From: Mahella sp.
GTDB lineage: Bacteria > Bacillota > Clostridia > Mahellales > Mahellaceae
Assembly (NCBI RefSeq): GCF_020054945.1
Contig: NZ_JAIHAU010000002.1
Location: 26,579-90,578, forward strand
DNA length: 64,000 nt
Reading direction: 5' to 3'
Both the position numbers and the translations under genes were made by a program. The notes below the pieces were generated by a model, which was not told the DNA's origin, searched no databases, and was given only the letters and a program-made list of their open reading frames with translations. The stretch's first letter is position 1, and each line of letters begins with the position of its first letter. This document shows, piece by piece, positions 1-64,000 of the stretch.

Positions 1-454
1 TGAGGTTGCCCTTCCATGCAGTCGGATTAACACACGGCAATCTGAATACCATGTCCCGGGTTAATGGGTTATCTATTATATAAAAATCCTCTTCGCCTCT
101 TGAAATATACGGCTTTTTAAGCTTAAACTTACAACAAAGCTTAAAGGAATAGCGCGGCAATAAACTTAGATCTATTTTATCCGCAGCAAAGGTCTGCTCA
201 AAGAAATCATAGACTCCCCATTCTTTAAGCTTTGTTGCATAATCGACATCGGAGTTATTTTGTATCCACAATTGGCGCAGTTCGCTAGCCCAATCTTTAT
301 TGCATACAGCCAATACATTATAGGCCAGGCTAGGGTCTACCTCCAGCAACGTTTCAAGTTTTTTATTCAACTTCTCTTTTTTTGGAGCAGAAGATATTTC
401 ATCGAACAATTTTTTGTTTTGAAAAAATGCATTTGCATACCAATCCGATATCAT
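1..454 (-). CDS. Partial CRISPR-associated RAMP-superfamily protein (type III), truncated by the window edge
   Basis: Hand translation of minus strand from ATG at 454: MISDWYANAFFQNKKLFDEISSAPKKEKLNKKLETLLEVDPSLAYNV...LCCKFKLKKPYISRGEEDFYIIDNPLTRDMVFRLPCVNPTAWKGNL. The 'kPYISrg..fyiidNPltrDmvFrlPcVnPtaWKGnL' pattern resembles type III RAMP proteins. Nearly abuts the cmr1-like stop codon. Absent from the ORF track because it runs off the edge. Confidence 0.65.
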   Translation of the reverse strand, partial: MISDWYANAFFQNKKLFDEISSAPKKEKLNKKLETLLEVDPSLAYNVLAVCNKDWASELRQLWIQNNSDVDYATKLKEWGVYDFFEQTFAADKIDLSLLPRYSFKLCCKFKLKKPYISRGEEDFYIIDNPLTRDMVFRLPCVNPTAWKGNL

Positions 455-455
455 C

Positions 456-1622
456 TCATTCACCCCCCATCACTTTTTTTACAAGATCCGAGCCATAGCG
501 CTTTTCGACGATATTTACGTTGCCTCCGAATATATATTCAAGATAGTCTTTAAGTATATCCGCCAATTCCTTTACATCAATATGCTTATCCTTTACACAT
601 AATCCGGGCGGTGCAAAAGCGAAAACCCTTAAGCGATACCCCTGCCCATCAGCCCTCTTGTATGGCATACTGAAAAACACGCGTCCAGCCAGCCTTTGTT
701 CATCATCTTTGACGTTTTGACTGCTTGGTCCCAAAAGCAAATCCAACTCTTTCGGCTGGCTGACATCGGCACTCTCCTGCCAATCTTTATTTTCCTTGAG
801 CCACCTTCGAAAACCGAAGAACTTGCCGTCTTTATCGTTGGCTTCATATTTTAGGTCAAATACACATGGTATGTACCCTTCTTTATTGCTGCTGTTTTTT
901 TCTATAAATGATTTAAGACCCTCTTTATTTATATCGCAATCCATAGTAACCAGATTGGAAAGGGAGTAGTCGTGTTCTATGCTATTTTCTGAAAGCGCCG
1001 CACCCTTGTTCAGCAGTTGCTTCATTTGATTCATAATTAGCCTTTCATCACAAGCAGGTTCTAGCAAATGGATTTGACCAAAGCCATGTTGCATTTTGGC
1101 CCCCAATCCCCCAAATAGCTCTATAAAGCTAAAAACCATCAGCAATTGTGACTTAATAAATTCACTATCTCTGCCATAGAAGCACAAATCAAACCCTATG
1201 TCGCCAAAGAAAGCCTTGTTCCCGTTAAATATTCTTCCCAGCCATCCCTTATTTTCTTGGTTTAATGAAACGAAAGAAAATGTTACCAAAGGTGCGTTTA
1301 CAACCCTAAACTGAAACCTTCTTTTCCACCCCCCGCATCCGAAAATCCTGCATACAGCGCATATGCCTTGCTCATCCAGTATATCATCAACCGTTTTGCC
1401 CTTTTTAATCCCCTCGTTATACTTTTCAGCGTCCAGCATGCACCGATTATCATCGCTCGTAATATCACAAACGCTGATGCCAAGGCCCCTGCATATAACC
1501 TCATACCAAAACCTCAGGCTACCTACAATGCTGGTTTCATGCAATCTATCACAGTCTTTAGCAACACCTCCCGACCATAAAGGCGTATAGGTTTTAATTT
1601 TTATATTCATTTCGTCTGCCAT
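456..1622 (-). CDS. cmr1: Type III CRISPR-associated RAMP protein, Cmr1 family
   Basis: N-terminus MNIKIKTYTPLWSGGVAKDCDRLHETSIVGSLRFWYEVICRGLG is Cmr1-like (T.TPLwtGG...i..tsi.GslRfWyE.i.R); glycine-rich 'CRIFGCGGWKRRFQFRV' and 'FGGLGAKMQHGFGQ'; RBS GGGAGG upstream. Confidence 0.85.
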   Translation of the reverse strand: MADEMNIKIKTYTPLWSGGVAKDCDRLHETSIVGSLRFWYEVICRGLGISVCDITSDDNRCMLDAEKYNEGIKKGKTVDDILDEQGICAVCRIFGCGGWKRRFQFRVVNAPLVTFSFVSLNQENKGWLGRIFNGNKAFFGDIGFDLCFYGRDSEFIKSQLLMVFSFIELFGGLGAKMQHGFGQIHLLEPACDERLIMNQMKQLLNKGAALSENSIEHDYSLSNLVTMDCDINKEGLKSFIEKNSSNKEGYIPCVFDLKYEANDKDGKFFGFRRWLKENKDWQESADVSQPKELDLLLGPSSQNVKDDEQRLAGRVFFSMPYKRADGQGYRLRVFAFAPPGLCVKDKHIDVKELADILKDYLEYIFGGNVNIVEKRYGSDLVKKVMGGE

Positions 1623-1637
1623 TTTAAACTTACCTCC

Positions 1638-4538
1638 CTAGTTAAAGAGTCCTTTCCTACTACAACATGAGTATAATTCGACGATATCCTTGAGTTCACC
1701 GGATACAGCTGCTTTCACAATATCGTCCATGTTGCCGGGTTTACCATTTTCCCACAAGGCGTTATTTAATACTGCCTGCACAAATTCTGAAAATACAGTA
1801 TCGTCCTTATTTGACTGCCATTCTAACCTTTTAGTCTCTATAAGCTCGATTAAGCCTTTGATTTGAGTAGATGATAGGCCTTGCTGCAATATGTCCCAAA
1901 TTTGAGAGAATGTATCTAATTCTTCTAACAGATACGGCCTATTGTCTCTATCGTTTTGTTTACCCCTTCTCCCATATTTCACCTCAAAACGTCGAGCCGA
2001 AGCATCTACATATATAAAATCAAACGATGAAGGATATATAGATACCGAATCACCTTCACGTAAGTCCTTGACATTGACAAGCCAGCCATCGGGACCCCTG
2101 AAAGCCGTGGAACGGTCCTGCAACTCTTGTAGAGAATTTACCTGTTGAGGATCTAAATAGAAATTGGAATGCCATATATCATCTTCTATATCCCACGTTA
2201 CACCATTTTCAAATTTCAGTTTATGATATTTATCATTGTGGCTGATAGAAGGCACGCGCCACGGTTCCTTTTTTGGCTTGTTTTTTACCATCTTATATGA
2301 AATGTCCAAAAGAGCGTTCATCGGGGTATTATGTTTGGCAATAGCCATACCTAAAAACAACGGCAGGCGATTTCTCACTTTGGCCATCTCCTGCTGATAC
2401 ATTTCTTTGATTTTGTGCACAACATCCAATGCCTTATCGGCAGGTACCAAAACGCTAAAATATTGAGGTTCACTTAATAAAGGAATAATCCTTGGATATG
2501 GAGCATCCAATAAGACAACATTTCTTATCTTTAAATCACCCAATTTTGAATTGGTTTCATTGCTTATTATTTCAATTGCCTTTGCGTTTGCCAATATCTC
2601 TCTTATATGCTCGCATGAAACACCATATTCGTTATCCAAGGAGAATTTCGGATCAAGTTGATTGGCCAATCTCTGCAGATTTTCGATTACGATATATCTA
2701 TTACCGTCATAATACAGATCAAACACAGTATTTTCTATCTTAGCTTCATAGGCGTAGTGCTCATCTATACTTGCTCCGCTTATTACATGCAAGAATTCCC
2801 CTGTTATCCCAATCCTTTGTTCTGCTCCACCAACCACTTTTTTAAGTTCTTTTAATACTTCGTTCCAAAATGCATAAGTGGTCCCCCACACCCTTTGTAT
2901 TCGAGCAAAGGATGGAGGCTTACGCCACACTCCCATGGCCAGCATTTCATTTTCCGGCATGTCTTCGTACTTTTCGCCTAAAAAGAGGGTTCTTTTCATA
3001 TTGCCCAAAGTGTTATAATCTGTCCTTGCAACTTTCTTAAATTTTTTAAGATTCTCTAAGTTACAACCATCCTTCTTGCCCTTAAACTCATTTGCAATAT
3101 CTGAGAATTCCACGCCACAATCTTCTTTGACATTTCTAAAGGTCGATATCATTCTACCGTTCAACCAATTATCAAGATCGAATTTTGCAGTTATAAGAGC
3201 AACCTCACCTTTAAAATCCGAAATTTCATTCATCCAAATGGTAGTATCTAACTTTTCAGTAGCCCATTCCTTACTTCTGCCACTTAAACGTTCAAAGCAC
3301 TTTTGGCATATCTTCCTTGACTCTATCTGTTGCGGTCTTACATGGCATATCGTACATTTATCCTTGGAACTTTGCCACTCCCTTTGAAGTAAAGCCAGAG
3401 TCGGCGATAAAGGCGCTATTTCTCCCGCCAATTCTGAGCCAGAAAAGAAAATACAGCGCCCCGCTGATTTGCTCACATTTACAGTGATAAGTACTTCACC
3501 ATCTGCCTCTTTATCGAACCTCCTCCTTATGACGTTTTCAAATGTCTCATTACTCTCACATTTATAATCCAATATATCCTCTATATCAGGAATTATAAAC
3601 AGTATACTATTGACATCACGATATACCTCAAACCCGAGAGGGTATTCTACCTCTATCAAATGCTTTATATTATCGAATCCCTTATTAATGAGATCTCTGT
3701 ATGCTAAAACAGCACCTATACGAGGTTTGGATATAAGCTCCAATCCATCTAAAGCTACACGCAGCGTCCTCCATTTATATTGTTCTTCCTTAACATCCTT
3801 GGTTGGTGGCCTATATTCACCATTTAATAGAACCTCCGCTAAAGAAGCCTTAAGAAAGGCCACTGAAGCCATAGTCTGATCCCACAGCGAAACATCATTT
3901 ACTGGCTTTCGCGTTTCAGCCACAGTGATTGAAAAATCATCCTTTAACCTTTCGATGAAGGATGAGCGCCATCCCAGCCATTGTGATAAATCCCAAGCTA
4001 TAGTTCCATCAATATAATCTTTTAATTCTTTTAGCTTGCTTTCCAAAAAATCATATAGTTCATGTCTGCGTTTACAGATCATATCGCGATCGATAAAACC
4101 GCTTTCATAACCAAAAGCCGAAGCAAGTGCCACATTTCCTTGCTGTTCATGATAGCTGCCATCTTCTAATATACCCTTTTCAACCGACGAACCCCTGGCA
4201 TGGGCATCCTTCATAAGCTTTAAATAACCGCTATCGTTATTCGATACTCCATTTTGATGGTTCTCAACTATATCCTTAATGGCAAATTTTGGTTTAGGCT
4301 CATCAATATTTTCGAATTTACACAGCGGTATGTTAAGCCATTTTTCTGCCAATAGCTTAAATAAATCAGGAAAATTTGATTCCAAATCGTCTGGAAGTTT
4401 ACGAGCATAGCTATGATTTATGAGAAATTTTTCATAGAATTTTCCTATCATGTGCAACCACATAGCAACTTCTACTGGCAGAAGCACATCGCGATTATCA
4501 GCCAATATCCCTAAATCTTTAGGTTTACCCTCATCCAT
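1638..4538 (-). CDS. csx11: Cas10-family large subunit, Csx11-like (type III-C-like or divergent III-B)
   Basis: 966 aa next to Cmr1. Zinc-ribbon CTICHVRPQQIESRKICQKCF; palm-like 'VALITAKFDLDNWLNG'; second palm 'PQYFSVLVPADKALDVVHKIKEMY...GMAIAKHNTPMNALLD' aligns by eye with Cas10 palm domains but lacks GGDD; 'WLHMIGKF' sits where HDIGKF is expected. Confidence 0.75.
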   Translation of the reverse strand: MDEGKPKDLGILADNRDVLLPVEVAMWLHMIGKFYEKFLINHSYARKLPDDLESNFPDLFKLLAEKWLNIPLCKFENIDEPKPKFAIKDIVENHQNGVSNNDSGYLKLMKDAHARGSSVEKGILEDGSYHEQQGNVALASAFGYESGFIDRDMICKRRHELYDFLESKLKELKDYIDGTIAWDLSQWLGWRSSFIERLKDDFSITVAETRKPVNDVSLWDQTMASVAFLKASLAEVLLNGEYRPPTKDVKEEQYKWRTLRVALDGLELISKPRIGAVLAYRDLINKGFDNIKHLIEVEYPLGFEVYRDVNSILFIIPDIEDILDYKCESNETFENVIRRRFDKEADGEVLITVNVSKSAGRCIFFSGSELAGEIAPLSPTLALLQREWQSSKDKCTICHVRPQQIESRKICQKCFERLSGRSKEWATEKLDTTIWMNEISDFKGEVALITAKFDLDNWLNGRMISTFRNVKEDCGVEFSDIANEFKGKKDGCNLENLKKFKKVARTDYNTLGNMKRTLFLGEKYEDMPENEMLAMGVWRKPPSFARIQRVWGTTYAFWNEVLKELKKVVGGAEQRIGITGEFLHVISGASIDEHYAYEAKIENTVFDLYYDGNRYIVIENLQRLANQLDPKFSLDNEYGVSCEHIREILANAKAIEIISNETNSKLGDLKIRNVVLLDAPYPRIIPLLSEPQYFSVLVPADKALDVVHKIKEMYQQEMAKVRNRLPLFLGMAIAKHNTPMNALLDISYKMVKNKPKKEPWRVPSISHNDKYHKLKFENGVTWDIEDDIWHSNFYLDPQQVNSLQELQDRSTAFRGPDGWLVNVKDLREGDSVSIYPSSFDFIYVDASARRFEVKYGRRGKQNDRDNRPYLLEELDTFSQIWDILQQGLSSTQIKGLIELIETKRLEWQSNKDDTVFSEFVQAVLNNALWENGKPGNMDDIVKAAVSGELKDIVELYSCCSRKGLFN

Positions 4539-4562
4539 TGAAACTCACCCCTTAATTTCTTT

Positions 4563-4588
4563 TCGTAGTATCAAAAGTATTGATATGC
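4563..4588 (+). repeat. Direct-repeat copy 1 flanking the nagZ/Rpn block
   Basis: TCGTAGTATCAAAAGTATTGATATGC, 25/26 identical to 7681-7706. Confidence 0.85.
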
Positions 4589-4632
4589 CATGCTTTAGCC
4601 TCTTTGTTAGGCTCTATTTCGAAAGCTGTATA

Positions 4633-4812
4633 GACTATATTGGAAGGGCAGCCGTCAAAGCTTTAAACGCCGGCATCAACATTGTCTTGGTATGCCATGA
4701 ATATGGAAATGAGATAGCGGCAATTGAAGCCATAAAAAAGCCACAAACGAGGACGCTATATCCATGGATAAAATAAATGCCAGCGTAGATGAAATCTACC
4801 AGGTTCTATATT
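4633..4812 (+). pseudogene. nagZ-like 3' fragment (beta-N-acetylhexosaminidase C-terminal remnant), frameshifted
   Basis: IGRAAVKALNAGINIVLVCHEYGNEIAAIEAIKK matches IGTAAVKALNAGIDIVLVCHEYENEIAVVEAIKK of the intact gene at 5478-6752; one A fewer in the poly-A tract near 4734-4739 breaks the frame. Confidence 0.8.
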
Positions 4813-4819
4813 GACCGCC

Positions 4820-5125
4820 CTACTTAAGATAATCGTTGAGCTGTTCCACATCGTTTATTTCAAAAATGGTATCAGCTATAGTCTCTAATACCGCATCATT
4901 CTGTTCCCTTATCTTCTCAACGTAATCTTCCGATAAGGTTCCAAACCTCTTCCGCAGAAACCTAACAATCATTTCTGCTTTGCCCTTTTCGATGCCCCTT
5001 TCAATGGCCTCAGCTATACCTTCGGCTTTGCCTTTCTCAATGCCTTTTTCAATGCCTTCAGCTATACCTTCTTCTCGTCCGATCTCTTTATAAATCTTGG
5101 CTAGGTTACTATTATCCCATGTCAA
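4820..5125 (-). pseudogene. C-terminal fragment of an Rpn/PD-(D/E)XK-family transposase-like protein
   Basis: NLAKIYKEIGREEGIAEGIEKGIEKGKAEGIAEAIERGIEKGKAEMIVRFLRKRFGTLSEDYVEKI: characteristic EGIxxGIEKG low-complexity linker plus RFG.LSEDY tail; the N-terminal nuclease domain is missing. Confidence 0.7.
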
Positions 5126-5477
5126 TCCTATGTTATCACCTTCTCCTCAAATTTTAAACCTTTTTCTTTCGGCCGCTCTAACATATCATCATTCGTACCC
5201 ATCATACCATATTTTACATCTATGTGCAAGAATATATTTTCGCATATAATCTATCATCTCATACGCTGCGAGATTATTGAAGAGCCCGAGCTCTTACGGT
5301 TAAGGTGAACTTTGGTTCAAATTTATATCATTCGCATCGTACAATTGCTGCTTGCCCGCAATAGTAAATGAGATTTGACGCATAAGGAATTTTCATCAAA
5401 AATTGATTAGCTGTAACCTTTTGGTGTATGATATATAATGTGTATTGCTTAAGCAGACAAAATAGTAGAAACGGAGA

Positions 5478-6752
5478 ATGGCAAACGTGCGCAGGATAAT
5501 CCTGATAACTGTTATTTTAAGCATAATCGCCGCATCGCTTATTGGATGCGGGTTGGGTAAAAACCAGACGCCAAGCTCCCCGCCCAAAACCGGAGATTCG
5601 AGTTCAAAGCCGCCCGAATCGGGAACCGAGCCTCAAGCGCCAGAGCCCCCTTTGGAAGAAAAGGACCCCATTGAAGAAAGAATTGACGCCATGACGCTCG
5701 ATGAGAAAATAGGGCAGATGGTCATAGTAGGATTAGATGGATATAATATAGATGAGAATGCCAAAACCCTCATTGAGGAAAAGCACGTCGGCGGATTTAT
5801 ACTATTTGAAAGAAACGTCGAAGATGCCGCTCAATTGCTGAATTTGACAAATTCATTAAAGCGCGCTAACACGGTCAACAAGATTCCTCTATTCATATCC
5901 GTCGACGAAGAAGGCGGAAGAGTATCCAGGATGCCCGATAGCATAAAAAAGCTCCCCACCAACAAAGCCATAGGCCAGATCAACGATGCCGACTATAGCT
6001 TTGGAATAGGCAGCGTTATCGGTAAAGAATTGAAAGCTTTTGGTTTCAATATGGACTTTGCGCCCGTGCTGGACATCAATAGCAATCCGAAAAATCCCGT
6101 AATAGGCGATAGATCTTTTGGCGCAGATGCCCAGACTGTAACCAAACTGGGCATACAGACCATGGAGGGAATCCGCACAGGAGGCGTTATCTCGGTGGTT
6201 AAGCATTTCCCCGGCCACGGGGATACATCGGTGGATTCCCATATAGACCTGCCCTCGGTCAACAACAGCTTGGAGCGATTGAGGAGTTTTGAGCTCATTC
6301 CATTCGCTTCGGCCATAGAAAACAACGCCGATGGGATAATGGTGGCTCACATACTCTTACCGAAGATCGACCCCGGCTACCCTTCTTCTATGTCTAAAAA
6401 GATAATAACCGGCATTTTGAGGGAAGAATTAAAATACGACGGCGTGATATTAAGCGACGATCTCACCATGGGCGCCATAGTAGATAACTATAGTATTGGA
6501 ACGGCGGCCGTCAAAGCTTTAAACGCCGGCATCGACATTGTTCTGGTATGCCATGAATATGAAAATGAGATAGCAGTAGTCGAAGCTATAAAAAAAGCCG
6601 CAAATGAAGGCGCTATATCCATGGATAAAATAGATGCCAGTGTGTATAGGATTTTAGCGCTGAAACAGCGGTATGCCCTTAAGGACGAGGAAATAGAGTC
6701 CGTCGATGTTAAGAGCATCAATGACGCCATAACCCATGCCCTCGACCGATGA
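5478..6752 (+). CDS. nagZ: Beta-N-acetylhexosaminidase, glycoside hydrolase family 3, lipoprotein
   Basis: Lipobox SLIGC; GH3 motifs VDEEGGRVSRM, KHFPGHGDTSVDSHIDLP, GVILSDDLTMGAI. Confidence 0.92.
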   Translation: MANVRRIILITVILSIIAASLIGCGLGKNQTPSSPPKTGDSSSKPPESGTEPQAPEPPLEEKDPIEERIDAMTLDEKIGQMVIVGLDGYNIDENAKTLIEEKHVGGFILFERNVEDAAQLLNLTNSLKRANTVNKIPLFISVDEEGGRVSRMPDSIKKLPTNKAIGQINDADYSFGIGSVIGKELKAFGFNMDFAPVLDINSNPKNPVIGDRSFGADAQTVTKLGIQTMEGIRTGGVISVVKHFPGHGDTSVDSHIDLPSVNNSLERLRSFELIPFASAIENNADGIMVAHILLPKIDPGYPSSMSKKIITGILREELKYDGVILSDDLTMGAIVDNYSIGTAAVKALNAGIDIVLVCHEYENEIAVVEAIKKAANEGAISMDKIDASVYRILALKQRYALKDEEIESVDVKSINDAITHALDR

Positions 6753-6764
6753 GCCCATATAACT

Positions 6765-6952
6765 GCATCATTCTGTTTCCTTATCTTCTCAACGTAATCT
6801 TCCGATAAGGTTCCAAACCTCTTCCGCAGAAACCTAATAATCATTTCTGTTTTGCCTTTTTCGATGCCCTTTTCAATACCTTCAGCTATACCTTCTTCTC
6901 GTCCGATCTCTTTATAAATTTTAGCCAGATTGCTATTATCCCATGTTATCAC
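6765..6952 (-). pseudogene. Second C-terminal Rpn-family fragment, truncated at nagZ side
   Basis: MITWDNSNLAKIYKEIGREEGIAEGIEKGIEKGKTEMIIRFLRKRFGTLSEDYVEKIRKQNDAV is near-identical to 4820-5125; then the frame runs into antisense nagZ. Confidence 0.7.
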
Positions 6953-7017
6953 CTTCTTTATCCAATATGCGCTTTATTTCTCCCTCAAATTTTAAACCTT
7001 CTTCTTTTTCGGCAGCT

Positions 7018-7046
7018 AAGTACTTTCGGAAACTCCGAAAGTACTT
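7018..7046. repeat. Perfect 13-bp inverted repeat with 3-nt loop
   Basis: AAGTACTTTCGGA-AAC-TCCGAAAGTACTT; no obvious T-tract on either side. Confidence 0.9.
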
Positions 7047-7404
7047 AAAATCTATGTTAAAGGCTTGACTGTTTATGTCTTACCTGCAACATTCCCCGTA
7101 CCTTGTCTATACACTTTGTTTAAAAATTTTTGGCTGCATTTTATCTTGACTTTTTCAAAATCGCCCCATAATCGAAATGGATAGCACTATTTACCATTAC
7201 TTCGATTCCGGGAGGTTTTATTATGTTGCGTGACTGGCAGTCTCATATGGATTATCAGCAGTATCTTTTATCAACTTTACCTGAGTTCTTTAATGTTAAG
7301 GGAGACAGGGTGCTTAGGTTAGAAGGTTCAATATCTAAAAATGCATGATAATATTTTATCGGCCTTTTCGGCTGAAAGAACTATCGCAAATAAGATTCTT
7401 CTGC

Positions 7405-7674
7405 TTATGCCATATACTTTCCATCCTTACAACGCCAAAGCCAATTTTCGCCATCATAATTCTCAATTTGTGTTTCTATCTTCTTTACATAATCCGCAGC
7501 AGATTCCTCGTTTGCGTACCAGACATTTGCTTGCCCAAAACCAAAAGAACGAGTTACCCGTTCCCTGGGAACCTGCCAGATATGGAAGTTCCTTTGACCT
7601 TCAGGAAGCAGTACACAATCGTCTGCGGCAGCTTCTATATTATAGTCTCGATCATCAATTTCTTGATAATACCA
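7405..7674 (-). pseudogene. Start-less truncated ORF of unknown family
   Basis: Minus-strand open frame WYYQEIDDRDYNIEAAADDCVLLPEGQRNFHIWQVPRERVTRSFGFGQANVWYANEESAADYVKKIETQIENYDGENWLWRCKDGKYMA*, preceded by an in-frame TGA at 7675-7677. Protein-like composition but no start codon. Confidence 0.5.
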
Positions 7675-7680
7675 TCAATA

Positions 7681-7706
7681 TCGTAGTGTCAAAAGTATTG
7701 ATATGC
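7681..7706 (+). repeat. Direct-repeat copy 2 flanking the nagZ/Rpn block
   Basis: TCGTAGTGTCAAAAGTATTGATATGC. Confidence 0.85.
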
Positions 7707-7782
7707 TAATGACCCGTAATGCTTTATATGACTTGCTTTCGCAAGTATTTGAACCTTTACCCTCACCTACCTCCACCTTTTG

Positions 7783-10134
7783 CTATGAGAGTGGTCTGGC
7801 AGGAGCAACCGCAATATTCCTCGGTGGTACAATCTCATCGATCTTATAGCGCAAAAACAGTTCATCTAGGAAACCGTCAAGCTCGTCGGAATTAGGGTAT
7901 TTCCATTCCTCAGATCTGAAAGCTTCATCGTGATTCCAATACCCATTTGCATGCAATAATTCATGGTATATGACATACTTTATTACATCCGGAGGAACAT
8001 CAGGTGAGCAAAGCAGCTTATTAATAGCTATAACAACACTGCCATCATCATATTTTGTGCATAACCCAAATCTGCTTCTCAAAGGCTTATTGCTCCACCT
8101 TATTTCCGGCTTAACACCATTGGGAAACCACTTCTCAATTACTTCATTATAAAGCTCTTCCAAGTTGAAATAATCCTCTACAATATTGAACTCTGCCCTC
8201 TCATCAATGCTCACAATTTGAGGTTCAGCAGGCTCGCCATCTGAAAATTTCTCAATATAGTCATTTACGGTATGTTTAAAGACAAAAAAAGTTTTGTATA
8301 ATTCTCTGATTATAGGAGTGGAATCGTACATTTCCTTCAATTTATACTCTTGTTCCGAACGCCGCAAGTCCATGTCAAACAACTTTTTTGCAATCTTCTT
8401 AGCATCGACCTCGTCCCTCTCCTTGAAGGTATAAAACGGTGGCATTTCACCCAACTCATACAGCGTATCTAATATCAGCTGTATATCATCAAGCTTAGGA
8501 AGATTTTCTTCAATATCGAAATAATTCTTTAACACCTCTTGTGCAGTGGGTTTGTTTGCCAGCAGATTATCTGCATTTTCCGCTATAAGCTCATATCCCG
8601 CTACTTGATTATCATATACAAGAACCTTTACATCTTCCCCATCACTATTAACTACCGCATACCAGCCTTGGGGGAAAATTTCATTATGCGAAATCCCAGT
8701 AATATTCATTTTCATTGCGCTGTACATCTTAAGGTATAAATCCCATATAGGATAGTTTTCTTCTGGTTCATTTGGAAAATCTAAGCTATTAACCTCAACT
8801 ATATCTTCATTTTCATCAATGAGTTCTTGTACCTCTCCAAATTCATCAGCAATAAGCTTCTTAGGATCAAGCCAAAAATTGAATCTATCCCAAGTATCAT
8901 GGAAATCAACAATATATGCTAATTTTGTTCCACCTGCATCAACACCTCTTAACCCTCTACCTATCATTTGCATAAGCAGCGAGTCGCTATTGGTTTGACG
9001 TGTGAGAAAAACTGTTTGTATATCCGGCACATCGCTTCCCTCGGTTAATATTTGAACGTTTATAAGCACGTCAAATTTATCAGCTTTAAAATCTGCTATG
9101 GTTTCCTGTATACCAGGTTCGCCCGACATACAAAAACGACAGGAAACGCCTGCTTCAGTGAATGCTTTTGCCAATGTAACACAGTGCAGCCTGTTAACTG
9201 CAAACACCAGAGTTTTCCCATATTTGTCCTTATGCTTTATATATTCGTCAACAATTATCTGATTACGGACCGAGGACTTTGCAAGCTGCTCTTTTAAGTG
9301 TTCTGAAAGCTCCCCAAATTTTTCAAAGTACACTTCGTCTTCTTCCGTTAAATCGAACTCGATTTCACCATTTATTTTGGTTTCAATTCTCTTATATACC
9401 GGCTCTGCCAGAAAGCCGGTAAGAAGAAGCTCTCGCAATGTAACTTCGTATATGTAACCTTTATCTGTACCCTTTCCATTTTTTATATTGCTATTTACAT
9501 TAAACATCCTTAGAAGCTGACCCTGTTCAGCATCCTGCATGCGATAAGGCGTTGCCGTAAGACCTAGCAATAACCTGTTTGGGTTGATTTCTGATATTTT
9601 TTGTATTACCTTCCGATACGAAAGAGACACGGCATGATGTGCCTCATCAATAACTACGATTAGCTTTCTTTTACCATTAGCCCCTAACATCCTTCGTAAA
9701 TATCTCATGCCATTTTTACTTGCTACCGAACCAATACCGCAAATGTTTATGTCATACCCCAAAGCCTGTGACATTGAGTGATGCCCACCTGATACCGGAA
9801 TAATTTTTAATGTTTTAAAACCATGGTTCACAAGAATTGGCGCTTGCTTGCAAAAAGTGTTATATGTTTGTTCAATAAGCTCCTGCCTATGTACAAGCCA
9901 TAAAACTTTAAAGCCTTGTGCCACGGCTCTGTCAAGCAACCAATTAACAACTGTAAATGTTTTACCGCTTCCAGTCGGCATTACAAGTAAACCATTTTGA
10001 GCTTGTTCTGTTTTACCCGATAGATCGAAGTACATGTCTAAACTGTTTATAGCTTCCAATTGATGCTTGTAAAGCTTCTTATTTTCGGTATCGGAGTTTA
10101 GTAAATCTATAGGATCTGTGTATTTCCTCATCAA
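7783..10134 (-). CDS. SF2 DEAD/DEAH-box helicase with C-terminal SprT-like zinc metalloprotease domain
   Basis: Walker A MPTGSGKT, IDEAHH, LTATPYR, QMIGRGLRG; C-terminal VIYHELLHANGYWNHDEAF (HExxH plus H..F). Confidence 0.88.
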   Translation of the reverse strand: MMRKYTDPIDLLNSDTENKKLYKHQLEAINSLDMYFDLSGKTEQAQNGLLVMPTGSGKTFTVVNWLLDRAVAQGFKVLWLVHRQELIEQTYNTFCKQAPILVNHGFKTLKIIPVSGGHHSMSQALGYDINICGIGSVASKNGMRYLRRMLGANGKRKLIVVIDEAHHAVSLSYRKVIQKISEINPNRLLLGLTATPYRMQDAEQGQLLRMFNVNSNIKNGKGTDKGYIYEVTLRELLLTGFLAEPVYKRIETKINGEIEFDLTEEDEVYFEKFGELSEHLKEQLAKSSVRNQIIVDEYIKHKDKYGKTLVFAVNRLHCVTLAKAFTEAGVSCRFCMSGEPGIQETIADFKADKFDVLINVQILTEGSDVPDIQTVFLTRQTNSDSLLMQMIGRGLRGVDAGGTKLAYIVDFHDTWDRFNFWLDPKKLIADEFGEVQELIDENEDIVEVNSLDFPNEPEENYPIWDLYLKMYSAMKMNITGISHNEIFPQGWYAVVNSDGEDVKVLVYDNQVAGYELIAENADNLLANKPTAQEVLKNYFDIEENLPKLDDIQLILDTLYELGEMPPFYTFKERDEVDAKKIAKKLFDMDLRRSEQEYKLKEMYDSTPIIRELYKTFFVFKHTVNDYIEKFSDGEPAEPQIVSIDERAEFNIVEDYFNLEELYNEVIEKWFPNGVKPEIRWSNKPLRSRFGLCTKYDDGSVVIAINKLLCSPDVPPDVIKYVIYHELLHANGYWNHDEAFRSEEWKYPNSDELDGFLDELFLRYKIDEIVPPRNIAVAPARPLS

Positions 10135-10739
10135 ATAATACCCCCAACTTCTTCATTCCAGAAGAGACATCATACCAAGTGTATCCAGAAAAAAACGTCT
10201 TTCCTCGTAATTCCCTTTTACCTTAGATTCCCGCCTACTCATAACGAGGTAGGCGGAGTAACACCTAATTTTATATAAAGCTCCTTCTGTTTCTCAAGAA
10301 GCTCACCAATGCGTAGTTCCCACCCCGAACTCTCAAAGCATTCGATAACATTCAGTTTGTCAAGAACACCCTGAAGCGTATAACTTTTAAATAAATCATG
10401 ATCCTGCATCTGCTTTTTGATATAGGAAAGATAAATAAGTGCAATGAACTCAACAAATAGTTTACCGTCAAGGCTTTGTTCTGACGAACCAGCGTACGCA
10501 TCATATTTAATCTTTCTTTGAGATTGCCGAAGGCTTTCTCAAGACATCTTTGTTACGGTATATTCCCAAAACAGTGATGGAATCCATGGTCTTATTGGTA
10601 ATAAGTGCGAAAAGCCGTAATACCGCTTTTCAAAACGAGATAGTGGGCTGCTGTCCTCTGGCATCTAACAGGTACGTGGCACCGTAGAAGTATCGTGCTG
10701 ATTCGGTTGTCGAAGATGGCCCTCTTTTCGCAGGTGCAG

Positions 10740-10985
10740 TTAAATCATCTTCTTTCTGCCTCTGCCATCAGTAAGAATAATTTCGCCGGTTTTTATGTTT
10801 ACCCGGCCTATCAGAGTACGTTTGGCACGGAACTGTTTTTTCTCCTTATCCCAGTAAGATACTGATTCATATGCGTAAGTTATACCCAATCGTTTGTCTG
10901 TTTGATAAACAATCGCTGCCATATACATCCCCCTCGTTATGTGTTGTAACGCATAACGAGGCATTATGCAAGTGTAATATGACAA
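10740..10985 (-). pseudogene. Transposase N-terminal fragment
   Basis: See IS remnant; the likely start is the internal MAAIVYQ. Confidence 0.75.
10932..10961. repeat. Perfect 10-bp inverted repeat within the IS
   Basis: CCTCGTTATG-N10-CATAACGAGG, reusing the TIR core CTCATAACGAGG-like sequence. Confidence 0.85.
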
Positions 10986-11619
10986 CTATTCTAGTATTCA
11001 TCTATGTTTCGAGGCCTTTTTCTCTAAACCTCGTTATGAGATAACGGGAATCCAGGCTATAACAGACAAGGTTATATCCATCGCACGTTTTATGAACAGA
11101 TATGTAGCAGGTATCTCCCGCGTTCCCGTTATATATCTACTTACTGGCGGCGTAGTATTATCCGTCAGCATGTGTTCGTTCTGCATATGTACCTATCCCC
11201 TTTACAATATCTGGTGTTTCTAGAAAATACAATACTTTTCTCCTTATGGTATATCGGATGGCATTTTTTGGCCATGGCTCATGCATCTGCCAAAATATAT
11301 CGCTTCTTTTGTGTTTCTTCTATGACCTCTTTGGTCCTCCCCGGGGCCGAAACACCCGGCTTAAACCGCCGATTTTGTATTGCCCGCCATGTTGTACTTC
11401 TATTATAGCACAGCGCAGCGCAAAAGCACTTGCAAAAGTCAAAATTAGCAGTACTTAACTCCTATTTTTTCTTTAAAAGTAACCCCTTCTGCTTTTAATT
11501 GTATTATTATTGTTGAAATACGTCAATAGTAATATCTTAGTAATCTTTTACGAAGCGGGGATAGCGGCCGGCCGCTTTGGCACGGTCGTGCCTTCCATGG
11601 CAGAAATATTGTTTTACCG

Positions 11620-11647
11620 TTGCATCAACATAAAATCGTGGTATAAT
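11620..11647 (+). promoter_or_regulatory. Candidate sigma-A promoter of the isomerase gene
   Basis: TTGCAT-16 bp-TATAAT. Confidence 0.55.
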
Positions 11648-11749
11648 TTATATGTATTCTATAAACGTTGCGCTGTATGTTTGTATGTTTTCTGAACACG
11701 ATTACATATGGCGCAAATAATGTTGTTACATAAAAGGAGATGTTGTTTT

Positions 11750-13249
11750 ATGCGTTCCACACCCATTGGCATAGTAATGATGAACGACGCACGCCCGCAC
11801 GTATACAGCGTCAACAACGCTGAAAATATGGCTGTTGTACAGGGCTGGGCAGATGTAATTCGCCGGCGTTTTAAAAACGTCGACGGATCCTCGCCGGAAG
11901 TGATAACCGCTTCGGAAACCATCACCGGCGTGCGCGTCGCACAAAAAATAGGCGAGGAATTGCGCCGAGCCAATTGTCGCCAGGTCATCATGTGCTACAA
12001 TGTATGGGATTTCCCGTATCTGGTATGGCCTTTCATCAATTCCCTGGGCAGAGATGTGCCAATATTAAGCCTTTCCAACAACAATGGCCAGTATCCCGGG
12101 AATGTCGGCCTTTTGGCCACTGATGGGGCTCTGCGCCAGGCCGGTATACGCACCCACCGGATAGTAGGCGATATGAATGATCAAAGCACTCAAGATCAGG
12201 TGCTGGATTGGTTGCGCGCCAGCGAGGCTTATACCACGATGCACAACGAGATATACGGCATATACGGCGGCCCGTCTATGGGCATGGATACGGGCTATTT
12301 CCACCTTGTTCCCAATGTCAAGACATTTGGCACCAATGTATTTTTCGTAGACCAATTGCTGTTGCTTAAAAAAATGGAGAAAGAGGTCGATGAGGCTGAG
12401 GTTGAGAAGGGTTTCAAATGGTTTAACGACCTTTTAGGCGATCGTATATTGTATGACGGCCATATGCTTACACCGGAAACATTGAAAACACAGATACGCC
12501 TTTATCTGGCCATGAAGTTAGTGAATGAAGAAGAAGGTTTCAATTTCTGCGGGCTTAAAGGCCAAAGAGAGCTTACCGAAAACGTATGTCTGGGCGATAT
12601 AGCCGAGATGCTGATGAACGATCCATACGATTGGAACGGCCCGAAAGAGCCTATGGTATGCGCTACCGAAGGGGATTCGTATGCGGCTATGACAATGCAG
12701 CTTTTGAAGTATGTAAGCGGCGGTCTGCCCACATTATTCATGGATGTGCGTTTATATCATCCTGAATTGGATATCTGGGACTGGTGTAATTCCGGCAATC
12801 ACTCCAGCTATTATGCCAGCTACAGCATGAATGCCGCCGATAACTTTAAGAAGCTGACATTGCATCCGGCGCTTGAGTTTTACTTCAAAGCAGGCGGAGC
12901 ATCTGTGGCATTCGATGCCGGACCGGCTCAGATGACATTTGCGCGATTGGGCTTATGGGACGACAAACCATTTATGGTCATAATGGCCGGAGAGAATGTG
13001 GAACTTCCCGCCGAGCAACGCAAGGCTATAAATGCTCAAACCGATCCCACCTGGCCGCATGTTCATGCGCGTGTACACGGCAGTTTCCAGGAATTTCTGA
13101 ATGTATTCCCCGCCAATCATGTATTGGGTGTAAAAGGCGACTACGTGCGCGCTTTAAACTATCTATGCGAGATAATAGGCATTCCGTCCATAATACTTGG
13201 ACCGGAAGGTCAGCAACGCTTGAAGCCGATATGGGAGATAATGAATTAA
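11750..13249 (+). CDS. L-fucose/L-arabinose isomerase family protein
   Basis: Start reassigned to ATG at 11750 after RBS AAAGGAGA (track start 11708). FucI-like MRSTPIGIVMMNDARPHVYS...PFINSLGRDVPILSLSNNNGQYPGNVGLLATDGALRQAGI...HPALEFYFKAGGASVAFDAGPAQMTFARLG. Confidence 0.75.
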   Translation: MRSTPIGIVMMNDARPHVYSVNNAENMAVVQGWADVIRRRFKNVDGSSPEVITASETITGVRVAQKIGEELRRANCRQVIMCYNVWDFPYLVWPFINSLGRDVPILSLSNNNGQYPGNVGLLATDGALRQAGIRTHRIVGDMNDQSTQDQVLDWLRASEAYTTMHNEIYGIYGGPSMGMDTGYFHLVPNVKTFGTNVFFVDQLLLLKKMEKEVDEAEVEKGFKWFNDLLGDRILYDGHMLTPETLKTQIRLYLAMKLVNEEEGFNFCGLKGQRELTENVCLGDIAEMLMNDPYDWNGPKEPMVCATEGDSYAAMTMQLLKYVSGGLPTLFMDVRLYHPELDIWDWCNSGNHSSYYASYSMNAADNFKKLTLHPALEFYFKAGGASVAFDAGPAQMTFARLGLWDDKPFMVIMAGENVELPAEQRKAINAQTDPTWPHVHARVHGSFQEFLNVFPANHVLGVKGDYVRALNYLCEIIGIPSIILGPEGQQRLKPIWEIMN

Positions 13250-13252
13250 CCG

Positions 13253-13280
13253 ATAAAGCCGGGCATATGCCCGGCTTTAT
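13253..13280. terminator. Bidirectional rho-independent terminator
   Basis: ATAAAGCCGGGCATATGCCCGGCTTTAT perfect palindrome between convergent genes. Confidence 0.85.
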
Positions 13281-13295
13281 TAATATGTTCAGATT

Positions 13296-14408
13296 CTATA
13301 CGGTATTGCTCTCGATAAGGTTTGCCATTTCATCCAGCGCCGCCTCCGCCGATTCCACCAGCTCGTTTATGAGCTCTTTTACCGGCATTATGCGGTCTAT
13401 CCTGTATACATTGGCCCCCGCAAAAGCAAAACCATTATCCAAATCACCCTGCCTGGCACTTAATAATGCATCGGCTATACAATAGGGCGATGCCTTTGGA
13501 TCACATGTCTTTAAACAATTGTACTGGCAGCGTATGGGTTTTTTTATGCCCATGGCCACATCATCCAGAAATTTATTCCTGATGGCTCTGCCCACAAGCC
13601 CCACCGGGCTCTGTATATATATTATGTCCTCTTTTTTCGCGTTTACATAAGCCATTTTAAATCGTTCATCGGCATCGCATTCATCGGTCGCCACAAAACG
13701 CGTGGCCATTTGCACGCCGTCCAATCCTTTGGCCAGCACTCGCGCTATATCCTTTCCGTCATATATACCACCGGCCACTACTACCGGTATATGCTTATCA
13801 TATTTTTGCTCAAATGGCACAATGCTTTTCTTTACGTCCAATGCAATATCTTCCACATCGATATCATCGATATTCTCCAGTTGCTTGGCGGAATAACCAA
13901 GGTGCCCGCCCGCTAAAGGTCCCTCGACAACTATGGCGTCGGGTACAACGCTGTATTTGTTATCCCAATTTTTGCATATAAGTACCGCAGCTCTGGCCGA
14001 TGATACTATAGGCACAGCCTTGGTATCGGTACCTTTTGTGACCTCGGGCAGGCGCATGGGCAGGCCTGCTCCGGCAAATATTATATCTATACCCTCTTCC
14101 ACTGCAGCTTTAGCCAATTCAGCAAAGTTGGTCATAACAGACAGAAGATTTAAACCTATTATCCCATCAGGGCTGGCCTCTCGCGTCTTGCGTATCTCTT
14201 CCTTGAGGCCTTTTATCGACGAAGCGCGATAATGCAATCTGAAATCGGGCTCGCGAAATCCTACCGCGGTGCCCGATATGACGCCTATCCCGCCCTCATT
14301 GGCCACGGCCGACGCCAATCTTGACAACGATATACCAACGCCCATACCGCCTTGTATAATCGGTATTTTGGCTATTAAATTTCCTATCCTCAGTTTGGGT
14401 AATTTCAT
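13296..14408 (-). CDS. NAD(P)H-dependent flavin oxidoreductase / nitronate monooxygenase family
   Basis: IPIIQGGMGVGISLSRLASAVANEGGIGVISG; VVAGGIYDGKDIARVLAKGLDGVQMATRFVATDECDA. Confidence 0.88.
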   Translation of the reverse strand: MKLPKLRIGNLIAKIPIIQGGMGVGISLSRLASAVANEGGIGVISGTAVGFREPDFRLHYRASSIKGLKEEIRKTREASPDGIIGLNLLSVMTNFAELAKAAVEEGIDIIFAGAGLPMRLPEVTKGTDTKAVPIVSSARAAVLICKNWDNKYSVVPDAIVVEGPLAGGHLGYSAKQLENIDDIDVEDIALDVKKSIVPFEQKYDKHIPVVVAGGIYDGKDIARVLAKGLDGVQMATRFVATDECDADERFKMAYVNAKKEDIIYIQSPVGLVGRAIRNKFLDDVAMGIKKPIRCQYNCLKTCDPKASPYCIADALLSARQGDLDNGFAFAGANVYRIDRIMPVKELINELVESAEAALDEMANLIESNTV

Positions 14409-14476
14409 AAATATTTCCTTTACAAAAAATAAACTTTTATATGTTATTATACCATGCGGTTATGTGCTGAGCAACA

Positions 14477-15661
14477 CTAATTATGCAGATTTTCAACAAA
14501 TGCCCCGATGCGCTTTAGCGCTTCTGTCAATGCATCTATAGAATAAGCATAGGAACAGCGTATGAAGCCTTCTCCGCTGGCACCGAAGGCATTGCCCGGC
14601 ACAACAGCCACCTTTTGTTCCTGCAGCAGCCTTTCGCAAAATTCCTCGCTGCTCATACCGGTACGCTGTATAGACGGAAACACGTAAAACGCTCCTCTGG
14701 GCTCAAAACACTCTAAGCCCATATCATTAAAGCTTTTGACCATAAGCCTCCGCCGCCTGTCATATTCCCTATGCATGCGTTTTACATCTTCATAGTCGTC
14801 GTTATAGCCGGCCCGCAGCGCTTCTACTGCGGCTATCTGGCTCATAACGGGTGCGCAAAGCATGGTATATTGGTGTATCTTGACCATAGCCGCTATTATG
14901 TCCCTATGTCCGGCCGCATAGCCGACGCGCCATCCCGTCATGGCAAAAGCCTTGGAGAATCCGCTTATAAGCACTGTTCTTTCTTCCATACCCGGCAAAG
15001 ACGCTATGCTGACATGCGCTGTATCGCCATATGTAAGTTCGGCATATATCTCATCCGATAATACGAGTATATCGGTATCCTTCAATACATCAGCTATAGC
15101 CTCAAGATCCGACCGCAGCATTACTCCCCCGGTAGGATTATTGGGATAAGGCAATATAAGCGCTTTGGTATGGGGCGTTATAGCCTCCCGCAATGCCTGC
15201 GGCGTAAGGCGGAACTCATCCTCGGCCTTGGTCACTATAGGCACCACGCGGCCGCCCGCCATCTCCACACAAGGCATATAAGACACATAGGAAGGCTCGG
15301 GGACCAATACCTCATCGCCCGGGGTCACTATCGCTCTCAACGCTAGATCTATAGCCTCGCTGGCTCCCACAGTAACGATTATCTGGTCCTCAAAGCTGTA
15401 AGCAAGGTTAAAGCGATGGGACAGATAACGCGCGATCTCTCTGCGCAGGTCGGGTAATCCCCAGTTGGATGTATAATGCGTATAACCCTCTTCTAAAGAA
15501 TGTATGCTGGCCTCTCTTATATGCCATGGCGTTATAAAGTCCGGTTCGCCCACACCGAGCGATACTGCTCCTTCGATCTCGTCGACTAAGTCAAAAAAAC
15601 GCCTTATGCCCGAAGGCGGCATATCTCTGATAACCGGAGATATCATATCCTTTATATTCAC
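14477..15661 (-). CDS. PLP-dependent aminotransferase class I/II
   Basis: GVGEPDFITPWHIREA, PYPNNPTGGVM, LSDEIYAELTYG, SGFSKAFAMTGWRVGYAAG. Confidence 0.92.
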   Translation of the reverse strand: MNIKDMISPVIRDMPPSGIRRFFDLVDEIEGAVSLGVGEPDFITPWHIREASIHSLEEGYTHYTSNWGLPDLRREIARYLSHRFNLAYSFEDQIIVTVGASEAIDLALRAIVTPGDEVLVPEPSYVSYMPCVEMAGGRVVPIVTKAEDEFRLTPQALREAITPHTKALILPYPNNPTGGVMLRSDLEAIADVLKDTDILVLSDEIYAELTYGDTAHVSIASLPGMEERTVLISGFSKAFAMTGWRVGYAAGHRDIIAAMVKIHQYTMLCAPVMSQIAAVEALRAGYNDDYEDVKRMHREYDRRRRLMVKSFNDMGLECFEPRGAFYVFPSIQRTGMSSEEFCERLLQEQKVAVVPGNAFGASGEGFIRCSYAYSIDALTEALKRIGAFVENLHN

Positions 15662-16149
15662 GGGCTCACCGCCAGTCTGTGGTCCTGTTCGTGATCTTCC
15701 AATATAATGCCTTCGACCTTATATTTTTTCAATATAAAGTGCGTTGCCGTACTCAGCACCGACTCCAGCGGCGATAATCTCTCGGCCACGAAATAGGCGA
15801 TATCCTTCATGGTCTTGCCTTCTACCGTAACTGCCAAATCATAATCGCCAGACATCAGATATACCGACTGCACCTCAGGAAAACGATATATGCGCTCGGC
15901 TATAACGTCAAATCCCTGATCCCTCTGAGGTACTACCTTGACCTCTATAAGCGCTGTAACGAACTCCCTGTCGGTTTTCTCCCAATTTATGATAGTATTA
16001 TACTTGACTATCACACCTCGGTCTTCCAACGCTTTTATAGTCGCCTCTACCTCTTTTACGTCAACACCGAGCATGGCCGATATCTGCTCAGCACTAACCC
16101 TATGGTCATCAGATAGGATTTCCAAAATATTATTTTCTAATTCAGTCAT
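15658..16149 (-). CDS. Lrp/AsnC family transcriptional regulator
   Basis: N-terminal wHTH LENNILEILSDDHRVSAEQISAMLGV; C-terminal AsnC domain; overlaps the aminotransferase start. Confidence 0.9.
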   Translation of the reverse strand: MTELENNILEILSDDHRVSAEQISAMLGVDVKEVEATIKALEDRGVIVKYNTIINWEKTDREFVTALIEVKVVPQRDQGFDVIAERIYRFPEVQSVYLMSGDYDLAVTVEGKTMKDIAYFVAERLSPLESVLSTATHFILKKYKVEGIILEDHEQDHRLAVSP

Positions 16150-16273
16150 ATATATGGCAAAAATGCCTGCACCGCCTTTCTGAATAATAGCTTTCTATAC
16201 AATTATATGCCCTATCGCTTATGCTAGCAATAAAAAAAATACCTTCACTAATCGGAAGGCATAACAAATCCGT

Positions 16274-17713
16274 TTACTGGCCCGCTTCCGGTTCAGGCTG
16301 TGGCTTTTCAGGATTATATCGTATAACACCCTGTATAGGCTTATAATAATCTTTGGTTATGACAGTAGACGATAATCTCTTTCCGTTTTTATCGTACACT
16401 ATCTTATATGTTCGCGTGCGGTACCCATCAGTACCCACTACCTCTTCTACCTTTTCACCCGGTTTCAGCGTTTTATCGACTATCATCTTAGGCTCCGGCG
16501 CCGGTACAACATCATAGATTTCCGAGCGTATAGCTATATGCTGCCCGTTAGGCAACGGCTCCCCGTATATTCTGACTGTTAATTTGCCGTTAGAAACCGT
16601 ACGTTCAAGGAACACAGGTGTTTTACGATTATTCTTAAACTTAAAATCAGCCGCTCCGTAGCTTATAGTAGCATCGCGGCCCAGATCTATATATGACGTT
16701 TGGCGGGAATGATGATAGCGTTCTACCACATCCAGACCCGACATAAGCACGGCATTGTATAGCGTGGATGAGACCTGGCATACCCCGCCTGCAAGATCAT
16801 CCTCGATCACTTTGCCGCCTTCCTTAAATACCTTAGCATCTCTATAGCCCTTGGCCCGGGTACGCTCGCCGGTCGCTTCGTTTATTGAGAAAATCTCTCC
16901 GGGCTGGACTACCTCTCCGTTAAAAGCGCCTGATGCCAGCTTTATATTGGTCACCCTGTCCGGCGTGCTGTTGCCGAGTGGGGTGGAAAACTCCGCTACA
17001 AGCGACGTAGCCTTTTTTAAGTCATTCACGAAAACCTTTGGCTGTACTTTGTTAACTACCAATTCTATGGGCTCATACCGGTCATTTTCCACTGCCGCCG
17101 ATAATGCCTCCATAGCTTTATCAACATCCATCCTGCGCCCGATTCGTTCCTCGGTAAATTTAAAACGATTAGCTGCCGATACATTCGGTGTAAACTTTAC
17201 AGTGGCGTCCACCGGCGTTATCTCGAGTTCTTTGGCTATTGCCTCCACATCGTCTTTAAGTAAAGAAATGTCATAAGTAAATGTAGTCTGAAATGCTGCT
17301 CCTTGCTGTTTTACAGCGTATATCTCCTTTAATCTTTCAATAGCACTGCCCTGTCGGCCCACAGCATATGCCTTTTCGACCTGCTGTTCCACATCATAAG
17401 CGGCTGCTATATCTTTATAATCAAAATCCCATGATTTATCCTGATACTGTAATTGAAGCTTTATCTTGTCTAAGTCGGCTTGTCTTGCCTGACCTATGAC
17501 CGCCATGGCCTGATCCTTTGTCATACCCGTCAGGTCCACACCGTCTACGCTGACATTCCAATAGAATGTCTGAGCGTCCAGTATTCCCTTTATATTGGCC
17601 ATAGCTATGCCAGCCGCGGCACCGGCGATTATAAGCAAGATAAATACTATAGCCCACCATATTATCCCCGTTCTTTTCTTGCGAACAGGAACGCTCGAAG
17701 CTTGAACAGACAT
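16274..17713 (-). CDS. VanW family protein with G5-like C-terminal domain
   Basis: GGVCQVSSTLYNAVLMSGLDVVERYHHSRQTSYIDLGRDATI (VanW); PTDKTLKPGEKVEEVVGTDGYRTRTYKIVY-like G5 region. Start reassigned to MSVQASS (RBS GGAGG). Confidence 0.88.
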   Translation of the reverse strand: MSVQASSVPVRKKRTGIIWWAIVFILLIIAGAAAGIAMANIKGILDAQTFYWNVSVDGVDLTGMTKDQAMAVIGQARQADLDKIKLQLQYQDKSWDFDYKDIAAAYDVEQQVEKAYAVGRQGSAIERLKEIYAVKQQGAAFQTTFTYDISLLKDDVEAIAKELEITPVDATVKFTPNVSAANRFKFTEERIGRRMDVDKAMEALSAAVENDRYEPIELVVNKVQPKVFVNDLKKATSLVAEFSTPLGNSTPDRVTNIKLASGAFNGEVVQPGEIFSINEATGERTRAKGYRDAKVFKEGGKVIEDDLAGGVCQVSSTLYNAVLMSGLDVVERYHHSRQTSYIDLGRDATISYGAADFKFKNNRKTPVFLERTVSNGKLTVRIYGEPLPNGQHIAIRSEIYDVVPAPEPKMIVDKTLKPGEKVEEVVGTDGYRTRTYKIVYDKNGKRLSSTVITKDYYKPIQGVIRYNPEKPQPEPEAGQ

Positions 17714-17836
17714 ATAGTTTCCTCCCACATATGTTTCATACTTCATATAACTAATGATAGTTTATAAAACAGAAAAAGTAAAGAAAATATGTGAAATTTA
17801 ACACATTTATAATATCTGTTAAAAATGCTTAACATT

Positions 17837-18571
17837 TCATGGCCTGCTGTTCATGGTAAGCTCTACCAGTTTGCCTGCTTTGGCAGCAAGCTCTATAATT
17901 TCTTCATCCAGCATGGTATCCTTCGATATTATTATCTTGCCATCCAGATCATTTATATCTTTTGTAACGCGCCTGCCTATTAAAAAAGCTTTCTGACGCT
18001 CTAAAAAGACATTTTTATATGGCTCTTTCGCAGCGGACGCAACGGCTTGCTGCCCTGTTGCAACCTCCGCTTCATATTCTTCGGCAACGCTCTCCCCTTT
18101 GTGCGGCAGCTTTACAACCACAGCCTTGGTTCCATACGTCAATACGTTGTCATCAGGTACAAAATCTATATCTTCGGTCCCCGATGACGACCGGACCCGG
18201 AAGCCCAACAAGCGGCCGTTATCCTCGTGTACGAAATATTCCTCTATAGAGCCTACAATTTTGCCCTTATGCGTCATTACAATCCGGCCTAACAAAGGCG
18301 GCTCAACTTTAACCAGTCGAACCGCTTCTTCTGATTCGGTTATCTTCTTTATGACATTGCGGCTTTTTATAATGACAGCGTCGTCTCCCATGCCGAGTAT
18401 ATCAGCCATATCCACTATATTTGCGCCAAAGTACCATTGCCCATCATCTACCACTGCAAAACGCACTGCCCTCTTTTGAGGATCAATCAGCAGCTCTTTT
18501 ATACTGCCGGCCTCCATACCCTCTTGAGCTGATATAACCGGCAATCCTATAATCTGATGGCTCGCTTTCAA
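17837..18571 (-). CDS. PRC-barrel domain-containing protein
   Basis: IIGLPVISAQEGMEAGSIKELLIDPQKRAVRFAVVDDGQWYFG and repeat. Confidence 0.82.
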   Translation of the reverse strand: MKASHQIIGLPVISAQEGMEAGSIKELLIDPQKRAVRFAVVDDGQWYFGANIVDMADILGMGDDAVIIKSRNVIKKITESEEAVRLVKVEPPLLGRIVMTHKGKIVGSIEEYFVHEDNGRLLGFRVRSSSGTEDIDFVPDDNVLTYGTKAVVVKLPHKGESVAEEYEAEVATGQQAVASAAKEPYKNVFLERQKAFLIGRRVTKDINDLDGKIIISKDTMLDEEIIELAAKAGKLVELTMNSRP

Positions 18572-19224
18572 TCTGAGTCACTCCTCAATTCTCTTATTTT
18601 ATACGAAAGCGTGTATAGGCTATCGCTTAGATGGACATGCTCTATCACTACATCGGGCGGCACCGCTATATCCACAGGAGCGAAGTTCCATATAGCTTTT
18701 ATACCGTATCTGACCACCATATCGGCCACTTCCTGCGCCTTTGCCCTGGGCGTAGCTATTATGGCTATATCTATGGGATGTTGCTGCACAAATGCTCCAA
18801 GTTCATCTATATCGCGGATTTCAATACCCCTTATAGCCAGCCCTATCAACCGCGGATTTATATCAAATAACGCTTGCAATATGAAACCGTCTTTCTCGAA
18901 ATCGGTATAATTGGCTATAGCCTGACCTATATTCCCAGCTCCTATTATTATAGTATTATATTTCTCATTCAGCCCTAATATTCTTGTCAACTGCTCGTAG
19001 AGTTCCTCGACGTTATAACCGTAGCCCTGCTGACCAAAACCTCCAAAGCAATTAAAGTCCTGGCGTATTTGCGAGGCGGTCAACCCCATTTTTCTGCTCA
19101 ACTCTGCCGACGATACGCGGGTTACTCCGTTGCGCATGAGCTCGCGCACATGTCTGTAGTACCTGGGCAAGCGCCTGACTACCGCATCGGAAACCTTGCC
19201 TTCCTCCTTAGCCACGATACACAT
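18568..19224 (-). CDS. rex: Redox-sensing transcriptional repressor Rex
   Basis: RLPRYYRHVRELMRNGVTRVSSAELSRKMGLTASQIRQDFNCFGGFGQQGYGYNV; Rossmann IIIGAGNIGQAIANY. Confidence 0.96.
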   Translation of the reverse strand: MCIVAKEEGKVSDAVVRRLPRYYRHVRELMRNGVTRVSSAELSRKMGLTASQIRQDFNCFGGFGQQGYGYNVEELYEQLTRILGLNEKYNTIIIGAGNIGQAIANYTDFEKDGFILQALFDINPRLIGLAIRGIEIRDIDELGAFVQQHPIDIAIIATPRAKAQEVADMVVRYGIKAIWNFAPVDIAVPPDVVIEHVHLSDSLYTLSYKIRELRSDSD

Positions 19225-19401
19225 CCCTGCCTTTGCTAATTTATCATTAATTTATCGTTAATATATGTAAATATTTAGCGGTATATTTGCTTCTATTATA
19301 TATATAATATACCGAGATGTCAACGAAAAATGCCGCGAAAACAGGCATAGGTTGATTTATGGTCGTGCTCCATGGCTAGATTGTGAACATGCTTGTACGC
19401 A

Positions 19402-19445
19402 ACAAAAAAGACCGCAGAATAAGCATCTTCTGTAGCCTTTTTTGT
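19402..19445. terminator. Rho-independent terminator downstream of the spoIID-like gene
   Basis: ACAAAAAAGACCGCAGAA-taagcatc-TTCTGTAGCCTTTTTTGT. Confidence 0.75.
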
Positions 19446-19453
19446 GAAACTTA

Positions 19454-21634
19454 TTATACAATCAGGTATTGTCCGCTGACATAGCCTGTTATGCCGCCAT
19501 ACTTTATCTTGTACCAGCTGCCGCTCTTGCCCAATACTTCTACTTTGGTGCCGTTCTTCAGGCTGCCTACCACCTTGTACTGGGTACCGGCTCCGCTGCG
19601 TACATTCAGCGTTGTATTCACCTTCACCGTACCGGTCTGTGTTGTGCTGCCTCGCGATGGTGCGGGTGCTGGCATCGGGCTTGCACTGCTTACCACCATG
19701 TATTGTCCGCTGACATAGCCTGTTATACCGTTATATTTTATCTTGTACCAGCTGCCGCTCTTGCCCAGCACTTCTACTTTAGTGCCGTTCTTCAAGCTGC
19801 CTACTACTTTATACTGGGTACCGGCCCCGCTGCGTACATTTAGCGTTGTATTCACCTTCACCGTGCCGGTCTGTGCAGCCGGTGCTGGTGCAGGTGTTGG
19901 CGCTGGCGTCGGCGCAGGTGCCGGGCTTGTACCGCTTACCACCAGGTATTGTCCGCTAACATAGCCTGTTATGCCGCCATATTTTATCTTGTACCAGCTG
20001 CCGCTCTTACCCAATACTTCTACTTTGGTGCCATTCTTCAGGCTGCCTACCACTTTGTACTGGGTACCGGCTCCGCTGCGTACATTCAGCGTTGTATTCA
20101 CCTTCACCGTACCGGTCTGTGTAGCCGGTGCTGGCGCAGGTGTGGGTGCTGGCGGCGGTACGGGTCTGTCCTCGCCGCGGTCGGGCAGAGGTGCCGGCGC
20201 CGGCTGTGCGGGTATGGAGTACTTCACGCGGCTGGCTACCGGATAGTAGAAGTCCAGTATTTGACCATAATTTTGCCCTGCCTCAGCCCTGTACTTGGCC
20301 CCGTACTGGCTCATACCCCTGCCATGGCCATAACCTCTGCCCTTTATGACATAACCATCGCCGCTTTTCTCAAAGCTGTCTATAAGGTAACTTTTTATTA
20401 TGCTTGCTCCAAAGCCCATGCGCATTTGCGTTACTGTAAAAGTAATCGTTCGCTGATTTACATTTAACTCAGTCACCGGCTGAGGCGCCTGCTCATTGGA
20501 CAAAGGATCCTGCTCCGGCACAATGACTTTTGTATCATATGCTTTTGTTTCGATATCTTTAGTTAAGAATTTTACCGTCATTGTAACGTGGCTGTCGGCC
20601 GGCAAACGCTGGCCTTCCGTGCGCTTACTAAGGTCCATGGTCATATCGGTTATCTCGGTTATACGAATATCTTTGCCGGTATACATCGGTGCCAATAACG
20701 ATTTGACGCCGGCTATCATAGCCTTCTCATTAGCCCTTGATGCATATGTAATATTTTCTATGCTATTCCACCATACATCGAGCGCTGCAATGTCGTTTTG
20801 AGCCAGGTATCCATTGGCTGCATCGATCTGTACCGGATCTATTTGTACCTTCTTATATGTGACTGTCCATGGGTTTATCGGATCATACTCATCCTTTTTG
20901 GCCGCCGAATAGCTGCTTTTCTCGACTATACCACCATTGCTGGACGAATACTCCGTCAACGCAGGGCTGCCATTGTACTCCAGCACTATGCCTCGTGTCT
21001 CATCCACGGCCGCATTGCTGTTGCTATATGATTGGCTGTTCCATATATATCCGCCATAAACCTGATTATCAGTGGTATCCAGCACATCATAACTGCCAGT
21101 AGGTTTAAGGCAGCGTATAGCGTATGTCCTGGCCGCTATAGCTTGGGCTTTCAGAGCCTCTTTATTCCATGAAGCAGGCATTTCATACGGTACGACCCCT
21201 TTCAGGTAATCTTCCAGCATAAGTTTGCTTATAGGCCTGACATATGCCCCGTCGATGCCAAACGCCATGCTGCCTATATATGCCCTGCCGTTGACTTCTA
21301 TAACATTGTCAGTACCGTAATGCGCCGGTACCAGTTCAAGCGATGAGCCATAGGTGCCTATGAGCGTGTTACCTTCATAAAGGCTCAAACTCCCATTTAC
21401 TGCTTTTACCGCGTAGTTATGATCTTGCTGCAATATTAATGATGGGTTGCCCGCCATGCTGTAGCTGCCTTTGGTTATTTTCACCGATATCAGTGATTTG
21501 TTGCCTATGTAATTGCGCAATTGCACCCTTATCACATCGGGTTCGCTTTTGGCAGCTCGTGCCTGGCCGGCAAGCGGTAACAACATCGTAAACGCCAGCA
21601 AAATCGATAAAAGCACTGCTGTTATACGTCTCAT
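19454..21634 (-). CDS. SpoIID/LytB domain protein with three C-terminal SH3-like repeats
   Basis: SpoIID motifs [44 protein letters not shown]; three copies of [58 protein letters not shown]. Confidence 0.93.
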
Positions 21635-21706
21635 TCCATTCTCACCCCCTTTCGTTATCCTCTATTATTTATATTCGACAAAAAAATCATATTCCCTTTA
21701 ATTTTG

Positions 21707-22726
21707 CTAAATTATTACCATGGCTTTTACCCTGTCGCCACGTTTATCAGGTTTCAAACCCTCCTCCATATCATCCAGCGAATACCTGTGGGTTATAAGC
21801 GGCGATACTTTTATAAGGTCTTTAGCCAATAATTCCAGCGCTCTGGCATGTGTATACGGATTTATAAACGATCCTATCCACTTTATTTCCTTCTGATATA
21901 TTTCAAATGGTTTCAATTGTATCTCGGCCGTTTCATCCACCACACCGAACTGCAATACGGTCCCGCCGTTTTTTACAAGATCAAATGCCTGTTTGGCCGT
22001 CCTTGCAAGGCCTGCCGCCTCTATTACGACGTCCGCGCCGTAGGGTATCATGGCCTTCGCAGCGGCTTTTACATCGCAATTGGTCGGGTCTATCAGCATA
22101 TCGAAGCCCAGCTTTTGGGCCAATTGCCTCCGTCCTTGTGAAGGTTCGCTTATTATGACGGACGACGCCCCTGCCAAACGGGCAAGTTGCGCATGCAGCA
22201 GGCCTATAGCCCCGCCGCCGAGTATTACCACGCTGTCGCCAGGCTTTATTTGCGCCAGGTCCGTGCCATGAAGGCAGCATGCCAAAGGCTCCACCATAGC
22301 CCCCACCTCATACGGCATGTCAGGCGGCAGCTTATAGGCCTGATTCTGGGGCACCAAGCAGTATTCGGCAAACCCGCCATTTAGTATGACGCCGATATTT
22401 TTAAGATTTTCGCACAGATGCACTTTGCCTATCCTGCAGTAATGGCAATGGCCACAGTATATATTCGGATCTATGGCCACGTTATCGCCAACGTCTATAT
22501 CGGATACGCCATCGCCTTTTTCCACCACGCGGCCTGCAAATTCATGGCCCAGTATGGTGGGCGGTTTGACGGCCGACGGCCCCATGCCTCCCGAATATAT
22601 ATGCATATCGGTACCGCATATGCCGCACGCTTTAACCTCGACCAATATGTGGCCTTCCTTCAGCCGAGGTTTTTCTACTTCCTCCACCCTTATATCACCT
22701 GTGCCATAAAATACAGCTGCTTTCAT
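21707..22726 (-). CDS. Zinc-dependent alcohol/sorbitol dehydrogenase family protein
   Basis: GICGTDMHIYSG, GHEFAGRVVEKGDGV, CGHCHYCRIGKVHLCEN. Likely start MKAAVFYGTGDIRVEEV (track 22777). Confidence 0.9.
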   Translation of the reverse strand: MKAAVFYGTGDIRVEEVEKPRLKEGHILVEVKACGICGTDMHIYSGGMGPSAVKPPTILGHEFAGRVVEKGDGVSDIDVGDNVAIDPNIYCGHCHYCRIGKVHLCENLKNIGVILNGGFAEYCLVPQNQAYKLPPDMPYEVGAMVEPLACCLHGTDLAQIKPGDSVVILGGGAIGLLHAQLARLAGASSVIISEPSQGRRQLAQKLGFDMLIDPTNCDVKAAAKAMIPYGADVVIEAAGLARTAKQAFDLVKNGGTVLQFGVVDETAEIQLKPFEIYQKEIKWIGSFINPYTHARALELLAKDLIKVSPLITHRYSLDDMEEGLKPDKRGDRVKAMVII

Positions 22727-22797
22727 AATATCGCCTCCATTATCGTATATATTAAAAAATAAAGGACCAGAAATCATTCTGATCCTCTATTATATTA

Positions 22798-22968
22798 CTA
22801 TTCCAAAACACAAGCATCCACCGGGCACACATCGGCGCAGTTGCCGCACTCAGTGCACAGCGCGGGATCCACTACGTATATATCATCGCCGGCAGATATG
22901 GCGCCTCCTTCGCAATCCGGCTCGCAGGCGCCGCAGCTTATGCAATCATCCGTAATTCTATAAGGCAT
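22798..22968 (-). CDS. 4Fe-4S ferredoxin (two clusters)
   Basis: Hand translation MPYRITDDCISCGACEPDCEGGAISAGDDIYVVDPALCTECGNCADVCPVDACVLE*; too short for the ORF track. Confidence 0.95.
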   Translation of the reverse strand: MPYRITDDCISCGACEPDCEGGAISAGDDIYVVDPALCTECGNCADVCPVDACVLE

Positions 22969-23071
22969 ATCTTCACCCCCTCATACCTCGTACATCTTAA
23001 AGATGTCCGTTTCCATTGTAGCATGGATCGGGCTATATTGAAATACCTTTGCCGAAGAAGCAATTTTCCGA

Positions 23072-23923
23072 CTATTTCGACGTTATGTGGGGGCAGTGTG
23101 CCTTACCGCAGCCCGGTACAAGCTTTACATCGGATGCATCAAAAACATCCATCTCAAAGCTGTCATCCGGCCGCTCCAATTTTACTTTTACTTTATCGAG
23201 AAGCACGTTAACCTCGATTACTGTGCCCGTACCTTTCGGGGTAATCACGCTGGCATTGCATCTGGGCAATCTTTTCAGCTGCTGTTCATAAAATGATTGT
23301 TCATATTTTAAACAGCACATAAGGCGCCCGCACATACCCGATATCTTCGACGGATTAAGCGCTAATTCCTGTTCCTTGGCCATCTTTATAGATACCGGCT
23401 CAAATTCACCCAAAAAACCATTGCAGCATACCGGACGCCCGCAAGGGCCTAAGCCTCCAAGCATCTTGGCCTCATCCCTTACGCCTATCTGCCTTAACTC
23501 TATGCGCGTTTTAAAGATAGCTGCCAATTCCTTGACCAAATCTCTGAAATCCACGCGTTCTTCAGCGGTAAAATAAAAGATCAGCTTATTCCTGTCGAAT
23601 GTGTATTCGGCATCTATAAGTTTCATATGGATATTATGCTCGGCTATCTTCTGGCAGCATTTTTCAAAAGCCTCGCGCGTCTTGATTTCATTTTCTTTCA
23701 GCATCTGCCTATCCTCGTCGGTGGCCATCCTTATGACCTTTCTTAATGGCGCGACTATATCGGTATCCGATACCTCTTTGGGCCCAGATACCACCTGACC
23801 GTATTCAAGACCTTTAGCCGTCTCTACTATAACACAGTCTCCTATATTTAAATCCCAAATATCGGGAGCAAAATAATACATCTTGCCTGCTCTTTTAAAA
23901 CGTACTCCCACTACTATGGGCAT
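23072..23923 (-). CDS. ricT: PSP1-domain protein RicT/YaaT
   Basis: VGVRFKRAGKMYYFAP...LGGLGPCGRPVCCNGFLGEFEPVSIKMAKEQELALNPSKISGMCGRLMCCLKYE. Confidence 0.93.
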   Translation of the reverse strand: MPIVVGVRFKRAGKMYYFAPDIWDLNIGDCVIVETAKGLEYGQVVSGPKEVSDTDIVAPLRKVIRMATDEDRQMLKENEIKTREAFEKCCQKIAEHNIHMKLIDAEYTFDRNKLIFYFTAEERVDFRDLVKELAAIFKTRIELRQIGVRDEAKMLGGLGPCGRPVCCNGFLGEFEPVSIKMAKEQELALNPSKISGMCGRLMCCLKYEQSFYEQQLKRLPRCNASVITPKGTGTVIEVNVLLDKVKVKLERPDDSFEMDVFDASDVKLVPGCGKAHCPHITSK

Positions 23924-24857
23924 TATCTACTACCTCCAATATATTAAGCAACAAAACATCTGCGGTTAATTGATAATTAGCGTTGGATGCCAAAGCTTTG
24001 CGCGCCGCATCCACACATTCCATGATACTACTCCATCGGAACAATGTAAAGTCCGATACCTTCGCATCCAGCAGTTTGCCTCTTATAAAGTCCGCCCAGC
24101 TATCCAGTATGGCATCTATATCATCCTTATGTTCGACCAGAAATTCCTCTGCCGCAAAGAAGGCATCCCATCTGTCTCTGACTATGTTTTGTAAATTATT
24201 CAGCGCGCTCCGGTGCAATGCCTGCCATGCGCTATCGTTTATTATGGATATCGCCTTGCCTATTATACCGTCCGAAGCGGCAGCGGCTTGCTTTGCATCG
24301 CCGGGACTGGCGTTAAATCGGCGTATCAGAATATCTTCAACATGGGTTAATGGCACAGGTTTTAATTTATAGATAAGGCAACGCGATACCACTGTGGGCA
24401 AAAGATTATCGGCACCGGTCGTAAGCAGGATAATGACCGCATAAGGCGGCGGATCCTCCAGCGTCTTGAGCAGCGCATTCTGTGCCTGTACGGTCATAGA
24501 CTGCGCTTGGTCTACAACATATACCTTGCGATCGGCCATATATGGATTTATATATATATCGCCTATGAGCTCCCTTATCTTATCCACTCCTATCGTATTC
24601 TTTTCGGGCGCTATAACCTTATAATCGGGGTGTGTGCCTGCCTCAAAGCGCCTGCATGCGCCGCATACGCCGCACGGCTTATGCTCTTCACAGACGATGG
24701 CCTGGCAAAATGCGTTGGCCAATGTACTTTTGCCTGCGCCGGCCGGCCCCTCGAATATATAGGCGTGGGATATGGTCTGGTGGGCAAGAGCCTCTTTAAG
24801 CTCTTTTATTATAGAATCTTGTCCGATAATATCATCGAATGTAAACATCATAATCAC
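23895..24857 (-). CDS. holB: DNA polymerase III delta' subunit
   Basis: FDDIIGQDSIIKELKEAL...AYIFEGPAGAGKSTLANAFCQAIVC; Cys4 zinc site; DQAQSMTVQAQNALLKTLEDPP. Confidence 0.93.
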   Translation of the reverse strand: MIMMFTFDDIIGQDSIIKELKEALAHQTISHAYIFEGPAGAGKSTLANAFCQAIVCEEHKPCGVCGACRRFEAGTHPDYKVIAPEKNTIGVDKIRELIGDIYINPYMADRKVYVVDQAQSMTVQAQNALLKTLEDPPPYAVIILLTTGADNLLPTVVSRCLIYKLKPVPLTHVEDILIRRFNASPGDAKQAAAASDGIIGKAISIINDSAWQALHRSALNNLQNIVRDRWDAFFAAEEFLVEHKDDIDAILDSWADFIRGKLLDAKVSDFTLFRWSSIMECVDAARKALASNANYQLTADVLLLNILEVVDNAHSSGSTF

Positions 24858-25303
24858 GCTATAAGGTCTACCAATAGGCCTTCTATTTCGCCTATAAGCT
24901 TTAACACAGCTATATGATCCATCTCATCCGTCATGACCTGCTCGGTAAGACGCTCAAGCTGTTCATCGATCCGCTTTATGATAATATACCTCTTGCGCCG
25001 GCCGCGTTTATCCACTGCTTCAGACGCTGAGAACTGCAACATGGATGATGTCACAGCATTCAAAAATATCGTTATGGTGCGCCTGTAGTGCAAAAGCTCG
25101 GCTAAATCGGTATTTTTTTCTAATCTTTGGCCCTGGGCTTTGATATCCGACAGCATACTATTCAGCCAATCCTTTGCCTCGTTATTTGCAGCATTGCCGA
25201 ATGCTTGCGAGAATGCACCGCCGGAGGCATTTTTGTCTATATGCATCGCATCGGAAGGTTGGCTGCTGTAGGCATATCCGCCTCTTATATCATTTACCTT
25301 CAT
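24854..25303 (-). CDS. YaaR family (DUF327) protein
   Basis: YRRTITIFLNAVTSSMLQFSASEAVDKRGRRKRYIIIKRIDEQLERLTE; conserved position next to holB/darA. Confidence 0.85.
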   Translation of the reverse strand: MKVNDIRGGYAYSSQPSDAMHIDKNASGGAFSQAFGNAANNEAKDWLNSMLSDIKAQGQRLEKNTDLAELLHYRRTITIFLNAVTSSMLQFSASEAVDKRGRRKRYIIIKRIDEQLERLTEQVMTDEMDHIAVLKLIGEIEGLLVDLIA

Positions 25304-25306
25304 AGG

Positions 25307-25636
25307 CTACAGCTTGCGGAATTCCTCTACATTCAGCACGAATACCGTCGCCCCTCCAACCACTACTTCAACCGGATAAGGCATGTAAACCTCTCCTGCT
25401 CCGCCCATCGGCATAGGAGAAGTCACCACCTGTTTACGGCTCTTGCACACCTTTTCTATGCACGCCATGGCCGCAGGCACCCTGTCGTCCTCGATGCCGA
25501 GCAACAGAGTCGTATTCCCCGAGCGCAGAAAACCGCCGGTGGTGGCAAGCTTGGTAACACTAAAACCCGAGTCCATCAGCGTGGCTATAAGCTTACTAGC
25601 ATCCTCATCCTGTACTATGGCTATAATAAGTTTCAC
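25307..25636 (-). CDS. darA: Cyclic-di-AMP receptor DarA/PstA (YaaQ)
   Basis: MKLIIAIVQDEDASKLIATLMDSGFSVTKLATTGGFLRSGNTTLLLGIEDDRV. Confidence 0.95.
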   Translation of the reverse strand: MKLIIAIVQDEDASKLIATLMDSGFSVTKLATTGGFLRSGNTTLLLGIEDDRVPAAMACIEKVCKSRKQVVTSPMPMGGAGEVYMPYPVEVVVGGATVFVLNVEEFRKL

Positions 25637-25661
25637 AAGTAAAGCCCCCTTTTTTCTTTTA

Positions 25662-26885
25662 TTATACCTTTTTTTGAGCGGTCGGGCAAGCGTTATTTGG
25701 CGTCAGCGCTACTAATATCGAAGCCAGCATAATAAATATAAGCCCTGTCTGTATATTTACTACCGGGTTATCGGTCATGCTCTGTATAAAGGCTGCTATC
25801 ACAGCAGCCAGTATGCCTGCTATTACAGGCCTGTGCGGTGAATCTCTCAATGCCGACAAGCCCCTCTTAAACAGCGCTACAACATACCATATGATTGATA
25901 TGACCCCCAGCACACCCCATTCAAACCATGTATTCAACACTATATTATGAGCATGGAGCTGTCCTACTCCAAACATAGCCGAAAAATCCATAAATGACAG
26001 AAATCCTCTCCCTATTATAGGGCTGTAACGTATGCCCACGAGGGCCGTTTGCCATATTTCCTTTCGTGCTTCCATGCTTTCATCCAATACGAAATAGCGC
26101 GGTATAAGCTGAGGGTATACAATAATGGCCATCATTAGTATAAACGCAGACATAAACAGTATGTGCGCCGCATGGCGCTTGCCGCAAAGCAAGAAGAAAA
26201 ATATGGCGGCTATCAGCACCGAGAACAGCGCTGTGCGCGAATTGGTAAGATACAGGTTCAAGGCATCCAAACATAGCACCATCATTAATGCGCGGCGCTT
26301 TTTCTCACCGGTAGTATAAAACATATATCCGAGCGTTACGAATATGACAACCGCAAGGTAGAACGCATAGAGGTTGGCATTAACAAATGTGGATGCCAAC
26401 CTTCCTCCCGGCAAATAAAACAATATACCGTTGTCGCTTAAAATTTTCTGTACTATGCCGAACAAGGATACCGGCAGACTGGTCCATGCTATAAGGCTGA
26501 CCATGTGCATGGCGAAATGTTTATCGAACACCTCTTCGGTATATATGCCGTAGATAACATAGGGCAGCATAAAACCTACAGTCGCTATTATTTCAATAAA
26601 GTCGGGCGAGTAGATATCGCTTATAAGCACAGCTATAAACATGAGCATATACGGCTGCGCCAACGGAACGGATGCTAAATCTATATCCCGGCTCTTTATC
26701 TTGCGTATTATGTATTGCACTGATATAAAGGCTACCATTAACGGCGCCGTATATGGCGACAGTATCCCAAGCACCAGCGCTATTACATTGTAATACATAT
26801 ATTTATCGTATATGTCAGGCTTGCTGCTGAATTCCGACATCGTAACAGCCGTATTCAACGGCCGTTCTTTTATTTCAATGCTCAT
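25662..26885 (-). CDS. O-antigen ligase/polymerase family membrane protein
   Basis: Multi-TM protein with 'NSRTALFSV', 'PIIGRGFLSF..HAHNIVLNTWFEWGVLG' Wzy_C-like motif. Confidence 0.8.
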   Translation of the reverse strand: MSIEIKERPLNTAVTMSEFSSKPDIYDKYMYYNVIALVLGILSPYTAPLMVAFISVQYIIRKIKSRDIDLASVPLAQPYMLMFIAVLISDIYSPDFIEIIATVGFMLPYVIYGIYTEEVFDKHFAMHMVSLIAWTSLPVSLFGIVQKILSDNGILFYLPGGRLASTFVNANLYAFYLAVVIFVTLGYMFYTTGEKKRRALMMVLCLDALNLYLTNSRTALFSVLIAAIFFFLLCGKRHAAHILFMSAFILMMAIIVYPQLIPRYFVLDESMEARKEIWQTALVGIRYSPIIGRGFLSFMDFSAMFGVGQLHAHNIVLNTWFEWGVLGVISIIWYVVALFKRGLSALRDSPHRPVIAGILAAVIAAFIQSMTDNPVVNIQTGLIFIMLASILVALTPNNACPTAQKKV

Positions 26886-26914
26886 TTGTAATCTTCCCTC
26901 CTCAAATCCCTCCT

Positions 26915-27553
26915 TTATATTAGACGATATTTTTTCAATTTCGGTTCAATTATAGATAATATTTTTTTATGTATATCATTTACACCGCCTGTGGCGTTTA
27001 TGATATAAAACCTATCGCTATACCGGCGTGCAATATCTATATATCCCTCGTAAACAGCTTTCAATAATTCCAGGCCTTCCGATTCCAACCGGTCTTTAAA
27101 TCCATCCTTTAATATCCTTTCCCATGCTGTTTCAGGAGATATATCCAAAAGCAAGGTTATGTCGGGCCACACGCCTCCCAGGGCGTGTTCGTTTATAGCC
27201 TTTACGGTATCCGGCCCGAGCCCTCTGGCATAGCCTTGATATGCCAGGCTGGAATCCACAAACCTGTCGCACAGCACTATCCGGCCTTGTTCTAAAGCAG
27301 GCTTTATAACCTGGGCCACATGCTGCGCCCGGGAAGCGGCATAGAGCAAAGCCTCGGTCATGGCCGCCATATCGCTATTGGCATTATCCAGCAGTATAGA
27401 GCGCACCTGCTCGCCTATGCGCGTACCGCCCGGCTCTCTGGTTAGCAGCGACGGTATGCCGCGCTCGTTCAAATAATCGGCCAGCATAGACGCATGTGTG
27501 CTTTTACCGCTGCCGTCTATCCCCTCTATCGTTATGAAAAGACCTCTACTCAT
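26915..27553 (-). CDS. tmk: Thymidylate kinase
   Basis: GLFITIEGIDGSGKSTHA, LLTREPGGTRIGEQVRSILL, DRFVDSSLAYQGYARGLG. Confidence 0.96.
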   Translation of the reverse strand: MSRGLFITIEGIDGSGKSTHASMLADYLNERGIPSLLTREPGGTRIGEQVRSILLDNANSDMAAMTEALLYAASRAQHVAQVIKPALEQGRIVLCDRFVDSSLAYQGYARGLGPDTVKAINEHALGGVWPDITLLLDISPETAWERILKDGFKDRLESEGLELLKAVYEGYIDIARRYSDRFYIINATGGVNDIHKKILSIIEPKLKKYRLI

Positions 27554-29012
27554 ATGCCTTCTCCCGTACCACCGCTACCATCTTGTCCTCCCCCATGTTA
27601 AAAACCCTGCCGACCCTCGCCGATGCTTCCAGCAATACTTCTATAGTGTCCCTATCTATAAATTCGCCGGGGCATACGGCCGGTATGCCAGGCGGGTATA
27701 AGCCTATCGGCTGAGCTGCTATCCTGCCGGCCGCATCCTCGAGAGGCACACGTTCGGCAGCCCCCAGCGCGGCTTGCCTCGGCGACAGGGTCTGCACCGG
27801 ATGCGGCAATGTCATAACAGGCGGATGGTATACCTCTTTTGCGTTGCGGCCCGATGCCGCCAGCCGGATGAGCGCCTCTTTTAGAACAGCAAAATCCTTT
27901 GCATTATCCATCACGGTGGTTATAAACACGACATTATATAAGTCGGCCATCTCTGCCTGCACGCCCTCGACTCTTAACAATTCTTCAGCGGCAACGCCTC
28001 CTATACCCAAACCGCTTATATCAAGGCACAGGCGGGTTGGATCCTTAAAGGTTACACCGCTCCTGCCTTTTATAGATTCATCCATCATCCTGACGCCGCC
28101 CATGCCGCACAGCCATTGGCTCAAATCCGCGATGTATCCCAGCAAATTGCCGAGATCACCCCGTCCTTCGTTTGCCATATAACGCCTGGCCATATCCATA
28201 GAAGCCATCAATATATAGGATGGGCTGGTCGTCTGCGCCATCTGCAGTCCGGCCATCACCCTGTCTGTATCGACCATGCGGCTCCTGACATGCAAAACCG
28301 CCGTCTGGGTCAGCGCCGGCAGGGTTTTGTGCATGCTGTTCACCCATATATCGGCCCCGCAATGCCCCGCCGACGGCGGCAGGCTCTCGTGAAACGCGAA
28401 GTGTGCGCCATGCGCTTCATCGACCAGCAACGGTACGCCGCGTTGGTGGCACACGCCGGCTATCCCTGCCACATCGGCGCATAATCCATAATAGTCCGGA
28501 CTGGTTATGAGCACAGCAACGGCTTCGGGATGCTGCTCTAAAGCCTCTCCGACCTGTTCCGGCCTTATCTGGCCGGTAATATGCCAATCCTGCAGCATCG
28601 GCGGCCATATGTATATGGGGTTCAATCCTGCCAATATCAGCCCGTTTATAACCGATTTATGGCAATTGCGCGCCACCACGATGCTGTCGCCCGGCTTGCA
28701 CGCCGCCAGCATCATGGCATATATGCCTCCGGTGCTGCCATTCACCATCAAAAAACTCCGGTCAGCACCGTACGCCTCGGCCATGAGGCGTTGAGCCTCC
28801 ATGATCGCCCCTTGCGGCATGTGCAGGTCATCCGTATCGGGCAGCTCTGTAATATCCATCTGCCACATGTCCTGCGCCAGATCCGCAGCATCATCGCCAT
28901 ATAGCCGGCCTTTATGGCCGGGCATATGAAATCTCACCGTATTTTCTTCGACATAGCGCCTTGCCATGTCATATATAGGCGCACGGTTTTGATCAGAATT
29001 CAAACCTGACAT
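27546..29012 (-). CDS. Orn/Lys/Arg decarboxylase family protein (YaaO-like)
   Basis: FHMPGHKGR, LMVNGSTGGIYAMMLA, LVDEAHGAHFAFHE, VNSMHKTLPALTQTA. Confidence 0.92.
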   Translation of the reverse strand: MSGLNSDQNRAPIYDMARRYVEENTVRFHMPGHKGRLYGDDAADLAQDMWQMDITELPDTDDLHMPQGAIMEAQRLMAEAYGADRSFLMVNGSTGGIYAMMLAACKPGDSIVVARNCHKSVINGLILAGLNPIYIWPPMLQDWHITGQIRPEQVGEALEQHPEAVAVLITSPDYYGLCADVAGIAGVCHQRGVPLLVDEAHGAHFAFHESLPPSAGHCGADIWVNSMHKTLPALTQTAVLHVRSRMVDTDRVMAGLQMAQTTSPSYILMASMDMARRYMANEGRGDLGNLLGYIADLSQWLCGMGGVRMMDESIKGRSGVTFKDPTRLCLDISGLGIGGVAAEELLRVEGVQAEMADLYNVVFITTVMDNAKDFAVLKEALIRLAASGRNAKEVYHPPVMTLPHPVQTLSPRQAALGAAERVPLEDAAGRIAAQPIGLYPPGIPAVCPGEFIDRDTIEVLLEASARVGRVFNMGEDKMVAVVREKAYE

Positions 29013-30231
29013 CGGATAAGCGCCGCACTATCTCGCTCACCACGCGGCGTTCCTCATCCTCTCCGTTGGCTTGGAAGGTAACTGAAAGACGGATAAAACG
29101 GCCTGCATCATCCCACGGTACTGTGGATATAAGCCTCTCTGCAAGCAGCCATTGTGAAAAATCCTCCGCGGTTTTGAATTGAGGACCACCCTCGATGCCT
29201 TTGGGTATCGGCACATATTCATAAAATGTACCTCGCGGTTTCTTGGCTTTAAACCCCAATCCGGCAAGGGCCTGAGAGAGCATATCATGCCGTCGGGAAT
29301 ATTTTTGGCATATGCGCTCGGTTATTTCGGGATGAGCCAACGCATAAATCGAGGCCTTCTGTATGGCCTTGAATTGGCCCGAATCGTTGTTATCCTTCAC
29401 CGTGGCAAATGCCCGCACCGCACGCTCATTGCCGGCAACAAAGCCGAGACGCCAACCGGTCATATTGAAAGCCTTGGACATGGAATGGATCTCCACCCCT
29501 ACCTCCTTGGCTCCCGGTATCGATAAAAAACTCAACGGCCGTTCACCGTCATACACCAATGCGGCGTATGCTGCATCATATACTACCAGTATATGATTTT
29601 TTGTAGCAAAATCTACCACTTTCTCCAGGAAATCCATCGTAGCTACCGCTCCGGTAGGGTTGTTCGGATAATTCAAATACATCAGTTTAGCATGCTTGCA
29701 TACATCCTCGGGTACATCGTCGAGGTCAGGCAAAAAACCATTTTCCTCATATAGCGGCAGATTTACCACCTCGCCGCCCAACCACTGGGTAATAGTGCCC
29801 AGCACTCCATACCCCGGCACTGTCATAAGCGCCACGTCGCCGGGATTTATAAACGCATAAGGCAGCAAAGCCAGCGCCGACTTGGAACCTATAGCATGAT
29901 TTATCTCGTTCACAGGGTCGACATCAACGCCATACACTGCTTTTAAGTATCCGGCAGCCGCATCCTTATACTCCTGTATGCCGTTATCAGCATAGCCGCG
30001 GTTTTCGGGACGCGCTGCCTCTTCGGCCAGCGCGTGCACTACTTTCATATCGGCCATCTCATCGGGCTCGCCTACGCCCAGGTCTATGACCTCCATATCC
30101 GGATGAGCCTTTATAGCAGCGGCTTTAGCGCGCTTTATTTTTTCGAATTTATATAACACCGTTTCTTTGCCGAAATTAGTGCCGCCTATCCTGTCAGCAA
30201 ATAATTGTTGTATGTAACTCTCTTCAGACAT
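28993..30231 (-). CDS. dapL: LL-diaminopimelate aminotransferase family
   Basis: IDLGVGEPDEMAD, NYPNNPTGAVA, SMSKAFNMTGWRLGFVAGN; adjacent to dapF. Confidence 0.87.
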   Translation of the reverse strand: MSEESYIQQLFADRIGGTNFGKETVLYKFEKIKRAKAAAIKAHPDMEVIDLGVGEPDEMADMKVVHALAEEAARPENRGYADNGIQEYKDAAAGYLKAVYGVDVDPVNEINHAIGSKSALALLPYAFINPGDVALMTVPGYGVLGTITQWLGGEVVNLPLYEENGFLPDLDDVPEDVCKHAKLMYLNYPNNPTGAVATMDFLEKVVDFATKNHILVVYDAAYAALVYDGERPLSFLSIPGAKEVGVEIHSMSKAFNMTGWRLGFVAGNERAVRAFATVKDNNDSGQFKAIQKASIYALAHPEITERICQKYSRRHDMLSQALAGLGFKAKKPRGTFYEYVPIPKGIEGGPQFKTAEDFSQWLLAERLISTVPWDDAGRFIRLSVTFQANGEDEERRVVSEIVRRLSDVRFEF

Positions 30232-30244
30232 ATTTTGCTCCTCT

Positions 30245-31078
30245 CTAAACCTCTATGTCGCCTTGAAATACCTTTGTGGCCGGACCGGTCATAAAGACAG
30301 TATCGTCCTCAGCCCACCGTATTTCAAGCTGCCCCGCCATCAGATGTACCGTCACCTCACGCCCCGTGCGCCCCGTTGTGGCCGCGGCCACCGCCGACGC
30401 ACAGCTACCGGTACCGCAGGCCAATGTGGCCCCGGCGCCTCTCTCCCATGTGCGCACCTTTATCTCATGATTGTTTAATACCTCGACAAAATTCACATTT
30501 GTTTTTTTGGGAAATACGGGGTGTTTCTCTATCTTAGGCCCTAATCCTATTATATCCGCCTTGTCCGCATCATCGACAAATATCACGGTGTGCGGCACGC
30601 CCATGGACATAGACGTTACAGCATATGGCCGGCCGTCCACCTCAAGCGGCCTTTCTACTATCCTTGTACCTGGCATAAATGCCGGTATGGCGCCCGGCTC
30701 AAAATCAGGTTTGCCCATATCCACCTTTACCTTTTGCACCTCGCCTCCCTCTACAGAAAGTTCTGGCTTTATTATACCAGCCAATGTTTCGACTGACAAT
30801 ACCTGTCTTTTTATTGCGCCGCTCTCATACACATATTTAGCAAAGCAGCGTATGCCGTTACCGCACATCTCGGCTTCGCTACCATCGGCATTGACTATGC
30901 GCATACGCGCATCGGCTATGTCAGACGGCAATACTATTACTATACCATCGGCGCCTATGCCGAAATGCCTGTCGCAAAGCATCGGCGCCAGTTTATTATA
31001 ATCCCTGCCGGATTGAGCATTGAACTCGTCTACAACGATAAAATCATTGCCCAAACCGTGCATCTTCACAAAATGCAT
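30245..31078 (-). CDS. dapF: Diaminopimelate epimerase
   Basis: FVKMHGLGNDFIVVD, NADGSEAEMCGNGIRCFAKYVYE, WERGAGATLACGTGSCASAVAA. Confidence 0.96.
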   Translation of the reverse strand: MHFVKMHGLGNDFIVVDEFNAQSGRDYNKLAPMLCDRHFGIGADGIVIVLPSDIADARMRIVNADGSEAEMCGNGIRCFAKYVYESGAIKRQVLSVETLAGIIKPELSVEGGEVQKVKVDMGKPDFEPGAIPAFMPGTRIVERPLEVDGRPYAVTSMSMGVPHTVIFVDDADKADIIGLGPKIEKHPVFPKKTNVNFVEVLNNHEIKVRTWERGAGATLACGTGSCASAVAAATTGRTGREVTVHLMAGQLEIRWAEDDTVFMTGPATKVFQGDIEV

Positions 31079-31080
31079 CT

Positions 31081-32211
31081 TTACCTCCCAAAACGCTCTA
31101 TGGCTCTTTTCAGGTTATATACAGTGTAATCCATTTGCTCGTCGCTCAGATTATTGAAAAACGGCAAGGCGATGGTAGACTCGGCCACGCCTTCGGTTAT
31201 AGGGAAATCCCCTTCCTTATAGCCAAACATGTCTCTAAAATAAGGCTGAAGGTGTATAGGTGTAAAATACGGCCGGCAACCTATGCCGTTATCCAAAAGA
31301 TACTGCATTACGGCGTTCCGGTCTATCCTCTTATCCAGCCTCACGACATATATAAACCAACTCATCTTATTTACATCCGGAGAAATGTATGGCAGCGTAA
31401 TGCCGTCTATATCTTTGAGCATATTATTATAACGCTGAGCCACCCTATTTCTTTTATCTATTATCTCCTCTATGCGCCCTATTTGAACGCAACCAAGCGC
31501 CGCATGAAGCTCGCTGAGCCTATAATTATACCCTAACCGCTCATGCTCCAGCCAAAGGCCGGTGATAGGCCTGCCCTGACTGCGCATACTGCGGCATAAA
31601 GCGGCTATATCATCGTCATCGGTCACTATCATGCCGCCTTCGGCGGTTGTCATCTGCTTATTGGGGTAAAAGGCAAATACAGCAGCATCGGCTCGGCTGC
31701 CGGCTTTTGCGCCGTTATATTCCGAGCCCAACGCCTCGCATGAATCTTCTATCAATTTAAGACCATGTTTATCGGCTATTGTCCTTACCCTCGCTATATC
31801 CATCGGATGGCCGAATACATCTACCGCTAATATAGCTTTGGTCCTTTGGGTTATTTTATCCTCTATGCGGTCTATATCCATATTAAGCGTAAGCGAGTCA
31901 ATATCCACAAATATCGGCTTAGCCCGTTCAAACAGTATGCAGTTGCTGGATGATATAAAGCTGAACGGCGTCGTTATAACCTCGTCATCATCGCTTATGC
32001 CCATGGAGCGCACCAGCAAATGCAAGCCGCTGGTACCGCTGTTTACGCCGATAGCATGCTTTACGCCTATATATTCAGCTATTTTATGCTCAAATTCTTC
32101 CAGCTTAGGGCCTATGCTCAATATGCCCGAGCGCATCACATCCACAACTGCATCGATTTCTTTTTGTGTTATATCCGGTCCGGACAAAGGTACTTCCATC
32201 TTTAATTCCAT
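31081..32211 (-). CDS. DegT/DnrJ/EryC1/StrS family sugar aminotransferase
   Basis: IGVNSGTSGLHLL, ITTPFSFISSSNCILFE, IEDSCEALGSEYNG, FAFYPNKQMTTAEGGMIVT. Confidence 0.92.
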   Translation of the reverse strand: MELKMEVPLSGPDITQKEIDAVVDVMRSGILSIGPKLEEFEHKIAEYIGVKHAIGVNSGTSGLHLLVRSMGISDDDEVITTPFSFISSSNCILFERAKPIFVDIDSLTLNMDIDRIEDKITQRTKAILAVDVFGHPMDIARVRTIADKHGLKLIEDSCEALGSEYNGAKAGSRADAAVFAFYPNKQMTTAEGGMIVTDDDDIAALCRSMRSQGRPITGLWLEHERLGYNYRLSELHAALGCVQIGRIEEIIDKRNRVAQRYNNMLKDIDGITLPYISPDVNKMSWFIYVVRLDKRIDRNAVMQYLLDNGIGCRPYFTPIHLQPYFRDMFGYKEGDFPITEGVAESTIALPFFNNLSDEQMDYTVYNLKRAIERFGR

Positions 32212-32220
32212 CTCTCTTCA

Positions 32221-32853
32221 TTATTTTTTCTGCTCAGATTTCGCCGCCGGAATCCCTATATATGTTCCCACTTCGTTTATATCCCTGACTACGACGGCGC
32301 CTGCGCCAATCTTACAGTGACTTATGATGTTTATATTATTTATCACTATGCTCCCAATGCCCAGCCATGCGCTTTTGCCCACGCTCACTGCGCCGGCTAA
32401 ATGCACGCCGGGCGATATGTGAACATAATTCTCAATTATATTATCGTGATCTATTGTCGCGCCGGTATTGATGATACAGCCCTTGCCTATTTTAGTACAA
32501 CAGTTTATGACAACCCCTGGCATTATAACCGTTCCCGCACCGATCTCAACCTCTTCTCCAATAATCGCTTTTGGATGAATCAGCGCAGGTATGCTGGCGC
32601 CTTCTCTTTCTAGCCAGCACAGTATTTTTTCCCGCTTGATGTTATCTCCAATTGCCACAAAAATGTCCCAATCATCGATGTACATGGGAACATCGTCGGT
32701 TTTGCCTGCAACTTTTATTCCCATAGAGGATTTAATGCTTTCATCATCATCTATGAAAATAATTTGCTGCCATTTATTTATCTTATAAGCTATATCAGCA
32801 ACTACCCTGCCATGCCCGCCTGCACCGATGATGGCCAGTTTATTTTTATTCAT
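32221..32853 (-). CDS. NeuD/PglD-type sugar O/N-acyltransferase (LbH)
   Basis: LAIIGAGGHGRVVADIAYK; hexapeptide repeats VEIGAGTVIMPGVVINCCTKIGKGCIINTGATIDHDNII. Confidence 0.9.
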   Translation of the reverse strand: MNKNKLAIIGAGGHGRVVADIAYKINKWQQIIFIDDDESIKSSMGIKVAGKTDDVPMYIDDWDIFVAIGDNIKREKILCWLEREGASIPALIHPKAIIGEEVEIGAGTVIMPGVVINCCTKIGKGCIINTGATIDHDNIIENYVHISPGVHLAGAVSVGKSAWLGIGSIVINNINIISHCKIGAGAVVVRDINEVGTYIGIPAAKSEQKK

Positions 32854-32901
32854 CGGACTTCTCTGTATTCACCTCCTAAAGATCGTCGCCCGCAACAGCT
32901 G

Positions 32902-34137
32902 TCAGTTAAGCATTGCCATCAGCTGATCGGCAAGCTTGGCCATATCATGGTATTCCTCAGCATAACGTCTGCCGTTAAAGCCCATCTCGCGGCGTTGTTG
33001 CTCCGATATATTATATAACTTAATGATAGCCTGTGCAAGCAGCTCGGGTTGTTCGGGCGGCACCGATATACCCGCTTGCGCTTGCGCCACTATATCGTTA
33101 AAAGCCCTGCATGCAAATACTATAGGCTTGGCAGCGCATAAATAATCAAACATCTTGTTCGGGCTTATGCCATACTTAAATACATCGTTATCTTTCAGAG
33201 TAAAAAGGCATAGGTCAATCCCTTTTAAAAGGTACGGAACCTGCCCCTTGCTTATAGGCGGATAAAAATAAACGTTATCAGCCCCCGCCTTGCGGGCATG
33301 CTCGATAAGTTTCGGCTTCTCCGGCCCGTCGCCGACCAGAAGTATATCTATATCCTTATACCCCTCATCCGATAATATTTTAGCGGCATCTATTATCACT
33401 TCCAAGCCGTTGGCTTCGCCGTGCGCTCCGAGGTATACGGCCTTGAATCGGCCTTCGTGTTCAGCCAATATATGCCTGACCTCTTCAGCCACATCGCCCG
33501 ATGCGTAAGCCTTGTCATATCGCTCTATGTTCACGCCGTTGGGGATATAGACGATCTTTGACGCATCCACGCCCATGCCTTCTATATAAGAATAGGCGCC
33601 GGGCAGCAATGTGATTATCTTATCGGCCCTTTTATATACGAATCGCTCGATGCCGCGCAGCACCCTTGCCGGCATGCCGTTTTCGCTAATAGCGCCCATA
33701 TCTATGAGCGTCTGCGGCCACAGGTCGCGCACCTCGGCTATAAAGCGCGCGCGTTTTATCCTGGACAAGGCATAGCCGGTCAACCAAGCCAGAGGATGTA
33801 CCGAAGAAGCTATTATGGCATCAGGCGATGGTCTGAAAAGCCCCGCAAAAAAGGCCATTATAGCATAGCTTAGCATATTCAACGCTCTGGCGATACCGTT
33901 GTCCTTATAATGCACGGTTTTAAGCCAGATAAAGTCTACGCCGTTTATGCGAGCGACTCTTTTTAATTCCCATTTATTCAAAATATCGATGCGCTTTTTA
34001 TGATTAAAGCCGGAGGCAAATATGGTGACCTCGCAGCCGTTCTTTGCCATCTGCTCAGCCAGATCGTAATGGCGCGTCCCATCGCCTATATCCGGTGTCC
34101 CGGCATAATGATTGAATATCCATACCTTCTTTGTCAT
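32902..34137 (-). CDS. Glycosyltransferase family 4
   Basis: VWIFNHYAGTPDIGDGTRHYDLAEQMAKNGCEVTIFASGFNH; GT4 C-terminal AVYLGAHGEANGLEVIIDAAKILS. Confidence 0.9.
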   Translation of the reverse strand: MTKKVWIFNHYAGTPDIGDGTRHYDLAEQMAKNGCEVTIFASGFNHKKRIDILNKWELKRVARINGVDFIWLKTVHYKDNGIARALNMLSYAIMAFFAGLFRPSPDAIIASSVHPLAWLTGYALSRIKRARFIAEVRDLWPQTLIDMGAISENGMPARVLRGIERFVYKRADKIITLLPGAYSYIEGMGVDASKIVYIPNGVNIERYDKAYASGDVAEEVRHILAEHEGRFKAVYLGAHGEANGLEVIIDAAKILSDEGYKDIDILLVGDGPEKPKLIEHARKAGADNVYFYPPISKGQVPYLLKGIDLCLFTLKDNDVFKYGISPNKMFDYLCAAKPIVFACRAFNDIVAQAQAGISVPPEQPELLAQAIIKLYNISEQQRREMGFNGRRYAEEYHDMAKLADQLMAMLN

Positions 34138-35204
34138 ACGGCCACCCTATCCAAAATCTCGGCTATCTTTTGCGCCGCATGGCCGTCGCCAAAGTAAGGC
34201 GGCCTATCGCTGCCCGGATTAAAATTCATGATAGCATTCAATATGATTTTCTGATCGCTGTCGGCGATTATATTCCAGCCGGCTTCGACAGTCTCCACCC
34301 ATTCGGTCTGCTCCCTGACGGTTATGCACGGTATACCCAGAAAATAGGCCTCTTTCTGCACACCGCCGCTATCGGTGACTATCTTGGCGGCATTGCTCTC
34401 CAACATAAGCATATCCAAATAGCCCACCGGCTCTATAACCATTATATTGTCGGCCAAGGTAAGGCCATACTCGCTTATATACTTAAGCGTCCTCGGATGC
34501 ACCGGAAACACGATCCGCTCACCGCACCGATTAAAAGCCTCTATTATGGCCGAAAGCCTCTCTTTGTTATCGGTATTCTCAGCGCGGTGCACGGTAGCCA
34601 GTATATAACCGGCGGGCCGCAAATTCAATCTGTCCAGCACATCCGACTTAGCGCGCGCTATATCCTTATTGTATAAAACAGCATCATACATGACGTCGCC
34701 CGTATTATACACGCCTCGCCTTATCCCTTCTTCAGCAAGGTTATTCACCGCTGTCTGAGTAGGGCACAAGAGCATATCGGACACATGGTCGGTCAATATA
34801 CGGTTTTGCTCCTCCGGCATGGCCTTGTTAAAGCTGCGCAAGCCCGCCTCTACGTGTACCAGCGGTATGAGCAGCTTACCGGCTGCCAAAGCCCCCGCCA
34901 GCGTGGAATTAGTATCGCCATATACCAGCACCGCATCGGGCTTGGCTTTCAGCAATATATCCTCTATCGCTATCAGCATATGCCCGGTTTGCCAGCCATG
35001 GCTGCCCGACCCTATGGCCAGGTTGTAATCCGGTATGGGTATATCCAGCTCGCGGAAAAATATCTCCGACATATTCTCATCATAATGCTGGCCGGTATGG
35101 ACCAGTATCTCTTCATTGCGCCGCCTTATAGCGCGCGACACCGGCGCTGCTTTTATAAACTGCGGCCGCGCACCTATTATAGTAACTATACGCATAACGT
35201 TCAC
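34134..35204 (-). CDS. wecB: UDP-N-acetylglucosamine 2-epimerase (non-hydrolysing; WecB/WbpI-type)
   Basis: IIGARPQFIKAAPVSRAI, VLVYGDTNSTLAGALAAGKLLIPLVHVEAGLRSFNKAMPEEQNRILTD, VHPRT. Confidence 0.93.
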   Translation of the reverse strand: MNVMRIVTIIGARPQFIKAAPVSRAIRRRNEEILVHTGQHYDENMSEIFFRELDIPIPDYNLAIGSGSHGWQTGHMLIAIEDILLKAKPDAVLVYGDTNSTLAGALAAGKLLIPLVHVEAGLRSFNKAMPEEQNRILTDHVSDMLLCPTQTAVNNLAEEGIRRGVYNTGDVMYDAVLYNKDIARAKSDVLDRLNLRPAGYILATVHRAENTDNKERLSAIIEAFNRCGERIVFPVHPRTLKYISEYGLTLADNIMVIEPVGYLDMLMLESNAAKIVTDSGGVQKEAYFLGIPCITVREQTEWVETVEAGWNIIADSDQKIILNAIMNFNPGSDRPPYFGDGHAAQKIAEILDRVAV

Positions 35205-36301
35205 CCATTCAATATCCGTTCATAAACATCGAGAAGCTTGCGCTCCTCCGCACCCCAGTTATATTTATCCCTATAAGCCTTATAGCCATTCATGCCCATC
35301 TCATACCTTACGTCAGGATTAGCCGAAAGGTAATTTATAGCCTTAGCTATATCCTCAGGCTGTTGTGGATTAACCGTAATACCGCATCGCTCATTATCAA
35401 TAATCTGCTTCCATAAAGGAAAGTCGGATGCTATAATGGGCAGAGCACACGACATATATTCAAACATTTTGAGGGGTAAAGAGGTCAAATAATTTGGTAT
35501 GGGATGCAAACATACCAATCCTATGTCGCACTGCATTAAAAGCTCATACACTTTATTATAGTCCAGAAAGCCGAGTATATCCACATTGGGCCCGGCTGTA
35601 TTTCTTATATGTTCTTCAAGCTGGGGTGGCATAAATCTTCCTGCCAGTTTCAGTTTAATATTATATTTCGGGTCCGCATAAGCCATTGCCTGAACCATTT
35701 CTTGTACTCCCCTTATAGAAGCCAATCCACCTACGTACACAACCCATATCTCATCTTTTGGTTTTTTGCCATTTATATCACGCTGCTCGTATAGAGGATA
35801 ATTTTTTATAACGGCTATTCTCGACTTTTTGAAATTTTTAGCTATATCATCGGTTACTGTTATATTATAGTCAAACCGCTTTGCAGCATTTTTCTCGAAC
35901 CAATTGAATGCGCCGGACACCAAACGCCTTAATCTTTGGGGTATCCATGTTTTAGACATGATAGCTTTGGGATAATCCTCATGTATATCATATACAACCT
36001 TTTTGCCCAGCAATTTTAATATAAGGCCGAATGGTATAAGCTCCGGGTCATGAAAATGATATACATCTCCTTGAATCCGTACAGCCATCATTAATAATGT
36101 CCACCAGTTTAACAATCTGGCATAGCGTTTTCTTTTGGGCAATCCATATACCTTTATCCCATTTATTTCTTTATAATCAACATCTGCTATAGCCATTATT
36201 TCAACATCGTACTTCTTGGCTAAAGACATTGCCTCTTTATAAAATATTCTAGGATCGTCCCATCTATGGACTGACGACGCTATAAAAGCTTTATGCCTCA
36301 T
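35201..36301 (-). CDS. Glycosyltransferase family 4-like protein
   Basis: GT-B fold; VDVYHFHDPELIPFGLILKLLGKKVVYDIHEDYP; C-terminal SLPLKMFEYMSCALPIIASDFP. Confidence 0.88.
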   Translation of the reverse strand: MRHKAFIASSVHRWDDPRIFYKEAMSLAKKYDVEIMAIADVDYKEINGIKVYGLPKRKRYARLLNWWTLLMMAVRIQGDVYHFHDPELIPFGLILKLLGKKVVYDIHEDYPKAIMSKTWIPQRLRRLVSGAFNWFEKNAAKRFDYNITVTDDIAKNFKKSRIAVIKNYPLYEQRDINGKKPKDEIWVVYVGGLASIRGVQEMVQAMAYADPKYNIKLKLAGRFMPPQLEEHIRNTAGPNVDILGFLDYNKVYELLMQCDIGLVCLHPIPNYLTSLPLKMFEYMSCALPIIASDFPLWKQIIDNERCGITVNPQQPEDIAKAINYLSANPDVRYEMGMNGYKAYRDKYNWGAEERKLLDVYERILNG

Positions 36302-37482
36302 CGCTGCGCTACCTTTTCATATAGTTGGTCTAACTGTCGCGCGTTATTTTCCCATGTCAATTCATCTACGGATAATTTGGCATGTTGGCCAATGGTTTGA
36401 GCATATGCCTCATCATCCAAAAGACGGCATATCGATTGCGCCACGGCATCTACATTATCCGGTTCCACCAAAAGCCCATTCTCTCTATCGCGTATGACAT
36501 CCTCTATTCCTGTGCCTTTACATGCTATAACTGCTTTCCCGTAAGCCATTGCTTCCACAAACGCTATGCCAAAGCCTTCAGGATAACTCGGCAATGCAAA
36601 TATATCACATGCTTGCACATATTCCATAGCCTTATCATGCGGCAATTGACCGGTAAATTCAACATACGGTTGTAATTCCAAGCGATTCACTAAACGTTCT
36701 AATTCTTCTCTATATGGGCCTTTGCCCACTATAATATAAACCACGTCTTTATGTCTGCCTACTATTTCTCTCAGCGCTTTTATAACTATATGCTGGCCTT
36801 TACTCTTAAAAAGATTTCCTACCGACACTATGATTTTCTTGTTTATATATCTTTCTTTAATAGTTTTGGGATGCTCAACAATATTTATATCTATGCCATT
36901 GTGTATGACCTCTATTTTCCCTCCATCCACGAACTCGGCCAATGACTTTTTAAGCATACTGCTGACAGCCACCACGGCATCTGCTCCTGACAGTGCTTCT
37001 GTGACTTTGGCTCTTGAAACAGAGTTGCGTTGTACGGTATAATTCACATCTTGCCCATGGACGGTTATAATCAGCGGCCTGTTGTAGGTGCCCTTGAGCT
37101 TCGCCCCTGCATAACCGTCAGGTAATGCCACATGCGCATGTATTATGTCAAACGGCCATGTACTGTATAATTGAGCAGTCATGCCTTTTATAGCGTTGTA
37201 ATACCAGTCTCCGCTGTATTCAAAAAACATATGCCTTGGCAAAATAATATATCTCGGAAAATAGACTTCAATACCATCCAGAGAATGCCGCGCAGGAACC
37301 TCAATATATTTTTTAGCACGCTTTGTCAACAACGCGCTCCAACGCGGCATCCATGGAAGTGGCGATATCACCTTTACATCATGCCCGAGGGCAGTTAACG
37401 CTTTGGCTTGTTGATGGACAAACGTTCCGCTTATTTGATTTGCAGGACTTGGGTACATATGCGACAGTATCAATATCCTCAT
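36298..37482 (-). CDS. Glycosyltransferase family 4
   Basis: MRILILSHMYPSPANQISGTFVHQQAKALTALGHDVKVISP; PSYPEGFGIAFVEAMAYGKAVIAC. Start reassigned from 37503. Confidence 0.9.
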   Translation of the reverse strand: MRILILSHMYPSPANQISGTFVHQQAKALTALGHDVKVISPLPWMPRWSALLTKRAKKYIEVPARHSLDGIEVYFPRYIILPRHMFFEYSGDWYYNAIKGMTAQLYSTWPFDIIHAHVALPDGYAGAKLKGTYNRPLIITVHGQDVNYTVQRNSVSRAKVTEALSGADAVVAVSSMLKKSLAEFVDGGKIEVIHNGIDINIVEHPKTIKERYINKKIIVSVGNLFKSKGQHIVIKALREIVGRHKDVVYIIVGKGPYREELERLVNRLELQPYVEFTGQLPHDKAMEYVQACDIFALPSYPEGFGIAFVEAMAYGKAVIACKGTGIEDVIRDRENGLLVEPDNVDAVAQSICRLLDDEAYAQTIGQHAKLSVDELTWENNARQLDQLYEKVAQR

Positions 37483-38803
37483 AAAAATACTTCTCCTTAA
37501 CATTCTCTTTATATAGCTTTATCAAAGCCATGCTTGCGCCAAATATGATCCACAAGCCGGCCATACCGCGTATAGAGCTGGGGCTTATGGAGGCCATGAA
37601 AAATGCCACAAGCGATAGCAATAAACCTTCCGCAAACAGTTTATAAAAACGTGACGGTGAATACATGTATATTTTTAATAAATTCCACATAAGGCTCAAA
37701 TAAAGCCATACAAACAATGCTGCTATTATAACGCCATATTCCAATAGCATCTCCATCCACCAATTATGCATGTTCACTATGCCATCGGTCGTATCGGCAT
37801 AGGGTGCCATCCTCATTTCAGTATTGCCCGAACCTATTCCCACTATATATTGCCATGGATCTTCATTTAATATTTTAAAACCATTTTTTATCAAATTTAT
37901 GCGAATCTGAGTAGAGCCATTTTCGCTTATTTCTTCAATATCGCCTATCTGATCCATCATCGACGGGTTGCCCGGCGTATTCTTGAACCATCCGAATCCT
38001 ACGGAATCCAATATCAGTATCATTACGACGCTTATGAGCATTATCGATGCTTTCATTTTGGCCCTTTTATCGAAATGCTCGGAGGCCTTTATCATATCTA
38101 TTATAGCCAATGCGCATGCAAACGCTATGGTTAATAAAAACGCCACATAGCTGGAGCGCGAATTGGTATACAAAAGGACAAATATACCTGCAATGCACAG
38201 TATATATCTTGCAAGCGCATGCCGGCTCCCATACTTAAAACCGGCATATACCAACGGCAAGTACATCACTATATACGCCGCAAAATCATTAGGGTTCCTG
38301 TAAAATGCCGTAGGTATAGACCTGGGCGGCATATACTCATTCATCCTCGAAACGGGCAGGTGATGGGTTGTAAATACCTCCCACAATGCTACGGCCACAT
38401 TTATGGCAAAGGCTGCATAAAACACCGTCCAAAGCCGACGCTGGTCTTTTTCATCGTTGAGATAATAAGAAGTAAAAAATATAACAAATATATTGCATAT
38501 AAGCAAGAAAGCCCCTCTTATAACATCCGGCCTGCTCTGTGCCCAAACGAATGAAGCAACAGCCCATACTGCCCATATCGCTAAAAAAAAGTAATATCTA
38601 TACAACGTGCGGCTTATAGAAAGCCTGTGCGCGAACAAAACGCCTAAACAAAAAATCAGCACGCTTAATGCTAAAAAAATCCTATATGCAAAAAGGCTTT
38701 CCATCCCTTTTATAGAAAGCGTACTACCGAAAAAAGCCGTGAACACGGTCAATAACAGTAAAAGCTTCGATACATCTTTTTTCTCTTCACCTATATAAAT
38801 CAT
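37379..38803 (-). CDS. O-antigen ligase/polymerase family membrane protein
   Basis: Multi-TM; RNPNDFAAYIVMYLPLVYAG, TNSRSSYVAFLLTIAF, MHNWWMEMLLEYGV. Probable start MIYIGEEKKDV; track start 38875 overlaps the upstream gene. Confidence 0.85.
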   Translation of the reverse strand: MIYIGEEKKDVSKLLLLLTVFTAFFGSTLSIKGMESLFAYRIFLALSVLIFCLGVLFAHRLSISRTLYRYYFFLAIWAVWAVASFVWAQSRPDVIRGAFLLICNIFVIFFTSYYLNDEKDQRRLWTVFYAAFAINVAVALWEVFTTHHLPVSRMNEYMPPRSIPTAFYRNPNDFAAYIVMYLPLVYAGFKYGSRHALARYILCIAGIFVLLYTNSRSSYVAFLLTIAFACALAIIDMIKASEHFDKRAKMKASIMLISVVMILILDSVGFGWFKNTPGNPSMMDQIGDIEEISENGSTQIRINLIKNGFKILNEDPWQYIVGIGSGNTEMRMAPYADTTDGIVNMHNWWMEMLLEYGVIIAALFVWLYLSLMWNLLKIYMYSPSRFYKLFAEGLLLSLVAFFMASISPSSIRGMAGLWIIFGASMALIKLYKENVKEKYFYEDIDTVAYVPKSCKSNKRNVCPSTSQSVNCPRA

Positions 38804-38837
38804 CGATCTATTCCAGGCCCTGCCCTTCTTTCCTGTT

Positions 38838-39584
38838 TTATTTTTGCTTTTCCAGCAATTGTTCCTCGGGTACATCGCCCACCTCTTTAGCCGGGCTGCC
38901 CATCACTACCTTTTTCGCCGGCACATCTTTGGTAACTATGCTGCCGGCCGCTACCAGGCCGTCTTGATTTATCATCTTGCCGGGCAATATGGTGGCATGT
39001 GCGGCTATCCTGCCGCCGCGCCTGACCGTCACGCCTTTGAAATGCTTAAAGCGCTCCTCGGTGCGGCCGACAAAATTGTCATTGGTGGTAACAACCCCGG
39101 GTCCTATGAATACCTTGTCCTCTATATTTGAATAAGCCGTTATATAGGCGTTGGTCTCTATCTTGCAATAAGCACCTATGGTGCAGTAATTCTCCACCGT
39201 GACGCCTCTGCCTATGATGGTATGCCCGCCTATGCTCACGTTCTCCCTGACCGTAGCCAGATCGGCTATGAGCACCCCTTCCGCTATGTTCGCCCCCGCG
39301 TATACCACAGCCGATGTGCCTACTATACAATCATCGCCTATGCTGGACGGAGGCAGCGCATCGCCGGTTTTGAATATGCTGTTGGCAGCGCGCATCGGTT
39401 GCTTGCCTATGACGGCATTATCATCTATGCGCACGCGCCGGCCTATGCGGCTGCCGCCATATATCACGACATTGTGGCCTATGACGCAGCCGTCGCCTAT
39501 GACAACATCATCCTCTATCACGGTATTATAGCCTATACTGACGTTTGGGCCTATATGTGCCGACGGGGATATATGCCTTTCCAT
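38838..39584 (-). CDS. LbH N-acetyltransferase (WbpD/WlbB-type candidate)
   Basis: Left-handed beta-helix hexapeptide repeats ISPSAHIGPNVSIGYNTVIEDDVVIGDGCVIGHNVVIYGG; next to Gfo/Idh oxidoreductase. Confidence 0.87.
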   Translation of the reverse strand: MERHISPSAHIGPNVSIGYNTVIEDDVVIGDGCVIGHNVVIYGGSRIGRRVRIDDNAVIGKQPMRAANSIFKTGDALPPSSIGDDCIVGTSAVVYAGANIAEGVLIADLATVRENVSIGGHTIIGRGVTVENYCTIGAYCKIETNAYITAYSNIEDKVFIGPGVVTTNDNFVGRTEERFKHFKGVTVRRGGRIAAHATILPGKMINQDGLVAAGSIVTKDVPAKKVVMGSPAKEVGDVPEEQLLEKQK

Positions 39585-39586
39585 AT

Positions 39587-40666
39587 TTACCTCATATCCA
39601 GCGTTGAGAAATCGCCTATAGGGAATTTGACCGGCTGACCGGTCTTAACGGACTTATATATGCCCAACACTATTTCCATGGCTTTCTTGCCCTCGGCAGG
39701 CGTTATATACGGCTGCCTGCCGCTTTGTACGGCATCTATGAGGTCGGCGAACAGGGACGTATGGCCAAAGCCATATACATTGGCCGGATTTTCGCCATAG
39801 TTGGCCAATACTTCCTCCTTATCGTCCAAGCCGTCGCTGAACTCCCAATGGGTCAGATAGTTAGTAGCCATGCCGCCTATCTGCGCGGTGCCTTTTTCGC
39901 CGAATACGCTCAGCGTTTCTTCCATATTGGACGGATATATGCAGTTAGAGGCTTCTATTATGCCCAAAGCGCCGCTTTTAAAGCGCAATACAGCCACCGC
40001 TGCGTCTTCGGCTTCTATATCATTTAAAAACGTGCCGGCAAATCCGTAGGCTGTATCGACATCGCCCATCATCCACTGCAGCAAATCTATATTGTGTATG
40101 CTCTGATTCATAAGCGCGCCGCCATCCATAGCCCACGTGCCGCGCCAGTCCGCCGAACCGTAATAATCAGCACCTCTGTGCCAGCGCATGCTGGCGACGC
40201 CGTGTACCAGCTTGCCAAAACGCTGGGCCTCTAAAGCAGAGCGCAATTTTTGGACGGATTTATTGAACCGGTTTTGAAACGATACCGTCATTTTCACGCC
40301 CACCTGCTCGGCCACCTTTATCATGCGGTCGGCATCTGTTGTGGATAAAGCCATGGGTTTCTCCACTATGACGTGCTTGCCGGCCTGCATGGCGTCTATG
40401 GCCATCTGCGCATGCAAGCCGCTGTAAGTGGCTATTGTTACTACATCTATATCCGGATTGGCCAGCAGGCGCATATAATCGTCATATTTCCTTACAGTAC
40501 CGGCATCAGAGCCCATGAGCTCGTTGTAGCGCGCAACGGCAGCGTCCATCTTATCATCTTCCAGATCGCATACCGCTACCAACCTGGCTTGTTGCCGATT
40601 GTCAGCAATGGCTTTCACATGGTTGGGCGATATACGCCCGCAGCCTATAATTCCAAAATTCAGCAT
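39587..40666 (-). CDS. Gfo/Idh/MocA family oxidoreductase (WbpB/WlbA-type candidate)
   Basis: FGIIGCGRISPNHVKAI, VTIATYSGLHAQMAIDAMQAGKHVIVEKPMALS. Confidence 0.92.
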   Translation of the reverse strand: MLNFGIIGCGRISPNHVKAIADNRQQARLVAVCDLEDDKMDAAVARYNELMGSDAGTVRKYDDYMRLLANPDIDVVTIATYSGLHAQMAIDAMQAGKHVIVEKPMALSTTDADRMIKVAEQVGVKMTVSFQNRFNKSVQKLRSALEAQRFGKLVHGVASMRWHRGADYYGSADWRGTWAMDGGALMNQSIHNIDLLQWMMGDVDTAYGFAGTFLNDIEAEDAAVAVLRFKSGALGIIEASNCIYPSNMEETLSVFGEKGTAQIGGMATNYLTHWEFSDGLDDKEEVLANYGENPANVYGFGHTSLFADLIDAVQSGRQPYITPAEGKKAMEIVLGIYKSVKTGQPVKFPIGDFSTLDMR

Positions 40667-40687
40667 TTATATAACCCACCTTCTTAT

Positions 40688-42013
40688 TTATAGTTTATAT
40701 ACGTTCTCTTTATCCGACTTCACACCCTTGGTAGCGTTCCTCGTATCGAATACCGCTCGGGCCTTATCAACTATCCTTTGATAATCATAACAGCTATGAT
40801 CAGTGGTTATAACCGCTATATCCGCGTTCTCCAGCAATTCATCGGTTAACTCCGCCGACACGTAATGCTTGCCGTTATGATCGAACTCCGGTATATACGG
40901 ATCGTTGTATATGACATCGGCATGGGCTTTCTCCAGATGTTCTATTATTTTGAGCACAGGAGATTCCCTGAGATCGTCTATATCCTTTTTATAGGCTGCC
41001 CCCAAAAGCAGCACTTTCGAGCCGTTGAGCGGCTTCTTGTCCCTGTTGAGCACCTCGCTTATGCTTTCTACCACAAATTCCGGCATATAGTTGTTGATCT
41101 CGCCTGCCGTTTCTATCAGCCGCGTATGATAGTCGTAGCCCCTGGCCTTCCACGTAAGGTAAAACGGGTCTATGGGTATGCAGTGTCCGCCGAGGCCGGG
41201 GCCGGGATAAAACGCCATAAATCCGTATGGCTTGGTCTTAGCGGCGTCTATGACCTCCCATACATCTATGCCCATGCGCCGGCATAATATGGACATCTCG
41301 TTGGCCAAGGCTATATTTATATTGCGGAATGTATTTTCCAGTATCTTCTCCATCTCAGCCACCGCAGGACTGGACACCGTAAAAACCTCGCCTTCGAGTA
41401 CATGGCGATAAAGCGATGCCGCTACTTCAGTACATTCCGGGGTCACACCTCCCACTACTTTAGGCGTATTCTTTGTATGATACTCTTTATTGCCCGGATC
41501 AACGCGTTCCGGTGAAAATGCCAAAAAGAAATCTTTGCCGCATTTTAACCCGGTATCCTCGAGTATGGGTTTTACCACCTCTTCGGTGGTGCCGGGGTAT
41601 GTCGTGCTCTCCAGTATAACCAGCATGCCGGGATGCAAATTTTGAGCCACCGACGTCACCGAATTGACGACATATGATACATCCGGCTGCTGGTATTTAT
41701 CGAGCGGAGTAGGCACGCATATGGTAACCGCATCCAGCTCTTTTATCTTATTATAATCAGCAGTAGCGGACAAACGGCCGGACATCACGAGATCAGCTAA
41801 TTCCTGATCTACAACATCCCCTATATAATTGATACCGGCATTGACCATATCTACCTTCTTTTGCTGCACATCAAAACCTACAACGGTATAGCCGGCTTTG
41901 GCCTTCTCTACAGCCAAAGGCAGACCGACGTAACCCAGACCTATAACGCCTATTTGGGCTGTTTTATCTTCTATTTTCTGTTTTAATGCTCCCGCCAGAT
42001 CGCTTAATTCCAT
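40688..42013 (-). CDS. Nucleotide sugar dehydrogenase (UDP-HexNAc 6-dehydrogenase, WbpA/WecC-type)
   Basis: IGVIGLGYVGLPLAVEKAKAGYTVVGFDV, AFSPERVDPGN, GLGGHCIPIDPFYLTWKA. Confidence 0.93.
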   Translation of the reverse strand: MELSDLAGALKQKIEDKTAQIGVIGLGYVGLPLAVEKAKAGYTVVGFDVQQKKVDMVNAGINYIGDVVDQELADLVMSGRLSATADYNKIKELDAVTICVPTPLDKYQQPDVSYVVNSVTSVAQNLHPGMLVILESTTYPGTTEEVVKPILEDTGLKCGKDFFLAFSPERVDPGNKEYHTKNTPKVVGGVTPECTEVAASLYRHVLEGEVFTVSSPAVAEMEKILENTFRNINIALANEMSILCRRMGIDVWEVIDAAKTKPYGFMAFYPGPGLGGHCIPIDPFYLTWKARGYDYHTRLIETAGEINNYMPEFVVESISEVLNRDKKPLNGSKVLLLGAAYKKDIDDLRESPVLKIIEHLEKAHADVIYNDPYIPEFDHNGKHYVSAELTDELLENADIAVITTDHSCYDYQRIVDKARAVFDTRNATKGVKSDKENVYKL

Positions 42014-42018
42014 ATAAT

Positions 42019-43125
42019 CTATCCTTTCACCTTATAGTTTTTTATGGCATCGGCCACATATTTTATCTGATGCCGCTCTAATTCCGGATACATTGGCAGC
42101 GCCAATACCCTATTGCAGGCTGCCTCGGCATACGGCATATCGCCTTTTTTATAACCGAGGCCCTTATAAGCGTCCTGCAGATGCAGCGGAAGCGGGTAAT
42201 ACACGCCGGTGGATATGCCTTCGGCTTTGAGCGCCTCCGCCAGTCCGTCCCTGTCATCGCATTGCACCACATACTGATGATATATGTGTTTTGCATACGG
42301 TGCGGCATATGGTGTCACAACGCCGCTGTCTTTTAATAATTCATCATACAACGCCGCATTATGCCGGCGCATATCATTCCATTGATCGAGGTACTTAAAT
42401 TTGACGTTTAATATGGCCGCATGCAGCTCATCGAGACGACTGTTATAGCCTATCATCTCGTGATAGTATTTTTTGACGCTGCCATGAGCCCTGAGCATAC
42501 GGGCTTTTTTATCTATATCAGCATCGCGGGTAACTATCATGCCGCCGTCGCCATATGTGCCCAAGTTTTTGGTAGGGAAAAACGAGAAACACGCCGCATG
42601 GCCGAATGAACCGGCCTTCATCCCTTTATACTCAGCGCCCATGGCCTGACAAGCATCCTCTATAACCATGAGATCGTGCTTTCGGGCTATATCCATTATA
42701 GCATCCATATCAGCGATTTGCCCAAAAAGATGCACCGGTATTATAGCGCGCGTTCTCGACGTTATGGCTTGTTCTATTTTAGAAACATCTATATTGAATG
42801 TATCCGGATCTATATCGACAAATACCGGCTTAGCGCCCACGGCCGATATGCTCTCAGCGCTGGCGAAAAAGGTGAAAGGCGACGTTACTACCTCATCCCC
42901 CGGGCCTATGCCGCAGGCGCGCAAAGCTATAACCAGCGCATCGGTGCCATTGCCCACGCCTATGGCATAAGGTACCCCTGCATAAGACGCTATATCATGC
43001 TCAAGCGCCTTTACTTGAGGCCCGAGTATAAACTGGCCGTTCTCCAGAACGCCCTCTATAGCCGCATCTATTTCATCCTTTATAGCATGGTATTGCCCTT
43101 TCAAGTCCAAAAGCGGTATATTCAA
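42019..43125 (-). CDS. DegT/DnrJ/EryC1/StrS aminotransferase (WbpE/WlbC-type)
   Basis: IPLLDLKGQYHAIKDEIDAAIEGVLENGQFILGPQVKALE, IGVGNGTDALVIALRA, FSFFPTKNLGTYGDGGMIVT. Confidence 0.93.
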   Translation of the reverse strand: MNIPLLDLKGQYHAIKDEIDAAIEGVLENGQFILGPQVKALEHDIASYAGVPYAIGVGNGTDALVIALRACGIGPGDEVVTSPFTFFASAESISAVGAKPVFVDIDPDTFNIDVSKIEQAITSRTRAIIPVHLFGQIADMDAIMDIARKHDLMVIEDACQAMGAEYKGMKAGSFGHAACFSFFPTKNLGTYGDGGMIVTRDADIDKKARMLRAHGSVKKYYHEMIGYNSRLDELHAAILNVKFKYLDQWNDMRRHNAALYDELLKDSGVVTPYAAPYAKHIYHQYVVQCDDRDGLAEALKAEGISTGVYYPLPLHLQDAYKGLGYKKGDMPYAEAACNRVLALPMYPELERHQIKYVADAIKNYKVKG

Positions 43126-43233
43126 TTTATTCCATTCCTCCTACAGTATCTCTCCATATTATACAACGATATCGTGTATTTTTCTATTAGGATTAAATAT
43201 AAAAATGTAAAATATATGTTAACAATCTATAAG

Positions 43234-44097
43234 CTATGCCTTTTTAATTTGGGGAATGATGACTGTCCTTGGATAGGGTATCTCTATGCCTTCTTTTTCA
43301 AAAGCCTCTTTTATGCGCTTGCGCAGCTCTCTCTCAACAGCCCATTGGTTCAGGGGTAACGTCTTGGCTATTACGCGCAGCGTTACGCCATTATCGCCCA
43401 AATCAACGACACCCAACACCTGCGGCATCTCCTGTACCTCCGGACGCTCCTCGTGCATAGCCTTTCCCACATCTTCTAATATCGCTATTGCTTTATCCAG
43501 ATTCGTTTCATATGACACAGTAACATCCACTATAGCCGTGTTGTTGCCTCTTGTAAAGTTGGCTACCTTGGCTATGCTGCCGTTGGGTATGATATTTACG
43601 TCTCCTGCAAATCCTTGTATTTTAGTAACGCGCAGCCCTATGTCCTGGACAGTGCCCGTTATGCCGTCTATGCTGACATAATCGCCCACGGCGAATTGAT
43701 CCTCGAATAGTATAAAGAAACCCGTGATCACATCTTTAACCAGATTCTGTGCTCCGAAGCCTATGGCCAAACCTCCTATGCCGGCTGCCGCTATAAGGGA
43801 GGATACCGGCACGCCCAGCGTATCCAGTATGGTGACTATTGCTATAAAATACACCGTATAGCGCAGTATGCTCTTTAAAATACTAATCAATGTGTTTATA
43901 CGCTTCTCGTCCATAGGAAATTTGCGCTTGCTTTGAGCTTCCATAACGCGCTGTATTATAAAATTACCGCTTCGTATGACTATAGCCGCTATTATAAGCG
44001 TGAGCAGTACGCCTATACCTTTAGATACGAGTTGCGTATAGTCTATACCGTTCAGCCTCTCGCCAACAGCTTCTACGATATTATCCCACATATGCAT
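43234..44097 (-). CDS. Mechanosensitive ion channel (MscS) family
   Basis: GIGGLAIGFGAQNLVKDVITGFFILFEDQFAVGDYVSIDGITGTVQDIGLRVTKI. Confidence 0.94.
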   Translation of the reverse strand: MHMWDNIVEAVGERLNGIDYTQLVSKGIGVLLTLIIAAIVIRSGNFIIQRVMEAQSKRKFPMDEKRINTLISILKSILRYTVYFIAIVTILDTLGVPVSSLIAAAGIGGLAIGFGAQNLVKDVITGFFILFEDQFAVGDYVSIDGITGTVQDIGLRVTKIQGFAGDVNIIPNGSIAKVANFTRGNNTAIVDVTVSYETNLDKAIAILEDVGKAMHEERPEVQEMPQVLGVVDLGDNGVTLRVIAKTLPLNQWAVERELRKRIKEAFEKEGIEIPYPRTVIIPQIKKA

Positions 44098-44433
44098 TCT
44101 CCTTTTGCTTCAACATATTAATCATTATATCACAGTTTGTATGAAAATAGGATTCGAAAACCGTAAATAGGGCACATTTTTTAAATTAAAGAAAATTATA
44201 GTAATTATTACACACGCAACGCACTGCAAAAGCAATGACATAAGCCAGTAACAGGCTTTAGAACGTTCCGTTGTACGCTCTGCGAGAAAGAGAAGAACAA
44301 GGGTAGCCATGAGAGAAGTATGATATTCCAGCTGCAATTTCCCAAACAATAGGATTATCAATAATCAACAAAGCAGATGTGTTTAGAGGTACCGGCAGGC
44401 TTGTGTTGTTGAATAAACTATACGCAGAACTTA

Positions 44434-44630
44434 CCAACAGGACGTTTTATATATTCCCATTTATACAGCGTACCAGTACAAGTAGCGATGAATTTTGCGA
44501 AAAGCTTCTAGTTAAACAAAAAGTTGTCGTAGTTCAAGCATCGCTTTCAGCACTAACGAGAAAAGCTTTGTGCTCCGTTTGTATACTTATTTTATGGATG
44601 TGCTTACTGAAACGCTTATGTATAAAAGGC
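44434..44630 (+). pseudogene. Class I/II aminotransferase C-terminal remnant, frameshifted
   Basis: FYIFPFIQRTSTSSDEFCEKLLVKQKVVVVQ aligns with FYVFPSIQRTGMSSEEFCERLLQEQKVAVVP of 14477-15661; homology continues in another frame as IAFSTNEKSFVLRLYTYFMDVLTETL versus NAFGASGEGFIRCSYAYSIDALTEAL. Confidence 0.8.
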
Positions 44631-44734
44631 TCGCGCCCAAAAAATACATGCGCTAGCAAGCTGTAAAACGAAACCGTAGCAATATTTGATTGTAGCGGTT
44701 CCGTTTCCAGCAATAATGAGGCGAAATCTTGCTT

Positions 44735-45583
44735 TTAGCCTTTGAGACCGGTGGTTGCAATTCCTTCCACAAAATATTTTTGTGCTGAGAAGAATATAAC
44801 GATGCATGGCAGCATTGAAATAACAGTCATCGCCATTATTTGATTCCAATTTACTACCGATGTAGCATCAATAGACATCCTAAGCCCAAGTGATACAGTA
44901 TATTTACTCACGCTGTTTATATATATCAATGTATTTAGAAAGTCGTTCCACGTCCATATAAATTGGAATATTGCCATGGATATTATAGCTGGTATGCATA
45001 GAGGTATGGTGATTCTCAAAAGAATCTGAAACGAATTACAACCATCGATGACAGCCGATTCTTCAAGTTCTTTGGGCAAGCCTCGTAAAAATTGCACCAT
45101 CATAAACACAAAAAACGGCGCGGTGGCTAGCAAAGCAGGAATTATAAACGGTTTATAGCTATCTAACCAACCGAATCTATTGAATAGTATATACCTAGGT
45201 ATAAGTATAACCGAATCGGGCAACATTAATGTAGAAATCATGAGGGCAAATAAAACCTTCTTAAAGGGAAAATTAAATCTTGCAAAACCATAAGCTACCA
45301 CCGTCGACGACACGACAGTAAATATAACGGTAGGAACTACCATTATAAAAGTGTTTAAGAAAAATCTTCCGAAAGTATATTGGCCGGTACCTTTCCATCC
45401 ATTGATATAAGAATCCGTAACTACCCTAGATGGTATTAAATTCAGCGATTTGAATATATCTTCATTGGGCTTAAAAGAGGCTGAAACTACCCATAAAAGA
45501 GGGTATACCATAAGTAATGCAAATGCGATTAAAAATATATACGTAAATATAATTGAAACGTTTATTTTTTTTAAATCGTTCAT
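44735..45583 (-). CDS. Carbohydrate ABC transporter permease (MalG-type)
   Basis: LPKELEESAVIDGCNSFQILLRITIPLCIPA (EAA motif); KYFVEGIATTGLKG C-terminus. Confidence 0.93.
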   Translation of the reverse strand: MNDLKKINVSIIFTYIFLIAFALLMVYPLLWVVSASFKPNEDIFKSLNLIPSRVVTDSYINGWKGTGQYTFGRFFLNTFIMVVPTVIFTVVSSTVVAYGFARFNFPFKKVLFALMISTLMLPDSVILIPRYILFNRFGWLDSYKPFIIPALLATAPFFVFMMVQFLRGLPKELEESAVIDGCNSFQILLRITIPLCIPAIISMAIFQFIWTWNDFLNTLIYINSVSKYTVSLGLRMSIDATSVVNWNQIMAMTVISMLPCIVIFFSAQKYFVEGIATTGLKG

Positions 45584-46473
45584 ATAGATTGACCTCCGTC
45601 TTCATAATACGTCCACGATGAAGAAGTTTTAAATATTATTATTGTGACTACCATTATAAGTAAAAACTGAACCCATGAAAGAGCCGATGAGTAGCCCATT
45701 CTGAAATATTTGAACGCATTATCGTATATAAGCATGCTGTAGAGATACGTGGAATTCATAGGGCCTCCGGCAGTAATTACGAATGGTCCGGTGAATTCTT
45801 GGAAAGCGTTTATTGTCTGCATTACGAGGTTAAAGAACAAAACCGGCGAAAGCATGGGTAACGTTATAGAAAAAAACCTTCTAGCCCTTGAAGCTCCGTC
45901 TACCAACGCGGCCTCGTATAATTCATTTGGTATCTGCTTAAGGCCGGCTAAAAAGATTACCATAGACGAGCCAAACTGCCAAACTGCCAGAAGGCTTACC
46001 GTAAACAAAGCTATATCAGGGCTGCCCAACCAATCTACGCTGCCTATATTAAAAATTGATAAAAATTTATTTACTATTCCATCTTTCATGAACAAAAATC
46101 TCCATAGCACCGATACAGCAACGCTTCCACCAAATATAGATGGCAGATAATAAATAGTACGGAAAATATTAACGCCTTTTATCTTCATATTCAATATCAT
46201 AGCCACTATCAAAGCAAAAGCTAATTTCATCGGTACAGTCATAACTACATACAACAATGTATTAAAAAAAGACGTCCAGAAAAGCCTATCTTTTGTAAAC
46301 GCATATATATAATTACTTAGACCGCTAAAAGCAGGGGTTCCAGTAATACTGTATTCCGTGAATGAATATATAAAAGACATTATAAACGGATATAATTTAA
46401 ACAGAAGAAAGCCTATAATCCACGGACTTATATACAAAAGCCCTATATAGTCCTTTCTTTTATAACGTTTCAT
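45580..46473 (-). CDS. Carbohydrate ABC transporter permease (MalF-type)
   Basis: IPNELYEAALVDGASRARRFFSITLPMLSPV (EAA motif). Confidence 0.93.
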   Translation of the reverse strand: MKRYKRKDYIGLLYISPWIIGFLLFKLYPFIMSFIYSFTEYSITGTPAFSGLSNYIYAFTKDRLFWTSFFNTLLYVVMTVPMKLAFALIVAMILNMKIKGVNIFRTIYYLPSIFGGSVAVSVLWRFLFMKDGIVNKFLSIFNIGSVDWLGSPDIALFTVSLLAVWQFGSSMVIFLAGLKQIPNELYEAALVDGASRARRFFSITLPMLSPVLFFNLVMQTINAFQEFTGPFVITAGGPMNSTYLYSMLIYDNAFKYFRMGYSSALSWVQFLLIMVVTIIIFKTSSSWTYYEDGGQSI

Positions 46474-46565
46474 TTATGCACCATCCTTAAGTTTTAATAT
46501 AAATGCAATAAAGGAGCTATTGGCCGGGAGTAAGCCCGGCCAATGTGATTTTTTAGCTTATCATA

Positions 46566-47906
46566 TTATTTTTGTTGATCCTTTAGCTCTGATAGCTTCT
46601 GCTCGAAGCGGCTTATAAGTTCGTCAGCGGCTTTTTCCGGCGTTAACTTTTGGTATGCCAATTCTTGTATAACATCTGTGCTTATCTTCTCCAGCTCCTG
46701 GTTTTGACTTATGCCGTTTTCGGGTTTTCCCATCATTTTTGTAGCATTGGTTGTCGCCTCGTTAAGCGCAGGATCCAGTAAGCCATTATCAACCAATATT
46801 TTGCGTGCTGTCTCCGTAGGTGGTAAGCCCCTTACATCTTTTAATATCTTGGCGGCTTCGGGATCGTTGAAAAACCAATTTATGAATTTAGCGGCTTCCT
46901 CGGCATTTTCGGAATTTTTGTTTATTGTAAGCAATTGCGAAGGCCTCACTATTATACCAGTATCCTTTGCATCTGGCGCTACGGGTATCATAGCGATACC
47001 AAGATTCTTTATATTTGCTTTGTTGACGTTATACATAGATGTCCAATTCCACAGCATCCCCAATTCACCATTTAACCACTTTGGGTTCTGTTCAGGCTTT
47101 CCTTGGAAAGGTGCACTTTCTGAAAAAGGTTGAATACCACCATTCTTGAATAGCTGATCGAGATATGTGAAAGCATCGGTAAGCACCTGCTTATCAAATC
47201 CTAAACTATAGTCATCATTTACCCAATAATTGCCGGTACGTTGTATGACATACGCTTTGACCATATAATACGATACAGTAGCATCGAAATTTAACAGATA
47301 AGCATTTTTATCCTTCTGATGAACTTGCTTTGCTGTTTCTGCCAAATTATCCCAATTCCATACGGTTTTATCATCTATACCATATTTGGCAAAGAAATCT
47401 TTATTATATAAAAGAGCAGAGGCATTTATGCCTGTCGGTAAGCCTATAAGTTTATCATTTAGGTAACTATATTGTTTTAGGAAATTTTGGTCAAATGTTG
47501 TTGTGTCTATGCTTTTTTGTTGGCTTAAGTCAGCAAAAAAATCGCCCTGTGCTGCTAACTCTGGTATCCAGGTTACATCTATCTGGATTATATCAGCTGC
47601 AGTATTGCCGCTCAACTGGGTGACCAGTTTTTGCAGATAACCGTCTATACCGCTGTATTCGGCGTCTATCTTTACATTGGGGTTCTTTTGCATGTAAAGG
47701 TCTATAGCATCGAGCGTGGCCTTATGGCGATCATCACCGCCCCACCACATGAAGCGCAGGGTCACATTTTTAGATTCATTCGATGAGGAATCGGTATTAT
47801 TATTAGACGATTCCTGGCTACTTTCATCGCTGCTGCATCCAACAAGTAGGGTCATACCTATTAGAACCACAAGTACCAAAGAAACAAATTTTTTGAAATT
47901 ATTCAT
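46566..47906 (-). CDS. Extracellular sugar-binding lipoprotein
   Basis: Lipobox LLVGCSS; VTLRFMWWGGDDRHKATLDAIDLYMQKNPNVKIDAEYSG. Confidence 0.93.
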   Translation of the reverse strand: MNNFKKFVSLVLVVLIGMTLLVGCSSDESSQESSNNNTDSSSNESKNVTLRFMWWGGDDRHKATLDAIDLYMQKNPNVKIDAEYSGIDGYLQKLVTQLSGNTAADIIQIDVTWIPELAAQGDFFADLSQQKSIDTTTFDQNFLKQYSYLNDKLIGLPTGINASALLYNKDFFAKYGIDDKTVWNWDNLAETAKQVHQKDKNAYLLNFDATVSYYMVKAYVIQRTGNYWVNDDYSLGFDKQVLTDAFTYLDQLFKNGGIQPFSESAPFQGKPEQNPKWLNGELGMLWNWTSMYNVNKANIKNLGIAMIPVAPDAKDTGIIVRPSQLLTINKNSENAEEAAKFINWFFNDPEAAKILKDVRGLPPTETARKILVDNGLLDPALNEATTNATKMMGKPENGISQNQELEKISTDVIQELAYQKLTPEKAADELISRFEQKLSELKDQQK

Positions 47907-47992
47907 AAAAACTCCTCCTTAAAAATTTTTGATTGATTACTTATAATATATCATTCACCTACAAACTTAAAAAGGAGCGCTATTTGATATAT

Positions 47993-48060
47993 GGTATCAT
48001 TAATTGGCTCAAAAATTATAAGGTATCATTTTTTGCATTATTCTGTTAAATCCTGATACC
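47993..48060. promoter_or_regulatory. Candidate operator: three GGTATCA half-sites
   Basis: GGTATCAT at 47993-48000 and 48022-48029, inverted TGATACC at 48054-48060, in the divergent SBP/response-regulator intergenic region. Confidence 0.45.
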
Positions 48061-48135
48061 AAATTGCCCTGCAAATTATCGTTTACTATGCTATAATAGC
48101 TTGTGTAGCTTTAATATAATAAGGCACTCAAAGGG

Positions 48136-48897
48136 GTGGTATTTATGTATAAGTTGATCATCGTGGAGGATGAATATGAGATAAGGGTGGGCTTATCCAA
48201 TTATTTCCCATGGACAGAGATTGGTTTTGAGATAGCCGGTGAGTTCGAGAATGGCAAGCAAGCCTTTGAGTATATAATGAAACGTCATGTAGATGCTGTT
48301 TTGTGCGATATAAAAATGCCTATTATGTCAGGCATAGATCTTGCGAAACTTCTTTTTACAAATGGTATTGATGCTAAAATTGTTTTTATAAGCGGGTACA
48401 GAGAGTTCGAGTATGCCAGGCAAGCAATACAATATGGTGTTAAGGATTATATAGTAAAACCTACAAAATATGATGAAGTGATGGAGGTCTTCGGCAAAAT
48501 CAAAAGAGATCTGGATAATCAACGCTATCTTAAAACACAAGTATTGAATAATGGTCAAACTATTCCCGAAATAGATAAAGGAGAGGATATAATATCTATT
48601 GTCAAAAATTATATAAACGAAAACTATAAAGACGCTACGCTGGAGGATGCGGCTAAGATAGTCTATATAAATCCTTATTATTTGAGCAAGCTTTTCAAAC
48701 AAAAAACAGGGAAAAACTTTTCTGATTATCTAACTGAGGTAAAAATGGCTAAAGCAGCGCTTTTTTTGAAAAACCCTTTATACAAAGTATACGAGGTAGG
48801 GGACATGATAGGATATAAGAATCCTAAAAACTTTGCCAGGGCATTCAAGAAATATTATGGCAAATCGCCCAGCGAATATGTATCGTCTGATAAATAA
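48136..48897 (+). CDS. AraC-type response regulator (YesN family)
   Basis: LIIVEDEYEIRVGLSNYF, DAVLCDIKMPIMSGIDLAK; HTH_18 C-terminus YYLSKLFKQKTGKNFSDYL. Probable start MYKLIIVEDE at 48145. Confidence 0.94.
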   Translation: MVFMYKLIIVEDEYEIRVGLSNYFPWTEIGFEIAGEFENGKQAFEYIMKRHVDAVLCDIKMPIMSGIDLAKLLFTNGIDAKIVFISGYREFEYARQAIQYGVKDYIVKPTKYDEVMEVFGKIKRDLDNQRYLKTQVLNNGQTIPEIDKGEDIISIVKNYINENYKDATLEDAAKIVYINPYYLSKLFKQKTGKNFSDYLTEVKMAKAALFLKNPLYKVYEVGDMIGYKNPKNFARAFKKYYGKSPSEYVSSDK

Positions 48898-48915
48898 TCA
48901 AATTGGGATTTAAAT

Positions 48916-50658
48916 ATGGAAAAAATAAATCAAAAGTTTTTTGCTAAAAATGTGTTAATATCCACAATCCCCGTTATTATAGTGATTGCTATATTGGGTT
49001 CGTTTTCTATCGTTATAACAGAGCGATATGTCAAAGATGAGATAAATAAAAACAATATAATGATTTTAAAGCAAAACAGCGAGAATATAGAGCTTATGCT
49101 GGATGAAATGGATCAGGTTTACCTTACTTTCGGCATAAATACAGATGTGACACTGCATCTGAAAAGAATACTTAATACTTCTGCTTATTCTTTTGAAGAT
49201 ACATTGCAGCTTAATATAATAAAAAGTTTGCTGAATGCCACTTCATATTCAAAGCCATATATTCAATCCATATATATTTATTTTAATAATCCTAACGGAA
49301 ATTTTATAACAACATCGGAAGGAATGGTATCCTTAAATAATTACTTCGATAAAAGCTGGTTTGATGCCTTTAAAAATATGCCACGCAATGTATCGTTATG
49401 GACAGAAGTAAGGAATTTAAAATTATACGCTTGTGAACAAAAACCGGTAGAAGTACTTACCGTATATAAAAGAATCGGTTCACTTTATACTAATAAAAGC
49501 GATGGGGTGTTAGTATTAAATATATACTTGGATTATATTAAAGACTTCATCAATTCAGCGATCACTATACCGGGACAAAAAATACTTTTAATTGATAGAA
49601 ATGACAACCTTATATGCCAAAGCGATGACGGTAACTTTGTGAGTGGTGAAGACATTAGACAATACGAGGGTAACAACATAATATCGGAATTAAAATCAGA
49701 GGAGTATGATATAAGGTATATTTCTATAGTACCCAAAGCATACCTTTACCGAATTCCGCTTAAACTTCTGGATATCACTTTGTTTTTGCTTGTTTTCTCA
49801 TCCGTGACCATAATATTGCTTACATATCACACCACAAAGAAAAACTATGCCAATATTAGGAATATTATAAGCATAATAGACTCTGCCAATAATAACAGTA
49901 CCTTTCCGAACTTACCTACAGAATATAAGGACGAATACAGTTATATAACCTATAATATACTTAAAAATTTCATGGAACAAAACTATTTGAAAGTACAATT
50001 ATCAGAGAAAAAATACAAAATGCAGGCCATGGAGCTTTTAGCCCTTCAATCTCAGATAAATCCTCATTTTTTGTTCAATACTCTAGAAACAATTTATTTA
50101 AAGGTATTAGCTTTTACAGGCAAGCCTAACGAAGCTACAAAAATGATAGAAGATCTGTCTCAAATTTTGAAATATTCTCTCAGCAATCCAAGCGAAACCA
50201 TTACATTAAAGGAAGAACTTGAAAATACTATGTGTTATATAGATATATTAAAAATGCGCTATAAGGATAAATTTAATATAATATGGCAATACGATAACAG
50301 CTTGCTCTGCTGCAGGGTAATGAAGCTTATGTTTCAACCCCTCATTGAAAACGCCGTTTACCATGGTATAAAAGAGAAAGATGGAACAAGCACTATAAAA
50401 ATCAGAATAGATAAATACAACACAGAGATGAGGATAGCAGTAATAGATAATGGTATTGGAATAAGCAAGGAAAAACTTAAACAGATAAAGGAATCTCTGA
50501 AAAAAGAATTTGATTATTCTGAACACATTGGCCTTCTGAACATAAACGAAAGGCTTAAACTTATATATGGAAATAATTACTCTATAACGATTAGGAGTAA
50601 ATTTGGGATGGGAACAGCAATATATATAAAATTTCCATTATGGATTAAAGATAAATAA
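48916..50658 (+). CDS. Sensor histidine kinase (YesM family)
   Basis: LQSQINPHFLFNTLETI; HATPase VIDNGIGISKEKLKQI; GLLNINERLKLIYG. Confidence 0.94.
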   Translation: MEKINQKFFAKNVLISTIPVIIVIAILGSFSIVITERYVKDEINKNNIMILKQNSENIELMLDEMDQVYLTFGINTDVTLHLKRILNTSAYSFEDTLQLNIIKSLLNATSYSKPYIQSIYIYFNNPNGNFITTSEGMVSLNNYFDKSWFDAFKNMPRNVSLWTEVRNLKLYACEQKPVEVLTVYKRIGSLYTNKSDGVLVLNIYLDYIKDFINSAITIPGQKILLIDRNDNLICQSDDGNFVSGEDIRQYEGNNIISELKSEEYDIRYISIVPKAYLYRIPLKLLDITLFLLVFSSVTIILLTYHTTKKNYANIRNIISIIDSANNNSTFPNLPTEYKDEYSYITYNILKNFMEQNYLKVQLSEKKYKMQAMELLALQSQINPHFLFNTLETIYLKVLAFTGKPNEATKMIEDLSQILKYSLSNPSETITLKEELENTMCYIDILKMRYKDKFNIIWQYDNSLLCCRVMKLMFQPLIENAVYHGIKEKDGTSTIKIRIDKYNTEMRIAVIDNGIGISKEKLKQIKESLKKEFDYSEHIGLLNINERLKLIYGNNYSITIRSKFGMGTAIYIKFPLWIKDK

Positions 50659-50678
50659 AAAGAAGGGAATTTGATATA

Positions 50679-51560
50679 ATGAAACGTGAAGAAATATACA
50701 TACGCGATCCATTTATAGTACCTGTTGACAATGAGCAAAAATATTATATGTTTGGTACCACCGATACAAACTGCTGGAATGATGAAAAAGCCACCGGATT
50801 CGATTATTATACAACAACGGATCTAGAAAGCTTTGAAGGCCCTTTTGAAGCATTTCGCCCGCCGAAAGACTTTGAATGGGACAGAAATTTTTGGGCTCCC
50901 GAAGTGCATTATTATAAAGGAAGGTACTATATGTTTGCATCTTTTATCACAAATGGGAAAAATAGATGTACGTATATACTATCTTCTGACAAAGTATCAG
51001 GCCCTTTTACGCCGTGGAGCTCAGGTCCGGTTACCCCAATGGCTTGGATGTGCCTTGACGGGACATTGTTTGTAGATGACGATGCGCAGCCCTGGCTTGT
51101 ATTCTGCCACGAATGGGTACAAGTATATGATGGGGAGATATGGGCTGTAAAATTGTCGGTAGATCTAAAAACCGCTGTAGATAAAAGCACATTTCTGTTT
51201 AAGGCTTCAGATGCGCCGTGGGCAAAAAGCATAAAAGTTAAAGATGGTCGCAAATGTTTTGTCACGGATGGCCCATATTTACATAGGACATCTAAAGGGG
51301 ACCTTATAATGCTATGGTCAAGTTTTACCGAAAACCATAATTATGCGATAGGTGTTGCTCATTCGGAGACCGGAAATATGCTTGGTCCGTGGATTAATGA
51401 AGATGTCCCTTTATTTTCGAATGATGGCGGCCATGGCATGATCTTCACTGCTTTTGATGGAAACCTAATGCTTGCACTACATGCCCCCAATAAAAGAGGT
51501 GTAGAAAGACCCATTTTTATTAAAATAAGGGAAATTGACGGTAGGCTAAATCTTTATTAG
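50679..51560 (+). CDS. Glycoside hydrolase family 43-like protein
   Basis: IRDPFIVPVDNEQKYYMFGTT, FWAPEVHYYKGRYYMFASF, DGTLFVDDDAQPWLVFCHEW. Confidence 0.85.
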   Translation: MKREEIYIRDPFIVPVDNEQKYYMFGTTDTNCWNDEKATGFDYYTTTDLESFEGPFEAFRPPKDFEWDRNFWAPEVHYYKGRYYMFASFITNGKNRCTYILSSDKVSGPFTPWSSGPVTPMAWMCLDGTLFVDDDAQPWLVFCHEWVQVYDGEIWAVKLSVDLKTAVDKSTFLFKASDAPWAKSIKVKDGRKCFVTDGPYLHRTSKGDLIMLWSSFTENHNYAIGVAHSETGNMLGPWINEDVPLFSNDGGHGMIFTAFDGNLMLALHAPNKRGVERPIFIKIREIDGRLNLY

Positions 51561-51652
51561 AATCTCTAAAAAGCGTAATTAATATTAAATACACCTTGTT
51601 GCTTTTTCATTTGAGTAGATGCAGAATAATAAGAGCTAGACTGGATCGTTAG

Positions 51653-51681
51653 TTGACATGGCACGTATTGAGGGCTATAAT
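51653..51681 (+). promoter_or_regulatory. Consensus sigma-A promoter
   Basis: TTGACA-17 bp-TATAAT upstream of the MFS gene. Confidence 0.85.
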
Positions 51682-51741
51682 TTTGCTTATGTTAATTCTT
51701 GATATACATAAATAGATGCGATACAACGAAAGAGGCTACAT

Positions 51742-53166
51742 ATGGATGAAGCTCAGATAGATACCAAAAAAATATATGAACGCAGATGGTCTATACTTGT
51801 AGCTGTAATGCTGGGCAGCATAATGGCTCCTATAGATGGTAGCATAATGAATATAGCCATGCCTACATTAAGAGAGGTTTTCCACGCCCCGCTCGAGACT
51901 GTAAGCTGGGTATCAATGGCATATCTTTTGGTGGTCAGCAGCACGCTTCTCGCATTTGGTCGACTGGGTGATATCATAGGGTATAGGCGCATATATCAAA
52001 CCGGCCTTCTCATATTTACCGCATCATCGGCCGTATGCGGTTTCGCGTCCAACATAACGGCACTTATAGCCGGCCGTGTGGCACAAGCTATAGGAGGCGG
52101 CATGCTGCTGTCTATGGCTCCGGCTATATTGACGGCCGTCTTCCCTCCTAACGACCGCGGCAAGGCGCTGGGCATAAACGCCATGTCGGTAGCAGTAGGC
52201 TTGGCCATAGGACCGAGCCTGGGCGGATTTCTCGTATCAACGCTGGGTTGGGAATATATCTTTTTTATAAACGTGCCCATCGGTATTGCAGCCTTCATAT
52301 TAGCACAACTGTTTTTGCCCAGAAATTCTGTGCGACGCGATGAACGCTTTGATGCTATCGGCGCCGTGCTGGCATTTTGCCTGTTATTTTCTTTGCTTTT
52401 GTACATAAACCGTGGTAGCCAATGGGGTTGGATCTCCTTGATAGGCATTACAACATTGAGCATAGCAGTCATATCATTTATAGCATTGATCCTGCTGGAA
52501 AGCCGCCAATCCGAGCCAATGCTCGATTTGTCGCTATTTAAGATACGGCTGTTTACCGCAGGTACAGCCAGCACGCTTCTAAATTTCAGCGCACAGTATA
52601 TAATGACGTTTTTAACGCCGTTCTACCTGACGCAAAAGGGCCTGCCGCCCAGTACAGCCGGCGCTGTGATGACAGCCTTCCCCGCAGTCATGCTGGTGAT
52701 GGCGCCTGTAAGCGGTGCGCTATCCGATCGACTAGGGGCTAGAGGACTCAGCACACTAGGTGCCGCCATAAGCGCGTTCGGTATATTCCTGATGTCCACA
52801 CTGACGCTGGATAGCCCTATATGGCGCATAACTCTCAACCTGGCTGTATTCGGCATAGGCAACGGCTTATTCCAATCGCCCAACAACAGCTCAGTAATGG
52901 GCAGCGTGCCGCGCGACCGTTTGGGGATAGCTTCTTCATTCCTCGCCACCATGCGCAATGTCGGTATGGTAATGGGCATAGCTATAGGCGGTGCCGTATT
53001 CTCAAGCCTAAGCCAATATTTTACTGCTCGGCTCAACCTCACCGGCATCGCCCTTCAAGATACCGCCTTCATGTACGCTATACGAATAGCATATATGACA
53101 GGAATGGCGCTGGATATACTATGCGTGGTAACATCAGCCATACGTGGCAAGCATAACGTTGCTTAG
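51742..53166 (+). CDS. MFS transporter, DHA2 (EmrB/QacA) family
   Basis: RRWSILVAVMLGSIMAPIDGSIMNIAMPTLREVF; LAFGRLGDIIGYRRIYQTGL; ~14 TM. Confidence 0.92.
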   Translation: MDEAQIDTKKIYERRWSILVAVMLGSIMAPIDGSIMNIAMPTLREVFHAPLETVSWVSMAYLLVVSSTLLAFGRLGDIIGYRRIYQTGLLIFTASSAVCGFASNITALIAGRVAQAIGGGMLLSMAPAILTAVFPPNDRGKALGINAMSVAVGLAIGPSLGGFLVSTLGWEYIFFINVPIGIAAFILAQLFLPRNSVRRDERFDAIGAVLAFCLLFSLLLYINRGSQWGWISLIGITTLSIAVISFIALILLESRQSEPMLDLSLFKIRLFTAGTASTLLNFSAQYIMTFLTPFYLTQKGLPPSTAGAVMTAFPAVMLVMAPVSGALSDRLGARGLSTLGAAISAFGIFLMSTLTLDSPIWRITLNLAVFGIGNGLFQSPNNSSVMGSVPRDRLGIASSFLATMRNVGMVMGIAIGGAVFSSLSQYFTARLNLTGIALQDTAFMYAIRIAYMTGMALDILCVVTSAIRGKHNVA

Positions 53167-53167
53167 G

Positions 53168-54232
53168 CTACGCGTTTCTGCTCATAGCAAATACAGGCTC
53201 TTCTATAAGCTCTTTCATTACGGCCAGCACCCTATAAACATCATCGCGCGTCACATAGTAATGCGTCACAAAACGCATCTTGCCATCAGGTGATCCGGCT
53301 ATCTTTATACCATACGGCCTTATAATTTCGGCCAATCTATTGCCGTTTAGTCCCGTAGCGGTTATATCGAAGTTTATCATGTTGGTCTGTACTGTATCCA
53401 AATCAACGCTTATGCCTTTTATCTCAGCTAACCCCTGGGCCAATATTCTTGCATTCTCATGATCCTCATATAATCTTTGAGGCATATCGGTAATAGCCAC
53501 TATAGCTGCAGCCGCAAGCACGCCTGCCTGGCGCATACCGCCGCCCAGCATCTTGCGTATCTTTCTGGCTTTATCTATAAACGCTTTACTGCCTGCCAAA
53601 AGAGAACCCACAGGTGCGCATAACCCTTTCGACACACAAAACATGACGCTATCGGCCCATTGAGCCACATCTTTAGCCTCTACGCCCAGAGCCGCGGCGG
53701 CATTGAATATACGGGCACCATCGAGATGAACCGGTATATCATGCTCATGCGCCACCTTGTATACCGCCTCCATAGTATCCAGCGGCACAACCGTACCGCC
53801 GGCGCGATTATGCGTATTCTCTTCGCATATCAATGCCGTGCGCGGGAAATGCAAATCCTCCACGCGTATAGCAGCCTCTACCTCAGCCGGATTGAGTGCG
53901 CCCATATGGCCTTTGAGCTGCTTGGCCTGTACACCTGCCAAAAAGCCCAGAGCGCCTACTTCGTAATAGAATATGTGGGCTTCTGCTTCGGTTATTATCT
54001 CCTCACCGCGTTGGGTGTGCGTCATGATAGCCAATTGATTGCCCATAGTGCCCGACGGGATGAACAGCGCATCCTCTTTGCCCATGGCCTGGGCCGCCAG
54101 CCTTTCCAGCTTGAGCATTGTAGGGTCGTCGCGGTAGACATCATCGCCTACCTCCGCTTTATACATGGCCTTGCGCATCTTTTCAGTAGGTACCGTTACG
54201 GTATCGCTACGTAAGTCTATTAACTTATCCAT
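53168..54232 (-). CDS. Low-specificity L-threonine aldolase / GntG-family PLP enzyme
   Basis: IDLRSDTVTVPTEKMRKAMYKAEVGDDVYRDDPT; IPVHLDGARIFNAAAALGV; SVMFCVSKGLCAPVGS. Confidence 0.93.
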   Translation of the reverse strand: MDKLIDLRSDTVTVPTEKMRKAMYKAEVGDDVYRDDPTMLKLERLAAQAMGKEDALFIPSGTMGNQLAIMTHTQRGEEIITEAEAHIFYYEVGALGFLAGVQAKQLKGHMGALNPAEVEAAIRVEDLHFPRTALICEENTHNRAGGTVVPLDTMEAVYKVAHEHDIPVHLDGARIFNAAAALGVEAKDVAQWADSVMFCVSKGLCAPVGSLLAGSKAFIDKARKIRKMLGGGMRQAGVLAAAAIVAITDMPQRLYEDHENARILAQGLAEIKGISVDLDTVQTNMINFDITATGLNGNRLAEIIRPYGIKIAGSPDGKMRFVTHYYVTRDDVYRVLAVMKELIEEPVFAMSRNA

Positions 54233-54260
54233 TTACAACATCCTTCCTAAAAATAAGCAT

Positions 54261-54289
54261 AATAAAAGAGTCAAACCGTTCGATTTGAC
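54261..54289 (-). terminator. Terminator hairpin, probable riboswitch expression platform
   Basis: Minus strand GTCAAATC-GAAC-GGTTTGAC followed by TCTTTTATT. Confidence 0.7.
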
Positions 54290-54374
54290 CCCTGAAGCGG
54301 ATGTTGAAAATAGCCTTGCAGCTATACACGGCCTTTAGCAGCCTATACAGCCACTTAAATACGACTAATTTCAA

Positions 54375-54435
54375 CCCTGTCCTTTTGCCTGAGAGATTAA
54401 TTCACCTTCGGCGCTCTTTCGAGACTCTCCAGGGG
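54375..54435 (-). ncRNA. Glycine riboswitch aptamer upstream of threonine aldolase
   Basis: Minus strand CCCCTGGAGAGTCTCGAAAGAGCGCCGAAGGTGAATTAATCTCTCAGGCAAAAGGACAGGG: conserved GGAGAG / GCCGAAGG / CTCTCAGGCAAAAGGACAG elements. Confidence 0.92.
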
Positions 54436-54471
54436 TTCGTCCGGCCATGGTCTTTGCCCAAATAACGCACG

Positions 54472-55401
54472 TTAATTTCTAGGCGTAGCCAAAAATCTCT
54501 CCACTTCCATAGCACTTGGTAAAGCACTTTGAGCACCCATGCGGGTGATAGCTATGGCCGCTACTGCACTGGCATAATCCGCCGCACGGTCTATATCCAT
54601 TCCGCGCGTCAACGCATAGCACAGCCCACCTGTAAAGGCGCTACCCGCTCCTGTGGGGTCCACGACTTTAACATTATAAGCCGGCCTACGTTTTATAGTA
54701 CCTTCATAATTGTACATAACGCCTTGATCCCCAAGCGTAATAAAGACATTTTTTACGCCTTGATCCAGAAACATGGCTATCATCTTCTCGCAATCGGCAT
54801 CTTCTTTCACTTCCATACCCAGCAGCTCCTGAGCTTCGAATTTGTTGAGCACTAATACGTCGATACTGCCATATAGCTCATCGTCCAGAGGCGATGCTGG
54901 CGATGGATTAAGCACTACCCTCGTATCTGACTTATGGGCTATGCTGGCTGCCCATATCACAGTATCAATGGGTATTTCGAGCTGCATAAGCAATATGGCT
55001 GCCCGTTCTATCAAACCTTCACAATGCCTCATACGCTCTATAGTGCACTGGCTGTTGGCCCCTTGATACGATATTATGGTATTCTGGCCTCTAAACACGT
55101 TTATAAATGCCAAACCTGTATCGATATTGTCCAAAACCAGTATATCGCTCGTCCTGACATTGTTCCTGGCTAAATTGGCTACAAGCTGTTCGCCGTAGGA
55201 ATCGTGGCCTACACATCCTGCGAAAGCAACATTTCCTCCTAATCGTGCTACAGCTACCGCCTGGTTATTGCCTTTGCCCCCCGGAGATTTATAAAAAGCC
55301 CTGCTTTTTAGGGTTTCTCCTGGATATGGACGCCTATCGGTCTCCACGGTCAAATCCATATCGAGGCTGCCTAATACCAAAATATCAATATCTTTATACA
55401 T
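54472..55401 (-). CDS. PfkB-family carbohydrate kinase (ribokinase-like)
   Basis: LVLGSLDMDLTVETDRRPYPGETL, SPGGKGNNQAVAVARLGG, VDPTGAGSAFTGGLCYAL. Start reassigned to MYKDIDI. Confidence 0.93.
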   Translation of the reverse strand: MYKDIDILVLGSLDMDLTVETDRRPYPGETLKSRAFYKSPGGKGNNQAVAVARLGGNVAFAGCVGHDSYGEQLVANLARNNVRTSDILVLDNIDTGLAFINVFRGQNTIISYQGANSQCTIERMRHCEGLIERAAILLMQLEIPIDTVIWAASIAHKSDTRVVLNPSPASPLDDELYGSIDVLVLNKFEAQELLGMEVKEDADCEKMIAMFLDQGVKNVFITLGDQGVMYNYEGTIKRRPAYNVKVVDPTGAGSAFTGGLCYALTRGMDIDRAADYASAVAAIAITRMGAQSALPSAMEVERFLATPRN

Positions 55402-55593
55402 AATTCCCCTCCTCCTCTTTCTACAAAGCACTTTTTATTGACGCATACCTTATCCTCGTTTTTTATTATATCATATCCACACTTAAAGACAATCACGAAT
55501 TGAGAAATGATAATAGCTGTGCGTTTTTTGCAATAAAATATGTTATAATAAAAGTAATGCGCACAGAGTGATCAATGGTAAGGAGTAAAATAT

Positions 55594-57081
55594 ATGCAGA
55601 ATTATACGGAGAACGAAGCGCGGATTTATGCGCGCACATTGTCTTTGATACTGGCTAAAGCCGTGGCTGATATCATGCCTGGATGCAAGCTTGTGGTGGA
55701 GCATTCGTTAGGCAACGGTCAGTATTGCGAAATACACGGCGTAAAGCATATAAGTCCGGGCGAGATAGCGCAGCTTAAAAAGCGCATGGCGGAGCTTATA
55801 GAAACAGATCTGCCTATAATGCAGGAGATGATCCCCCGCCAACAGGCTATAGCGCTTTTTGAAAATATGGGCAAGCATGAAACCGCTCATATATTGCGTT
55901 ACAGGCAGGTTGACGAGATAAGCGTATATCATCTGGATGATATTATAGATTATTTCTACGAACCGCTTTTTACCTCTACCGCCCAGGCAAGGGTATTCGA
56001 TCTCTTACCATATCCTCCCGGGCTTATACTGCTATACCCCAAAGCTGGGCAGCCGGACAAACTTCCGGAATTTACAGACCTGCCAAAGCTCGCGGCGATA
56101 TTCAAAGAAGCCGAGGAATGGGCCCGTATATTGGGTATAGGCTATGTTTCGTCGTTAAACGACGTTATAGACAAGGGCGATACATCTGAGCTTATACTGA
56201 TTTCCGAAGCGCTTCATGAAAAACGTACATCCGATATAGCCGATATCATATCAAAAAACAAAACGCAGATACGGCTGATATCCATTGCAGGCCCCTCATC
56301 GTCCGGTAAGACATCCTTCGCCAGCCGCCTTTATATACAACTGCGCGTAAATGGTATAAAACCATTGCGTATATCGCTGGATAATTATTTTCTGCCGCGC
56401 GAGTTTACCCCTATGGATGAAAACGGGCAGCCGGATCTTGAATCCTTAGAGGCCCTGGACCTGGGATTGTTTAACGACCAATTAAAAGCCCTTATAGAAG
56501 AAGATGAGGTAAGCCTGCCGGTATTTAACTTTAAGACCGGTTTGCGCCAATATATGCCGCCTATAAGGTTAGAACCGGACCAGCCCATAATCATAGAGGG
56601 TATCCATGGTCTGAACGAACGGCTCACGCAGGCTATTCACAAAGATAGAAAATTTAAGATATATATAAGCGCATTGACGCAGCTCAACATAGACGAACAT
56701 AATCGTGTGCCTACTACCTACGCGCGACTGTTCAGGCGTATAATAAGGGATCATCAATTTCGGGGAGCAGACGCGTCTCGTACGCTTCAAATATGGCCGT
56801 CGGTACGAGCCGGCGAAGAAAGAAATATTTTTCCTTATCAGGAAGAGGCTGATGTCATGTTTAACTCATCCCTCGCATATGAGATACCATTGCTCAAGCG
56901 ATACGTCGAACCTCTCCTGAAAGAAATAGGCACGGATGATCCGCAGTATCCAAGAGCTGCCCAGCTACTGGATTTGCTGTCGCATTTTATACCCGTGCCT
57001 GCCGATAAAGAAGTCAATATACCACCTAATTCGCTTATAAGGGAATTCACCGGCCATAGTTGCTTCTTTGGAAAAAATTAA
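55594..57081 (+). CDS. Nucleoside kinase (uridine-kinase-like with ThrRS-like N-terminal region)
   Basis: ISIAGPSSSGKTSFASRLYIQLRVNGIKPLRISLDNYFLPRE; IIIEGIHGLNERLT. Confidence 0.92.
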   Translation: MQNYTENEARIYARTLSLILAKAVADIMPGCKLVVEHSLGNGQYCEIHGVKHISPGEIAQLKKRMAELIETDLPIMQEMIPRQQAIALFENMGKHETAHILRYRQVDEISVYHLDDIIDYFYEPLFTSTAQARVFDLLPYPPGLILLYPKAGQPDKLPEFTDLPKLAAIFKEAEEWARILGIGYVSSLNDVIDKGDTSELILISEALHEKRTSDIADIISKNKTQIRLISIAGPSSSGKTSFASRLYIQLRVNGIKPLRISLDNYFLPREFTPMDENGQPDLESLEALDLGLFNDQLKALIEEDEVSLPVFNFKTGLRQYMPPIRLEPDQPIIIEGIHGLNERLTQAIHKDRKFKIYISALTQLNIDEHNRVPTTYARLFRRIIRDHQFRGADASRTLQIWPSVRAGEERNIFPYQEEADVMFNSSLAYEIPLLKRYVEPLLKEIGTDDPQYPRAAQLLDLLSHFIPVPADKEVNIPPNSLIREFTGHSCFFGKN

Positions 57082-57120
57082 ATTTAAAGCGGCCTATATA
57101 GGCCGCTTTAAATTTAATTT
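57075..57120. terminator. 46-bp perfect palindrome, bidirectional terminator between convergent genes
   Basis: AAATTAAATTTAAAGCGGCCTATATAGGCCGCTTTAAATTTAATTT; contains the stop codons of both flanking genes. Confidence 0.9.
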
Positions 57121-58220
57121 GAACCGTAAACCTGTTCTTTGGTAAACCATCCGCTCTCTATAAGCTCTTTGTCTATATTGTCCTTGGTTATAGTAATAGG
57201 TGCCAACAACACTGAAGGTACATCTATTTTACCATTGTTAACCTTACTATTTACATCGGCTAATTCGCTGACCTCTTTGCCTTGCGCCATCTGCACAGCT
57301 AACTCCGCAGCTTTCTCGGCTTCTTTCCTCGCATCCTTAAATACCGTCATCGATTGAGTTCCTTCTATTATTCTCTTCACAGCGGCTAAATCAGCGTCTT
57401 GACCTGTTACCGGTACCTTACCTGCTAATCCCTGTGCGGCAAGCGCCTGTATTATGCCACCAGCAGTACCATCATTAGGAGCCAAGACCGCATCAACTTT
57501 ATTGCTGTTGGCTGTAAGTGCATTCTCCATTAGTTTCATGGCTTGATCGGGTTTCCATCCTTCTATAGCCTGGTCATATGCTATAGTTATATCTCCTTTA
57601 TCGGCCAAAGGCTGTATATATTTCATAGCTCCGGCTTTAAAGTATTTAGCGTTGTTATCGGTAGGTGAGCCAGAAAATATATAATATATCCCCTCAGGTA
57701 CAAGATCAGTCAAGAACTTGCCTTGTAGCTCGCCTACTTTTTCATTATCGAATGATATATAAAGATCCACGTCGGTATTCATTATCATTCTGTCATAGGA
57801 TATGACCTTCACGTCGGCTTTATGGGCCTCATCCACCATTGCTGCAGCCGAATCAGCATTTTGAGGAATTATTACTAGAAGATCTAAATTCTGACTCAAA
57901 AGATTTTCTATCTGACTGTTTTGAAGATTTTCGTCACCATTAGCTGATTGTATGAGTACTTCTGCTCCGAGCAATTCAGCTTTATTTTTGAATGCATCCC
58001 TATCCCTTTGCCATCTTTCTTCTTGCAACGTGGCTAGTGAAAGACCAATTCTTACTTTTGAGGAACTATCGTTGCCACTGTTGCTGTCATTTGACCCATT
58101 GCTGACATCACTTGTATTACCGGATGATGCTGGTTGATTTGAGCTGCTGCACCCGGCCATTATACCTACGAGCATTACAAGCACAGTCAGCAACGCCAAT
58201 ACTTTTTTTAAATTACGCAT
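57114..58220 (-). CDS. Sugar (xylose-type) ABC transporter substrate-binding protein
   Basis: Lipobox GIMAGCSS; VISYDRMIMNTDVDLYISFDNEKVGELQGKFL; VDAVLAPNDGTAGGIIQALAAQGL. Confidence 0.93.
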   Translation of the reverse strand: MRNLKKVLALLTVLVMLVGIMAGCSSSNQPASSGNTSDVSNGSNDSNSGNDSSSKVRIGLSLATLQEERWQRDRDAFKNKAELLGAEVLIQSANGDENLQNSQIENLLSQNLDLLVIIPQNADSAAAMVDEAHKADVKVISYDRMIMNTDVDLYISFDNEKVGELQGKFLTDLVPEGIYYIFSGSPTDNNAKYFKAGAMKYIQPLADKGDITIAYDQAIEGWKPDQAMKLMENALTANSNKVDAVLAPNDGTAGGIIQALAAQGLAGKVPVTGQDADLAAVKRIIEGTQSMTVFKDARKEAEKAAELAVQMAQGKEVSELADVNSKVNNGKIDVPSVLLAPITITKDNIDKELIESGWFTKEQVYGSN

Positions 58221-58271
58221 AAAACAAATCCTCCCTTTTTAATACTAAAAATTTTTATTTAGACAGAAACC

Positions 58272-59948
58272 TTATAGCTGAAATTTTTCTGTCAACTGCT
58301 TAAGCGCATCTGCCAATTCGAACAACGTCGATGAAGATGATGCTATCTCGCTAATGCTGGCCGTCTGTTCTTCTATAGCCGCAGCGGTTTGCTGTGTTCC
58401 TGCGGATGTTTGCTCGGCTATAGCTGCTATTTCATGAACAGAAGAATTTATTTTGCCTGTATAATCCACCATATGCTCAACCTGCCGATATATTTCATCG
58501 ATCCTGCTGTCCACTTCATCGATTCTTGTTGAGATGTCGCTGAATGCGGCTCCAGCATTATGGGCTAACTTAGCATTCTCTATTATTCGGGCTGCGCTGG
58601 CAGACATTTGTTGGCTTACATTATCAGCACTTATTTGAATTTTCTTTATTGTTTGTGCAACATTATCGGATGCACGAGCTGTTCTTTCCGCTAATTGCCT
58701 TATCTCTCCGGCTACCACAGAAAAACCACGTCCCTGCTCACCAGCACGCGCAGCTTCTATAGCTGCATTTAAAGCCAACAAGTTGGTTTGCTTGGCTATA
58801 TGCGATATGACTTCTATGATATCCCCTATCTGCTTGGACTGTTCTCTTAGCTGCTCGGCTTCTGTATCGGCAAATGAGACCACCGAGTTTAGGTCGTCCA
58901 TCGAATTTATAAGTACGTCTACAGCTTGATTACCGTCTTCGGCTTCCTCTGCGGTTTTCATCGATATTTCCTTTGCCTTTTGGCCTGCTAACGATATATT
59001 ATTTGCTATATTCTGGAGCTCACCTGTTGCTTCAGATGTCAATTGCATTTGTTGCGCCTGATCGCTTGCACCTTTTGATACTTCCTGCGTAATCAACGCT
59101 ATTTGCTCGGCCGCATTCTCGTTTTGCTCGGTATGGTCTTTTATTTGTTGGGCTAAGTACAAAAGCTGCTCACTGTAATTCTTAATAGAAGCAACCATTT
59201 GCTTCAAGCTATTCACCATACTGCCAAATGCTGAGACCAACGCCGATACTTCATCTTTGGTTTTTATATCCGGTATATCTACATTAAGCTTTCCATCTGA
59301 TATTTCCGATGCCGATCTGGTTATACTGATTATGGGATTGGCTATATTATTCGCAAACATTAACCCAATTGTTGCTAACAACCCTATAAATGCCAAAATC
59401 AAAACAATTATTATCATGCCCATGGTATTAGCTTGTAGGTTTAACTTATCCTTTTGCTCGGTATCATATGTAAGTTCCTCATTTATAAATGATTGTATAT
59501 TGTCTGCTATAAAACCATACATTTTTTTTGCTTGATCATTAGCTTCTAGAGCAATGTCTACTTTTTTGTCGTTAACCGAACTAATAGCTTTATCAACGGC
59601 ATCCTCAAAGCTGTCCATCGTATAGCTTACGCTATTTATAGCCTTCTTAGCGTTATCATCCTCGACAATATTTTGTACACGCTTCAGATCATCCCTTATC
59701 GAAGCTATGTTTTCTTGTATTTCATCCACATACGCTTGATCTGGAAGCTGAGTCACATACTTCGTAAGGATATCGGATATCTGCTTGGCCTTAATAGTTA
59801 TATCATTGGCTTTTGTTACCCTTTCAACCATATTGTCGTAACGCGTCATATATGACCTCATAACAAAGAAAGAGGTCAGATTTGACACAGCGACTAATAC
59901 TACTATAAGCATAAAAGCAAATAATAACTTTGTTTTCAGCTTATGCAC
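58272..59948 (-). CDS. Methyl-accepting chemotaxis protein
   Basis: HAMP plus signalling core IAKQTNLLALNAAIEAARAGEQGRGFSVVAGEIRQLAERTA. Confidence 0.97.
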   Translation of the reverse strand: MHKLKTKLLFAFMLIVVLVAVSNLTSFFVMRSYMTRYDNMVERVTKANDITIKAKQISDILTKYVTQLPDQAYVDEIQENIASIRDDLKRVQNIVEDDNAKKAINSVSYTMDSFEDAVDKAISSVNDKKVDIALEANDQAKKMYGFIADNIQSFINEELTYDTEQKDKLNLQANTMGMIIIVLILAFIGLLATIGLMFANNIANPIISITRSASEISDGKLNVDIPDIKTKDEVSALVSAFGSMVNSLKQMVASIKNYSEQLLYLAQQIKDHTEQNENAAEQIALITQEVSKGASDQAQQMQLTSEATGELQNIANNISLAGQKAKEISMKTAEEAEDGNQAVDVLINSMDDLNSVVSFADTEAEQLREQSKQIGDIIEVISHIAKQTNLLALNAAIEAARAGEQGRGFSVVAGEIRQLAERTARASDNVAQTIKKIQISADNVSQQMSASAARIIENAKLAHNAGAAFSDISTRIDEVDSRIDEIYRQVEHMVDYTGKINSSVHEIAAIAEQTSAGTQQTAAAIEEQTASISEIASSSSTLFELADALKQLTEKFQL

Positions 59949-60044
59949 GACATATTCCCCCTGTCTATCTATATAAGCACTGCCGCATCTACATTAAGTT
60001 TTTAAGGACTTATTTATTGTAGATGCGGCAGACGGAAGGGCTTT

Positions 60045-61184
60045 TCACACGGTACGTTTCTTACTGGAAACGTCCATCCACACAGCCAATACCAGTACCA
60101 GACCTTTAACGATAGTAAGTATGGAGTAGTCTATATTCATAAGACTCATGCCGTTATCTATAGACGCCATAACAAGGGCACCTATTATAGCACCAGGTAC
60201 TGTGCCTACACCACCCAGCGTACTAGTCCCACCTATTATAGCCGATGCTATAGCATCCATCTCAAATCCGGTGCCGGCGCTCGTAGTAGCCGCATTCAGT
60301 CTGGATGTCAGCACTATTCCAGCCAATGCCGAGAGAAGACCCATGATGAGAAATATTGTCATGTTCGTCTTCTTTATATTGACACCGCTATAAGCCGCAG
60401 CTTCTCTATTGCCGCCAATAGCATACACGTATCTTCCAAATGTAGTATTGTTGGCAACAAATGTCATGATAATGACCAAACCGAGCACTATCAAAACGGG
60501 AATAGGTATGCCTTCATACGATATCATAATACCAACGAAGAGCGCTATAAGGACCAAAACACCTATAATCCTCATTATTTCCACATTCCAACTCGATACA
60601 TCTATGCCGTACTTTATCTTCGCTTGGCGGCTTCTCATTTCAAAGATAAGATACGCTATACCGCCTATTATACCGAGCATTATGCTTATAGGCGAAGATA
60701 TATACCCTTGACCTATAAGTTTAAAGCTATCGCTCAATGGTGAAATGGTTACGCCTTTGGTAACCAGCAATATAGCGCCTCTAAAGACCAGCATGGAACT
60801 CAATGTGGTTATAAAAGCCGGCACCCCTTGGTACGCTATCCAGAATCCTTGCCATAAGCCTATTAAAAGGCCAACAGCCAGTGTCACTATTATAGTCACA
60901 GGGGTGCTCCATCCATAATTGACCTGCATTATGGCCGCCAATGCTCCGGTAAATCCGGCTACTGAGCCGACAGACAGATCTATATGGCCGGCCACCATGA
61001 CCAATACCATGCCGACTGCCAATATAGCCGTGATGGACATTTGCCTTATTAGGTTGGATAGATTTCGTGGCGTTAAAAAGCCGCCGCCGGTAAACGCGGT
61101 AAATATGATCCATATGACTATCAGCGCGATGATCATGGTATATGACCTCGCATCTATATTAATACGCTTTGATTTATCTGCCAT
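60045..61184 (-). CDS. Sugar ABC transporter permease (XylH-type)
   Basis: GMVLVMVAGHIDLSVGSVAGFTGALAAIM; AIASAIIGGTSTLGGVGTVPGAIIGALVMASIDNGMSL. Confidence 0.94.
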   Translation of the reverse strand: MADKSKRINIDARSYTMIIALIVIWIIFTAFTGGGFLTPRNLSNLIRQMSITAILAVGMVLVMVAGHIDLSVGSVAGFTGALAAIMQVNYGWSTPVTIIVTLAVGLLIGLWQGFWIAYQGVPAFITTLSSMLVFRGAILLVTKGVTISPLSDSFKLIGQGYISSPISIMLGIIGGIAYLIFEMRSRQAKIKYGIDVSSWNVEIMRIIGVLVLIALFVGIMISYEGIPIPVLIVLGLVIIMTFVANNTTFGRYVYAIGGNREAAAYSGVNIKKTNMTIFLIMGLLSALAGIVLTSRLNAATTSAGTGFEMDAIASAIIGGTSTLGGVGTVPGAIIGALVMASIDNGMSLMNIDYSILTIVKGLVLVLAVWMDVSSKKRTV

Positions 61185-61187
61185 TTA

Positions 61188-62735
61188 TCATTTCCCTCCC
61201 GTAGCAGCTCGCATTATTATTTCTTGATCCGCATCTTTATAATTAAACTCGCCAGTAAACTTGCCTTCGTGCATTACCAGTATCCTGTCGCTCATACCCA
61301 ATATCTCGGGCAGTTCGGATGAGATCATTACTATAGCAACGCCTTGTTCCACAAGTTCATTCATGATATTGTATATCTCGTGTTTAGCACCCACATCTAT
61401 ACCGCGCGTCGGTTCATCCAATATTAAAACCTTAGGCTCCGACATAAGCCATTTGGCTATTACCACCTTTTGCTGGTTGCCGCCGCTTAAATTGGCTGCC
61501 TTTTGCGCTATAGACGGCGTCTTTATGTTTAACTCTTTTACATATGACTGCGCATATTTAATCTTTTTGTTATTATCTATAACGGAAAACCGCGATATTT
61601 TGCTGTAATTCGGCAAAGCTATGTTTTCGGCTATATCCATAAGAAGAACCAGTCCGTAACGCTTTCTATCCTCCGAAAGGTAAGCTATACCATTGTGTAT
61701 AGCATCTATAGGACTGTTTATCTCAACCTGTCTGCCATTTATATATACCTCGCCCTCTCTCCGAGCGCCAAAACCACCGAATATGCTGGAAGCCAGTTCG
61801 GTACGTCCCGCACCCATAAGGCCTGCTAAGCCTAGTATTTCGCCCCTTCTTATCTCAAAACTAACGTTATCGATCAATTTTTTATCTGGTATATCAGGAT
61901 CATATACGGTATAATTCCTAATCTCCATAACCACGTCTTTGGCAGTATGCTCAACCCTGGGGAACTGCTCTGTAAGCTCACGCCCGACCATCGCTGCTAT
62001 TATCTTATCCTCTGTCATATCGGCCACACAGTCAGTACACACGGTAGATCCATCGCGAAGTACCGTAACTGTATCGGCTATATGAAATATTTCGTCCAGC
62101 TTATGCGATATATATATGCATGTAACTCCTCTTTGTTTTAAATCCAAAAGTATCTTAAAGAGCAATTCGGTTTCAGCTTCGGTAAGTGCCGATGTCGGCT
62201 CGTCCAGAATCAATATCTTTGCATTTTTAGACAATGCTTTGGCGATCTCTACCATCTGCTGCATGCCTACACCCAGATTCATAACCTTGGTATGAGGGTT
62301 TATATTTATGTGGAGCTCTTTAAGGAACTTTGCGGCATCAGCATATACCTTATTCCAATCTATGACGCCATTTTTTACAGGCTCGTTGCCGAGGTATATA
62401 TTCTCGCCAACAGTCATGTATTTTACTAGCGTAAGCTCCTGATATATTATGGCTATACCGGCATTTTCGCTGTCTCGTGTATTATTAAATCTCTTTATTT
62501 CGCCATCTATCACTATATCGCCTTCATAAGTTCCATATGGATAAACACCGCTTAATATTTTCATCAGCGTTGATTTGCCGGCACCGTTTTCACCGCACAA
62601 CGCATGTATTTCCCCTTTTTTTACTTCAAATGTAACATTGTTTAATGCTCGGACACCGGGGAAATCCTTTATTATATTTCTCATCTCAATCACATATTCA
62701 TCGCTCATGCCTATCCCTCCCGTCTTTACAGCCAT
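61188..62735 (-). CDS. Sugar ABC transporter ATP-binding protein (XylG-type, two NBDs)
   Basis: CGENGAGKSTLMKILSGVYPYGTYEGDI; LSGGNQQKVVIAKWL; LILDEPTRGIDVGAK. Confidence 0.96.
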   Translation of the reverse strand: MAVKTGGIGMSDEYVIEMRNIIKDFPGVRALNNVTFEVKKGEIHALCGENGAGKSTLMKILSGVYPYGTYEGDIVIDGEIKRFNNTRDSENAGIAIIYQELTLVKYMTVGENIYLGNEPVKNGVIDWNKVYADAAKFLKELHININPHTKVMNLGVGMQQMVEIAKALSKNAKILILDEPTSALTEAETELLFKILLDLKQRGVTCIYISHKLDEIFHIADTVTVLRDGSTVCTDCVADMTEDKIIAAMVGRELTEQFPRVEHTAKDVVMEIRNYTVYDPDIPDKKLIDNVSFEIRRGEILGLAGLMGAGRTELASSIFGGFGARREGEVYINGRQVEINSPIDAIHNGIAYLSEDRKRYGLVLLMDIAENIALPNYSKISRFSVIDNNKKIKYAQSYVKELNIKTPSIAQKAANLSGGNQQKVVIAKWLMSEPKVLILDEPTRGIDVGAKHEIYNIMNELVEQGVAIVMISSELPEILGMSDRILVMHEGKFTGEFNYKDADQEIIMRAATGGK

Positions 62736-62785
62736 AAGGAACAGTCTTATCGGCTGTTCCTTATGAACACATTCTTCCTTTTATG

Positions 62786-63877
62786 CTAATTTGAACCATA
62801 AACCTGTTCTTTGGTAAACCATCCGCTCTCTATAAGCTCTTTGTCTATATTGTCCTTGGTTATTACAACAGGGGTAAGCAGCACTGATGGTACTTCTATT
62901 TTACCGTTATCGACTTTGCCATTTACATCGGTTAATTCGCTGACCTCTTTGCCTTGCGCCATTTGGACGGCCAATTCGGCAGCTTTTTCCGCCAACACTC
63001 TCACATCTTTAAAGACCGTCATAGACTGCGTACCTTCCACTATCCTTTTTACCGCAGCCAACTCAGCGTCTTGCCCAGTTACAGGCACCTTGCCCGCCAA
63101 GCCCTGCGCGGCGAGCGCCTGTATTATGCCGCCGGCAGTACCATCATTAGGTGCCAGTACCGCGTCGACCTTATTATTATTCGCAGTAAGCGCATTTTCC
63201 ATCAGTTTCATGGCTTCTTCGGGCTGCCAATCTTTTATAGCCTGATCATACGCTATAGTTATGTCACCTTTATCGGCCAGAGGTTGTATATATTTCATAG
63301 CTCCTTGTTTAAAAAGCGTTGCATTGTTGTCAGTTGGTGAACCGGCAAACACATAATAAACACCTTTGGGTACCAGATCGGTTAAGAATTTGCCCTGTAG
63401 TTCTCCTACTTTTTCATTATCAAACGATATATAAAGATCCACATCGGTATTTTTTATGAGCCTATCGTAAGAGATAACCTTTATACCGGCTTTATGGGCC
63501 TCATCGACCAATGCCGCCGCCGAATCAGCATTCTGCGGATCTAAAACCAAAATGTCGATCCCCTGCGTAAGAAGGTTTTCTACTTGGTTGTTTTGAAGGT
63601 TTTCATCGTTGTTAGCAGCCTGAACGAGCACTTCTGCCCCAAGCGACTCGGCCTTTTTCGTAAATGCGTCTCTATCTCTCTCATATCTTTCTTCTCTCAG
63701 CGTCGGCAACGAAAAACCTATCTTTATTTTGTCTGAGTTTCCATCATCCGAGCTGTTGCTGGTATTACTTGTATCATCGGATGATACTGGTTGATTTGAG
63801 CTGCTGCACCCGGCCATTATACCTACAAGCATCACAAGCACGGTCAGCAATGCCAATACCTTTTTTAAATTATGCAT
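62786..63877 (-). CDS. Sugar (xylose-type) ABC transporter substrate-binding protein, paralogue of 57114-58220
   Basis: Near-identical signal peptide MHNLKKVLALLTVLVMLVGIMAGCSSSNQP and C-terminus ITKDNIDKELIESGWFTKEQVYGSN. Confidence 0.94.
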   Translation of the reverse strand: MHNLKKVLALLTVLVMLVGIMAGCSSSNQPVSSDDTSNTSNSSDDGNSDKIKIGFSLPTLREERYERDRDAFTKKAESLGAEVLVQAANNDENLQNNQVENLLTQGIDILVLDPQNADSAAALVDEAHKAGIKVISYDRLIKNTDVDLYISFDNEKVGELQGKFLTDLVPKGVYYVFAGSPTDNNATLFKQGAMKYIQPLADKGDITIAYDQAIKDWQPEEAMKLMENALTANNNKVDAVLAPNDGTAGGIIQALAAQGLAGKVPVTGQDAELAAVKRIVEGTQSMTVFKDVRVLAEKAAELAVQMAQGKEVSELTDVNGKVDNGKIEVPSVLLTPVVITKDNIDKELIESGWFTKEQVYGSN

Positions 63878-64000
63878 AAATCGATCCTCCTATCAGAATA
63901 TTTTTATTGTTTATGGTTAATTATATAATGTATAATTTATAACGTCTCTGGAATAGTTTTATTTGTTTCTTAATTTATTTATTGAGATAGGAAGATCACT

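Follow-up and report, generated by a model that had tools for sequence, protein, structure and literature searches.

The question raised by this locus is whether the large subunit of a type III CRISPR complex in Mahella sp. has lost both of its catalytic centres and, if so, what the complex could still do. In the 64,000-nucleotide stretch of DNA analysed here (the window), the first-pass annotation had described a 966-aa Csx11/Cas10-like protein in which both the HD and the GGDD motifs appeared to be replaced. It proposed that the complex would make no cyclic oligoadenylate (cOA) and might have no Cas10 ssDNase, leaving only Cas7-type RNA cleavage or a novel accessory activity. Our results favour the former: the complex probably acts by guide-directed RNA cutting alone, with a Csx11 dead at both sites and crRNAs supplied in trans from another contig of the same genome, C24.

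The gene at 1638-4538, on the minus strand (which the annotation had left unstated), is a real and intact open reading frame of 966 uninterrupted residues, and Cmr1 is indeed the next gene. A profile search of the protein with TIGR02682 (Csx11) gave 438 bits (E 9e-131), well over the curated cut-off of 249 bits that marks membership in III-C, and the PADLOC Cas10c model matched it with 552 bits (E 7e-166). By these profiles, the assignment to Csx11 (Cas10c), the large subunit of the type III-C effector, is unambiguous. The 2.16-Mb assembly, which is 86% complete, holds no second match of its kind. A phmmer search found no match to Csx11 among PDB chain sequences, and scans with the single protein returned no relatives among genome contigs or viral contigs; relatives were found by scanning with a six-member alignment instead. 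An AlphaFold model built on an alignment of 23 sequences (pTM 0.83, mean pLDDT 77, with low confidence in the HD region) was compared with known structures by Foldseek, and its best matches were all Csm1/Cmr2 chains of type III complexes, led by 6xn7_A (E 3e-9, target-normalised TM 0.54). The TM-scores are moderate (target-normalised, up to 0.57), and among the matches listed all were type III complexes or Cas10 chains, as the Cas10-like fold originally proposed would lead one to expect.

Csx11 is the first gene of an operon in the order Csx11-Cmr1-Cmr6-Cmr4-Cmr5-Cmr3, all on the minus strand and tightly spaced or overlapping, the last genes of which extend beyond the left edge of the window and were read from the DNA to its left. 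Cmr1, a RAMP protein, lies at 456-1622 (TIGR01894, E 2e-17; PADLOC Cmr1, E 9e-26), and Cmr6 is cut by the window edge, with its 5' part at 2-463 and the full gene at L003:7807-9042. To its left follow Cmr4 (L003:6870-7835), Cmr5 (L003:6476-6862) and Cmr3 (L003:5666-6469). All six subunit genes are open and complete, and the presence of Cmr1, Cmr3, Cmr4, Cmr5 and Cmr6 in one operon, as called by PADLOC with the Cmr5 models labelled CAS-III-C, corresponds to the III-C gene set. Recovering the genes left of the window, as the first-pass annotation had advised, therefore gave a complete III-C operon. The CARF effectors that it had also suggested looking for are absent beside the operon: the stretch of contig C3 that was read around it showed neither an array nor cas1, cas6 or a CARF gene.

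The state of the cyclase site was examined by aligning a profile of 81 Csx11-family sequences with one of eight Cas10s carrying [GN]GDD (seven GGDD and one NGDD). The GGDD motif aligns with E690-P691-Q692-Y693 (2460-2471, minus strand; hhalign E 2.8e-6 for the segment), so that the loss of the motif first read as a change to SEPQ stands, while its register was one column early. P691, which takes the place of the second glycine, is invariant in the 79 relatives with a residue at that column (79/79). The third motif position is an aspartate in eleven family members, and a full GGDD-type motif was found neither in the window's Csx11 nor in any of the 79 relatives at the aligned columns. The flanking region still aligns with the Cas10 palm, as had been noticed from the sequence, and PF22335 recognises the remaining palm-2 fold at residues 696-758 (2265-2453, minus strand; E 1e-4; pLDDT mostly above 80). 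Together, the invariant proline and the lack of a full motif among relatives point to cyclase loss as a trait of the whole subtype III-C. This is in agreement with published work, as Csx11 was termed an inactivated Cas10 in 2011 (PMC3150331), cyclase sites were reported missing from III-C in 2024 (PMC11229360) and III-C was listed among inactivated systems in 2025 (PMC12669027). The predicted loss of cyclase activity is thus general to III-C and previously published, as the first-pass annotation had stated.

Two other elements said to be retained fared differently. The zinc ribbon C395/C398/C411/C414 (3297-3356, minus strand) is present and nearly invariant in the 23 aligned Csx11 sequences. 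The FDLDNWL segment is also present at residues 453-459 (3162-3182, minus strand), but column counts do not bear out conserved aspartates, as position 454 is D in 41 of 80 family sequences, and otherwise mostly G or E, and position 456 is D in just 14 of 80. Since these acidic residues vary freely in the family, the segment is no evidence for a retained catalytic part.

At the HD site, residues 23-38 of Csx11 read EVAMWLHMIGKFYEKF and contain H29-M30 (4449-4454, minus strand) in a column that is H-D in 50 of the 76 Csx11 sequences with a readable site, so the change from HD to HM was correctly recognised, and an intact HD pair was not found at the aligned positions. The other states were nine HM, nine HN, two HL, one HQ, three FN and two AL; the aspartate is therefore missing in 26 of 76 (the window protein and 25 others), although the sample, drawn from one phylum sample and from a pattern scan, is non-random and 50/76 is no prevalence estimate. 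A recognisable HD domain has been reported in only half of III-C systems (PMC11229360), and the states observed here fit that figure. Eight further HM members in different genomes rule out a sequencing or assembly oddity. When a profile of the HD region was compared with canonical Cas10, the C-terminal part alone aligned, so the placement of the motif rests on the alignment within the family and on the shared xLHxxGK pattern. In a tree that excluded the HD region, six changes between HD and not-HD were needed, at least five of them forced by well-supported branches; the window's Csx11 grouped with full support with the HM members L063 and L068, and replacements of the aspartate by M or N recur on separate branches. 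Judged from these alignments, loss of the HD aspartate is common and recurrent in III-C.

The second part of the HD site, H113-ARGS-S118 (4185-4202, minus strand), is altered as well, with S118 instead of histidine in the family alignment. Of 49 HD-bearing Csx11, 44 have H at position 118, as against none of the 26 that lack the HD aspartate, the five HD-bearing members without H118 having a canonical CD..DS form. The joint loss is perfect in direction, yet it comes down to four of five independent pairs and is not significant (p 0.125, underpowered). A very divergent second Csx11-like protein of 1242 aa (L042:6843-10568, genome G151) carries HD together with a canonical second HD motif, its palm reads YGLTDEF, and it is possibly an intermediate form.

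The pattern of conservation around this site raises the alternative that it is altered rather than dead, with H29, H113, K33 and K121, together with H94, forming a metal or nucleotide site that retains some nuclease or binding activity. H29, H113 and K121 (4452-4454, 4200-4202 and 4176-4178) are the same in every one of the 21 HM/HN/HL/HQ members, which come from diverse phyla, and position 33 is K in 19 of them and R in two. The same few replacements, M and N, arose on separate branches, and the retention of these residues is more than simple decay of a dead site would account for. However, none of the 21 has the HD aspartate, mutation of the HD pair in Pyrococcus furiosus Cmr2 abolishes its DNase activity (PMC7192623), H118 is lost in every HM/HN/HL/HQ member, and the FN/AL clade of five members, in which H29 and H113 are also gone, still keeps the operon. 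We therefore consider it unlikely, though the foremost of the alternatives, that the HD site is merely altered; equally doubtful is a site of H29-K33-H113-K121 repurposed in HD-lost III-C systems for metal, nucleotide or RNA binding or as an unusual nuclease, which would give the complex an activity beyond cOA synthesis and canonical ssDNase.

The catalytic residue of the backbone tells the opposite story. In alignment, Cmr4 D35 falls on P. furiosus Cmr4 D26, and a D26N mutation there abolishes cleavage of target RNA (PMC7192623). All 68 loci collected retain the aspartate, among them all 24 with a lost HD. Its retention makes Cas7-type RNA cleavage the best reading of what is left to the complex. 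A complex that only binds RNA or nascent transcripts, silencing or regulating them without cutting, would be consistent with the loss of both Cas10 sites, and non-cleaving CRISPR effectors are known in types IV and V (PMC12669027), but a slicer aspartate conserved throughout would be needless if nothing were cut, and we regard such a complex as improbable. We also looked for a compensating effector near HD-lost loci, where no non-core gene family occurred in more than three of 26; nothing there hints at a dedicated replacement. Likewise, nothing was found to support the novel accessory activity first proposed.

Other genes were seen beside III-C operons. In seven loci, all HD-bearing (L073, L074, L091, L112, L113, L121 and L123), an AAA_21/AAA_15 ATPase resembling AriA and AbiLi lies upstream of Csx11 on the same strand, together with an ORF of about 150-270 aa that has no match in Pfam or PADLOC. 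Six III-C operons (L064, L068, L071, L075, L076 and L120) lie near members of a family to which type I-D Csc2 belongs (one member checked, with Pfam).

The surroundings of the operon might instead suggest that it is decaying and non-functional, as it has no array or adaptation genes alongside, and on its flanks lie DUF4351 fragments and a duplicated nagZ end. A DUF4351 (Rpn-type) fragment borders the operon at about 4785-5144 (feature 4820-5125, minus strand), and a copy 86% identical to it lies at the other end (L003:5275-5528). Nevertheless, each of the six subunit genes is open and complete, the HM state is common to relatives in several phyla, and arrays are usually missing at III-C loci (PMC12669027), so that decay appears less probable still than a complex that binds without cutting. 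The assembly has four DUF4351 copies, three of which adjoin the operon (those two and one at 6762-6946), and the nagZ 3' end occurs twice next to it (4638-4786 and 6494-6643). This arrangement suggests that the repeats mediated the arrival or a rearrangement of the operon. Elsewhere in the window, at 19420-20145, a 246-nt unit is repeated three times in tandem with 74-88% identity. Finally, that Csx11 is a catalytically competent Cas10 with its ligands elsewhere in the fold is hardly credible: the palm-2 fold is retained, but the profile alignment places the motif unambiguously, an invariant proline replaces the second glycine and the motif is absent from all 79 relatives.

A complex that cuts RNA would need guides, and these may come from contig C24. 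Arrays with the repeat GTTTCAATYCCTCATAGGTAGGCTAAAAAC are found there (the assembly has 128 matches, and of those listed nearly all are on C24), along with Cas1, Cas4, Cas3b, I-B effector genes, a III-D operon and Cas6; no Cas1 or Cas6 match was found in the assembly outside this contig. Two HD-lost III-C loci, L038 and L057, adjoin arrays of the same repeat type. With the arrays and the sole Cas6 on C24 and same-type arrays beside these relatives, supply of crRNAs in trans to the III-C complex is plausible, though the link between III-C and C24 is an indirect one. Most III-C loci are reported without arrays (PMC12669027) and presumably depend on trans supply too, and Cas1 was present in 19 of 23 III-C genomes, many of which have another Cas10. 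The III-D system on C24 is another type III complex of this cell, but unlike III-C it has a Cas10 reading FNGDDVTF (NGDD) that adjoins a CARF-PDDEXK nuclease, and for this reason III-D is likely the cOA branch of the cell. The Cas10/CARF-PDDEXK pair lies at L044:8944-10155 and L044:7386-8942, and arrays flank the III-D operon on both sides.

We therefore return to guide-directed RNA cutting as the probable activity of this III-C complex: with both Cas10 sites lost, it most likely defends only by cutting matching RNA. At the level of sequence, III-C membership, the loss of the cyclase motif, of the HD aspartate and of H118, and the retention of the slicer aspartate are firm, and they predict a Csx11 lacking both cyclase and HD activity. 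Csx11 would then serve as a structural cap that holds the 5' end of the crRNA and aids complex assembly; crRNAs from the C24 arrays, cut by the single Cas6 found there, would be loaded in trans; the Cmr4 backbone would slice bound transcripts; and cOA signalling in this genome would fall to III-D, a separate system. A double mutant of P. furiosus Cmr2 in HD and palm still cut target RNA, but anti-plasmid immunity was gone (PMC7192623), and slicing alone may thus not protect against DNA invaders. Complexes with a natural double loss may instead target RNA phages or specific transcripts, or act together with the cOA-producing III-D.

Type III-C is a known, little-studied CRISPR system, and both losses of Csx11 are already described at the subtype level. 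The window system shares with the published III-C (Csx11/Cas10c with Cmr1, 3, 4, 5 and 6) the signature protein, the gene set, the inactivated cyclase and the missing array, and also lacks the HD aspartate; as HD loss is reported in about half of III-C, it is a variant within the subtype. The P. furiosus III-B Cmr complex has the same subunit types and a slicer aspartate, D26, that aligns, but its Cmr2 carries GGDD and HD. A mirror-image system shares with III-C the inactivated cyclase and the absence of CARF effectors and of an adaptation module, whereas its HD is predicted to be active and the catalytic aspartates of its Cas7 are not conserved. III-G and III-H dropped cyclase and slicer and kept the HD nuclease, and the double loss in III-C complements them.

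A double-dead Cas10, which abolishes anti-plasmid immunity when engineered in P. furiosus Cmr, would thus have arisen repeatedly in nature, and the RNA slicer is kept in every natural case seen here. III-C may therefore offer a direct test of whether slicing alone protects, and against which invaders, as well as of whether double-dead complexes help a cOA-producing system in the same cell.
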